From Rhizobiaceae bacterium (GTDB lineage: Bacteria; Pseudomonadota; Alphaproteobacteria; Rhizobiales; Rhizobiaceae): a stretch of 38,756 nucleotides of DNA. Position numbers and translations under genes: made by a program. Shown here piece by piece: positions 1 to 38,756 of this stretch (the stretch's first letter is position 1; each line of letters starts with the position of its first letter). The notes beneath the pieces are model-generated. The model was given only the letters and a program-made list of their open reading frames with translations. It was not told the DNA's origin and made no database searches. The stretch is taken from contig JASJDO010000009.1 of assembly GCA_030065115.1 (NCBI GenBank), positions 1 through 38,756 of the forward strand, in the 5' to 3' direction.

Positions 1-602
1 AGGATGTAGAGCACAATGGTGAATACTGGCAGTTCCCGCGCTCAACTTCCTGCCCCAAACCCTTGCAGGATGAAGTGCCTATGTGGGTGGCTGCCCGTTC
101 GCCGATTACGTTCGATTATGCGGTTGCCAATGATTGCAACATTATGTGCTGGCCACTGACCATGCCGTTCAGTGAGGCCGAGAAGTACAGAGGTCAGCTG
201 GATGAATCGATTGACAAAGCCGGAGGCTGGAACGGCACATTTGCATTAATGCGTCATTCAGCGGTGTATGACAACGAGAACGACCGCGAAGCTTCGGTCA
301 ATGCGATCCGAAACGTTCTTGGCAAGTTCGGCAACCTGATGATGAAAAAAGGCGATGTGGTTAACGGGTTTCCTGATCCTGTGCCGTTTGAGGAATTGGA
401 AGGCAATGTTCGCGTAGACCCAACCATGCTGGAAGAAAACCTGATGTTTGGATCACCTGAGACGGTGATTGGCAAACTCAAGCAATATCAGGCGTTGGGT
501 GTCGATGCATTCATCTACTACGCATCAATGGGCCTTGATATGGAGGTTCAGAAGCGCTCGCTCAAGCTCTTCATTGATGAAGTAATGCCAGAATTTTCCT
601 GA
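1..602 (+). CDS. LLM-class flavin-dependent oxidoreductase (5' end missing)
   Basis: C-terminal part of a luciferase-like (bacterial luciferase alpha/beta barrel) monooxygenase. The reading frame is open from base 3 to the stop, about 199 codons, roughly the last half to 60% of a normal 330-370 residue member, so the gene begins outside the window. Visible family marks are the PMWVAAR strand typical of the barrel's flavin-pocket region, and a C-terminal block reading FGSPETVIGKLKQYQALGVD, in which the sugar/flavin-phosphate-proximal GSPE..I..L motif is clear. Such enzymes use reduced FMN supplied by a separate reductase, which is not in view and may lie upstream. Fifteen bases separate it from the DUF1185 gene, so it heads or belongs to the same operon. 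Substrate unknown. Confidence 0.9.
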   Translation, partial: DVEHNGEYWQFPRSTSCPKPLQDEVPMWVAARSPITFDYAVANDCNIMCWPLTMPFSEAEKYRGQLDESIDKAGGWNGTFALMRHSAVYDNENDREASVNAIRNVLGKFGNLMMKKGDVVNGFPDPVPFEELEGNVRVDPTMLEENLMFGSPETVIGKLKQYQALGVDAFIYYASMGLDMEVQKRSLKLFIDEVMPEFS

Positions 603-617
603 TTTGGAGACGAAGAA

Positions 618-1214
618 ATGACTGTAGAAATTCGCCGCACCTTGATGCATGTGCAAACCACATTTGAAGAGGGTGGCAAAAAAGTCGACGAACCCACCAA
701 ACTGTTCGCAGCGTTAGCGATCATTAAAAATCCGTGGTTTGGAAGAGGTTACGTCGAAGATCTCAGGCCAGAAATCCGCGAAACCGGGCCAGTCATCGGC
801 GAGCTTTTGACCAACATGATCATGGAAGCCACAGACGGCAAAGTCGAGGGCTATGGTAAGGCGTCAGTTGTTGGCATGGGCGGGGAGATTGAACACGCAC
901 AGGCTCTTACTCACACACTGTGGTTTGGTAACAAGTACCGGGATGCGGTTGGCGCAAAAACCTATCTTGTTTTTGCCAACACAAGAGGTGCGGCAGGGAC
1001 TTCCCTCATGATCCCGCTTATGGATAAGCATGATGGCGGACGCCGTTCTCACTACCAGACGATCCATTTGACCGTTCCTGATGCGCCTGCAGAAGATGAG
1101 ATCATCGTCGCGCTCGGCGCATCAATTGGAGGGCATCCAAACCACCGTATTGGGAATCGTTACGAAGACCTGAAGGAAATGGGCCACGACGTGGATAATC
1201 CTGCCGGTGTCTAA
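618..1214 (+). CDS. AA_synth / DUF1185 family protein
   Basis: 198 residues, normal length for the family (Pfam AA_synth, formerly DUF1185). Recognised from the start MTVEIRRTLMHVQTTFEEGG, the AIIKNPW segment, the VVGMGGEIEHAQALTHTLWFG block and the GGHPNHRIGNRYED C-terminal motif. Structural work on members of this family described a variant of the chorismate-mutase fold, and the 'amino acid synthesis' label is only a suggestion. The start ATG has a good GGAGA ribosome site. Its 3' end overlaps the GTG start of the hydrolase gene by 8 bases. In this operon it sits between a flavin monooxygenase and a hydrolase, which suggests a role in degrading or rearranging a small molecule rather than in amino acid synthesis. 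Reaction unknown. Confidence 0.85.
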   Translation: MTVEIRRTLMHVQTTFEEGGKKVDEPTKLFAALAIIKNPWFGRGYVEDLRPEIRETGPVIGELLTNMIMEATDGKVEGYGKASVVGMGGEIEHAQALTHTLWFGNKYRDAVGAKTYLVFANTRGAAGTSLMIPLMDKHDGGRRSHYQTIHLTVPDAPAEDEIIVALGASIGGHPNHRIGNRYEDLKEMGHDVDNPAGV

Positions 1215-2016
1215 GGGTTATTTGAACGGGATTGCCCCTGATGGGACAAGCTTCGATTTTGTCGGAGAGGCGGATAAGCCCGTTCTTTGTCTAATCCATG
1301 GCCTCGGTTTGTCGCGAAAGCTTTGGGCAGATTATTTGCCTGAGTTTGAAAAAGACTTCCGAGTTTTGAACTACGATTTATACGGTCATGGAAGTAGCGC
1401 GCCAGCCCCGGAAGAGGCATCGCTGACTGTATTTTCCAACCAATTGGCTGGATTGCTGGATCATCTCAAAATTGCAAAGGCCTCTGTGATCGGATTTTCG
1501 ATTGGTGGCATGATTAACCGGCGTTTTGCCATGGATCATGCGGATAAACTTGAAGATCTGGTCATACTAAACTCACCGCATGATCGCGGCGAAGAGGCGC
1601 AACAGAAAGTCGAGGCGCGTGCTGCAAGCGTTCGCGAGCAAGGTGCATTCTCAACTTTCGATGAAGCCCTCAAGCGTTGGTTCACACCAGAGTATCTTGC
1701 AACAGGGACAGGCCCGGATGACGTTCGGAAATGGCGTGGGCAGGTAGATGCAGAAAGCTATGCTCAATCTGCCTGGGTCTTGGCCAACGGTGTGCGGGAA
1801 CTGATCTGCCCGAAACAACCCATTGCCGCTCATACACTTGTCATGACTTCTGAAAATGATAGCGGAAGCACACCAAAAATGAGTGAAGATATTTCTGCAG
1901 AGATACCCGGTTCAGAACTGATTGTTGTGCCCGGCTTGCAACATCTCGGCCTGATGGAACAGCCAGAAATGTTTCTGACGCCGGTTCAGAATTTTCTAAA
2001 ACGGAGCAATCCATGA
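1207..2016 (+). CDS. Alpha/beta-fold hydrolase (enol-lactonase-like)
   Basis: 269 residues with a complete alpha/beta hydrolase triad: nucleophile Ser98 in GFSIGG, Asp218 in TSENDSG and His246 in GLQHLG, plus the oxyanion HGLG loop at residues 31-34. Overall order resembles 3-oxoadipate enol-lactonase (PcaD) and other small C-C or ester hydrolases. The start is GTG inside the end of the DUF1185 gene, without a clear ribosome site, so translation is probably coupled. Its stop overlaps the ATG of the next gene (ATGA). No signal peptide is seen, so it is cytoplasmic. Context suggests it opens or hydrolyses the product of the flavin monooxygenase. PcaD itself is unlikely because no other protocatechuate genes are present. 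Confidence 0.88.
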   Translation: MSKGYLNGIAPDGTSFDFVGEADKPVLCLIHGLGLSRKLWADYLPEFEKDFRVLNYDLYGHGSSAPAPEEASLTVFSNQLAGLLDHLKIAKASVIGFSIGGMINRRFAMDHADKLEDLVILNSPHDRGEEAQQKVEARAASVREQGAFSTFDEALKRWFTPEYLATGTGPDDVRKWRGQVDAESYAQSAWVLANGVRELICPKQPIAAHTLVMTSENDSGSTPKMSEDISAEIPGSELIVVPGLQHLGLMEQPEMFLTPVQNFLKRSNP

Positions 2017-3701
2017 CCAAACAGATGTCCGGCGGTCAGGCCGCAGTGGAAGCGCTTAAAACGGAAGACACTGAGTTCGTCTACGGACTGATTGGCTCGG
2101 CCACAATGGAAATGTTCGACGCACTCTATGACGCGCCGGAGATCAAATTTATTGGAGTGCATGATGAACGTACCGGTACGCATATGGCGGACGGCTACGC
2201 ACGGGCATCCGGCAAGGCTGGTGTTGTTCTTGCGGGCCAGAACGGGCCAGGCGTCACCAATCTTGTAACGGGATTGGCTCAGGCGAAAGCTGCTTACTCT
2301 CCCGTCGTCTCAATAGGCGGGGCGTTGGCCACCGGTCATGTTTATCGTGACGCCTTTCAGGAAGTCGATCAGCAAAGCCTGTTGACGCCGGTCACCAAGA
2401 AAACATGGACCGCACCGTCGACTGATCGTGTGCCGGAACTCGTACGTGAAGCGTTTCGTACGTCTCTATCTCCCAGACGTGGTCCAGTTCAACTCAACTT
2501 GCCCAGGGATGTATTGGCAGGGCAGGCCGAGTTTGAAACTATGCAACAACCTGCTGCCTATAGGAACGAGACGGTTCCTGCAGGGCAGGCAGATCAGATT
2601 GGCAGGGCGGCCAAACTTCTGATGGATGCGGCATCACCTGTTATCATTGCAGGTGGAGGCATCAAATATACAGAAGGTCATGAACAGGCACTTGCTCTGG
2701 CTGAAGCCTTGAACTGTCCTGTTGTAACATCGCCGGGTCATGGAGACGCCATTCCCTTTGGGCATCCGCTCAATGCAGGTCAGATGGGGCCGCGCGGCAA
2801 TGCTGTTGCATCGCGTCTTGTCAAGGAGGCAGACGTTATTCTGGCATTGGGTACCCGTCTTGGATTTAATTCGACGTTCTACACTTACGATAACATCAAC
2901 AAGGATGCGAAAATCATTCAGGTTGAACTGGAGCCAACCGCAATTGGTCGTTTCTTCCCGGTTGAAATAGGCATCTGGGCTGACGCGCCTACAGCTGCGA
3001 TGCAATTGCGTGATGCTCTTTCCGGGTTGAAACAACGAGGAGAAGCGGAAGCTTGGACTAAAGTGTTCAAGGAGGAGCGTTCTGCGTTTCTTGCGAAACG
3101 GGATTCGGAGGCAATCCTTACCCATCCGACGCAACCGTCAGGCCTGTTCAAGGCGCTTCGCGATGTTCTGCCAAAAGAAGCAGCAATCACCATGGATGCT
3201 GGAACGCTGTGTCTGCAGGCAACAGATGCAATGAACTATTGGTCACCGAAAAGCCTTTTCACACCACTTGATTTTGGACTGGTTGGTTTTTCTTTTGCTT
3301 GTGGGTTGGGCGTAAAATGCGCGGTGCCAGATCGTCCCGTTGTAAGCCTTATGGGGGACGGCGGATTTGGCATGACCCTGTCTGAACTCAGCACCGCTGT
3401 CGATCATGGAATCAATACCGTGACGGTGGTAATGAATAATCAATGCTGGGGGGCGGAAAAAGCCTATCAACGTGATTTCTTCAATGGTCGGTACATCGGC
3501 GCTGATGTCTCAAGCCCACCTTTTGACAAGATTGCAGAACTTTATGGTGCAAAAGGGTATCGGGCAGACAGGTTGGAAGATGTGGCACCCGCCATCGAAG
3601 ATGCTCTTCAATGCGGAAAGCCTGCAGTTATCGATGTGGCTGTTGACCCAAATGCTTTGTACTCATTCAGAAGAGACAGTTTCAAGCATCGCGGTGGGTG
3701 A
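2013..3701 (+). CDS. Thiamine diphosphate-dependent enzyme, acetolactate synthase-like
   Basis: 562 residues, full length for the POX/acetolactate synthase superfamily. The N-terminal PYR domain has the catalytic Glu52 (HDER) and the QNGPGVTN loop. A central domain follows, and the C-terminal PP domain has the Mg/ThDP motif GDG at 448-450 ending in NN at 475-476. The N-terminal segment YGLIGSATMEMFDAL recalls sulfoacetaldehyde acetyltransferase (Xsc), and the general layout also fits oxalyl-CoA decarboxylase or benzoylformate decarboxylase relatives. I cannot choose a substrate. The start overlaps the hydrolase stop and the stop overlaps the next start, so it is firmly in the operon. There is no IlvN small subunit nearby, which argues against housekeeping valine/isoleucine synthesis. 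Confidence 0.88.
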   Translation: MTKQMSGGQAAVEALKTEDTEFVYGLIGSATMEMFDALYDAPEIKFIGVHDERTGTHMADGYARASGKAGVVLAGQNGPGVTNLVTGLAQAKAAYSPVVSIGGALATGHVYRDAFQEVDQQSLLTPVTKKTWTAPSTDRVPELVREAFRTSLSPRRGPVQLNLPRDVLAGQAEFETMQQPAAYRNETVPAGQADQIGRAAKLLMDAASPVIIAGGGIKYTEGHEQALALAEALNCPVVTSPGHGDAIPFGHPLNAGQMGPRGNAVASRLVKEADVILALGTRLGFNSTFYTYDNINKDAKIIQVELEPTAIGRFFPVEIGIWADAPTAAMQLRDALSGLKQRGEAEAWTKVFKEERSAFLAKRDSEAILTHPTQPSGLFKALRDVLPKEAAITMDAGTLCLQATDAMNYWSPKSLFTPLDFGLVGFSFACGLGVKCAVPDRPVVSLMGDGGFGMTLSELSTAVDHGINTVTVVMNNQCWGAEKAYQRDFFNGRYIGADVSSPPFDKIAELYGAKGYRADRLEDVAPAIEDALQCGKPAVIDVAVDPNALYSFRRDSFKHRGG

Positions 3702-4042
3702 AGGTCATGATCACACGTTATGCGATCTTTGGTGGGCAGGTAAAACCGGGAATGGAAGCTGCGATGCGCGAGTGGGTCAGCGAAAACCTGACCCCGCTCT
3801 GGCGAAAGTTCGCTTGTGCTGGAGAGGTTCGCGTTCTATTCGGTGTGGAGCAGGATGCCACCGGTCCTAATATTCCGCTAATCCTAGCGGTCACCTATGC
3901 TGATCAAGAAGCCATGGAGAATGGGTTATCGAGCGCCGCACGTTACGAAGCGCGCGATCTTCTTCCTGAGTTATATGAACGTTTCTTCGACAAAGTTGAG
4001 CTGTGGCACTACGTCATGGATCGCGAACAGTATTTCGACTAA
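3698..4042 (+). CDS. Small dimeric alpha-beta-barrel-like protein (unassigned)
   Basis: 114 residues. The pattern of a beta strand (RYAIFGGQVKPG), a helix and a second strand pair (ILAVTYADQEAM) resembles the ferredoxin-like dimeric alpha-beta barrel proteins (ABM/EthD/Dabb-type monooxygenases or isomerases), but I cannot name the family. The GTG start overlaps the preceding stop as GTGA. An ATG three codons downstream (3707) is an alternative. It is the last gene of the operon, nine bases before the end of a convergent gene. Proteins of this fold often act on oxygenated intermediates in aromatic or polyketide pathways, which would fit the neighbouring monooxygenase, but that is inference. 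Confidence 0.7.
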   Translation: MKVMITRYAIFGGQVKPGMEAAMREWVSENLTPLWRKFACAGEVRVLFGVEQDATGPNIPLILAVTYADQEAMENGLSSAARYEARDLLPELYERFFDKVELWHYVMDREQYFD

Positions 4043-4051
4043 TCGCCAGCT

Positions 4052-5026
4052 TTAGTAGAGCCCCGCTACCTTTCCACGCAGTTGAATGAGTGCCAAAACC
4101 GTATCGATGGTTGGGGTGGGCGTCTCGGTCACCCTGCCTAATTCTTGAACGGAGGCTACGAGAGCGTCGATCTCCATCGGCCTTCCCTGATCGAGGTCCT
4201 GAAGCATGGAAGTTCGGTGCGCGCCTACAGCTGCTCCGCCTGCAATGCGTCGATCCACATCGATTGGAAACTTCACACCCAGCTTTTCTGCAATTGCCTG
4301 AGCCTCCAACATCATGTTTCTTGCCACGGGACGGGTGCCTTCGTCTGTGCAGAGTATATCGAGCGTTGCATGGGTAAGAGCACTGATCGGGTTAAAGGAG
4401 AGATTTCCCCAGAGCTTGATCCAAATTTCATCTCTTAGCTTGGGACGTACCGGAGCTTTTAGACCCGCTGCAGATAATGCTTTTGAAAGCGCAACGGCTC
4501 TATCAGACTTCGAACCATCCGGTTCTCCCAGCGAGAAGCGATTGCCTTCAATATGCTTTACGACACCTGGCTCGATAACCTCAGCAGCGGGATAGACCAC
4601 ACAACCCAATACATTGTCTGGTCCAAATCCATCCCATTGAGCATTGCCCGGGTCGATCGATGCAAGACGCGTGCCCTCAAGTTCAGTTCCGATTTTATGG
4701 AAGTACCACCACGGGACGCCGTTTACGCCACTTACAATGGTTGTGTTTTCGCCGATGAGTGGTTTCATTTTTGACACAACAGGTGGGACCGAATGGGCCT
4801 TGAGCGTGACAATGATGTAGTCCTGCGGTCCCAGATCTTCTGGATTGTTGGATGCAGTGACGTTCACCGAAGTCTCCCCGGTTTCTTCGATCAGACGCAG
4901 GCCGTTCTTCTGCATGGCCTCAAGGTGAGGCCCACGCGCAACAAGGCTGACATCCGCTCCTGCCGAAGCCAGTTTTGCTCCCATATAGCCGCCAATGGCA
5001 CCGGCGCCGAAAACACAAATCTTCAT
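4052..5026 (-). CDS. 2-dehydropantoate 2-reductase family protein (PanE/ApbA-like)
   Basis: 324 residues with the N-terminal NADP-binding motif GAGAIGG at 7-13, the VTLKAHS strand, and the family block IWIKLWGNLSFNPISALTHA carrying the conserved Lys and Asn residues of ketopantoate reductase. The C-terminal helical domain ends in the GRPMEIDAL region. The reaction would be NADPH-linked reduction of a 2-keto acid. Its start ATG overlaps the stop of the acyl-CoA ligase (ATGA), so the two are cotranscribed and probably act on linked intermediates. It need not be the true panE; many paralogues of this fold reduce other 2-oxo acids in catabolic clusters. It converges on the plus-strand operon with only nine bases between stops. 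Confidence 0.85.
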   Translation of the reverse strand: MKICVFGAGAIGGYMGAKLASAGADVSLVARGPHLEAMQKNGLRLIEETGETSVNVTASNNPEDLGPQDYIIVTLKAHSVPPVVSKMKPLIGENTTIVSGVNGVPWWYFHKIGTELEGTRLASIDPGNAQWDGFGPDNVLGCVVYPAAEVIEPGVVKHIEGNRFSLGEPDGSKSDRAVALSKALSAAGLKAPVRPKLRDEIWIKLWGNLSFNPISALTHATLDILCTDEGTRPVARNMMLEAQAIAEKLGVKFPIDVDRRIAGGAAVGAHRTSMLQDLDQGRPMEIDALVASVQELGRVTETPTPTIDTVLALIQLRGKVAGLY

Positions 5027-6549
5027 GACTTCTCGACCAGTCCCAGCTTTTCAGCCATGCCGATGCGTTGCATTTTTCCCGTCGCACCTTTGGGGATCTC
5101 ATCCATGATGACAACCTTCTTGGGAACCTTGAAATCAGCCATGCGTTCGGCGGCAAAGTTTCGGATCGCGCGCTCATCTGTTTCTTCACCCTCTTTAAGC
5201 ACAACAGCGGCTGCCACCTCTTCACCAAGCTTGGGATGGGGCAGGGCGAAGGTTACAACTTGCTGGATAGCAGGGTGATCCATGAGCACACCATCAACCT
5301 CCAATGGGCTGACTTTCTCTCCGCCACGATTGATGATCTCTTTCAGACGTCCGGTAAGTTCCAGAAAACCATCGGCATCAAAAGATCCACGATCGCCTGT
5401 CCGAAACCAGCGCTTCTCACCTGACATGAAGAAACTCTCTTCATTTGCTTTCGGATTGCTTTCATAGCCGGGTGTCACATTGGGGCCAGATATGACGACT
5501 TCGCCCATTCCTTCAATCAGGTGGTTTTCAGTCTCATGTGCAATCGCAACTTCCGGTCCTGCTGCGATGCCGACCGCGCCCGGTTTCTGTTTCTCCAAGG
5601 GATTGCAGCACATCTGATGCGCAGCTTCCGTCATGCCGTAGGCTTCTATGACTGGCGCGTTGAACGTCTTGTTCAATTCATGCATTACCTGAGCAGGCAG
5701 GCTTGCAGAAGATGAGCGCAGAAAGCGCAAGGGCACCGCATCAATCGTTTCTGCGTTTCTACCCGCGCGGCTTAGAATTGCCTGATGCATGGTCGGGACA
5801 GCCGTATACCAGCTTGGTGTTGCTTCCTTCATCCAGCTGAAAAAGCGTAGAGCATCAAACCCCGGCGAACACCAGATTGAACCGCCGGCAGCAAAGGTTG
5901 CAGAAACCGCTGCCACCAGACCATGAATATGAAATAGGGGCATCACGTTCAGACAGCGGTCATCTGATGTAAGTGATAGGGATTTTGCAATGTTTTGGGC
6001 AGAGGCAGCTACGTTGGATTGGAGCAAAGGCACGATTTTTGGACGTGACGTCGTGCCGGATGTGTGAAGGATAAGCGCCACATCATCCGCTGATGGTGCT
6101 ATCTCAGCAGCAGTTGAGCCAGAAGGAGTGCCATCCTGTGTGAGATTGAATTTGCCTGCTTCCGCGTCTGCATGGACACGCAGTATTTGTAGGCCGAGGC
6201 CCTTTCCAGCGGCGAGTGCCGGGCCCTCATAGCCATCTTCAACAACTAACGCCTTTGCTTTCAGGTCTTCCAGATAGAAAGCAAATTCCTCTTCACGGTA
6301 ATTGGGATTCAGGGGGGCGGTAGTCGCTGCTTGTGCGATGGTAATGAACGCTGAGGCTATATCGGGGCCATTGGGAAGGACGATTGCCACCCGATCGGTG
6401 GCTCCGATGCCAAACGCACGCAAGTGTTGTTCAACGGCCTCTGTTTGTGCGCGCAATCCGTCATAGGTGAGCCATTCACGGTCTGGAGCGCCGATGGCAA
6501 GGCTGTCGCCATCATGTGCAGCAATAAGCTCACGAATCGTTGTAATCAT
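5023..6549 (-). CDS. AMP-forming acyl-CoA ligase, Pcs60/AAE3 (oxalyl-CoA synthetase)-like
   Basis: 508 residues from the chosen ATG. A longer open frame reaches 6660, but its extra 37 residues are unlike the family and run through a terminator hairpin, so I reject that start. Adenylation motifs: P-loop LHTSGTTSRPK (161-171), EAYGMTEAAHQM, the FRTGD hinge, GRLKEIINRGGEK and the C-terminal catalytic Lys in PKGATGKMQR. The combination TSGTTSRPK.VPL, FLRSSSASL and EAYGMTEAAHQM matches my memory of the yeast Pcs60 and plant AAE3 oxalate-CoA ligase group better than 4-coumarate or long-chain ligases. Oxalate is therefore a candidate substrate, but malonate or other short acids are possible. It is the first gene of a two-gene unit with the PanE-like reductase. 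Confidence 0.87.
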   Translation of the reverse strand: MITTIRELIAAHDGDSLAIGAPDREWLTYDGLRAQTEAVEQHLRAFGIGATDRVAIVLPNGPDIASAFITIAQAATTAPLNPNYREEEFAFYLEDLKAKALVVEDGYEGPALAAGKGLGLQILRVHADAEAGKFNLTQDGTPSGSTAAEIAPSADDVALILHTSGTTSRPKIVPLLQSNVAASAQNIAKSLSLTSDDRCLNVMPLFHIHGLVAAVSATFAAGGSIWCSPGFDALRFFSWMKEATPSWYTAVPTMHQAILSRAGRNAETIDAVPLRFLRSSSASLPAQVMHELNKTFNAPVIEAYGMTEAAHQMCCNPLEKQKPGAVGIAAGPEVAIAHETENHLIEGMGEVVISGPNVTPGYESNPKANEESFFMSGEKRWFRTGDRGSFDADGFLELTGRLKEIINRGGEKVSPLEVDGVLMDHPAIQQVVTFALPHPKLGEEVAAAVVLKEGEETDERAIRNFAAERMADFKVPKKVVIMDEIPKGATGKMQRIGMAEKLGLVEKS

Positions 6550-6625
6550 TCCATAAATCCCTTTTCTCTCACTCCGTCCGCCCAAGCGTGGCGTGTTCTT
6601 ACATCTAATGCCTGGAGAAGGAAAG

Positions 6626-6658
6626 AAAAGCAAAAGCCCGCCAACAGGTTTGGCGGGC
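6626..6658 (-). terminator. Rho-independent terminator of the polysaccharide operon
   Basis: Perfect 9-bp stem (arms 6636-6644 and 6650-6658, GCCCGCCAA with its complement) and a 5-base loop. On the minus strand it is followed by TTTTGCTTTTC. It lies just past the stop of the TolC-like gene and before the start of the acyl-CoA ligase gene, so it separates the two minus-strand units. Confidence 0.85.
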
Positions 6659-6680
6659 AAAATTTTCGTGAACGATCAAG

Positions 6681-8027
6681 CTATTGCGACAAGGCGCGAA
6701 TGTTGTTTCGGTTTCTCTGCAATTGTTTAAGCGCAGCCTGAACACCTGCACGTTCAGCTCCTATGCGAACTTCTGCCACTTGTGCGAGTAGTTTAGCACG
6801 AAGTACCTCCGGACGATCTGGTTCCCCGATTTTTTTGATGGTGCTTTTTGTTCCGGTCAGTGCTCTGGTCAGTTCTCTTTCAGATTCACTCAGGTCTGCC
6901 ATCATTCGTGAAACTGCTCTGTCAGAAAATCCGCTTTTCCAGATTGTGCCTGAATTTTCTTCAAACAATGCGTCCAGCCGGGCTCCCGCTGCTTCTTCTT
7001 CCAATCGGTTTCTTCTTGTGGTCAATGCGCCCAGACGAACACCCACGCTCACCCGTGCGAAACCACCGGCAGTGTCAGAACGCTGGAGATTGCTATTAAA
7101 TTCATCGTTGTAACGATAGCCAGCACTTACGCTGAGCTCCAATGCGTCGTTGGTTCTAATCTCGCGTTCAATATTTTGAAGATCGTTGGTTGCTTCTACC
7201 AATGCACCGTGACGGCTTCTGATATCTCCCGGTGCAATGCCAGGTAGGTCTTGCCGTTGACTGGCTTCTGCTTTCGATTTTTCCATTTCTGCTTTTAACT
7301 GCTGAACCTGGCTTGTAATCGTGTTTGAATCTTGCTGGGTCAGGGTGCCTTCGCCAACATGAATTTGAGCAGTCCTTTCGATGTCGGCTAACTTACTCAG
7401 ACGAGTTCGAATATATGACTGTTTTGCCCAGGCATTGGCAAACCGCGTCGCTTCCACACCTAGTCCGAGTGTTGCCTCAATCTTCTTTGATGCTTCATGC
7501 AAACGGCATTTTGCATCGCCGGAAGCGCGGATCAGTTCAGACTTTCTAAAATCCAGCAGGTTCATGCCAACTGAAACCGATCCTGAACCGTCCTCATCAC
7601 TTGAAGCACTTAGTGTTGGTGACCCTACAATCACTGCTTCAGTGTCAGCAGATTTTCTGAGGTAACGGCATGCAGCGGAACTTGTGTCTACATTCACTCG
7701 CGAGAGTGCGCTTGGCTCGATCTTGAACGGCTGAACGGCTTCCACAGAAGGTGTTCTTGCTGTCAGACCAACTTTGTTATCCGTTTCCGGGTCGATCTCG
7801 TTCACATGGCTTTCGTGCGCATCGCGAATGAGGTCGGTGATCGTTTTGTCATCCCGCTCGTGTTTAGGATGTTTTTTCAGGCTTTCAAAGAAACTGCGAT
7901 TGTCAGCTTCGAACCATTCCTTGTTCTCATACGTGGACATTGAGCAGCCTGACAGGACCGCCGCAACGATCGCCGTTTTGAGCAGGCGGGTCAGCCCCTT
8001 AGAAAAATAACGGTGGTCTTCCAACAT
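6681..8027 (-). CDS. TolC-like outer membrane lipoprotein (polysaccharide export)
   Basis: 448 residues. The N-terminus is a lipoprotein signal: basic region, hydrophobic stretch and lipobox LSGC with Cys28. The rest is mostly long amphipathic helix with coiled-coil character, plus barrel-like strands near SVSVGMNLLDF and ARVSVGVRLGAL, each ahead of a helical hairpin. That two-repeat design is the plan of TolC/outer membrane factor proteins, although overall similarity to classical TolC is low. The start has a GAAGAG ribosome site and overlaps the end of the HlyD-like gene by 29 bases. With the membrane-fusion protein and the synthase upstream it would provide the outer membrane exit for the polymer. 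A periplasmic scaffolding lipoprotein is the main alternative. Confidence 0.75.
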   Translation of the reverse strand: MLEDHRYFSKGLTRLLKTAIVAAVLSGCSMSTYENKEWFEADNRSFFESLKKHPKHERDDKTITDLIRDAHESHVNEIDPETDNKVGLTARTPSVEAVQPFKIEPSALSRVNVDTSSAACRYLRKSADTEAVIVGSPTLSASSDEDGSGSVSVGMNLLDFRKSELIRASGDAKCRLHEASKKIEATLGLGVEATRFANAWAKQSYIRTRLSKLADIERTAQIHVGEGTLTQQDSNTITSQVQQLKAEMEKSKAEASQRQDLPGIAPGDIRSRHGALVEATNDLQNIEREIRTNDALELSVSAGYRYNDEFNSNLQRSDTAGGFARVSVGVRLGALTTRRNRLEEEAAGARLDALFEENSGTIWKSGFSDRAVSRMMADLSESERELTRALTGTKSTIKKIGEPDRPEVLRAKLLAQVAEVRIGAERAGVQAALKQLQRNRNNIRALSQ

Positions 8028-9645
8028 GGATAATCTCTTCTTGTGCTGCCGATTTTTCGGTCAGGTTCGCTTCAACGAACTGCCCACGGATTGGTTTTCC
8101 AAAGAATGGATGGGTTGTTACTATTTCGCCGCCGATGCCATCTCCAACCGTGCCCACCTTGGTGCACCAGAAGATTGCAAAAGCACATGTGTACAGAGGT
8201 TCACCTGCCTCATAGGAATTGATATTGTCGTAAGGGACAAAAAGCACATTCACAGGTTGTTCCAAAGCGCGGATCATTGGTGTGCTTTCCAGTTCCTTAA
8301 TGGAATTGGTCAAAACAGAAATACTGTTCTCCAGTGTTGACTTGGCAGCCGTGGCCTCAGTCAGATCCGAATTCGCTGCAGCGCGAATTTGCTGGACCTC
8401 GATTACCTGATTGGCGATCGGGATGAATTCTGCTTTCCCGGTAGCGATCACACCATTCGAAGTACCGCCGCTCAGTTGAGCTTTCAGCTGTGTCAGATAG
8501 GCCTTCGCCTGTGATCCCAAGCGCTGCTCGTTCTGCTTTCTGGAAATACGTTCGTTGAGATTGACTATATTTTCTTCAATCTCAGACAGATTGAGCATGG
8601 ACTGCTGGAAATTGCGACGCGTGATGACCCGGCGCTTGAATGCTGAGCGAAGTCTCTCGCGTTCCTTCTGACGACTTGCCTTGCTGCCGTAGCTACCCAA
8701 GACACCCTCAAGCGCTTTCAGATCGTCGTCGATCAGTACTTCCTGATCTTTCTGGTTTTCGATTTCCTGGTCCAGTGTAGAGCCAACAATTTGCGCCAAT
8801 ACATCGGCTCGGTCCAGGTCTTTCTGGGCGCGTTCTTCTTTGCCTTGCGCATCAGCCATTTGCTGCAAGACAAGATTTCGTTTGACCTGTAATTCGCCGC
8901 GTTCGCGCTCGGCCTTGATTACTGTTTCATGACCGCGTTGCAGTTGCAGCGGTGTCGACCAATCGCCTGCAATCAGGAAATATGCGATCATCACGCCATA
9001 GCTGATGAATGCAACAAACAATGCGGCCAGCAGTGTCAGCGCAATGTTTTTGTAGAGCAGTGACAATATGGGTGTCAGGCCGGGAATTACGCGAGCCAGC
9101 GCAGACATTGCCTTGAGGTAGACGGGACGCATGTCTTCCTCTTCAACAGTCTCTACGCTGGCTCTTTCCACCTCCCCGTGGATCTCTGGTGTATCAATAT
9201 CGTGTTCGCGACGGCCAAGATTATCTTCGGGCTGATCCTCGGTTCGGCTGTCTACAACCTCAACTCCGAGAGACTTCGCGATTTCGATCGGATTGTAAGG
9301 CGACTGGATCACGTCATCGACGCCCGGAATGGCCAAAATGGTTTCAGCGGACTGAGGTCCGGCAAGAACCGTCAACTTGCCAATGGATTTCACCCGCGCC
9401 AAAGCAGGGATCGTCAATGCAAGTGCGCCATCCTCGCGATTATCAACCAAGACATGGTCAAATTCACCGGAGCGCAAGAACTCAAGTGCCTCTGCGCCGG
9501 TATCCGCAGCGCAGATTTCTGCAGTGCTGCGCAAGCGCAATAAAGCTGCTGCCAACCCGCGGGCGGCTTGTCCCATAACAAGGATTCTCGCACGCTCAGA
9601 CGTTTCAACCGGGGTGTTTTCCGTATGCACCAGTTTGATGGTCAT
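7999..9645 (-). CDS. Membrane-fusion (HlyD-like) protein with N-terminal pseudo-receiver domain
   Basis: 548 residues in an unusual order. Residues 20-127 look like a CheY-type receiver: alternating strand and helix, FDHVLVD ending in Asp68 at the phospho-acceptor position. However, the acidic pair is Gly25-Gln26, the switch Thr is Ala95 and the conserved Lys is Ser115, so it is probably not a normal phospho-receiver. An acidic linker (130-172) leads to a transmembrane helix at about 201-226. Long coiled coils follow (about 236-460), then a periplasmic beta domain (463-530) of the HlyD/Alg44-like type. The ATG overlaps the GT2 stop (ATGA). It likely links the inner membrane synthase to the outer membrane channel, with the cytoplasmic domain sensing a signal or binding the synthase. 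Confidence 0.8.
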   Translation of the reverse strand: MTIKLVHTENTPVETSERARILVMGQAARGLAAALLRLRSTAEICAADTGAEALEFLRSGEFDHVLVDNREDGALALTIPALARVKSIGKLTVLAGPQSAETILAIPGVDDVIQSPYNPIEIAKSLGVEVVDSRTEDQPEDNLGRREHDIDTPEIHGEVERASVETVEEEDMRPVYLKAMSALARVIPGLTPILSLLYKNIALTLLAALFVAFISYGVMIAYFLIAGDWSTPLQLQRGHETVIKAERERGELQVKRNLVLQQMADAQGKEERAQKDLDRADVLAQIVGSTLDQEIENQKDQEVLIDDDLKALEGVLGSYGSKASRQKERERLRSAFKRRVITRRNFQQSMLNLSEIEENIVNLNERISRKQNEQRLGSQAKAYLTQLKAQLSGGTSNGVIATGKAEFIPIANQVIEVQQIRAAANSDLTEATAAKSTLENSISVLTNSIKELESTPMIRALEQPVNVLFVPYDNINSYEAGEPLYTCAFAIFWCTKVGTVGDGIGGEIVTTHPFFGKPIRGQFVEANLTEKSAAQEEIIHVGRPPLFF

Positions 9646-10856
9646 GCGGCAACCGCTTTCTTCTTTTTAGCGCCGCGTGTTTCCCAGGATGTGGTTCCCA
9701 GTGTAGCAAGTGCCAGCGGGTTCATGGTCAGATAAACAATCGGGAATATGAGAGCCATTGCCATAAACCAGATGCCGCTTGTACGTGCCATCTCGGGTAC
9801 TTTGTGCTTGTTCAATTCGTAGGCAATGCCGAAACACGATGCGAGAAGTGCATGCAAAATGAACGGGATCATAAAGCCCAGACGAATGAATTCTGCGAGC
9901 AAGACCAACGGATAGAACAACAGCAACATGCCCATTGAGAGGTAGTGGATTGCTACGTAAGTGTTGAACTTGTTGATGTTCGGGATCGCCGTGATCAGGT
10001 CAATCATGTTTGATCGGCGCCAACGCAATTGTTGTGACAGATAATTTGCGAAAGTCGCTGGTGCTTTGGTGTAGCACTGTGCGTCAAATGTCAGGCGTGT
10101 TTTATAACCACGCTCGACGAGTTTGCGGGTGAGATAGCGATCTTCACCATATTTTACTTCATCCCCGAGGAAGCGTCGATCGGCAACATCCTCATCAACT
10201 GCCAGTAAAGCTTCTCGTTTGTAGACAGTCAGACAACCCGACAGGCACATGACGTGATTGAATGTATTCTCCACATTCTTGAGGAACATGTATCCTACCC
10301 AATACTTCACCGCTTGCATTCTTGTGAGCCAGTTTTCATCCGCATTGGATACAAACACACATCCGCCTACTGCATCTACGCCAGTAGAATGCAAGTGTTT
10401 GACCATGTTGCGAAGGGCATCGCGTTCGACGATCACATCTGAATCAACCGACATGACCAGGTCAGTATCAATGGTCAGTACGGCACGTTTGATGCCGAGG
10501 CGCTTGCCCATGTTGTGAGGATTGCGGTCAACCCGCATCCAGGGATGGTTTTTTTGCGCGGTAAGGAGATGTTCATACGTATCATCGGTCGATACATCGT
10601 CAACGAAGATGACGTTGAGCTTGTCTTTTGGATAATCAAGTTTGGCAAAACTGTCTGCTGTCTTAATAACAGTTGGGCCTTCATTATATACAGGAGTAAC
10701 GATCGTCACAGAGGGCCATACTTCCGGCTCTGTGCCAAAATCCTCTTTCGTCCGCTTGTCCAACATGCGGAGAATGGATCCGAACAAATATCTGTTCGTA
10801 AATATGATCAATACCAAAATGGCAAAAAGCCATTCCAGCGCCGCTAGGCCAATCAT
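9642..10856 (-). CDS. Processive family 2 glycosyltransferase, hyaluronan/chitin synthase-like
   Basis: 404 residues from an ATG with an AAGAGAA ribosome site; a frame opening at 10928 adds 24 polar residues and is less likely. One N-terminal membrane helix (about 6-22) precedes the GT-A domain: TPVYNEG, the DSD motif at 138-140, GEDR with the catalytic Asp239, and QQLRW (275-279), the QxxRW mark of processive polymer synthases. The segment CLSGCLTVYKREAL and the phrasing EDRYLTRKLVERGYKTR are like hyaluronan synthase and NodC rather than cellulose synthase. Three to four C-terminal membrane helices follow, and no PilZ domain is present. The donor is probably a UDP-HexNAc or UDP-uronic sugar, given the dehydrogenase gene next door. 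Confidence 0.87.
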   Translation of the reverse strand: MIGLAALEWLFAILVLIIFTNRYLFGSILRMLDKRTKEDFGTEPEVWPSVTIVTPVYNEGPTVIKTADSFAKLDYPKDKLNVIFVDDVSTDDTYEHLLTAQKNHPWMRVDRNPHNMGKRLGIKRAVLTIDTDLVMSVDSDVIVERDALRNMVKHLHSTGVDAVGGCVFVSNADENWLTRMQAVKYWVGYMFLKNVENTFNHVMCLSGCLTVYKREALLAVDEDVADRRFLGDEVKYGEDRYLTRKLVERGYKTRLTFDAQCYTKAPATFANYLSQQLRWRRSNMIDLITAIPNINKFNTYVAIHYLSMGMLLLFYPLVLLAEFIRLGFMIPFILHALLASCFGIAYELNKHKVPEMARTSGIWFMAMALIFPIVYLTMNPLALATLGTTSWETRGAKKKKAVAA

Positions 10857-11023
10857 GCGTTTCTCTTTCTTTTTATTGCATGACTGATTACGGTTTTGCG
10901 TCCCCGTCATCAGCGTCCCTGCAGGCACGATATAAAAGGGGCGCTAAAGTGTGCCTAACAAAACTGGTTACCAAACCATTGATGTGACTCAGGGTAAACA
11001 AAACCTTTTTGAAAAGATCAAAA

Positions 11024-11052
11024 TTGACGCGAAAAATTACCTGAAATTTACT
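11024..11052 (+). promoter_or_regulatory. Candidate sigma-70 promoter in the 293-bp divergent region
   Basis: TTGACG, 17 bases, TTTACT, reading toward the nucleotide-sugar dehydrogenase gene and ending about 98 bases before its ATG. The region 10857-11149 separates the divergent synthase operon and the dehydrogenase gene, so it should hold promoters in both directions. It also has a small inverted sequence (TGGTT..AACCA near 10967-10981) that could be an operator. I see no other recognisable element in it. Confidence 0.4.
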
Positions 11053-11149
11053 GTATCAATTCATCAATTTTTTTAGGGTTGGCACTACAACCGTCTGCAA
11101 GGCTGAAAACCAAAATAAAATGCCTATCAATAGCAGGGGTGCAATAGCA

Positions 11150-12517
11150 ATGAATACAGCGATGCCAATCGCGCATACAAATGTGCAAAATGGAAATCTG
11201 AAACTCGTCCAATCCGTAGACCTTCCTGACCCGGAAAATGCAGTAGTTGCAGTGCTTGGGCTTGGATATGTTGGTCTGCCTTTGATGGTCGGATTTGCAG
11301 ATAATGCGAGGACTATCGGATTTGATATCGATGAGAGCCGCATCGCTTCATTGACACGCGGCGATGATCCAACAGAGATGGCAACGCGTGATGAACTTCT
11401 CAAAGAAAATATGGAATATTCTTGCGATGTGAATTCATTGCAAGACGCTGATGTAATGGTTGTGTGCGTGCCAACGCCTGTGATGCAGGGCAATCGGCCA
11501 GACTATCGTCCGGTGCTTGCTGCTACTCGTACGATTGCTGAAAACATGAAGCGCGGGTGTGTTGTGGTGTTTGAGAGCACTGTCGACCCCGGCACAACAG
11601 AAAACAAATGTATTCCAATTCTTGAAGAAGTCTCAGGAATGCAGGAAGGCGTGGATTTTTATGTCGGATATTCTCCAGAGCGTGTTTCACCTGGTGAGAA
11701 AATGCGTCGTGTCGGAGATATCGCCAAAATCGTATCGGGTTCATCGCCAGCGGTAACAGATTTTCTAGCCGTGCTTTACAGCCGGGTCGTAAAGGCCGGG
11801 CTCTTTAAAGCGGCATCGATCAAGGTTGCTGAGGCAGCTAAAATCCTGGAAAACACACAGCGGGATGTAAACATCGCGTTGATCAATGAGATGATGCAAT
11901 TGTTTGATTCCATGGACATCAAGGTTACCGACGTTGTCGCGGCTGCGGGTTCAAAGTGGAACTTCCACAAATACTTCCCTGGCCTGGTCGGGGGACATTG
12001 TATCTCTGTCGACCCGTTCTTCCTGCTTAATGCCGGTCGTAGCCAGGGTCTTTCCATGGACATGGTTGCTTCTGCTCGTGCCGTAAACGAACGCACGGCA
12101 CATTATATCTCAGACAAAGTTCATGAGATGCTCGATGATGAAGCGCATGATCTGCAAGGGAAACGTGTTCTCGTTCTCGGCCGCGCATTCAAGGATAATT
12201 GCCCTGACATTCGTAACTCAAAATCATTTGCGGTTATGGATAGCCTCTGGGCGCGCGGTGCTGACGTATTCTCTTACGACCCTATCGCTGATGATACCCA
12301 TTTTGAGGGTGGGCGCGGTGCCAAGGTGATCGATGATATTGAAGCGGAAGGTCCATATGATGCAGTGGTTGTGACAGCCAAGCATGATTGCTTTGTTGAA
12401 GAAATTGATCTGATCAGACTGGCGTCGGTTCTGCAGCGTGGCGCACCGGTGGTTGATCTGCGTGGCCTGTTTGACGAGTCACTGGCAAAGCTCCAGTTCA
12501 AATACTGGACGCCATAA
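11150..12517 (+). CDS. TviB-like UDP-N-acetylhexosamine 6-dehydrogenase
   Basis: 455 residues from the ATG preceded by AGGGG; an ATG ten codons earlier is possible. It has the NAD-binding GLGYVGLP (37-44), the central KVAEAAKILENTQRDVNIALINE helix region and the catalytic Cys284 in GGHCISVDP, then the C-terminal UDP-binding domain with FKDNCPDIRNSK. Phrases such as FESTVDPGTTE, YVGYSPERVSPG, AAGSKWNF and ENTQRD are those of Vi-antigen TviB/WbpA-type enzymes, which oxidise UDP-GlcNAc or UDP-GalNAc to the uronic acid, rather than UDP-glucose or GDP-mannose dehydrogenases. It is divergent from the synthase operon and likely supplies its donor sugar. Ser286 replaces the usual Gly after HCI. Confidence 0.85.
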   Translation: MNTAMPIAHTNVQNGNLKLVQSVDLPDPENAVVAVLGLGYVGLPLMVGFADNARTIGFDIDESRIASLTRGDDPTEMATRDELLKENMEYSCDVNSLQDADVMVVCVPTPVMQGNRPDYRPVLAATRTIAENMKRGCVVVFESTVDPGTTENKCIPILEEVSGMQEGVDFYVGYSPERVSPGEKMRRVGDIAKIVSGSSPAVTDFLAVLYSRVVKAGLFKAASIKVAEAAKILENTQRDVNIALINEMMQLFDSMDIKVTDVVAAAGSKWNFHKYFPGLVGGHCISVDPFFLLNAGRSQGLSMDMVASARAVNERTAHYISDKVHEMLDDEAHDLQGKRVLVLGRAFKDNCPDIRNSKSFAVMDSLWARGADVFSYDPIADDTHFEGGRGAKVIDDIEAEGPYDAVVVTAKHDCFVEEIDLIRLASVLQRGAPVVDLRGLFDESLAKLQFKYWTP

Positions 12518-12544
12518 GGTTGCATTGTACTTTAAAAATTGAAG

Positions 12545-12572
12545 AGCCGGGCTTTGATAGCCCGGCTTTTTT
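12545..12572 (+). terminator. Rho-independent terminator after the dehydrogenase gene
   Basis: Perfect 8-bp stem AGCCGGGC/GCCCGGCT with a 7-base loop and a run of six T, 28 bases past the TAA. The minus-strand ferredoxin oxidoreductase gene ends only three bases further on. The A-rich left side (TTAAAAATT) may let the hairpin serve both strands. Confidence 0.9.
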
Positions 12573-12574
12573 CT

Positions 12575-15500
12575 TTACTCAGCCGGCTCCGCTGATTTTT
12601 TGGTCGTTTTACCCTTTGCATTTGCAGGCTTCAGAAACTGCGTCATCAGATCGGCTTTGCTGTCTTCTACCTTCTTCACAGAGGCTTCCTTAACCGGGCC
12701 AAATCCGCGGATTTCGTTTGGCAATCGGGCCAGCGCATTTGCAAAGGGCCTGTTCTCCTCGGTGAGTTTTGGCAAAACTTCGCTGATCATGGATTTATAG
12801 TCTTTGATCAGCTGACGTTCCATTTTCCGCTCTTTTGTGTAGCCGAAAATGTCGAACGTGCCGCCACGCAAGCCTTTTAACTTCGCGAGTTGTTTGAAGG
12901 CTTTCATCATCCAGGGGCCGAATGCGCGTTTTCTGGGACGACCGTTTGGTTTCTTGCCAAACCCGAGAATAGGGGGAGCAAGGTGGTGCTTCATCGTGAA
13001 ACTGCCCTCAAACGTATCTGCGATCTGCTTTTCGAATTCACCGTTGGTGAAAAGCCGGGCTACTTCATATTCATCCTTGTAGGACATCAGTTTAAAGAGA
13101 TTGCGGGCAACCGCATTTGTCAAATCCCGCTTTTTGCCCAGCGCGTCCTCTGCGGTTTCGACTTTGCTTACGAAATCACGATAGGTCTTAGCGTAATCCG
13201 CATCCTGATACTCGGTCAGAAAAGCCGTGCGCTTGTTGATGATTTCTTCAAGCGTATCTGGCTCTTCCGCAACAGATTGCGATTCTTTCAAGAGCCGGGA
13301 GGCTTCATCAGGCTCTGCAGCAAATTTGCGCCCCCATGCAAAGGCAAGTTTGTTTGCTTTGACAGCAACCGCGTTCAACTCGATTGCCCGTTCAATGGCT
13401 TCCGGTGAGATAGGCAGCAAGCCTGCCTGTGCAGCATAGCCAACCATCATGATGTTGGTGGCAATCGCATCACCGCACACCGTCTCAGCAAGCTTGGTGA
13501 AGTCGACTTGATCCGTCTCGGATTTGACGTGTTCCTTGATGGTATCGACAACTCCAACTTCTCTGAAATCGAAATCACGATCGAAAATGAAGTTGGACAC
13601 CGGGCTCAAATGCGTATTGAGCACAGCGTGTGTGTTTTCCGGGCTAAACAGCGCGATTGAACTTTGCGCTGCTGCCACGACTGTGTCCGCTGCAAGCAGC
13701 AGGTCAGCTTCGCCGGTCACGATCTGGGGTGCCGTTACAAGCTTTGGATCTTTGGCAAGGCGGACATGGCTCAATACTGCGCCACCTTTCTGGGCAAGCC
13801 CTGCGACATCCAGCATGAGTGCAGCTTTGCCTTCCAGATGTGCGGCCATGCCGAGGATAGCGCCAATGGTCAGGACGCCGGTCCCACCAACGCCAGTAAT
13901 CGCCACATTGTATATATCATCCAGTGGCCTCACTTCGGGAGAGGGCAGGTCAGTCGCATCCAGTTCAGGAAGTGCTGGCTTTTTGAGCTGGCCACCTTCA
14001 ATCGTCACAAACGATGGACAGAAGCCTTCAACACAGGAAAAATCCTTGTTGCATGAGGATTGATTGATCTTGCGCTTGCGGCCCCATTCAGTTTCCAATG
14101 GTTCAATCGAAATACAATTGGATTGAACAGAACAGTCGCCACATCCCTCGCAAACGAGAGGGTTGATGAAAGCGCGTTTATCCGGGTCCTTTGCAAGACC
14201 GCGCTTCCGCCTGCGGCGAAGCTCGGCCGCGCACGTCTGATCATAAATGATTGCGGTACAGCCTTTGACGGTACGCAGGTGTTTTTGAACTTCTTCAATA
14301 TGATCGCGGTGGCGAATTTCCACGCCTTGGGCAAATTCTGATTTGAAATAGCGTTGCGGTTCATCGGAGACGAGGTAAATTTCCTTTACGCCTTCCGCCT
14401 TTAGTTGCTTCGAAATCGTAGGTGGATCAAGCGGGCCATCGTGATTTTGCCCGCCGGTCATGGCGACCGCGTCGTTGAAGAGGATTTTATAAGTAATGTT
14501 GGCGCCGGATGCGACAGCCTGACGGATCGCCATATATCCAGAGTGGAAATAGGTGCCATCGCCGAGATTGGCAAACACATGTTTCTCATCTGTGAAATGA
14601 GAGAGGCCGGTCCAACTGATGCCTTCACCACCCATATGGGAGAATGTTTCTGTATTACGACCCATCCAGACTGACATGAAGTGGCATCCAATGCCTGCCA
14701 TTGCACGGCTGCCGTCTGGTACTTTGGTTGATGTATTATGGGGGCAGCCGGAACAGAAATGGGCCGTTCTGGTAACTGGCGCTTCGTGTTTCTTCCGAAT
14801 GCCTGCGCGTTCTTCATAATATGCAAGTTTTTGTTTGATCCGGTTTGCAAGTCCGCCTGGAAGATCAAATGTCAGCAGTCTGTTGGATATTGCGCGAACC
14901 GCAACTCCCGCTGTCATCTCTTCGTTCAGTTTCAGAATGTGATTGTCTTCATGATCAAATTTTCCGACGATGCGAGGACGAACATCGGCACGCCAATTAA
15001 AGAGTTGCTGCTTGATTTGATGCTCGATGATCTCTCGCCGTTCTTCGATTACCAGAACTTCTTCCAGACCTTCAGAGAATTTTCGAATGCCTTCAGGCTC
15101 CAATGGCCAGGGCATGCGAACCTTGTAAAGGCGAAGACCTATGTCGTCCGCGGTTTTTTCATCTATTCCAAGTTGACGAAGTGCCTCACGGACATTTTCA
15201 AATGCCTTGCCTGATGCGACAATCCCAAAACGCGGCTTTTTGCTGTCATAGATCATCTGATCAATGTTGTTGGCGCGGGCAAAGGCGAGGGCCGCGTAGC
15301 CTTTGTGTTCCTGTAACCGCTCATCCTGATCGAGTATTCCATCTGGCCAACGCAGGTTTAACCCACCCTCCGGCATCTCATAATCGGTTGGCAAAACGAA
15401 CTGGCGGTGCTCTCCTGCAAGGTCAACAACGCCGGTTGTTTCTATCGTGTCTGATATGACCTTGTACCCGACCCAGGCGCCGGAATAGCGGGACATCGCA

Positions 15501-16087
15501 ATTCCAAGGAGACCAAGCTCTACAAACTCATGAACACTTGTGGGAAACAGCATCGGCATGATCGCGGCCATGAATGCGTGGTCTGACTGATGGGCAACAG
15601 TAGAGGATTTGGCGGTGTGGTCGTCGCCCGCAAAAGCAAGCACGCCACCGTTTTTATGCGTGCCGGCAGAGGTTGCGTGTTTGAATACATCACCGCTTCT
15701 GTCTACCCCCGGTCCCTTGCCATACCAAAATCCGACGACACCATCCTTGTTTGCGCCGGGAGTGGTGTCCAGTTGCTGAGATCCCCAGACAGCTGTTGCA
15801 GCAAGGTCTTCATTAACACCCGGTTGGAAAACCACCCCTTCCTTGTCGAGATGCTTTTTCGCTTGCGTAAGCGCAAAGTCATAGGCGCCAATCGGTGAGC
15901 CGCGGTATCCTGAAATAAATGCGCCGGTGTTCAGACCTGCAGCCCTATCCCGTCTCATTTGAACCAATGGCAAGCGGACCAGTGCCTGTGTGCCATTCAT
16001 GAAGACCTTGCCTTCGGTAGCAGTATATTTGTCTTCTAAAGTGATCGATTTTGACAATAGATTAACGGTTGGATTGGTCTCTCCCAT
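12575..16087 (-). CDS. Indolepyruvate ferredoxin oxidoreductase, fused alpha-beta-gamma type
   Basis: 1170 residues, the usual size of the fused proteobacterial form. The N-terminal pyruvate-oxidoreductase-type domain starts with FMNGTQALVRLPL and FISGYRGSPIGAYD. The ThDP motif is GDG (509-511) to Asn538. The iron-sulfur region has CEGCGDC (Cys646, 649, 652), Cys658, then Cys679, 685 and 690. The gamma domain begins ITGVGGTGVLTIGAILG near 730. It would oxidise aryl-pyruvates (indole-, phenyl- and hydroxyphenylpyruvate) to aryl-acetyl-CoA, passing electrons to ferredoxin or a flavoprotein, and so acts in aromatic amino acid breakdown. The ATG has a strong GGAGG site four bases upstream. An Lrp/AsnC regulator is encoded just upstream in the same direction. 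Confidence 0.93.
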   Translation of the reverse strand: MGETNPTVNLLSKSITLEDKYTATEGKVFMNGTQALVRLPLVQMRRDRAAGLNTGAFISGYRGSPIGAYDFALTQAKKHLDKEGVVFQPGVNEDLAATAVWGSQQLDTTPGANKDGVVGFWYGKGPGVDRSGDVFKHATSAGTHKNGGVLAFAGDDHTAKSSTVAHQSDHAFMAAIMPMLFPTSVHEFVELGLLGIAMSRYSGAWVGYKVISDTIETTGVVDLAGEHRQFVLPTDYEMPEGGLNLRWPDGILDQDERLQEHKGYAALAFARANNIDQMIYDSKKPRFGIVASGKAFENVREALRQLGIDEKTADDIGLRLYKVRMPWPLEPEGIRKFSEGLEEVLVIEERREIIEHQIKQQLFNWRADVRPRIVGKFDHEDNHILKLNEEMTAGVAVRAISNRLLTFDLPGGLANRIKQKLAYYEERAGIRKKHEAPVTRTAHFCSGCPHNTSTKVPDGSRAMAGIGCHFMSVWMGRNTETFSHMGGEGISWTGLSHFTDEKHVFANLGDGTYFHSGYMAIRQAVASGANITYKILFNDAVAMTGGQNHDGPLDPPTISKQLKAEGVKEIYLVSDEPQRYFKSEFAQGVEIRHRDHIEEVQKHLRTVKGCTAIIYDQTCAAELRRRRKRGLAKDPDKRAFINPLVCEGCGDCSVQSNCISIEPLETEWGRKRKINQSSCNKDFSCVEGFCPSFVTIEGGQLKKPALPELDATDLPSPEVRPLDDIYNVAITGVGGTGVLTIGAILGMAAHLEGKAALMLDVAGLAQKGGAVLSHVRLAKDPKLVTAPQIVTGEADLLLAADTVVAAAQSSIALFSPENTHAVLNTHLSPVSNFIFDRDFDFREVGVVDTIKEHVKSETDQVDFTKLAETVCGDAIATNIMMVGYAAQAGLLPISPEAIERAIELNAVAVKANKLAFAWGRKFAAEPDEASRLLKESQSVAEEPDTLEEIINKRTAFLTEYQDADYAKTYRDFVSKVETAEDALGKKRDLTNAVARNLFKLMSYKDEYEVARLFTNGEFEKQIADTFEGSFTMKHHLAPPILGFGKKPNGRPRKRAFGPWMMKAFKQLAKLKGLRGGTFDIFGYTKERKMERQLIKDYKSMISEVLPKLTEENRPFANALARLPNEIRGFGPVKEASVKKVEDSKADLMTQFLKPANAKGKTTKKSAEPAE

Positions 16088-16148
16088 GGGGCCTCCGGAG
16101 GAATCTCATTGCAGGTATAATGACTGATATTGGGGAAATTTGTAGCCC

Positions 16149-16207
16149 AATTATTCAAGAATCATCGTGAATGCGTGCAATAAAATCGAGGTTTAGATTG
16201 AATAATT
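16149..16207. promoter_or_regulatory. 10-bp inverted repeat between the Lrp-type regulator and ferredoxin oxidoreductase genes
   Basis: AATTATTCAA at 16149-16158 is repeated as its exact complement TTGAATAATT at 16198-16207, 39 bases apart (49 bases centre to centre). The AT-rich region between stop and start of the two minus-strand genes should hold the oxidoreductase promoter, so this is a candidate Lrp/AsnC operator pair. It is too widely spaced and T-poor to be a terminator. Confidence 0.5.
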
Positions 16208-16220
16208 AGGATGAAAACTC

Positions 16221-16727
16221 TCAGAGAGGCAATTCAGTGGTGTTCTTGACCTCGTTCAGCGCAAAATGTGAATTCATTGTGCCCACGTGCGGCAGTTTCA
16301 AGAGTTTTCCCTTTACGGTTTTCTCATATTCGCGGACCGAACTGACGACCACCCTCAACAGATAATCGAATTCACCACTCATTGTATAACACTGCAGAAT
16401 TTCGGGAACTGTGGCTGTCGCGTTTTCAAACGCATCGAGAACGTCAGCAGAGTGGGTATCCAATTTTACAAAAACGAATATGGACACATCCAGGCGAACT
16501 TTCTCAGCATCCAGCAGGCTGCGATTGCCCAGAATAATGCCCGCTTCCTGCATTTTCTTGATCCGCCGCCAACAGGGCGTATGGCTCAATCCGACATGTT
16601 CTCCAAGATCGCTGATTGCGATGTCAGAATCTTGCTGCAAGAGCCGCAGGATTTTCAAATCAAGGTCGTCCAGTTTCACGGATGATGTCTCGTCTTTGTT
16701 CGAATTCTTAGGATGAATGTCCAACAT
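16221..16727 (-). CDS. Lrp/AsnC family transcriptional regulator
   Basis: 168 residues. The winged helix-turn-helix at about 18-75 reads LDDLDLKILRLLQQDSDIAI then LGEHVGLSHTPCWRRIKKMQEAGII, a textbook Lrp/AsnC N-terminus. The C-terminal RAM ligand-binding domain includes VPEILQCYTMSGEFDYLLRVV with the usual G.FDYLL motif. These proteins form dimers to octamers and sense amino acids. The 17-residue extension before the HTH is polar and may be partly unnatural, because no good ribosome site precedes the chosen ATG. Its position 133 bases upstream of the ferredoxin oxidoreductase gene suggests that it controls aromatic amino acid catabolism. TTTGCAAA and GTTGCAAAAC just upstream could be autoregulatory sites. 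Confidence 0.9.
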   Translation of the reverse strand: MLDIHPKNSNKDETSSVKLDDLDLKILRLLQQDSDIAISDLGEHVGLSHTPCWRRIKKMQEAGIILGNRSLLDAEKVRLDVSIFVFVKLDTHSADVLDAFENATATVPEILQCYTMSGEFDYLLRVVVSSVREYEKTVKGKLLKLPHVGTMNSHFALNEVKNTTELPL

Positions 16728-16884
16728 TGAGATGCAATTTGCAAATATCTTGCTTCAAGTTGCAAAACACAGGCGCCAGAGAACAACTACGGTTTGATCG
16801 ATTTGAGATCAGAGCTCGAACCTCTTTTCTTTCTCTTCCGTTGTCGTTATGTGTTCACTCGAATTTCTCTCGGAATACTAAATC

Positions 16885-17865
16885 ATGGCCCAATATCTGG
16901 TTGCTGCCTTTTATAAATTCGTTTCTCTTCCGGACTTTGAACAGAAGAAGTCGTTGATTGAAACCGTGGCGATTGAAAACTCCGTCATGGGCACCATTCT
17001 TTTGGCGAGCGAAGGCATAAATGGAACGGTTTCTGGCCCTGAAGACGGTTTGCGTGCTTTGTTGACTTTCATTCGCGAAGACCCGCGCCTTTCAGATTTG
17101 GAGCATAAAGAAAGCTGGGCTGATGAAAATCCGTTTTACCGGATGAAGGTTCGCCTGAAGAAAGAGATCGTAACGCTGGGCGTTGAGGGTGTAAGCCCCA
17201 CCAAAACGGTCGGCGATTACATACCTGCCGAAAAATGGAACGATTTTATCAGCGATCCCAATGTGACCGTAATTGATACGCGTAATGATTATGAAGTCGC
17301 GATTGGCACGTTCAAAAATGCAGTAAATCCGGAAACGAACAGTTTTCGGGAATTCCCGGATTGGTTGGATGCACAATCCGATCTTGCCAAGGATGCGAAG
17401 ATAGCCATGTTCTGCACCGGCGGCATACGATGCGAAAAATCAACCTCCCTGCTCAAGGAACGCGGGTTTGAGAATGTCTATCATCTCGATGGTGGCATCC
17501 TTAAATATCTTGAAAATGTGCCGGAGCAAGAGAGCCTGTGGGAAGGGGAATGTTTCGTCTTCGATCAACGTGTCAGCGTTGGGCATGGTCTCAAGCAAGG
17601 GCCATATGATTTGTGTCACGCTTGTCGTTATCCGATTACTGATGAAGACAAGATGTCAGAAACCTATGCGCCGGGTATTTCCTGCCCTCATTGTCACGAC
17701 ACCATGAGCGACGCGCAGCGCGCACGCTTTTCAGAAAGACAGCATCAAATTGAGTTGGCAAAAGCGCGAGGAGAAACGCATATTGCCGCTGACCAATCTG
17801 CGCAAAAGGAAAAAAAGCGCCTCGAAAAGGAAGAGCATTCGAGGCGCTCAAATCAGAAACAATAG
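16885..17865 (+). CDS. trhO: tRNA uridine(34) hydroxylase TrhO (rhodanese-related, YceA family)
   Basis: 326 residues. The N-terminal ferredoxin-like domain reads [16 protein letters not shown] and [11 protein letters not shown]. The rhodanese domain (about 115-215) has the catalytic loop C177-TGGIR and the adjacent Cys183 of the [11 protein letters not shown] signature. The C-terminal part has CHACRYPI and CPHCHD, the cysteine pairs typical of the family. TrhO catalyses oxygen-dependent formation of 5-hydroxyuridine at wobble position 34 of some tRNAs. The start ATG follows a weak ribosome site and is divergent from the Lrp gene. The last 25 residues are Lys/Glu/Arg rich; part of that sequence also forms a terminator for the opposite-strand gene. 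Confidence 0.93.
17811..17848 (-). terminator. Terminator of the coiled-coil gene, embedded in the trhO coding sequence
   Basis: Perfect 11-bp stem (17816-17826 with 17838-17848; core GCGCCTCGA) and 11-base loop. On the minus strand the stem is followed by TTTTTTTCC. It lies 40 bases past the stop of the minus-strand coiled-coil gene, inside the codons for the lysine-rich TrhO tail. Confidence 0.8.
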
Positions 17866-17887
17866 TGTTTTTACGGGAGTTGGAGCT

Positions 17888-19018
17888 TTAGTGCCTGCTT
17901 CTCTCTGTTGCTTGGTTTGAAAGCGCATCCAGCATTTCATCATGCAGCATCAGAAGCTTGTTTACAGCGTCGAGTTCTGAACCGAGGCTCTCTTTTTCCC
18001 GACGCGTTACGTCCAGATCATCCTTTAGAGACTGCGCTGTCTCTTCAAGTTCTGTGATCCGGCTCAAATGCTGGCCCTGATATTCCAGACTTTTAACGTT
18101 GAGGCGCTCGTATTTCGATTTAAGTTCCGAAAATGCACCGCGCTCCATTTCAGATTCTTGCGAAATGAGTGAGATTTTCTCACTGCTTTCAGCCAGTCTT
18201 GTTTCTTTTTCAACAAGGCTTTCCTGCATGGTCATGATTGTTTCGCTTGCATCTCCAAGGCGAGATTTCATCTCCCGGTTTTCTCTGGTAAGTCCGGAAT
18301 TAGCTTCAAGCAACGCCGCGACTTCTCCTCGAGCCTCTTTCAGATGTTGATTGGCGCGATCATTTTTCTCTCGCAGATCAGCAATCGTGGATTTGGCATC
18401 CGCGAAGTTTTCCGACATGGATTCCTGCAAAGCCTCCAACACACTCAATTGGCGCGTTTGTTTTTCCAGGGTGGCTTCCTGATCACGATTTGATACGCGC
18501 AGGCTCTTCAATTCAATTTGAGCTTCCCGCAATTCCTTGCGGGCAAGTTCAGCGTTGATAAATTCTTTTTCGAGGCTACTGATGAAAGCCAGCAGGCCAC
18601 CGGATGTATCCAGCATGTCTTGCAGCACGGTAGTCTGGCTCCGAAAGCGGCTTACCAGCGATTGGCATTCTTCACGGTTTTCCCTGAATGCCTTTTGCTC
18701 ATTCACCTCCTGTGTGTAAGGTGCATATTCTTCAATGACCGTTTCACATTGTTGAGTGGTCGCGGTCATGGCTTCCATAATGTCAGCCTCGAGCTGCGGA
18801 GCAACTGATAATTCTATTGCAAGATCTGTTTCCAGTTGACGCGCCATGAGGTGTTCCAGGCGCGCAGCTTTGATGCGTGAACGAACGGCTTCCACCTGGT
18901 TTTCGGATTTTGGAACAGAATGCGGATCATTGTTGGCAACAACAGGATCGCCATTGAAGTCTTCAGTCTGGACAGTCGTGTCAAAAGCCCGCTTTTGTAA
19001 CGCCGCACTAGCTGTCAT
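17888..19018 (-). CDS. Long coiled-coil protein of unknown function
   Basis: 376 residues that I do not recognise as a named family. Residues 1-45 are polar and probably disordered. From about 50 to 365 the sequence is nearly all charged amphipathic helix with heptad character (for example SLRVSNRDQEATLEKQTRQL and LREKNDRANQHLKEARGEV), low in Pro and Gly. A short break occurs near SGGLLAFISSLEKEF (144-158). There is no signal peptide, membrane segment or enzyme motif, so it is likely a cytoplasmic rod-like oligomer. It resembles in composition bacterial coiled-coil-rich cytoskeletal or polarity proteins and SMC-like rods, but has no ATPase heads. It is a single-gene unit with its own terminator and a repeat-rich promoter region. 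Confidence 0.85.
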   Translation of the reverse strand: MTASAALQKRAFDTTVQTEDFNGDPVVANNDPHSVPKSENQVEAVRSRIKAARLEHLMARQLETDLAIELSVAPQLEADIMEAMTATTQQCETVIEEYAPYTQEVNEQKAFRENREECQSLVSRFRSQTTVLQDMLDTSGGLLAFISSLEKEFINAELARKELREAQIELKSLRVSNRDQEATLEKQTRQLSVLEALQESMSENFADAKSTIADLREKNDRANQHLKEARGEVAALLEANSGLTRENREMKSRLGDASETIMTMQESLVEKETRLAESSEKISLISQESEMERGAFSELKSKYERLNVKSLEYQGQHLSRITELEETAQSLKDDLDVTRREKESLGSELDAVNKLLMLHDEMLDALSNQATERSRH

Positions 19019-19030
19019 TATATCCCCCGT

Positions 19031-19136
19031 TGATTCATATCTTCTGATATCAGGTCTCGCCGCCCCAACCTGCGAATCAGTTTGCTGTTTGAAGATATGA
19101 CAACTAGAATCTCAACACAAATTTCGGTGACAACTA
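19031..19136. promoter_or_regulatory. Repeat-rich divergent promoter region between the coiled-coil and GST genes
   Basis: Several exact repeats in 106 bases: CATATCTTC (19036-19044) with its complement at 19091-19099; TGATTC (19031) with GAATCA (19074); a 10-base palindrome CTGATATCAG (19044-19053); and direct repeats TGACAACTA at 19098 and 19128, exactly 30 bases apart. These look like binding sites for one or more dimeric regulators serving one or both divergent genes. No named regulator box is recognised. Confidence 0.45.
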
Positions 19137-19167
19137 TATTTTTGATTGTGTTAGGAAATTATTAACC

Positions 19168-19824
19168 ATGTCCGAAACCGAATCTCCGGTCCTATATTCG
19201 TTTCGCCGATGCCCTTATGCGATGAGAGCACGTCTTGGATTGCTGTCCAGTGGCCAGCAGTTCGAGCTTCGTGAAGTGGTCTTGAGGGACAAGCCTGCAG
19301 AAATGGTTGTAGCCAGCCCAAAGGCCACAGTTCCCGTTCTGGTGCTTTCAGACGGCACTGTCATCGATGAGAGTTTTGATGTGATGAAATGGGCCTTGGG
19401 AAAGAATGATCCCGAAGGTTTGCTCGACTATTCGGATGAAAAACTGGACTTGATGTTTGAATTGGTCGAGCAAAGCGACGGGCCTTTCAAATCTGCGCTG
19501 GATCGCTACAAGTATCCGAACCGATATGAGGATGTTTCGCGAAACCAGCAACGCGAGCTTGGCGCTGAGTTCATTCGTCAGCTCGACGCCTTGCTCGATG
19601 GTCAAGATCATCTTTTTGGAGCACGTTTCTCGTTTGCTGATGCGGCCATCCTTCCATTTGTCCGTCAGTTTGCGCATGTCGACCGTGACTGGTTCTGGGA
19701 AGAGGATTGGAAGAATGTAATCTGGTGGTTGGAAGTATTTCTCGAGAGCGACCGTTTCAAGGCAATCATGCACAAATATCCGCAATGGCAAAGCGGAGAG
19801 GCAGGTATTGCTTTTGGCGCCTGA
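19168..19824 (+). CDS. Glutathione S-transferase family protein
   Basis: 218 residues. The thioredoxin-fold N-terminal domain begins LYSFRRCPYAMRARLGLL with Cys15 in a CPYAMRAR motif as in Grx2-like and omega-type GSTs. The cis-Pro strand is TVPVLVLSDGTVIDES, with the glutathione-binding Glu-Ser pair. An all-helical C-terminal domain follows, with the FSFADAAILPFVRQF N-capping region. A catalytic Cys rather than Tyr/Ser suggests thiol transferase or dehydroascorbate-reductase-like chemistry on glutathione adducts. The ATG follows AGGA at about ten bases. It is divergent from the coiled-coil gene and 109 bases ahead of the DM13-type gene, with no obvious functional partner. Confidence 0.9.
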   Translation: MSETESPVLYSFRRCPYAMRARLGLLSSGQQFELREVVLRDKPAEMVVASPKATVPVLVLSDGTVIDESFDVMKWALGKNDPEGLLDYSDEKLDLMFELVEQSDGPFKSALDRYKYPNRYEDVSRNQQRELGAEFIRQLDALLDGQDHLFGARFSFADAAILPFVRQFAHVDRDWFWEEDWKNVIWWLEVFLESDRFKAIMHKYPQWQSGEAGIAFGA

Positions 19825-19933
19825 TTCCATTTGCGATCCACTCAACTTGTTGTGTCTTTATGTTACGCAGCGTGGTTGTGAAAATCTGTATGGTGAAGCG
19901 GATCGAATTTGTTGAACAACTAAGGAAGAAGTT

Positions 19934-20350
19934 ATGAACCTTACTCGTCGCCAATTTGCAGGCCTGTCATTGGCCGTCGCTTCAACGTCATTATTAGGTG
20001 CTGCGCCTGCAATCGCAGGAGAGAAAGCGCGCAAGGGCACACTGTCCGGGCGCAAAGGCTATGAAGCCGGTGGTACCATCAAGGTTAAAAAAGAGGCTGG
20101 GAAGACCACTGTGGTTCTGGCAGAAGACTATTTCTTTGATCCAACCAACAAGAACCCGCCGGACATCAAGATCGGTTTTGGCAATGGCGAGGTATATGCC
20201 AAAGGGTCCAAAATTCACGACAAGCTGACAGTGAAAAAGGGTGCTGCATCTTTTGAGGTTCCTGCCAATATCGATACCGACCAATACAACGAGCTGTATG
20301 TGTATTGCGAAAAGTTTTCCGTTATCCTGGCTGTTGCCCCATTAAAGTAA
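19934..20350 (+). CDS. Tat-exported DM13-domain-like protein
   Basis: 138 residues. The N-terminus NLTRRQFAGLSLAVA with a hydrophobic stretch and cleavage near AIAGE is a twin-arginine signal, so export of a folded, perhaps cofactor-bearing, protein is likely. The mature part of about 105 residues matches the DM13 pattern: G-rich start, VVLAEDYFFDP, PPDIKIGFGNGEVY, and the closing LYVYCEKFSVILAVAPLK, in which the single Cys sits where DM13 domains keep theirs. DM13 is described as a possible electron-transfer or redox domain, often found near cytochrome-like partners. The start has an AGGAAGAAG site. A strong terminator follows, so it is the last gene of its unit. Confidence 0.78.
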   Translation: MNLTRRQFAGLSLAVASTSLLGAAPAIAGEKARKGTLSGRKGYEAGGTIKVKKEAGKTTVVLAEDYFFDPTNKNPPDIKIGFGNGEVYAKGSKIHDKLTVKKGAASFEVPANIDTDQYNELYVYCEKFSVILAVAPLK

Positions 20351-20375
20351 TGAGCGAGAAATTTTGTTCCTCAGG

Positions 20376-20401
20376 AGCCGCCGGATTCCGGCGGCTTTTT
20401 T
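20376..20401 (+). terminator. Rho-independent terminator after the DM13-like gene
   Basis: Perfect 9-bp GC-rich stem AGCCGCCGG/CCGGCGGCT with a 3-base loop and six T, 26 bases after the stop codon. Confidence 0.93.
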
Positions 20402-20485
20402 GTTGCAGTTTGAAACTTCGAAGCAGTAAGTATTGAGCACATGTGAATTGGTGCTTGTGAAGCAACGAACCGGGGTGAAACCAAA

Positions 20486-20863
20486 TTGTACAGTCAGGAT
20501 TCTTTTTTTGGTTTAACCGTTCCGGGCCAAATCGGTCTTGTGATCCTGAGTAGCGTGCTGTTTGCTCTGATGCTCTTTCTGGCAAGGCGCGTGCTCACCA
20601 GACAAAAGACAATCGTCAAAATCCTTGGCGCGCTCTTGCTGTTCTGGCTATTTGTCTGGTGCTCGCCACAAATCTACTACCAGTACTATCATCTCCTGTT
20701 TGAGGGCCTGCCTTATCAGTGGGTGATCTGGCCACCAGCATCACCGTTGGATGCGCTCCGTATGCTGGTATTTCAAGGACCGCAAAACCTGTCTGCCCAC
20801 AGTCAGGGCATTCTTGGGTGGTGTTTGTTGATCGTACCGTTTCTCCAAAACAGAAAAACCTAA
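20486..20863 (+). CDS. Small hypothetical membrane protein
   Basis: 125 residues, family not recognised. The start is taken as TTG with GGGGTG nine bases upstream; no ATG or GTG is in frame before the upstream stop. Predicted membrane helices lie at about 15-33 (IGLVILSSVLFALMLFL), 45-60 (ILGALLLFWLFVWC) and 107-120 (GILGWCLLIVPFL). Between the second and third is a conserved-looking loop rich in Tyr, Pro and Trp (QIYYQYYHLLFEGLPYQWVI). It follows the DM13 terminator, so it is transcribed separately, and converges on the Sir2 gene with two bases between stops. Confidence 0.7.
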   Translation: MYSQDSFFGLTVPGQIGLVILSSVLFALMLFLARRVLTRQKTIVKILGALLLFWLFVWCSPQIYYQYYHLLFEGLPYQWVIWPPASPLDALRMLVFQGPQNLSAHSQGILGWCLLIVPFLQNRKT

Positions 20864-20865
20864 AT

Positions 20866-21612
20866 TCAGACGCATGCTCCAAGTGTTTCGCCGATTTCCG
20901 CATTCACTACACAATCGGCAAAACGATCCAATTCAGTTGGATCTCGATTGAGGATGGCAAACTTGGCTCCATTTCGTTTTGCATGAAGCGGGATCACCGC
21001 AGCTGGTTGAACGACCAGCGATGTGCCAATCGCAATGAAGAGATCAGCGGTTTCTGCAATCTCAAATGCGCGGTTTGTTTTGTCTGTAGGCATGCTTTCA
21101 CCGAACATGACTATATCGGCTTTTATCAAGCCGCCGCATGAAGAGCATTTCGGACTTTCTTGAGTCTTTTCAAAGAGATCGCGACAGAGCTGCATATCAT
21201 GATTCAATCCGCAGGATATGCATGATGTTGTGGTGGCGTTACCGTGAATCTCAATAATCTTGTCATCTGGTGCGCCACCACGTTGATGCAGGCCGTCTAC
21301 ATTCTGTGTGATCAGGCACTGTGCTTTTCCACTATTCAGCCATTCACCGATTTTACGATGACCAATATTTGGCTCCACCGAACCGATCTGGTCTTTCATG
21401 TAGAAGCGTCGGTGCCAATCTTCGATCCGGGCATCTTCGCTTTCAACATATTCTCCATATTGGACAATGCGGAATTTTTCCCACAAGCCGCCAGGAGATC
21501 GAAAGTCCGGCACACCAGACTCTGTTGAGATGCCTGCTCCGGTGAGGATGACCATATTGGAGGCTTGGTCAACGAGCGATTTGAAATGATCGAGTGTGTC
21601 CGGTTGAACCAT
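20866..21612 (-). CDS. Sir2-family NAD-dependent protein deacylase
   Basis: 248 residues. The sirtuin signature is complete: GAGISTESGVPDFRSPGGLW (residues 20-45), TQNVDGLHQRGG with the catalytic His following in IEIHGN, four zinc Cys in the pairs CISCG and CSSCGG, FGESMP, and the GTSLVVQPAA strand. It removes acyl groups from lysines using NAD. The Tyr/Arg pair of desuccinylating SIRT5/CobB enzymes is not evident after the PGGLW segment, so deacetylation is more likely. Its ATG overlaps the TAA of the upstream permease gene (TAATG) with no clear ribosome site, which points to translational coupling with the polyamine transporter. Confidence 0.92.
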   Translation of the reverse strand: MVQPDTLDHFKSLVDQASNMVILTGAGISTESGVPDFRSPGGLWEKFRIVQYGEYVESEDARIEDWHRRFYMKDQIGSVEPNIGHRKIGEWLNSGKAQCLITQNVDGLHQRGGAPDDKIIEIHGNATTTSCISCGLNHDMQLCRDLFEKTQESPKCSSCGGLIKADIVMFGESMPTDKTNRAFEIAETADLFIAIGTSLVVQPAAVIPLHAKRNGAKFAILNRDPTELDRFADCVVNAEIGETLGACV

Positions 21613-22685
21613 TAGCCCGGGGACAGTCCGCGTAGCTTTTCAGATCTGCGGCGCAACAGTTCTACTGTCGTAAGGAGCATGATCGACATCAGAACCAGAA
21701 TGGTTGCAACCGCCAGAATGGTCGGGCTGATTTGCTCACGCAGGCCTGAGAACATCTGACGAGGAATGGTTCGCTGGTCGACATCCGCCATGAAGATGAC
21801 CGCAACCACTTCATCGAGCGATGTGATGAACGCGAAGAGAGCACCGGAAATCATACCCGGCAAAATGAGCGGCATGATCACCTTGAAGAAAGTGGTAAAA
21901 CCGTTCGCACCCATGCTTTGTGAAGCGCGGATAAGCGATCTGTCAAAGCCGGAAAGTGTCGCGGTTACGGTGATGATGACGAAGGGTACGCCGAGCGTCG
22001 TGTGCGCCAGAACCAGCCCCAGATACGTTTTCGCCAAGCCGTCAGGATAGCCGGGTATGACACCCTGCATGGTGCCGCCATAGAAAAAGAACATGCCTGT
22101 CGCGGTGATTACTAGAGGCACAATCATCGGAGAAATAAGCAGGCTGGTGATCGCAGAACGGTAAGGCATTTCCGGGCGTGACAGGCCGAGGGCGGCGAGT
22201 GTTCCGAGAAATGTCGCCAGTGCGGTTGAAGCAATCGCGAGGAAGAAGGAGTTGCGGAACGCGCGGATCCATGTTGCGTTGTTCCACATGTCTGTCCACC
22301 ATCCTTCAACGGCGTCAGGTGCTGTCATGCCGAAGCGGAAGATGTCCGCGTACCACCGGAAGGAATACGCCTCTGGATCAAGACGCATCATGCCTTCGGT
22401 GAATGAGAAATACGGTTCTGCGTTAAACGATAGCGGGATGATGATCAGGATTGGCAGGATCAGAAACAGAAAGATGATCGTGCAAGTCGCGAGATAGGCA
22501 TATTGCCAGATTTTCTCTCCTTGCGATGCGTAGGGTGGCAGAGGTGTCATGCAGAAAAGCGGAATGCCAAACAGCAGGAAGAAACCGAAGGTGCCGCCAA
22601 TAGACCGCGTGAACATCAAGAACAATACTGTCGCGGCAAGAAGCGCGTAGAAGCCGGGAGTTTTGATGCGTTGAGAAATTGGCAT
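21612..22685 (-). CDS. ABC transporter permease, PotC-like
   Basis: 357 residues with about eight hydrophobic segments. The usual six-helix BPD_transp_1 core follows an N-terminal extension of about 90 residues that carries extra membrane helices (LLAATVLFLMF, FGFFLLFGIPLFC and YLATCTIIFLFLILPILIII). The EAA loop that docks the ATPase is visible as RASQSMGANGFTTFFKVIMPLILPG. Together with the preceding PotB-like protein it forms the membrane channel for a polyamine-type substrate. A GAGG ribosome site precedes the ATG, seven bases after the previous stop. Length exceeds the usual PotC (about 265), and the extension is the odd feature. Confidence 0.9.
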   Translation of the reverse strand: MPISQRIKTPGFYALLAATVLFLMFTRSIGGTFGFFLLFGIPLFCMTPLPPYASQGEKIWQYAYLATCTIIFLFLILPILIIIPLSFNAEPYFSFTEGMMRLDPEAYSFRWYADIFRFGMTAPDAVEGWWTDMWNNATWIRAFRNSFFLAIASTALATFLGTLAALGLSRPEMPYRSAITSLLISPMIVPLVITATGMFFFYGGTMQGVIPGYPDGLAKTYLGLVLAHTTLGVPFVIITVTATLSGFDRSLIRASQSMGANGFTTFFKVIMPLILPGMISGALFAFITSLDEVVAVIFMADVDQRTIPRQMFSGLREQISPTILAVATILVLMSIMLLTTVELLRRRSEKLRGLSPG

Positions 22686-22692
22686 ATCTACC

Positions 22693-23967
22693 TCACCCGA
22701 ACTTCAGATTATCGACGCCGACCAGCTTGTTGTAGATCCAGTAAAGGACCAACACGACCACAAGCAAAATGGTTCCGAGCGCAGCACCCAGTGACCAGTT
22801 CAGCGTTCTTTGGATATGGTTGGCAATCAGGTTTGAGATCAGCAGGCCATCATTACCACCAACAAGGGCAGGGGTGATGTAGTAACCGATCGCCAGAATG
22901 AAAACGAGCAGTACGCCAGCTGCAATGCCTGGGATGGTTTGCGGGAAATATACACGGCGGAACGCAAGGAAGTTTGAGGCGCCCATGGATTTTGCTGCTC
23001 GCATATAGCTCGGTGGAATTGTCTTCATCACCGAGTAAAGCGGCAGGATCATAAAGGGCAGAAGGATGTGCACCATTGAGATGACTGTTCCGGTGGCATT
23101 GTAGATCATCTGAATACGGTGTTCATCACCAATGAACCCCAGATAAACAAAGACATTGTTGAGAATGCCTTCTTTCTGCAGCATTGCGATCCATGCGGAT
23201 GTTCTGACCAACAAAGATGTCCAGAAAGGCAGGAGCACAAGGATCATCAAGAGGTTTGAGGTTCGCAGCGGTAAGGTTGAGAGCAGATAAGCAACCGGAT
23301 AGGCAATGATGAAGCAGAGGAATGTTATGAGGGCCGACAGCCAGATGGTCTTCCAAAGGATCGGCAGATAAATCCGATAAAGTTCGTCTGCCCGAACGAT
23401 GCTCTCATTTTCATCGTATTTACGATCGGTGGCAGCCAAATAGAAGGAAAGTGTATAGTCGCGCGTCACCCGTTTAAGCGTGACCCAGACATTTTTGTTT
23501 TCCCACTTTTTGTCAATCTTGATCAACGCATCAAGATAGGGGCCTTCAGTGATTTTTCCGGCACGGCGAGCCGTTTTGGTGAAAAGACTCCGGGAGCCTG
23601 GAATTTCATAGTTCACGCGGGTCGCCAGGTTGCCAACAGTTTTGCCGACCTCGCGATTTTTCCTGGCGGTTGCCAAATCTTCGACAAATATCTTTATGAT
23701 GTCATCTGAAGGGTAGTCTTCTCCATCCCACTTCTGAATGGCTTCTGCGAAATTGGGCGCTACGTTAGAACCGGTCGGGTTATGGAGTGAGCGAAAGAGC
23801 ATATCGCCAATTGGCAATACGAAAGAAACGATAATAAACAATACAAGCGGCATGGTGAGCAGCAGCGCACGAAACTTCATGCGGCGCGTCGTCTTTGCCA
23901 GCTGTTGTTTTAATGGCGTGCCATCATAGGCGACAAGAACATCACTGCTTTGTGCGGCGTCTGTCAT
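22693..23967 (-). CDS. ABC transporter permease, PotB-like, with large periplasmic insert
   Basis: 424 residues against about 280-300 for ordinary PotB. After the first membrane helix (LLTMPLVLFIIVSFVLPIGDM) comes a charged region of about 130 residues (70-205) that should face the periplasm, followed by the normal permease core with the EAA loop RAAKSMGASNFLAFRRVYFPQTIPG. Such inserts occur in some alphaproteobacterial spermidine/putrescine-type permeases. It pairs with the PotC-like gene. The ATG has only a distant AGGGG site 13 bases upstream, so initiation may be weak; a hairpin lies between it and the binding-protein gene. Confidence 0.9.
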   Translation of the reverse strand: MTDAAQSSDVLVAYDGTPLKQQLAKTTRRMKFRALLLTMPLVLFIIVSFVLPIGDMLFRSLHNPTGSNVAPNFAEAIQKWDGEDYPSDDIIKIFVEDLATARKNREVGKTVGNLATRVNYEIPGSRSLFTKTARRAGKITEGPYLDALIKIDKKWENKNVWVTLKRVTRDYTLSFYLAATDRKYDENESIVRADELYRIYLPILWKTIWLSALITFLCFIIAYPVAYLLSTLPLRTSNLLMILVLLPFWTSLLVRTSAWIAMLQKEGILNNVFVYLGFIGDEHRIQMIYNATGTVISMVHILLPFMILPLYSVMKTIPPSYMRAAKSMGASNFLAFRRVYFPQTIPGIAAGVLLVFILAIGYYITPALVGGNDGLLISNLIANHIQRTLNWSLGAALGTILLVVVLVLYWIYNKLVGVDNLKFG

Positions 23968-24027
23968 GGCTTACGCATTTCCCCTGTGTTTCTGACTCTG
24001 CTGGTCAGTTTTATTCCTTAAGGAAGT

Positions 24028-24053
24028 GGTTCGGGCAGAAAACCGCCCGAACC
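24028..24053 (-). promoter_or_regulatory. Intercistronic hairpin after the binding-protein gene
   Basis: Perfect 9-bp stem GGTTCGGGC/GCCCGAACC with an 8-base loop, starting 19 bases past the binding-protein stop. No T-run follows on the minus strand, so it is more likely an mRNA 3'-end protector or partial terminator that lowers permease relative to binding-protein expression. Confidence 0.65.
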
Positions 24054-24071
24054 CAATTCTTTCAAAAAGAA

Positions 24072-25160
24072 TTAGTTAGCCAACCAAGCGTTGAAACGCT
24101 CTGTTAGCTGGTCTGCATTGTCAGCCCAGAACTCGAAGTTGTTCTGAACAGCATTTGTCAGGTTGTTTGGAGCTGTTGGCATTTGAGGACCCATGTCGAT
24201 GTCCTGATTATGGTATTTGCCAACCAATGGTGCGGATGACTTGCGTGCTGGGCCATATGAAATCCATGAAGCCTGTGCAGCAAGCTGCTCAGTAGCTGTA
24301 GAGAATTTCAGGAAGTCCATCGCTGTTTCTTTGTTCTTAGCGCCTTTTGGAATAACCCAAAGGTCAAGGTCCCAAACCTGGCCATCCCAAACGATTTCGA
24401 ATGGCTTGCCTTCGCCTGCAACCGCGTTGAAGATACGGCCATTGTAAGCAGTTGTCATTGCAACTTCACCGTCAGCCAAAAGCTGTGGAGGCTGAGCGCC
24501 TGCTTCCCACCAGACAACATCGTCTTTGATCGTGTCCAGTTTAGCAAAAGCTCGGTCGACACCTTCAGGTGTTTCCAGCACTGAATATACGTCTTTCGCA
24601 GCAACGCCGTCAGCCATTAGAGCGAACTCAAGGTTTACTTTTGCACCTTTGCGCAGCCCGCGCTTGCCTGGGAATTTTGCAGTATCAAAGAAGTCTGCCA
24701 TGGTTTTTGGGCCATCAGCGATCTTTGATGAGTCATAAGCAAAGATGGTTGACCATACGATGTTGGCAACAGCGCAGTCATACAGTGTGCCTTCGATGAA
24801 GTCTTCTGTAGCTGGTGTTCCATCAGCGCCTGCTGGCAGAGCTGAATGGTCAATTGTTTCCAGCAACCCTTCGTCACATGCGCGGATAGCGTCTGACAGT
24901 TCAACATCAACGATGTCCCATGTTACGTTTCCGGCTTCAACCTGAGCTTTGATCTCAGCAATGCCACCATTGTAATCTTCAGAATTGATTTTTACGCCGG
25001 TCTTCTCAATGAATGGCTTGTGGTAAGCTTCAACCTGAGACTTGGTATAAGCACCACCCCAAGATACAACAGTAAGTTCACCCGCTGCATTTGCAGCAGA
25101 AGTGGACATCACCATTGCAAGACCAATTGCAGAACCTGCAAGAAGTTTAGTGAGTTTCAT
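24072..25160 (-). CDS. Periplasmic binding protein, spermidine/putrescine (PotD)-like
   Basis: 362 residues. A Sec signal peptide (MKLTKLLAGSAIGLAMVMS, cleavage near ANAAGE) is followed by the class-D binding-protein fold: LTVVSWGGAYTKSQVEAYHKPF at the start, WDIVDVELSDAIRACDEGLL, the WWEAGAQPPQLLADGEVAM hinge region and the LWVIPKGAKNKETAMDFLKF block. This is the family of PotD and related binders of putrescine, spermidine and other cationic amines. A GGGAG site precedes the ATG. It lies between hairpins at 25185-25202 and 24028-24053. The neighbouring arginase-family gene suggests agmatine or another guanidino compound or polyamine as ligand, but this is inference. Confidence 0.93.
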   Translation of the reverse strand: MKLTKLLAGSAIGLAMVMSTSAANAAGELTVVSWGGAYTKSQVEAYHKPFIEKTGVKINSEDYNGGIAEIKAQVEAGNVTWDIVDVELSDAIRACDEGLLETIDHSALPAGADGTPATEDFIEGTLYDCAVANIVWSTIFAYDSSKIADGPKTMADFFDTAKFPGKRGLRKGAKVNLEFALMADGVAAKDVYSVLETPEGVDRAFAKLDTIKDDVVWWEAGAQPPQLLADGEVAMTTAYNGRIFNAVAGEGKPFEIVWDGQVWDLDLWVIPKGAKNKETAMDFLKFSTATEQLAAQASWISYGPARKSSAPLVGKYHNQDIDMGPQMPTAPNNLTNAVQNNFEFWADNADQLTERFNAWLAN

Positions 25161-25184
25161 GTTTCTCTCCCTTTACGGTTTTGT

Positions 25185-25202
25185 GTTTTGCTTCCGCAAA
25201 AC
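25185..25202 (-). promoter_or_regulatory. Leader hairpin with GGAA tetraloop before the binding-protein gene
   Basis: Perfect 7-bp stem GTTTTGC/GCAAAAC closed by a GGAA (GNRA) loop on the minus strand, 24 bases before the ATG and just upstream of the GGGAG ribosome site. It may stabilise the 5' end of the binding-protein transcript or tune its translation. No riboswitch class recognised. Confidence 0.5.
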
Positions 25203-25248
25203 GGTTTTAATTGCGCCCCGACCTCCTCCGAGTCGTTGTGCAAATTCC

Positions 25249-26355
25249 TTATGCTACAAGATCCAATGCCTTGCAGTCTTCGCTGGCCCAGCCGATGGTT
25301 TTTGTTTCCCCTTCAGCAAGTGGCTTACGATCACTTCTGTTGCGCACTTTGACGATAAATTCGTCATTGCCGGCAACATTCATGCGAACCCGAATATGGT
25401 CGCCCAGATAGATCAATTCTTCAATGCGTCCTTCGATCACATTCTTATGGCTCTTGGGTGGATCCAGTTCTACCCGTTCTGGCCGCAAGGACAGCGTGGT
25501 TCGATCACCCTTGCCGGATACATTCACTTTTTGAGCTTTTACCATGGAGCCATTGTCGAGCTTCACATCGCAAATATCTTTCGTAACTCTCTCAACCGTT
25601 CCGTTCAGCTTGTTGTTCTCGCCTATGAACTGAGCAACGAATGAATTCTGTGGGTCTTCGTAGAGTGCCTGTGGCGATGAAAGCTGTTGGATCACGCCAT
25701 CTTCAAACACGGCAACGCGGTCAGACATGGTCAGTGCTTCTGTCTGATCATGCGTCACATAAACGACCGTTACGCCGAGATTTTCGTGGATGTGTTTGAT
25801 CTCGTATTGCATCTGCTCGCGCAATTGTTTGTCGAGCGCGCCAAGCGGTTCGTCCATCAAGACGAGATCGGGTTCAAATACCAGGGCGCGTGCCACCGCG
25901 ACGCGTTGTTGTTGACCGCCTGACAATTGCGCAGGACGACGTCCGCCCATTTGAGGCAGTTCGACCATTTCCAGAACGCGCTTTACCCTGTCTTCCTGCT
26001 CGAATTTCGACATGCCTCTAACCTGAAGTGGGAAAGCTAGGTTTTCAGCCACGGTCATGTGCGGGAAGAGTGCGTAATTCTGGAAAACCATACCAATACC
26101 ACGCTTGTTTGGTGGTACGGCATTGATTGGACGATTGTTGAGGAAAATCTCACCGTGTGTTGCGGGTTCAAATCCGGCGAGCATCATGAGGCAGGTTGTT
26201 TTGCCGGAGCCTGATGGTCCAAGCATGGTTACAAATTCGCCCTTGCGAATGTCCAGGTTCAGGTCTTTAACAACCAGAACTTCCCCATCATAACTTTTTT
26301 GAACGTTTTCAAAACGGACGTAGGAATCGTCCGAACCCGCGCTTCTTGTGGACAT
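25249..26355 (-). CDS. ABC transporter ATP-binding protein, PotA-like
   Basis: 368 residues. Walker A GPSGSGKTT (46-54), Q-loop in MVFQNYALFPHMTV, signature LSGGQQQRVAVARAL, Walker B LVLMDEP and the H-loop in VTHDQTEAL are all intact. The C-terminal 110 residues form the TOBE regulatory domain usual for PotA/MalK-type ATPases. It powers the PotB/PotC-like channel and binds at its EAA loops. It comes after the arginase-family gene and before the binding-protein gene. A structured leader (26375-26410) sits about 20 bases before its ATG. Confidence 0.94.
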   Translation of the reverse strand: MSTRSAGSDDSYVRFENVQKSYDGEVLVVKDLNLDIRKGEFVTMLGPSGSGKTTCLMMLAGFEPATHGEIFLNNRPINAVPPNKRGIGMVFQNYALFPHMTVAENLAFPLQVRGMSKFEQEDRVKRVLEMVELPQMGGRRPAQLSGGQQQRVAVARALVFEPDLVLMDEPLGALDKQLREQMQYEIKHIHENLGVTVVYVTHDQTEALTMSDRVAVFEDGVIQQLSSPQALYEDPQNSFVAQFIGENNKLNGTVERVTKDICDVKLDNGSMVKAQKVNVSGKGDRTTLSLRPERVELDPPKSHKNVIEGRIEELIYLGDHIRVRMNVAGNDEFIVKVRNRSDRKPLAEGETKTIGWASEDCKALDLVA

Positions 26356-26374
26356 TTATGGCACTCTACTCCCT

Positions 26375-26410
26375 ATGCAGGCCGCTTTTTAGCGTTTTTT
26401 TGTCCTGCAT
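26375..26410 (-). promoter_or_regulatory. Structured leader upstream of the transporter ATPase gene
   Basis: Outer arms ATGCAGG and CCTGCAT (26375-26381 and 26404-26410) enclose an inner CGCT/AGCG hairpin (26383-26386 with 26391-26394) joined by an A-rich internal loop on the minus strand. It ends about 20 bases before the ATG, close to the GGGAG site, so could influence initiation. The 188-base gap here probably also holds the transporter promoter (TTGACG at about 26445-26450 on the minus strand, no good -10). No known riboswitch consensus matched. Confidence 0.4.
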
Positions 26411-26543
26411 CTTCTCCACGGCCCACTCAACATGTTTGTTCTCAAAACGTCAATGAAAAAGTCTCGTTTTTGCACCATTGGTAAATTTGACGCGGATGGG
26501 TGAAAGGTTGAAGCCAATTTTCCTGCGATCCAAAGCGCAGAAG

Positions 26544-27500
26544 TCACTTTTCCTTTTCGTGAAAAATGAACCCAAGGAAGTTGAGAAGAATTTGAGCTGC
26601 AAGAAAAGAAGTGCTGCCAGTTTGGTCATAGTCCGGAGCAACTTCTACCAAGTCCATGCCAATCACATCCCCTTGTTTGGTCAGGCCTTGGAGGAGTTCC
26701 AGCACTTCATAGTATAAGAACCCTCCATGGCTTGGCGTTCCTGTTCCGGGTGCGATCGATGGATCGAAGCCATCAATATCTATTGTCACATAATAGCGTT
26801 CACCGGCGGGAATACGCCTCAGGACGTTTTCAACGCCCAATTTGCGAAACTGGCGAACCGAGAGAATGTCGGACCCCATGGCACGGGCATCGTCATAACC
26901 TTCCTTTGCAGTCGAGGAGACATTGCGAATGCCGATCTGAGACAGGCCAGTGACGTAGTCTTTCTCAGCGGCGCGACGCATTGGATTGCCGTGGCCATGG
27001 CGGACACCGTGACGTATATCTACGAAATCGAGATGGGCATCGATTTGCACAAGGTGGAATGGTTGCTGATCATCAAATGCCCGAATGCAGGGAATGTTTA
27101 TTGAATGGTCACCACCAAGGGTGACGGGCAGGGCGCCAGCAGCGAGTGCCTTGCGCACGCCTAGCTCAATATTTGCATGGCTTTTTTCAGTGTCGGTATG
27201 GACAATATCAGCGTCGCCCATATCAACAATTTTCACACTGCCCGGTAGATAGATCGCATCATCTTCATGATCATATGCGCCAGCGTGGCCAAACGAAAAA
27301 AGTGTAGATGCTTCGCGAATGCCCCGTGGGCCAAAGCGCGCGCCGGACCGGTATTGAGTGCCAAAATCAAATGGTGCGCCAAGAATTGCCACATCTGCTT
27401 TGATCCGGTCCCAGTCCTCGCAAATCGGATTTTTGCCAAAGGTGGCAAACCCTACAAATGGCAGGTTCAACCGACCGTCTTCATATCCGTGATCTGCCAT
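26544..27500 (-). CDS. speB: Agmatinase / arginase-family ureohydrolase
   Basis: 318 residues from an ATG with GGAGG six bases upstream; a TTG eight codons earlier is rejected because that ribosome site serves the ATG. All manganese-binding motifs are present: GGDHSI, DAHLD and DIDGFDPS, followed by PGTGTPSHGG. The family hydrolyses the guanidino group of agmatine, arginine, guanidinobutyrate or similar compounds to urea and an amine. The usual DIDCLDP of E. coli SpeB is DIDGFDP here, so the substrate need not be agmatine. Genes for a polyamine-type ABC transporter follow on the same strand, so import plus hydrolysis of one compound is the likely role. Confidence 0.88.
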   Translation of the reverse strand: MADHGYEDGRLNLPFVGFATFGKNPICEDWDRIKADVAILGAPFDFGTQYRSGARFGPRGIREASTLFSFGHAGAYDHEDDAIYLPGSVKIVDMGDADIVHTDTEKSHANIELGVRKALAAGALPVTLGGDHSINIPCIRAFDDQQPFHLVQIDAHLDFVDIRHGVRHGHGNPMRRAAEKDYVTGLSQIGIRNVSSTAKEGYDDARAMGSDILSVRQFRKLGVENVLRRIPAGERYYVTIDIDGFDPSIAPGTGTPSHGGFLYYEVLELLQGLTKQGDVIGMDLVEVAPDYDQTGSTSFLAAQILLNFLGFIFHEKEK

Positions 27501-27525
27501 GAGAGCCTCCAAAAAATCAGGCAAT

Positions 27526-27555
27526 AAAAAAGGGCAGCATGTGCGCCACCCTTTT
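27526..27555 (-). terminator. Rho-independent terminator after the SCP2 gene
   Basis: About ten-pair stem with two G-U wobbles (arms 27545-27555 and 27528-27538) ending in CCCTTTTTT on the minus strand. It separates the SCP2-domain gene from the agmatinase-family gene and leaves only about 25 bases for the latter's leader, so some read-through or an upstream promoter is needed for that gene. Confidence 0.75.
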
Positions 27556-27585
27556 CGAAATCAAGAAATAAATTCTGAAATCGGC

Positions 27586-27882
27586 TTAGAGAATTGAGCT
27601 CAATTTCATGGCGACGCCCATGTCACCATCAACCTTGATTTTGCCCTGCATGAATGCAGCAGTTGGATCAAGGTCGCCAGCTACCAGCGCTTCCAATGTT
27701 TCTGCATCGCATGAAACGGTGCAATCTGCATCTGCATTATCGGTTGAAACGGTGGGTGGTGTTGAATTGCCGTCGATGAAAACACAGCCAGCATCGCCAC
27801 AATCAAACTTTACGGATGCACCGATGCCGCTTCCGCCGGACACTTTAGATGAAATTGCTTCTACAACTGAATCAAGGCTCAT
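27586..27882 (-). CDS. SCP2 sterol-binding-domain protein
   Basis: 98 residues, a stand-alone SCP-2 fold: N-terminal helix LDSVVEAISSKV, strands ASVKFDCGDAGCVFIDG and DADCTVSCDAETLEALVAG, then DPTAAFMQGKIKVDGDMGVAMKL, the most conserved block of the family. The fold makes a hydrophobic tunnel for lipids or acyl chains; in bacteria small SCP2 proteins have been linked to lipid handling and ubiquinone synthesis, but the ligand here is unknown. Good GGAGGAG ribosome site. It is a single-gene unit with its own terminator. Confidence 0.92.
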   Translation of the reverse strand: MSLDSVVEAISSKVSGGSGIGASVKFDCGDAGCVFIDGNSTPPTVSTDNADADCTVSCDAETLEALVAGDLDPTAAFMQGKIKVDGDMGVAMKLSSIL

Positions 27883-27976
27883 GGGAGCTCCTCCAAATAG
27901 GTTTCTTCCCGGTAACCGTATACAGAGCTTTGGTCAAAACGCAACCGATTACGTTTACGTAAATGGAAACATTTTT

Positions 27977-28519
27977 CTATGGTCGCTTCAATTTGGCTTC
28001 ATCCTTTTTACGAGCAAAATTTACGACTACGCGTCCGACTGGCACACCGAATTTGAAGACCGTTGCAGTGTTCTTTACCGTTCCGTCACGGAGCAAAACC
28101 ATTTTGTCTTTGAAGCGGACGAGATTATCGCGATTTTCGGCATCCAGAAACAAATCATAGCCGTATCGAGCTGTATTGCCTTTGATCGTAACGCTTGCCA
28201 CGCCTTTCACATCAGACCGGCGCCCAACATATTTTCCTTCACCGGTCTTGGTAAAAAACCAAATCTTTGTTTCGCGTACGCCATCATCATAGGCAAATTT
28301 TTCAACCAGCTTGAGGGTTTGACCGTCCCATATGCCGTTGAGGTCTACCCGAAATGTTCGTTTGACGCCGTTGATGGCAGAGAACTTCCCATATGCAACG
28401 GTCTTCCCTTCAAAATAGTCTTCAAACGTAAAGCTCTGTGCGAAGCTGTTTGTGATGTTGAAAACAAATGAGAAGCAAATGAATGCAGCGAGTGTCAATG
28501 TGCGGGTTGCGATGGTCAT
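27977..28519 (-). CDS. DUF3833 family exported protein
   Basis: 180 residues with a Sec signal peptide (hydrophobic 8-25, cleavage near SFAQS). The mature part follows the DUF3833 pattern: FTFEDYFEGKTVAYGKFSAI, RTFRVDLNGIWDGQTLKLVE, FAYDDGVRETKIWFFTK, and the closing FKDKMVLLRDGTVKNTATVFKFGVPVGRV. The fold is probably a lipocalin-like beta barrel. Other family members are often annotated as lipoproteins; this one lacks a lipobox Cys and so should be soluble in the periplasm. AGGAGA ribosome site. Function unknown. Confidence 0.85.
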   Translation of the reverse strand: MTIATRTLTLAAFICFSFVFNITNSFAQSFTFEDYFEGKTVAYGKFSAINGVKRTFRVDLNGIWDGQTLKLVEKFAYDDGVRETKIWFFTKTGEGKYVGRRSDVKGVASVTIKGNTARYGYDLFLDAENRDNLVRFKDKMVLLRDGTVKNTATVFKFGVPVGRVVVNFARKKDEAKLKRP

Positions 28520-28637
28520 GGTTTCTCCTGTGTTGATGTATTAACGGGAGAACTGATTGCTTTGTTTCATGTTCTGTAGTTTAGAGGCCTTGTCAGTGAC
28601 AGAAGATTTTCGTCGCTGGCATAAAAAGTCAGTATCT

Positions 28638-30671
28638 CTAAACCGCTAAATCGCGAACCGGCCTTCCATAATTCGTCAGCCACTTTTTTGTATCTTCGAT
28701 GGACATGGGCATTCCAATTCCAAACCCTTGCGCATAATCGCAACCAGTGGCTTTCAAACTTGTATATTGCTCGCGGGTTTCGATACCCTCGGCAGTGACT
28801 TCCAATCCCATTTTCTGGCTCAATTGAATGATAGTATCAACCACCACTTTGCTGCGGGGTTCATGAAGATTTTCAATCAAACCCTGATCAATTTTCAAAC
28901 CGGAAAGCTTCAGGTTTGCCAACGTGGACAAGGATGCATATCCGGTACCAAAATCATCAATCTCCACTTTGAAACCTTGTTCCGAAAGGGTGCGAAGGGT
29001 CGCATGAGTTGCCTCGTCCGTATTGGCAATCAGGGTCGTTTCCAAAACTTCTACAGTCACATCGGATGGTTTGAGACCGCGTTTTTCAACCTTTGCAAAA
29101 AGATCGTACACGAATGTGGCAGACTGCAGCGATGCCCCCGAAGCATTGATAGAGATGCTCGGCACTTCCCAACCATCGTTTCTCAATTTCACAAGTGCGT
29201 CCAGCCCCTTGCAAATTGCCTGCTGATCAATTTCCTCGACGATTCCTGTTTCCTGGGCAAGTTCCAGAAATTCTTCAGGCGCCAGAATACCTCTATTGGG
29301 ATGCTGCCAGCGGGTCAGCACTTCGAGGCCTTGCAGGCTTCCGTCCTTCATACTCACCTTAGGTTGAAAGAACGGAAAGAATTCCTGATCTGCGACGGCA
29401 TGCTGGAGGTCCTGTCCGAGCGTATGGCGAAACTCAACATCACGTCGCATTTTCTCATGGAAGAAAACAGCACGTCCTCGTCCTGCGTTCTTTGCGGCGT
29501 AGAGCGCAATATCTGCATTTGCCATCAGGTCATCGCCATTGTCATTTGCCCCAGAGGCAAAGATGTAACCGATGCTTGCGCCAATACTGCAGGTGTTTCC
29601 GTCAATAACCATCGGCTGTTTTACCCGAGTAATAATTGCTTCCGCGATGCGGTGTGCTGCCTGAACGGGATGGCTTTCATCAATGTTGAGGACAATAACA
29701 AACTCATCGCCTCCTACGCGTGCTACCAGGTCAGTTTTGCGCACACGTGCCTTCATGTTTTCCGCTGTTTTACGGATAACCTCGTCACCGACCGGATGCC
29801 CGAGGGAATCGTTTATTTCCTTGAAACGATCCAAATCAATATGCATCACGCACAGGTGGGTGTTGTTTTCCCTCCGCTCTTTCAGCATTCGAGCCAGTTC
29901 TGAGGAGAGTTTCTTTCTGTTGGCCAATCCGGTCAGGTGATCATGATTGGCAGCATGATCCAATTGTTGCGAGAGCGAGGTCAGTTCGCTGTTTTGTTCA
30001 CTCAGTTGTTTTGCCTTTTCTTCTGCTGTGTCCAACGAGGTTACTACACTGTTGTGCGCTGGCCAGAAAATCAACAGCGCTTCTGCGACTAGAAGTGAAA
30101 TCGCGAGTACAAGGGCGAAGGTTTGGTAGTCATGCAGTGTTCCAATGCGTGCGTTTGCATCACTGGCGAAGGCTTTAACTGCATCATCCAGTTGGGAAAG
30201 TAGAGATGAAAATGCCGCATTTTGAATTTGTAGGACAGAAAAAGAAGTGTTTCCCTGATTACCAATGTTCTCCAAAAAGGCATACACGTTGTCGATGAAT
30301 TCGCGACTTCTTTTGTCCAGCCCGATATTTGATCCTTCAGCATAAATTTCCGCGACCGTCGGAATGTCTTTTGCAAAAATCAGCAGTTTATCGTGGGCTG
30401 TCTCAAACTGGGTAACAGCCTCTCGCAATGATGCGGCAACGAGGGGTTGCTTGGGGGTTTCGGAAAGTATCAAGACGAGACCGGAAATCCGCTGGCTCAA
30501 CATGCGCTGCCGTCCGCTTAGGTCGATTATCTCAGCATCATTTGCACCAGAGTTGATGATGGTGATGTGAAGTCCATGACCACACAAGAGCATCATGAGC
30601 AGCAATAGCAAGCCTACAAGATATCGTCTCCAGAGCTTTTTCGGGTTGGAAATCTGGAACAATTTTCTCAT
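28638..30671 (-). CDS. Membrane GGDEF-EAL protein with PilJ/NarX-type periplasmic sensor
   Basis: 677 residues. Transmembrane helices at about 17-38 and 183-203 bracket a periplasmic helical sensor containing IIDLSGRQRMLSQRISGL, the mark of PilJ-type domains. A short coiled coil leads to the GGDEF domain: active-site GGDEF (320-324) intact, with the inhibitory I-site RKTD (311-314) in the right place. The EAL domain has EVL (450-452) instead of EAL, but the other metal and catalytic residues appear present: Asn in SINAS, Glu in EVLET, DDFGTGYASL, LKID, AEGIE and YAQG. It probably both makes and degrades cyclic di-GMP in response to a periplasmic signal. Upstream TGGAG site. Stands alone, with no cognate partner nearby. 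Confidence 0.92.
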   Translation of the reverse strand: MRKLFQISNPKKLWRRYLVGLLLLLMMLLCGHGLHITIINSGANDAEIIDLSGRQRMLSQRISGLVLILSETPKQPLVAASLREAVTQFETAHDKLLIFAKDIPTVAEIYAEGSNIGLDKRSREFIDNVYAFLENIGNQGNTSFSVLQIQNAAFSSLLSQLDDAVKAFASDANARIGTLHDYQTFALVLAISLLVAEALLIFWPAHNSVVTSLDTAEEKAKQLSEQNSELTSLSQQLDHAANHDHLTGLANRKKLSSELARMLKERRENNTHLCVMHIDLDRFKEINDSLGHPVGDEVIRKTAENMKARVRKTDLVARVGGDEFVIVLNIDESHPVQAAHRIAEAIITRVKQPMVIDGNTCSIGASIGYIFASGANDNGDDLMANADIALYAAKNAGRGRAVFFHEKMRRDVEFRHTLGQDLQHAVADQEFFPFFQPKVSMKDGSLQGLEVLTRWQHPNRGILAPEEFLELAQETGIVEEIDQQAICKGLDALVKLRNDGWEVPSISINASGASLQSATFVYDLFAKVEKRGLKPSDVTVEVLETTLIANTDEATHATLRTLSEQGFKVEIDDFGTGYASLSTLANLKLSGLKIDQGLIENLHEPRSKVVVDTIIQLSQKMGLEVTAEGIETREQYTSLKATGCDYAQGFGIGMPMSIEDTKKWLTNYGRPVRDLAV

Positions 30672-30914
30672 GAAATCGCTCCAGTTTTATTAGTCGTTCG
30701 TTCCCTAACTTGGGTTGGATACGCTAGAGAAATAGGCTTAAGAGGGGAGACATTTATCCCGGAAGAAGAATAGAAGCAGATTTGGTTGATGAACATTTTC
30801 GGTTTCCATTGATTGACCGAACGTTGCCCACCTGTATCAACGCCCACGACCCGAGGTTAGGATCGCGGTGTTACCAAAGCGTGTAAGTCTAGTTGCAAGA
30901 TTTAGAGTTGGCGT

Positions 30915-32534
30915 TTAACCAATCAGGCAGTCGCCATACTCTTCGCGAAGTTCTTTCTTGAGTATCTTGCCCGTCGCTCCAAGAGGCAGGCTTTCAACGA
31001 ATATCACCTTATCCGGAATTTGCCACTTCGCGATCTTGTCTTCGAAGTAAGAGAGGATGTCTGCCTCGCTTACATTCTGGCCTTCGGCTTTCACTGCAAT
31101 GATTACCGGGCGCTCATCCCACTTTTCGTGACGTGCAGCAATCGCAGCCGCACCAGACAAGGCCGGATGGGCCACAGCGATGTTCTCCAACTCAACGGTC
31201 GAAATCCATTCTCCGCCTGACTTGATAATGTCTTTGGAACGATCCCGGATGATCATGAAACCGTCTTCATCCAATGTTGCAACATCGCCGGTGTGGAACC
31301 AGCCGTCTTCCAAAGTGGTGCCTTGTTCTGCAAGGAAGTACTCATCCAACACCCAGGGGCCGCGACAATACAGGTTGCCTTGTGTTTCACCATCATTGGG
31401 TAAGCGGTTCATTTCATCGTCGAAGATCGCAAGTTCCATCCCGAATGGCGGGCGCCCCTGTCCCAAACGAATATCCTTTTGCTCTGCTTCATTTAGTTCA
31501 AAGTGCTTGTTCTTGAGATGGTTGACGGTGCCAAGCGGTGACATTTCTGTCATGCCCCATGCATGAAGAACCTCTACGCCATAATCGTCGCGGAATTTGT
31601 CGATCATTGAGGGTGGGCAAGCAGAGCCGCCAATGACGGTGCGGTTCATATGAGGCAGTTTTGTATTGGAAGCCTCAAGGTACTGGATCAGGCCCGCCCA
31701 GATTGTTGGTACCCCCGCGGCAATGGTGACTTTTTCGTCGTTGAACAGTTTGGCGAGGCTCTCACCATCCAGACCCGGGCCGGGCATTACCATTTTCGAC
31801 CCCGCAAGTGCGGCTGCATATGGTGATCCCCAAGCGTTTACGTGAAACATCGGGACAACTGGCAAAAGACAATCGCGTGCGCTGAACCCCATGACATCGG
31901 GTGTGGCGGACATCATGGCGTGCAACAGAGTTGAGCGATGTGAATAGATGACGCCTTTTGGGTTTCCGGTTGTACCGGATGTATAACACAGAGAAGATGC
32001 TTCACGTTCGTCAAACTGCGGCCATTCAGCATCTGCGTCACCGCTTGCAATCAAGTCTTCATAGAATGAGAGCCAATCGCGTCCTTTCGCCATCTCTTCG
32101 CTTCTGGCTTCCATGAGGACCCAGTGTTCAACACCGGGGCAATTTTCACGAATGCCTTCAACCAGCGGTAGAAAAGTCTGGTCGAAAAATACCGCACGGT
32201 CTTCTGCATGGCTGATGATGTAAACCATTTGCTCAGGAAACAGGCGAGGATTCACAGTGTGACAAACCATCCCCATGCCGGAAATGCCATAATATAATTC
32301 AAGGTGACGATGGTTGTTCCAGGCCAGCGTACCAATCCGGTCTGAGTGCTTCATCCCCAACTTGATAAGTGCTGATCCAATTTGTTTGGACCGCTTTTGT
32401 ATTTCTGCATAGTTTGAGCGATGCTGCGAGCCATCGCAATTCACAGAGACAATCTTGGTATCGCCATGATAGCGCGCTGCATGGTCGATGATGTTTGAAA
32501 TCAGAAGCTCCTGCTCCATCATTTGTCCGCGCAT
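30915..32534 (-). CDS. Medium-chain acyl-CoA ligase, AlkK/DmdB-like
   Basis: 539 residues, the normal size for AlkK and DmdB. The start [23 protein letters not shown] (AGGAGGAG site) is nearly the AlkK opening. P-loop [11 protein letters not shown] (184-194), [55 protein letters not shown] and the catalytic Lys in [12 protein letters not shown] are all present. It activates a medium-chain or short-chain fatty acid with ATP to the CoA thioester. AlkK acts on alkane-derived fatty acids and DmdB on methylmercaptopropionate; no other dmd or alk genes are in view, so I cannot choose. Divergent from the PPOX-fold gene. Confidence 0.92.
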
Positions 32535-32605
32535 GAGATGTCTCCTCCTAGAAAAACTGGTGTTTTATAGCTAGGGTGTTTGCCTGTGTGAATAAGGAAA
32601 ATGAC

Positions 32606-33103
32606 TTGAGCGATAAAATAAATCCTGTGCGTGAAACGGACGACGAGGCTATCAACATTGCCAGTAAATTGATTGCAGAAACAAATTATGCTGCGCTTGG
32701 TGTATTGGAGACAGGTACAGGTATACCTCTGGTTAGCCGGGTTGCCGCTGCATGGTCTGAGAATACCGGGTTGTTTTTTTGTGCGTCTGATCTTTCAGTG
32801 CATTCAAAATGCCTTGTTGAAGACAATAATTGCTCGTTGATGCTTGGTGAGCCGGGGAAGGGAGATGGCCTTGCTTATGCAAGAATGACGGTTATCGGGA
32901 AGACCGGCAGGTTAGAGAATTCTGCCGATCAAAAACAAAATTTGCGAACCGTTTTTCTGGAAACGCATCCAAAGGCCGAATTGTATGTGGACTTTGCTGA
33001 TTTTGGCTTCTACCCAATTGCGGTGGAGCGGATTTTGTTAAACGGCGGCTTCGGAAAGGCCTATCATCTTAATTCTTCAGAGCTCGCTTTCATTGGTGGT
33101 TGA
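32606..33103 (+). CDS. Pyridoxamine-phosphate-oxidase-fold protein (HugZ-like)
   Basis: 165 residues from a TTG with AAGGA seven bases upstream; a GTG ten codons earlier lacks a ribosome site and adds residues unlike the family. The split-barrel FMN-binding fold is seen in YAALGVLETGTGIPLVSRVAAAWSE, LSVHSKCLVEDNNCSLMLGE and ARMTVIGKTGRLEN, then the C-terminal YVDFADFGFYPIAVERILLNGGFGKA, which is the common ending of HugZ-type proteins. Members bind FMN or haem; the longer C-terminal domain of true HugZ is absent, so haem breakdown is not implied. It shares a 71-base divergent promoter region with the acyl-CoA ligase gene. Confidence 0.87.
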   Translation: MSDKINPVRETDDEAINIASKLIAETNYAALGVLETGTGIPLVSRVAAAWSENTGLFFCASDLSVHSKCLVEDNNCSLMLGEPGKGDGLAYARMTVIGKTGRLENSADQKQNLRTVFLETHPKAELYVDFADFGFYPIAVERILLNGGFGKAYHLNSSELAFIGG

Positions 33104-33134
33104 AAAGCGATCGGCATTGGAAGATAGTCGCCAA

Positions 33135-34346
33135 ATGAGCGAACAAAACATACCAAAGCGCCCGCTTGAGGGCTATCGAATTCTTGATCTGACCTCAGTT
33201 GTTCTGGGCCCGTATTGCACGCAACTTTTGGGTGATCTCGGCGCGGATGTTATCAAGATTGAAAGCCCCGACGGGGATATCATGCGGCATGCGGGACCAA
33301 TGGTCTCCCCTGGAATGGGCCCAATTTATTTAACGATAAACCGCAACAAGCGCGCAATGACGCTGGACCTGAAACAAGACGGTGCAAAGGCCATCCTTCG
33401 CAAACTGATAGAGAATGCCGATGGCATTATTCATAACATTAGGGCAGGCGGTATGCGCCGCCTCGGCTTTGACTATGACAATGTGAAGACGATCAAGCCA
33501 GACATTATTTATTGCCATGCGGTGGGTTATGGATCGAAGGGGCATTATGCTGAACGCCAAGCCTATGATGATCTTGTGCAAGCAGCTTCGGGCGCAGCAT
33601 TCATGATACCGCAACAGGATGGTTCAACGGACCCAAGGTATTTTCCAGGGCTTGTTGCTGACAAGACCACCGGTTTGCACGCGGCTTATGCCATGCTGGC
33701 CGCTTTCATGCACCGGGAAAGAACCGGGGAAGGCCAATTTGTCGAAGTGCCAATGATGGAGTGCATGGTCTCTTTCACCATGGCTGAAAATCTCTATGGA
33801 CACGCCTTTGTACCGCCGCGGGAACCGATTGCTTATACCCGGTCGATCAACCCCAATCGCAAGCCCTACAAAACCAAAGATGGCTATATCGCTATCATGC
33901 CTTACTCGAATGCCAACTGGGAAAATTTTCTTGCTCATGGTGGACGTGATGAGCTTATGCTCGACCCCCGATATTCCACCTATGAGGAGCGGACCAAAAA
34001 CATCACTGATCTTTATAAAGTGTGTGAAGAAGTTGCCCTCCTGAAGACAACGGACGAATGGATGGACGTACTGGCGTCAGAAAATGTACCGTGCATGCGT
34101 GTGCACACTCTCAAGAGTGTGCTGGAGGATCCCCAAATCTCTGAGACAGGTTTTCTGGAAGAACGTGAGCATCCCAGTGAGGGACGCTACACAGCAGTGA
34201 ACAATCCCATCTCATTTTCCGGATCACCGGTAACGATTGATCGGGATCCGCCGCTCTTGGGCGAACACAACAGGGAAATCGCGTTGGAAATCGGATTGTC
34301 AGAATCTGAGATAAATCAATACTTTGAAGAGGGCGTTTTTGGATAA
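33135..34346 (+). CDS. CaiB/BaiF-type (class III) CoA-transferase
   Basis: 403 residues from ATG; an in-frame GTG at 33093 inside the previous gene would add 14 unlike residues. Opening GYRILDLTSVVLGPYCTQLLGDLGADVIKIE is the class III signature. The catalytic aspartate that forms the mixed anhydride is Asp176 in GLVADKTTGLHA. RTGEGQFVEVPMMECM and the C-terminal EDPQISETGFLEE block complete the family pattern. It moves CoA between carboxylic acids, as in formyl-CoA:oxalate, carnitine or succinyl-CoA transferases. Only 31 bases follow the PPOX-fold gene, so they may be cotranscribed. The substrate is not predictable from sequence alone. Confidence 0.92.
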   Translation: MSEQNIPKRPLEGYRILDLTSVVLGPYCTQLLGDLGADVIKIESPDGDIMRHAGPMVSPGMGPIYLTINRNKRAMTLDLKQDGAKAILRKLIENADGIIHNIRAGGMRRLGFDYDNVKTIKPDIIYCHAVGYGSKGHYAERQAYDDLVQAASGAAFMIPQQDGSTDPRYFPGLVADKTTGLHAAYAMLAAFMHRERTGEGQFVEVPMMECMVSFTMAENLYGHAFVPPREPIAYTRSINPNRKPYKTKDGYIAIMPYSNANWENFLAHGGRDELMLDPRYSTYEERTKNITDLYKVCEEVALLKTTDEWMDVLASENVPCMRVHTLKSVLEDPQISETGFLEEREHPSEGRYTAVNNPISFSGSPVTIDRDPPLLGEHNREIALEIGLSESEINQYFEEGVFG

Positions 34347-34359
34347 ATGTTATGATTGT

Positions 34360-34430
34360 CCCAATGGGATTGGGGCTGTGCCGAAGCACAACCCCTAACG
34401 AAAGAGGGGTAAATAGGCTGGGGCACCCCT
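34360..34430 (+). promoter_or_regulatory. Overlapping alternative hairpins in the gap before the second ThDP enzyme gene
   Basis: Four competing stems share arms: CCCAAT/ATTGGG (34360-34365 with 34369-34374); GGGG.TGTGC/GCACA.CCCC (34372-34381 with 34386-34395); CCCCT/AGGGG (34392-34396 with 34405-34409); AGGGGT/ACCCCT (34405-34410 with 34425-34430). It follows the CoA-transferase stop by 13 bases and precedes the next ATG by 121. No T-run, so not a simple terminator. It could be an attenuator-like switch or RNA-processing site. No riboswitch class recognised. Confidence 0.4.
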
Positions 34431-34551
34431 TACTTCCGCTACGTCACTTATGCATGTTCGATTTGTTTGACGCAATGAAAAAAATACAATCTAAGCGGCA
34501 TAGCCATCAAGTTTTGCACGGTTTAATTGCTGAAAAGACGGAAAGTTTGTC

Positions 34552-36183
34552 ATGAGTAATGCAATTGCGGGCCATCTGTTGAAAAATTGCCTCGAGGCGC
34601 AAGGGGTTGAGCGGGTCTTCTGTGTGCCCGGTGAAAGCTACCTGGCAGTCTTGGATGCATTGTTTGATTCGCCCATTGAGACGGTCGTTGCCCGACATGA
34701 GGGCGGTGCGGCTATTATGGCAGAAGCCGATGGCAAGATGACGGGGAGGCCAGGCGTGTGCATGGTGACCCGTGGCCCCGGAGCCACAAACGCTGCCGCG
34801 GGTGTTCACATCGCTGCACAGGATTCTACGCCGATAGTTCTGTTTGTGGGGCAGATCGCAAGGGACATGCGCGGCCGCGAAGCATTTCAGGAAATGGACT
34901 ATCGCGCAGTGTTCGGTTCCGTCGCAAAATGGGTGGAAGAGATTGACAGGCCGGAACGTATTCCCGAGATTATCTCGCACGCTTGGCATGTAGCCATGAG
35001 CGGTCGGCCGGGGCCGGTTGTGATCGCACTGCCCGAAGACATGCTTCGTGAAACGGTCGCGGTCTCTCCAGGACCAAGGGTGGAGGTTGCCGAACCAGCG
35101 CCAACGTTGGGAGCGCTGGAACATCTGATAACGAGATTGGAAAAAGCCAAGTCACCGATGATTGTGGTGGGTGGTTCCCGCTGGACAAAAGATGCCTGCG
35201 ATATGCTCAGACAGTTTGCAGAAAAATGGGGGCTGCCGGTCGGAGTGTCCTTCAGACGCCAGCAATTGTTCGATGCCAATCATCCAAACTATGCAGGGGA
35301 TGTTGGGCTGGGAATAAATCCGGAACTCAAAGATCGTGTGGCAGGGTCTGATTTGTTGATCCTGTTGGGGTGTCGTTTCAGTGAAAATCCAAGCCAGGGG
35401 TTTTCCATTCTGGATATGCCGGGCAATGGTAAGGGCTTGGTTCATATTCACCCAGGTCCCGAAGAACTGGGTCGGATTTATGTGCCTGAGATAGCGATTA
35501 ATGCAACGCCTACTACGTTTCTCAGTTCGATGCTTGAATGGGATGCAAAGGTCAATTTTCAGCCTGAGGCGGATGAAGCTCATGCATCCTATTTGAAATG
35601 GACCGATTTGTCACCGGAAGGGGTTGGTGAAGTAACGATGAGCAACACTATTTCCAGGTTGAGAGACGTGTTGCCCGATGATGCAATCTTGTGCAATGGC
35701 GCAGGGAATTATGCCATCTGGTTACACCGTTTCTACCGTTATAAATGGGGGACACAACTGGCCCCAACATCCGGGTCAATGGGATATGGGATGCCCGCGG
35801 CAATTGCTGCTGCAAAACGCAATCCCAACAAAACAATTGTAGTACTTGCTGGCGATGGCTGTTTTCAGATGACAGGACAGGAGTTTGGTGTGGCCTGCGA
35901 GCACGGTCTGAATATCAAGGTCATTGTCTGTGACAATGGAGTTTATGGAACCATAAGAATGCATCAGGAGCGCGACTACCCCGGACGTGTTTCCGGAACG
36001 GGCATGCGGAACCCGGATTTCAAGGTCTGGGCGAAAGCATACGGTGCGGAAGCCTATTCAGTTTGGAAAGACGCAGAATTCGAAAACGTTTTGCAACGGG
36101 CACTCGAAAAACAAGGTCCTGCACTCATTCATCTTAAACTCGATGCGCGTGATATCGCACCGGGTCGGGTCATCGAAGCATGA
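34552..36183 (+). CDS. Thiamine diphosphate-dependent enzyme, acetolactate synthase large-subunit-like
   Basis: 543 residues, full length for the superfamily. Catalytic Glu50 in ARHEGGAA, the TRGPGATNAAAGVHIA loop, EAFQEMDY, a central domain with LLGCRFSENPSQGF, and the ThDP motif GDG (434-436) followed by the VIVCDNGVYGTI strand. Overall it is closer to IlvB-like proteins than the first ThDP enzyme in the window (2013-3701), but no IlvN regulatory subunit gene is present, so a catabolic carboligase or decarboxylase is likely. The stop overlaps the ATG of a P-loop kinase gene (ATGA). The upstream gap carries alternative RNA hairpins. Confidence 0.9.
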   Translation: MSNAIAGHLLKNCLEAQGVERVFCVPGESYLAVLDALFDSPIETVVARHEGGAAIMAEADGKMTGRPGVCMVTRGPGATNAAAGVHIAAQDSTPIVLFVGQIARDMRGREAFQEMDYRAVFGSVAKWVEEIDRPERIPEIISHAWHVAMSGRPGPVVIALPEDMLRETVAVSPGPRVEVAEPAPTLGALEHLITRLEKAKSPMIVVGGSRWTKDACDMLRQFAEKWGLPVGVSFRRQQLFDANHPNYAGDVGLGINPELKDRVAGSDLLILLGCRFSENPSQGFSILDMPGNGKGLVHIHPGPEELGRIYVPEIAINATPTTFLSSMLEWDAKVNFQPEADEAHASYLKWTDLSPEGVGEVTMSNTISRLRDVLPDDAILCNGAGNYAIWLHRFYRYKWGTQLAPTSGSMGYGMPAAIAAAKRNPNKTIVVLAGDGCFQMTGQEFGVACEHGLNIKVIVCDNGVYGTIRMHQERDYPGRVSGTGMRNPDFKVWAKAYGAEAYSVWKDAEFENVLQRALEKQGPALIHLKLDARDIAPGRVIEA

Positions 36184-36686
36184 GCATCGCAAATGCAGAA
36201 GGTGAACTGCCAACGCTGCATTTTCTCTGCGGAAAAGCAGCCTCTGGAAAATCTACCTTAAGCAAAGAACTTGGTGAGCAAGCGAATACGGTTGTGATCT
36301 CAGAAGATCATTGGCTCTCTGTTTTGTTTGGCGATCAAATGTCGTCACTCCAAGATTACTTGAGATTTTCGGCGCGACTGAAAGAGATCATGATGCCTCA
36401 TGTGGTGTCGTTGCTTGAGGCCGGGGTTTCGGTTGTCCTGGATTTTCCAGCAAACACCGTCGAGAGTCGGAGGTGGATGATTGAAATCTTGAAAGGCACT
36501 GATGTAACGCACATCATGCATTTTCTGGATGTATCCGACGAAGTTTGCAAAAAACGCGTTCGAGAACGCAACGAGTCTGGTGATCATCCCTTCCGGTTGT
36601 CAGAAGAACAATTTGATAAGCTTGCACGGCACTTTTCCCCTCCAACTAAGGAAGAAGGCTTCAATGTAATCCGCTACAAGGAATAA
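36180..36686 (+). CDS. Zeta-toxin/AAA-type P-loop kinase-like protein
   Basis: 168 residues. Walker A GKAASGKST (18-26) follows the first strand LHFLCG, a second conserved spot is ISEDHW (38-43), then a VVLDFPANTVESRR strand and the lid RVRERNESGDHPFRLSEEQF. This is the layout of small P-loop phosphotransferases (AAA_33/zeta-toxin-like, gluconate-kinase-like) that phosphorylate a small molecule or nucleotide sugar. No antitoxin partner is seen, so toxin activity is not implied. It starts within the stop of the ThDP enzyme gene, so the two are translationally coupled, which suggests a metabolic kinase or regulator role. Substrate unknown. Confidence 0.8.
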   Translation: MSIANAEGELPTLHFLCGKAASGKSTLSKELGEQANTVVISEDHWLSVLFGDQMSSLQDYLRFSARLKEIMMPHVVSLLEAGVSVVLDFPANTVESRRWMIEILKGTDVTHIMHFLDVSDEVCKKRVRERNESGDHPFRLSEEQFDKLARHFSPPTKEEGFNVIRYKE

Positions 36687-36725
36687 AGGGATCTTTTTCG
36701 GAAGGGATAACACATGAGTTCCGTT

Positions 36726-38111
36726 TTATCCGCTCCAGAGATCGGTATCGGGATAGAACTGTGACCATGCGAACCAGAATGCCTGGTGGCTGCCCAGATC
36801 AGTGCCATTGGTGTCGATAGCCTTCACACCGCCCGCATCGAGTTTCAAACGTATGTTCTCGTAGGCGATTTCCTTACCGCTTTGTAATGCAGCTATCGCT
36901 TTGCTTCTTTGAAAGGCAATTGGCTTTCCTGATGCTGTAACAATACCGATGATGTCTTCGTGGACCGAAAGTCTTGGGTCTACATTTCCAACCGGAAAAA
37001 TGGGGCCATTGGCGTCGCGATTGTTGCGGAAATCGAAGTCTCGTCCCAGAGCCAAACTTTCAACCAGGACAGTGGTTTCCGGGTGAGCTTTCTTCCAGGT
37101 TCCCCAGTCGGTGGTGATGACACTGGCTTGCTTTAGCTTCACCTTCTTTTCCGCCAATGGACCAGTAACTGCGTGGCCAAGGAATGTGTCGAATACTGAG
37201 TAGGTATTCACATCATACATTACTTTGTTCGAACGAATGAGAAGGCCGGAAGTTCTCAGGACAGGCCTGTCTACCCCGTTTGGCACATCGTCAGTGAAGT
37301 AGGCCTGCGCCGCGCCGCAAAGTGTGCAATACGGAATACCCAGTTGGCGGCCACCCAAAGTGTCGTTGACCATTTCTCGAACTTCCATGATCCGGCGCGG
37401 ATAGGCGCGGTACTCGCCGTTGACCTCAATGCCAAAAACAATGTCATCGTCCTTCAGCCATTTTGCCTCTTCAGCGCTGCTGACTTCAGGATTGTCGGCT
37501 GCCGGAATACAATTACATGTCTTGTCCGTTGTGTCGTAAGCCCGGTCGTCAATCAGAACACCACCCCATGAGACGAGACGCCAATCAATATCACCTTCAA
37601 CGAAAATTCTGTCCCAACCGGGCACAATGCTTGTGAAGATTGCGCGTTTCGCCTCGAGATATTTTGGTGGGGCGGGAATGTCCCACGCGATCAGATGGTC
37701 GGTGACGACACCCCAACTGTTCTGGGAGGGCAAGTCCTTTCCCAGCAGTTTTGAAGCGGCATTGTTCAGCGCAGTATCCAGTCTTTGCCCGCTTGTGAAG
37801 CGAAGAAGATCGCTGATGATCCAAACGATGCGCGGGTCCTTGGACGCGGCGAGTTGCTCAAGGGCAAGCTCCTGATCGCGTCCCCAATTCGAATTCGTCA
37901 CCGCATCAATAAAGGCGGTTTTGACAGCTGCCTGATGATCAGCTGAGAGATCGCCTTCGGGAATTGAGGGAGGATTTCCGAATTGCTCAATAACGTATGC
38001 CGGTAAGGGCTTGCTGGCTTCTGAATGTGCAGTGCCGAACTGAAAAGTAGCAAGTACAGCAAACGTCATGGCCCATAGGAGGTTGCGTATTCTTCCGATT
38101 TCAATGGTCAT
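36726..38111 (-). CDS. DUF3179 domain-containing exported protein
   Basis: 461 residues with a Sec signal peptide (NLLWAMTFAVLATFQFG, cleavage near AHSEA). An N-terminal helical repeat region (about 45-150) precedes the DUF3179 domain, recognised by IVFGIEVNGEYRAYPRRIME, MVNDTLGGRQLGIPYCTLCGAAQAY with its CxxC pair, GLLIRSNKVMYDVNTYSVFD and the WGTWKKAHPETTVL end. The CxxCG motif suggests metal or redox chemistry, but the function of the family is not established. Strong AGGAGGG site. It converges on the kinase gene with 39 bases between. Confidence 0.87.
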   Translation of the reverse strand: MTIEIGRIRNLLWAMTFAVLATFQFGTAHSEASKPLPAYVIEQFGNPPSIPEGDLSADHQAAVKTAFIDAVTNSNWGRDQELALEQLAASKDPRIVWIISDLLRFTSGQRLDTALNNAASKLLGKDLPSQNSWGVVTDHLIAWDIPAPPKYLEAKRAIFTSIVPGWDRIFVEGDIDWRLVSWGGVLIDDRAYDTTDKTCNCIPAADNPEVSSAEEAKWLKDDDIVFGIEVNGEYRAYPRRIMEVREMVNDTLGGRQLGIPYCTLCGAAQAYFTDDVPNGVDRPVLRTSGLLIRSNKVMYDVNTYSVFDTFLGHAVTGPLAEKKVKLKQASVITTDWGTWKKAHPETTVLVESLALGRDFDFRNNRDANGPIFPVGNVDPRLSVHEDIIGIVTASGKPIAFQRSKAIAALQSGKEIAYENIRLKLDAGGVKAIDTNGTDLGSHQAFWFAWSQFYPDTDLWSG

Positions 38112-38264
38112 GATGTTTCCCTCCTACATTCTGACGATTTGGTAAGGCGGCGTTTTTTCATCACCTATCCAATATGCTCTCCTGTATATCTTCTGAGGGT
38201 GTCTCGTCGCCAATAACTCTTGTGTCAGAAGCCTGTGAATGAACTAGCGAGCGCCAATTTTTCT

Positions 38265-38756
38265 CTACTTTGAGGGGGTTAGATTTGTTCCATTAAATAC
38301 CCGGGAATCGTCGCGCTGTAGCCATGCTGCCCGAAGCGTGATCAGGTGCAGTAGAATGCCAAACGGAGGTCCAAGAAACAATGGAACAAGATTTATCGGA
38401 AAATCGACTAGACGTTGTGCGCCATACAAGTTCGCTGAAACAGGTGCGACGATCAAGTCGCCGATGCCGATAATGGTCCAAATAACGATTGCCAGGAACC
38501 AAATTTTGTTCTGCGTGTACACCAAATATGCGACCAAGGGCGCTAATACACCTGTCAAAACATCTCCCCAGCCAGCGTTAAATGCAAAACCATAGCTGAG
38601 CAAATCATGCTGATAGTAGGCATAGATGAAGACTATGCCTGCCACTCGATAGGTGCCTAAAGCGACCAGCATATACAACGGTATCGATTTCAGGATTTCT
38701 GAAACTGTATTCGTGAATAGCAGCAGGCTGCCAATTGCCAATGGGATTGCCAGGAC
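38265..38756 (-). CDS. Hypothetical membrane protein (N-terminus outside the window)
   Basis: At least 163 residues; the frame stays open to the window edge (reading VLAIP before LAIGSLLLF), so the true start is upstream. Five hydrophobic segments are visible: IPLAIGSLLLF, SIPLYMLVALGTYRVAGIVFIYAY, GVLAPLVAYLVY, IWFLAIVIWTIIGIGDLIVA and INLVPLFLGPPFGILLHLITL. No known motif is recognised. It points the same way as the DUF3179 gene, 153 bases upstream of it, and no terminator is seen in that gap. Confidence 0.7.
   Translation of the reverse strand, partial: VLAIPLAIGSLLLFTNTVSEILKSIPLYMLVALGTYRVAGIVFIYAYYQHDLLSYGFAFNAGWGDVLTGVLAPLVAYLVYTQNKIWFLAIVIWTIIGIGDLIVAPVSANLYGAQRLVDFPINLVPLFLGPPFGILLHLITLRAAWLQRDDSRVFNGTNLTPSK

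Follow-up and report, generated by a model that had tools for sequence, protein, structure and literature searches.

Can a handful of adjoining bacterial genes hold everything needed to make a polysaccharide and carry it out of the cell? The question is raised by a 38,756-nucleotide stretch of DNA (the window) on contig JASJDO010000009.1 of an uncultured alphaproteobacterium (Rhizobiaceae bacterium, GCA_030065115.1), in which positions 6681-12517 encode a GT2 synthase, a membrane-fusion protein (MFP, the periplasmic adaptor) and an outer-membrane TolC-fold lipoprotein (OMP) in overlapping genes on the − strand, divergent from a TviB-type dehydrogenase gene on the + strand. An earlier note had described a synthase/adaptor/outer-membrane operon ending in a terminator beside a divergent TviB-like gene, and both this arrangement and the positions of the open reading frames (ORFs) were borne out. 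The genes for the GT2 (9642..10856, −; 404 aa), the MFP (7999..9645, −; 548 aa) and the OMP (6681..8027, −; 448 aa) overlap in the ORF list by 4 bp (MFP/GT2) and 29 bp (OMP/MFP); the GT2 frame is open to 10928, but the ATG at 10856 is the likelier start. By ORF layout, the GT2 and dehydrogenase (11120..12517, +; 465 aa) genes are separated by a presumed promoter region (10857..11119). Intrinsic-terminator-like stems lie past the OMP stop (6636..6658, −; 9 pairs, 7 of them G-C, with a T-rich tail) and past the dehydrogenase gene (12541..12571, +; 13 pairs), the latter with a related stem scored on the − strand at 12567-12545; weak sites were taken as no evidence, because the scan, which scored 17 terminator-like sites here, already gives 10.3 (sd 2.6) on shuffled sequence. 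The four genes look like a complete, undescribed machine by which an acidic amino-sugar polymer is made and passed through both membranes: the synthase, MFP and OMP would probably form a tripartite exporter for a beta-linked polymer that includes N-acetylhexosaminuronic acid (HexNAcA), with product, complex and transport all predicted.

The GT2 matches Pfam Glyco_tranf_2_3 (E = 5.3e-26), has hydrophobic stretches at both ends (membrane topology judged by eye) and carries the motifs DDVSTD, DSD, CLSGCL, GEDR, QQLRW and SWETRG. DSD and QxxRW are present in 22 of 22 module GT2s, and the GT2 of locus L055 lacks three of the six motif patterns scored. In a tree with NodC, BgsA (mixed-linkage glucan), BcsA and PgaC as references (the partial GT2 of L042 was excluded from tree and motif count), all module GT2s form a single clade (support 0.882) separate from these four, and BgsA groups with BcsA (1.000), apart from the module. 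A match to a mixed-linkage glucan locus, raised earlier as a possible refutation, thus did not materialise, and that candidate was dropped. Among the models that match the GT2 best are those of NodC and chitin synthase; the NodC one (TIGR04242) is the best-scoring curated model at 173 bits, far under its 550-bit cut-off. The best-matching solved structure in the PDB is hyaluronan synthase 1, and hyaluronan synthase is a two-substrate enzyme, which favors a sub-form of our reading in which the chain is not a HexNAcA homopolymer but a hyaluronan- or heparosan-like copolymer of alternating GlcNAc and GlcNAcA (or GlcA). We regard such a copolymer as possible but lean against it, given that the model of NodC, a one-substrate enzyme, matches the GT2 too and that no second nucleotide-sugar enzyme was found among those recurring neighbors of the module that were annotated.

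The dehydrogenase scores 368 bits against the NDP-sugDHase subfamily (TIGR03026; cut-off 189.8) and 339 bits against the TviB equivalog (NF011729), under the cut-off of 592, as are three other module members (361, 393 and 399 bits). The motif SPER[V/I]xP is found in all 18 module dehydrogenases checked, out of 21 known (those of L165-L167 are outside motif count and tree), and in two TviB-annotated references, whereas the two other dehydrogenases of the same genome that exceed the Pfam cut-off carry NPEFLREG. By motif and model scores the enzyme is thus nearest TviB, and UDP-GlcNAc 6-dehydrogenase activity is predicted; in a tree the two TviB references fall in the midst of the module's enzymes, so that it is not a private family of the module. 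The same motif contrast disfavors the idea, named earlier as a potential refutation, that this is a UDP-glucose-only enzyme. It also argues against a broader alternative, in which the same machine exports a neutral or UDP-Glc-derived chain (a chitin-like GlcNAc polymer or a beta-glucan) and the dehydrogenase belongs to some other pathway or acts for a different sugar. The NodC and chitin synthase matches of the GT2 speak for such a chain; on balance, taking in the gene neighborhoods described below, we consider it unlikely.

Neither the MFP nor the OMP matched a family over cut-off in Pfam, NCBIfam or PDB sequence searches, and both were examined as AlphaFold2 models (monomers, built on 13 sequences). 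The MFP model (pLDDT 80.6, pTM 0.46) comprises a receiver (REC) fold (residues 18-129; 9259..9594, −; from structure alignment and a residue table), one presumed transmembrane (TM) helix (residues 190-225; 8971..9078, −; a modeled helix, hydrophobic by eye), long helical hairpins and a C-terminal beta region. Its top Foldseek match is the EmrA adaptor 4tko (E = 8.5e-6), only a modest one because the TM-score over the whole model is 0.19/0.30, and there is no Pfam HlyD match; the succession of TM helix, helical hairpins and beta region does fit a HlyD-like adaptor. The REC fold aligns with that of TorR at a VIA-align Z of 13.9 (2.6 Å over 108 residues). Asp68 is at the phospho-acceptor position, and that column holds Asp in 12 of 12 alphaproteobacterial-type MFPs (one partial, and that of L168 poorly aligned at its N terminus); the canonical acidic pair after strand 1 occurs in one of the 12 (L041) and the canonical Lys after strand 5, as Lys-Pro, in another (L168), neither being present in the window MFP. 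That the modeled MFP begins with a REC fold rather than PilZ is new here and was absent from the earlier note; none of the four module proteins has a PilZ match (Pfam).

This layout of sensor domain, TM helix and MFP parallels Alg44 (PilZ-HlyD), and alginate-type genes (a PilZ-HlyD protein and a GDP-mannose-type dehydrogenase) are found on other contigs of the same genome, outside the module, as might be expected if the locus were a degenerate or laterally acquired alginate-type one. Such an origin is nevertheless extremely improbable: as had been claimed, PilZ, epimerase, lyase and acetylation families are absent from the 16 window proteins that a Pfam scan covered, and the dehydrogenase is of another type than that of alginate systems. 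Moreover, hhalign relates neither the MFP to the Alg44-like protein nor the OMP to the genome's own OEP. It likewise finds no relation between the MFP and BgsB, and the two MFP results also count against our own reading; all three are weak tests with single-sequence templates.

For the OMP, the model (pLDDT 74.4, pTM 0.57) gave 38 Foldseek matches with E ≤ 0.001 (best 6e-9; TM-scores 0.34-0.44, rmsd 7-10 Å), all of them outer-membrane channels, including a few generically titled entries that we take to be OprN or TolC homologues, and VIA Z reaches 15.2. The predicted protomer topology, two strand pairs with long helical hairpins, fits an outer-membrane factor, and LSGC near the N terminus makes it a presumed lipoprotein. 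OEP (PF02321) gave no match at E ≤ 0.1. The model points to a TolC-type protein, tied to TolC by fold and not by a Pfam family, an assignment that is likewise new here.

A search for the gene neighborhood, which the earlier note had proposed for Alphaproteobacteria, found the module conserved there and beyond, in at least 23 distinct loci from Hyphomicrobiales, Burkholderiales and one Acidobacteriaceae MAG (metagenome-assembled genome). Shorter cuts of the window, of L018 and of L032 (L001, L010 and L019, respectively) and a chance match (L033) were left out of the counts, and L018 and L034 (one contig of 80,962 bases, 100% match) were counted once. The association is more than chance, because it recurs in distant taxa in differing gene orders: dehydrogenase divergent from GT2-MFP-OMP (13 of 13 alphaproteobacterial-type loci holding both dehydrogenase and GT2), GT2-MFP-OMP-dehydrogenase, MFP-OMP-dehydrogenase-GH16-GT2 and dehydrogenase-GT2-MFP-OMP. 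All four genes are complete in 14 of 19 first-round loci, four others being cut by contig ends and L055 lacking the dehydrogenase. Among the matches listed in the GT2 scan, 16 loci have a high GT2 score (≥273 bits), with an MFP in 13 of the 13 testable, whereas none of 64 lower-scoring GT2 loci has a match to either MFP or OMP. Four further loci, located solely through their MFP, each have an adjoining GT2, and three have a dehydrogenase. Contig-cut loci were not counted for MFP (L037, L042, L049) or OMP (L037, L039, L042, L167), and the L039 MFP is partial, as are the L049 and L168 OMPs.

This co-occurrence, together with the coding overlaps in the window, makes it very unlikely that the MFP and OMP are an efflux or type I secretion pair merely neighboring the GT2 and dehydrogenase. 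Their folds do match efflux adaptors and channels, and in L045 ABC genes adjoin the dehydrogenase; these are, however, of branched-chain-amino-acid (import) type, and the only other ABC gene among the annotated recurring neighbors is a TOBE-type ATPase in the window, 13 kb from the module. The neighborhoods bear equally on the neutral or UDP-Glc-derived chain. Counting against that chain, 21 of the 23 loci among the matches listed have a linked dehydrogenase, across differing gene orders. In its favor are the two loci with no linked dehydrogenase (L055 and L168, the latter read to ~8 kb upstream of the GT2), because of which HexNAcA may not be obligatory, and a GH16-like gene beside the GT2 in six Burkholderiales/Acidobacteriaceae loci, which the earlier note did not contain. 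Its scores (21.7-47.6) straddle the Pfam cut-off of 22. The usual substrates of GH16 enzymes are beta-glucans and galactans, and the neighbor suggests a beta-linked backbone.

We thus favor an acidic chain, and propose the following sequence of events. The dehydrogenase would convert UDP-GlcNAc to UDP-GlcNAcA, and the GT2, judging from its family, would build a beta-linked acidic chain from the sugar so formed, either by itself or together with GlcNAc, and at the same time feed the growing chain across the inner membrane in the manner of hyaluronan and cellulose synthases. From there the adaptor may take the chain and bridge to the TolC-fold lipoprotein as the exit, so that the machine could do without a TPR/beta-barrel porin, an ABC exporter or a Wzx/Wzy system. 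In Hyphomicrobiales the REC fold of the adaptor, placed like the PilZ domain of Alg44, probably gates the synthase, whether by phosphorylation or through a partner protein. The receiver domain is missing from the MFP of the Burkholderiales/Acidobacteriaceae form, and the GH16-like hydrolase often added there probably trims or clears the polymer. More tentatively, and with slightly more doubt than belief, the module can be seen as a new class of synthase-dependent exopolysaccharide (EPS) system. This would be a GT2-adaptor-TolC conduit contained in one locus and producing poly-HexNAcA, an acidic polymer resembling oxidised chitin or a glycosaminoglycan; in Hyphomicrobiales, a membrane-tethered pseudo-receiver with two-component or protein-partner input would replace c-di-GMP/PilZ.

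How far does this machine resemble known ones? A literature search, with most subscription papers outside it, found no description of the module; the nearest systems are BgsBA and the as yet unvalidated XcsAB-TolC model from cyanobacteria. NodC, the chitooligosaccharide synthase, is on a separate branch and far from its model's cut-off. Vi antigen, a HexNAcA polymer, shares the TviB-type dehydrogenase but is made by a separate glycosyltransferase and exported by an ABC system. The EPS synthase used by phage N4, reportedly NfrB/NfrA, is, like the module, a synthase system outside the classical five, with a different control domain and outer-membrane protein. PMC3448643 and PMC8669469 describe, respectively, the viaB locus of Vi antigen (tviB-E plus vexA-E) and the need for an EPS synthase in phage N4 infection of E. 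coli. Alginate Alg8-Alg44-AlgK/E (see also PMC4594306) likewise combines a sugar dehydrogenase, a GT2 and a cytoplasmic sensor domain fused to an MFP; the module differs in having a REC fold for PilZ, a TolC fold for the TPR protein and beta-barrel, a TviB-type dehydrogenase and no modifying enzymes. BgsBA of Sinorhizobium/Rhizobium, also from Rhizobiaceae, resembles it in joining a HlyD-like and a GT2 gene in one operon (PMC9495663), and differs in the affiliation of BgsA with BcsA, in the lack of an hhalign relation of BgsB to the MFP and in having no outer-membrane or dehydrogenase gene annotated alongside. Of the four typical parts of a Gram-negative synthase-dependent EPS system (PMC7112194), the module has the inner-membrane polysaccharide synthase and lacks three: Pfam found no PilZ in the four proteins, one of which has a predicted REC fold instead, and no periplasmic modification enzymes in the window locus, and in place of a periplasmic TPR domain and outer-membrane pore there is the TolC-fold OMP, with no TPR match (Pfam).

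In the XcsA-XcsB(HlyD-like)-TolC model of cyanobacterial cellulose secretion, based on homology modeling, a GT2 synthase, a HlyD-like adaptor and a TolC-like channel form a tripartite route (PMC12430437). The module shares the GT2 synthase and the TolC-fold channel, and in some of those strains an endoglucanase lies in the operon, a further likeness. There, however, the synthase carries PilZ, which Pfam does not find in the module GT2, and TolC lies outside the operon (PMC12430437). In the module all parts sit in one locus, PilZ is missing, a TviB-type dehydrogenase is present and the adaptor has a predicted REC fold. The earlier reading was right about the operon, the missing alginate families and the conserved neighborhood, and overstated in calling a system "of this form" not known, the more so as the alginate-type set of this very genome includes an OEP gene near a PilZ-HlyD/GT2 pair. 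According to this 2025 review (PMC12430437), the synthase, HlyD-like adaptor and TolC route lacks experimental validation, its example is not in one operon, and whether operon-organized clusters work in this way is an open question. That question becomes directly testable, because the parts and the likely precursor enzyme are co-located here and are met with again across Alphaproteobacteria, in Burkholderiales and in one Acidobacteriaceae MAG. Should the predicted product prove correct, an acidic amino sugar would be added to the synthase-dependent polymers, five of which are listed in PMC7112194.

The distribution is patchy, with two same-genus genomes lacking the module. In genome searches with the MFP most matches hit other proteins through their REC region, and only those spanning nearly the full length were counted; the matching genomes without any such match numbered 8 of 9, 6 of 8, 12 of 14, 55 of 56 and 39 of 44. 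A scan of viral contigs found no relative. A weak MFP match on a Caballeronia plasmid (L033), in DNA with no annotation surrounded by VWA, WXG100 and FtsK genes, was judged to be chance, and a PETase match of one Paraburkholderia protein, below cut-off, was rejected, the protein being an MFP. Finally, two cysteines in the beta region of the MFP, Cys487 and Cys494, are invariant in the 13 aligned sequences.

The four module genes, encoding a GT2 synthase, a membrane-fusion protein (MFP), a TolC-fold outer-membrane protein (OMP) and a TviB-type dehydrogenase (DH), lie at 6681-12517 of the window, where an earlier note had placed them. Its reading of the three minus-strand genes as one overlapping run with its own terminator also holds: neighbouring genes share 29 bp and 4 bp, and downstream of the OMP stop stands a GC-rich stem of 9 pairs followed by a T-rich tail. 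The GT2 probably starts at the ATG at 10856 rather than the GTG at 10928, which leaves a 263 bp gap to the divergent DH frame. Genes of ordinary metabolism surround the module: an acyl-CoA ligase and a PanE-like reductase at one end, and indolepyruvate ferredoxin oxidoreductase (IOR), an Lrp-type regulator and TrhO at the other. The genome, 3.18 Mb in 191 contigs and 94% complete, includes the window as contig C153; 16 kb from the module, at 28638-30671, lies a gene for a GGDEF-EAL protein whose N-terminus gives a PilJ-type match, no association being implied.

A search for the four-gene neighbourhood, proposed in the earlier note, shows that the module recurs, in at least 23 loci in all. A GT2-alignment scan of named genomes, with at least 80 loci kept, was scored with profiles built from four module members. 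Among the matches listed, 16 loci have a high GT2 score (at least 370 bits; 273 bits in the contig-cut L042), and 13 of them carry the MFP, the other three being contig-cut before it; the 64 lower-GT2 loci (at most 247 bits, some on short contigs) gave no MFP or OMP match. With the window, the Paraburkholderia plasmid locus L017 and genome G852, the 16 make at least 19 distinct loci, and 14 of 19 among the matches listed carry the full four-gene set. A search with the MFP profile alone, meant to guard against circularity, found four further genomes; the GT2 adjoins the MFP in 4/4 and a divergent DH is present in 3/4. The DH is linked in 21 of 23 loci, the exceptions being L055 and the same-family L168 (441-6592; GT2, MFP, partial OMP), where two ORFs (491 and 504 aa) that match no Pfam family lie upstream of the GT2. 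The DH is divergent from GT2-MFP-OMP in 13/13 alphaproteobacterial-type loci having both GT2 and DH; the order is GT2-MFP-OMP-DH in Xylophilus and G852, MFP-OMP-DH-GH16-GT2 in Paraburkholderia and Caballeronia, and DH-GT2-MFP-OMP in Cupriavidus. This constant content in shuffled order is the strongest sign that the products work together.

The module has a rare and patchy distribution. MFP matches of near full length occur in 1/385 genomes of a class draw, 2/297 of an order draw, 2/398 of a phylum draw, 5/151 of a family draw and 1/300 from the order of G852; the draws overlap, the window's own genome counts as a match in all but the last, and the class and order draws, queried with one sequence, are less sensitive. 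Two 99% complete genomes of the same genus gave no match, and there IOR, Lrp and TrhO are clustered within 16 kb stretches free of module genes. In L038 and L039 the module adjoins IOR with an RTX gene between them; in genome G1309 the two are on separate contigs. Four loci encode proteins with RTX calcium-binding repeats next to the module (L037:316-2358, L038:3029-4870, L041:11052-13013 by Pfam; L039:1628-3709 by similarity), which may act outside the cell as partners of an acidic polymer. EAL-domain (L017:14420-15739 by Pfam; L044:969-2291 and L047:1261-2544 by similarity) and HD-domain neighbours (L034:1374-2714, Pfam HD_5 on the identical L018 locus; L035:737-2086 by similarity) are possible c-di-GMP turnover genes, and recombinase/resolvase genes (L055:862-2199 by Pfam; L017:16475-17242 by eye) are compatible with lateral transfer.

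The window GT2 belongs to the NodC/hyaluronan/chitin synthase type, and DSD and QxxRW are present in 22/22 module GT2s examined, three other motif patterns being absent from that of L055. In a FastTree of 33 GT2s, the alphaproteobacterial-type module enzymes form one clade (support 1.000) and those of Burkholderiales plus Acidobacteriaceae a second (0.999), both split from NodC, PgaC, BcsA, BgsA and other GT2s at 0.882; BgsA and BcsA pair at 1.000. The window DH scores above the nucleotide-sugar dehydrogenase cut-off and, among specific models, highest against TviB, yet under the TviB cut-off, as do three other module DHs (361, 393 and 399 bits). A motif taken here to divide HexNAc enzymes from Glc/Man enzymes reads SPER[V/I]xP in 18/18 module DHs checked (21 known) and in two references annotated as TviB; E. 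coli WecC has CPERVLP, the window genome's two other DHs above the Pfam cut-off have NPEFLREG, and a pattern search in E. coli Ugd gave no match. In the DH tree the TviB references fall among the module DHs, apart from WecC, Ugd and the window genome's C132 enzyme.

Small GH16-like genes directly adjoin the GT2 in six loci (L017:10014-10691, L044:6255-6995, L046:6315-6992, L047:6312-6995, L049:2235-3062, L055:3325-4230), which suggests a beta-linked backbone; five score 21.7, 22.4, 22.4, 30.2 and 47.6 bits (cut-off 22) and L047 was assigned by similarity. NEIDIE is present in the five GH16-like proteins from Burkholderiales. Because no epimerase appears among the annotated subset of recurring neighbours, our guess for the sugar is GlcNAcA rather than GalNAcA.

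The MFP and OMP reached no Pfam family in a scan of 16 window proteins, and both were modeled with AlphaFold2 from alignments of 13 members each. The OMP model (mean pLDDT 74.4, pTM 0.57) has the order strand-pair/helices/strand-pair/helices, and each of the 38 Foldseek matches at E<=0.001 is an outer-membrane channel, TolC, OprM, OprN and CusC among them (best E 6e-9, TM-scores 0.34-0.44); VIA-align Z reaches 15.2 (rmsd 7.5 Å over 328 residues) and falls to 8.6 at the first non-channel rows. In the MFP model (pLDDT 80.6, pTM 0.46), residues 18-129 adopt a receiver fold (Z 13.9 against the TorR receiver, 2.6 Å over 108 residues), helix 190-225 is taken as a putative TM helix, and long helical hairpins precede a C-terminal beta region. 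Since the top Foldseek match, the EmrA adaptor, is weak (E 8.5e-6, TM 0.19/0.30, rmsd 13.8 Å), assignment as a periplasmic adaptor is modest and rests on topology and gene context. The receiver region is present in 7/13 aligned MFPs, all alphaproteobacterial-type, and absent from the six of Burkholderiales/Acidobacteriaceae. Of 12 receiver-type sequences, one of them partial, all 12 retain the acceptor Asp, whereas the acidic pair and the Lys are each retained in 1/12, so these folds would mostly be pseudo-receivers.

Combining the observed gene content, conservation and motif retention with the predicted MFP and OMP folds, we infer a route in which the DH would oxidise UDP-GlcNAc, polymerisation by the GT2 would be coupled to inner-membrane passage, the adaptor would bridge the conduit and the polymer would exit via a TolC-fold trimer; the receiver fold would exert control. 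In Myxococcus, PMC12802240 reports post-translational activation of polysaccharide synthesis by a receiver protein, EpsW, with a phosphoglycosyl transferase.

The literature searched contained no description of the module. PMC7112194 lists five synthase-dependent polymers and, as typical parts, a synthase, a c-di-GMP domain or co-polymerase, modification enzymes, and a TPR protein plus pore. Only the synthase has a counterpart in the window locus, which would thus function like such a system yet is none of the five. Architecturally nearest is the cyanobacterial XcsAB-TolC proposal (PMC12430437), whose authors leave it open whether clusters arranged as operons behave likewise. As a variant of synthase-dependent export the module is real and conserved, with a predicted product and conduit. 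The window genome also holds an alginate-type set (contig C167:1273-9167; ManC-like, PMM, OEP (PF02321), NUDIX, Alg44-like PilZ-HlyD, GT2) and further alginate-type genes (contig C17:473-7538; NPEFLREG-type DH, MBOAT, two Sel1 proteins). That an OEP lies close to the Alg44-like gene points to a TolC-type exit in this set as well, so the combination of synthase, adaptor and OEP may occur more widely than the usual scheme, making the architecture less unique and more general.
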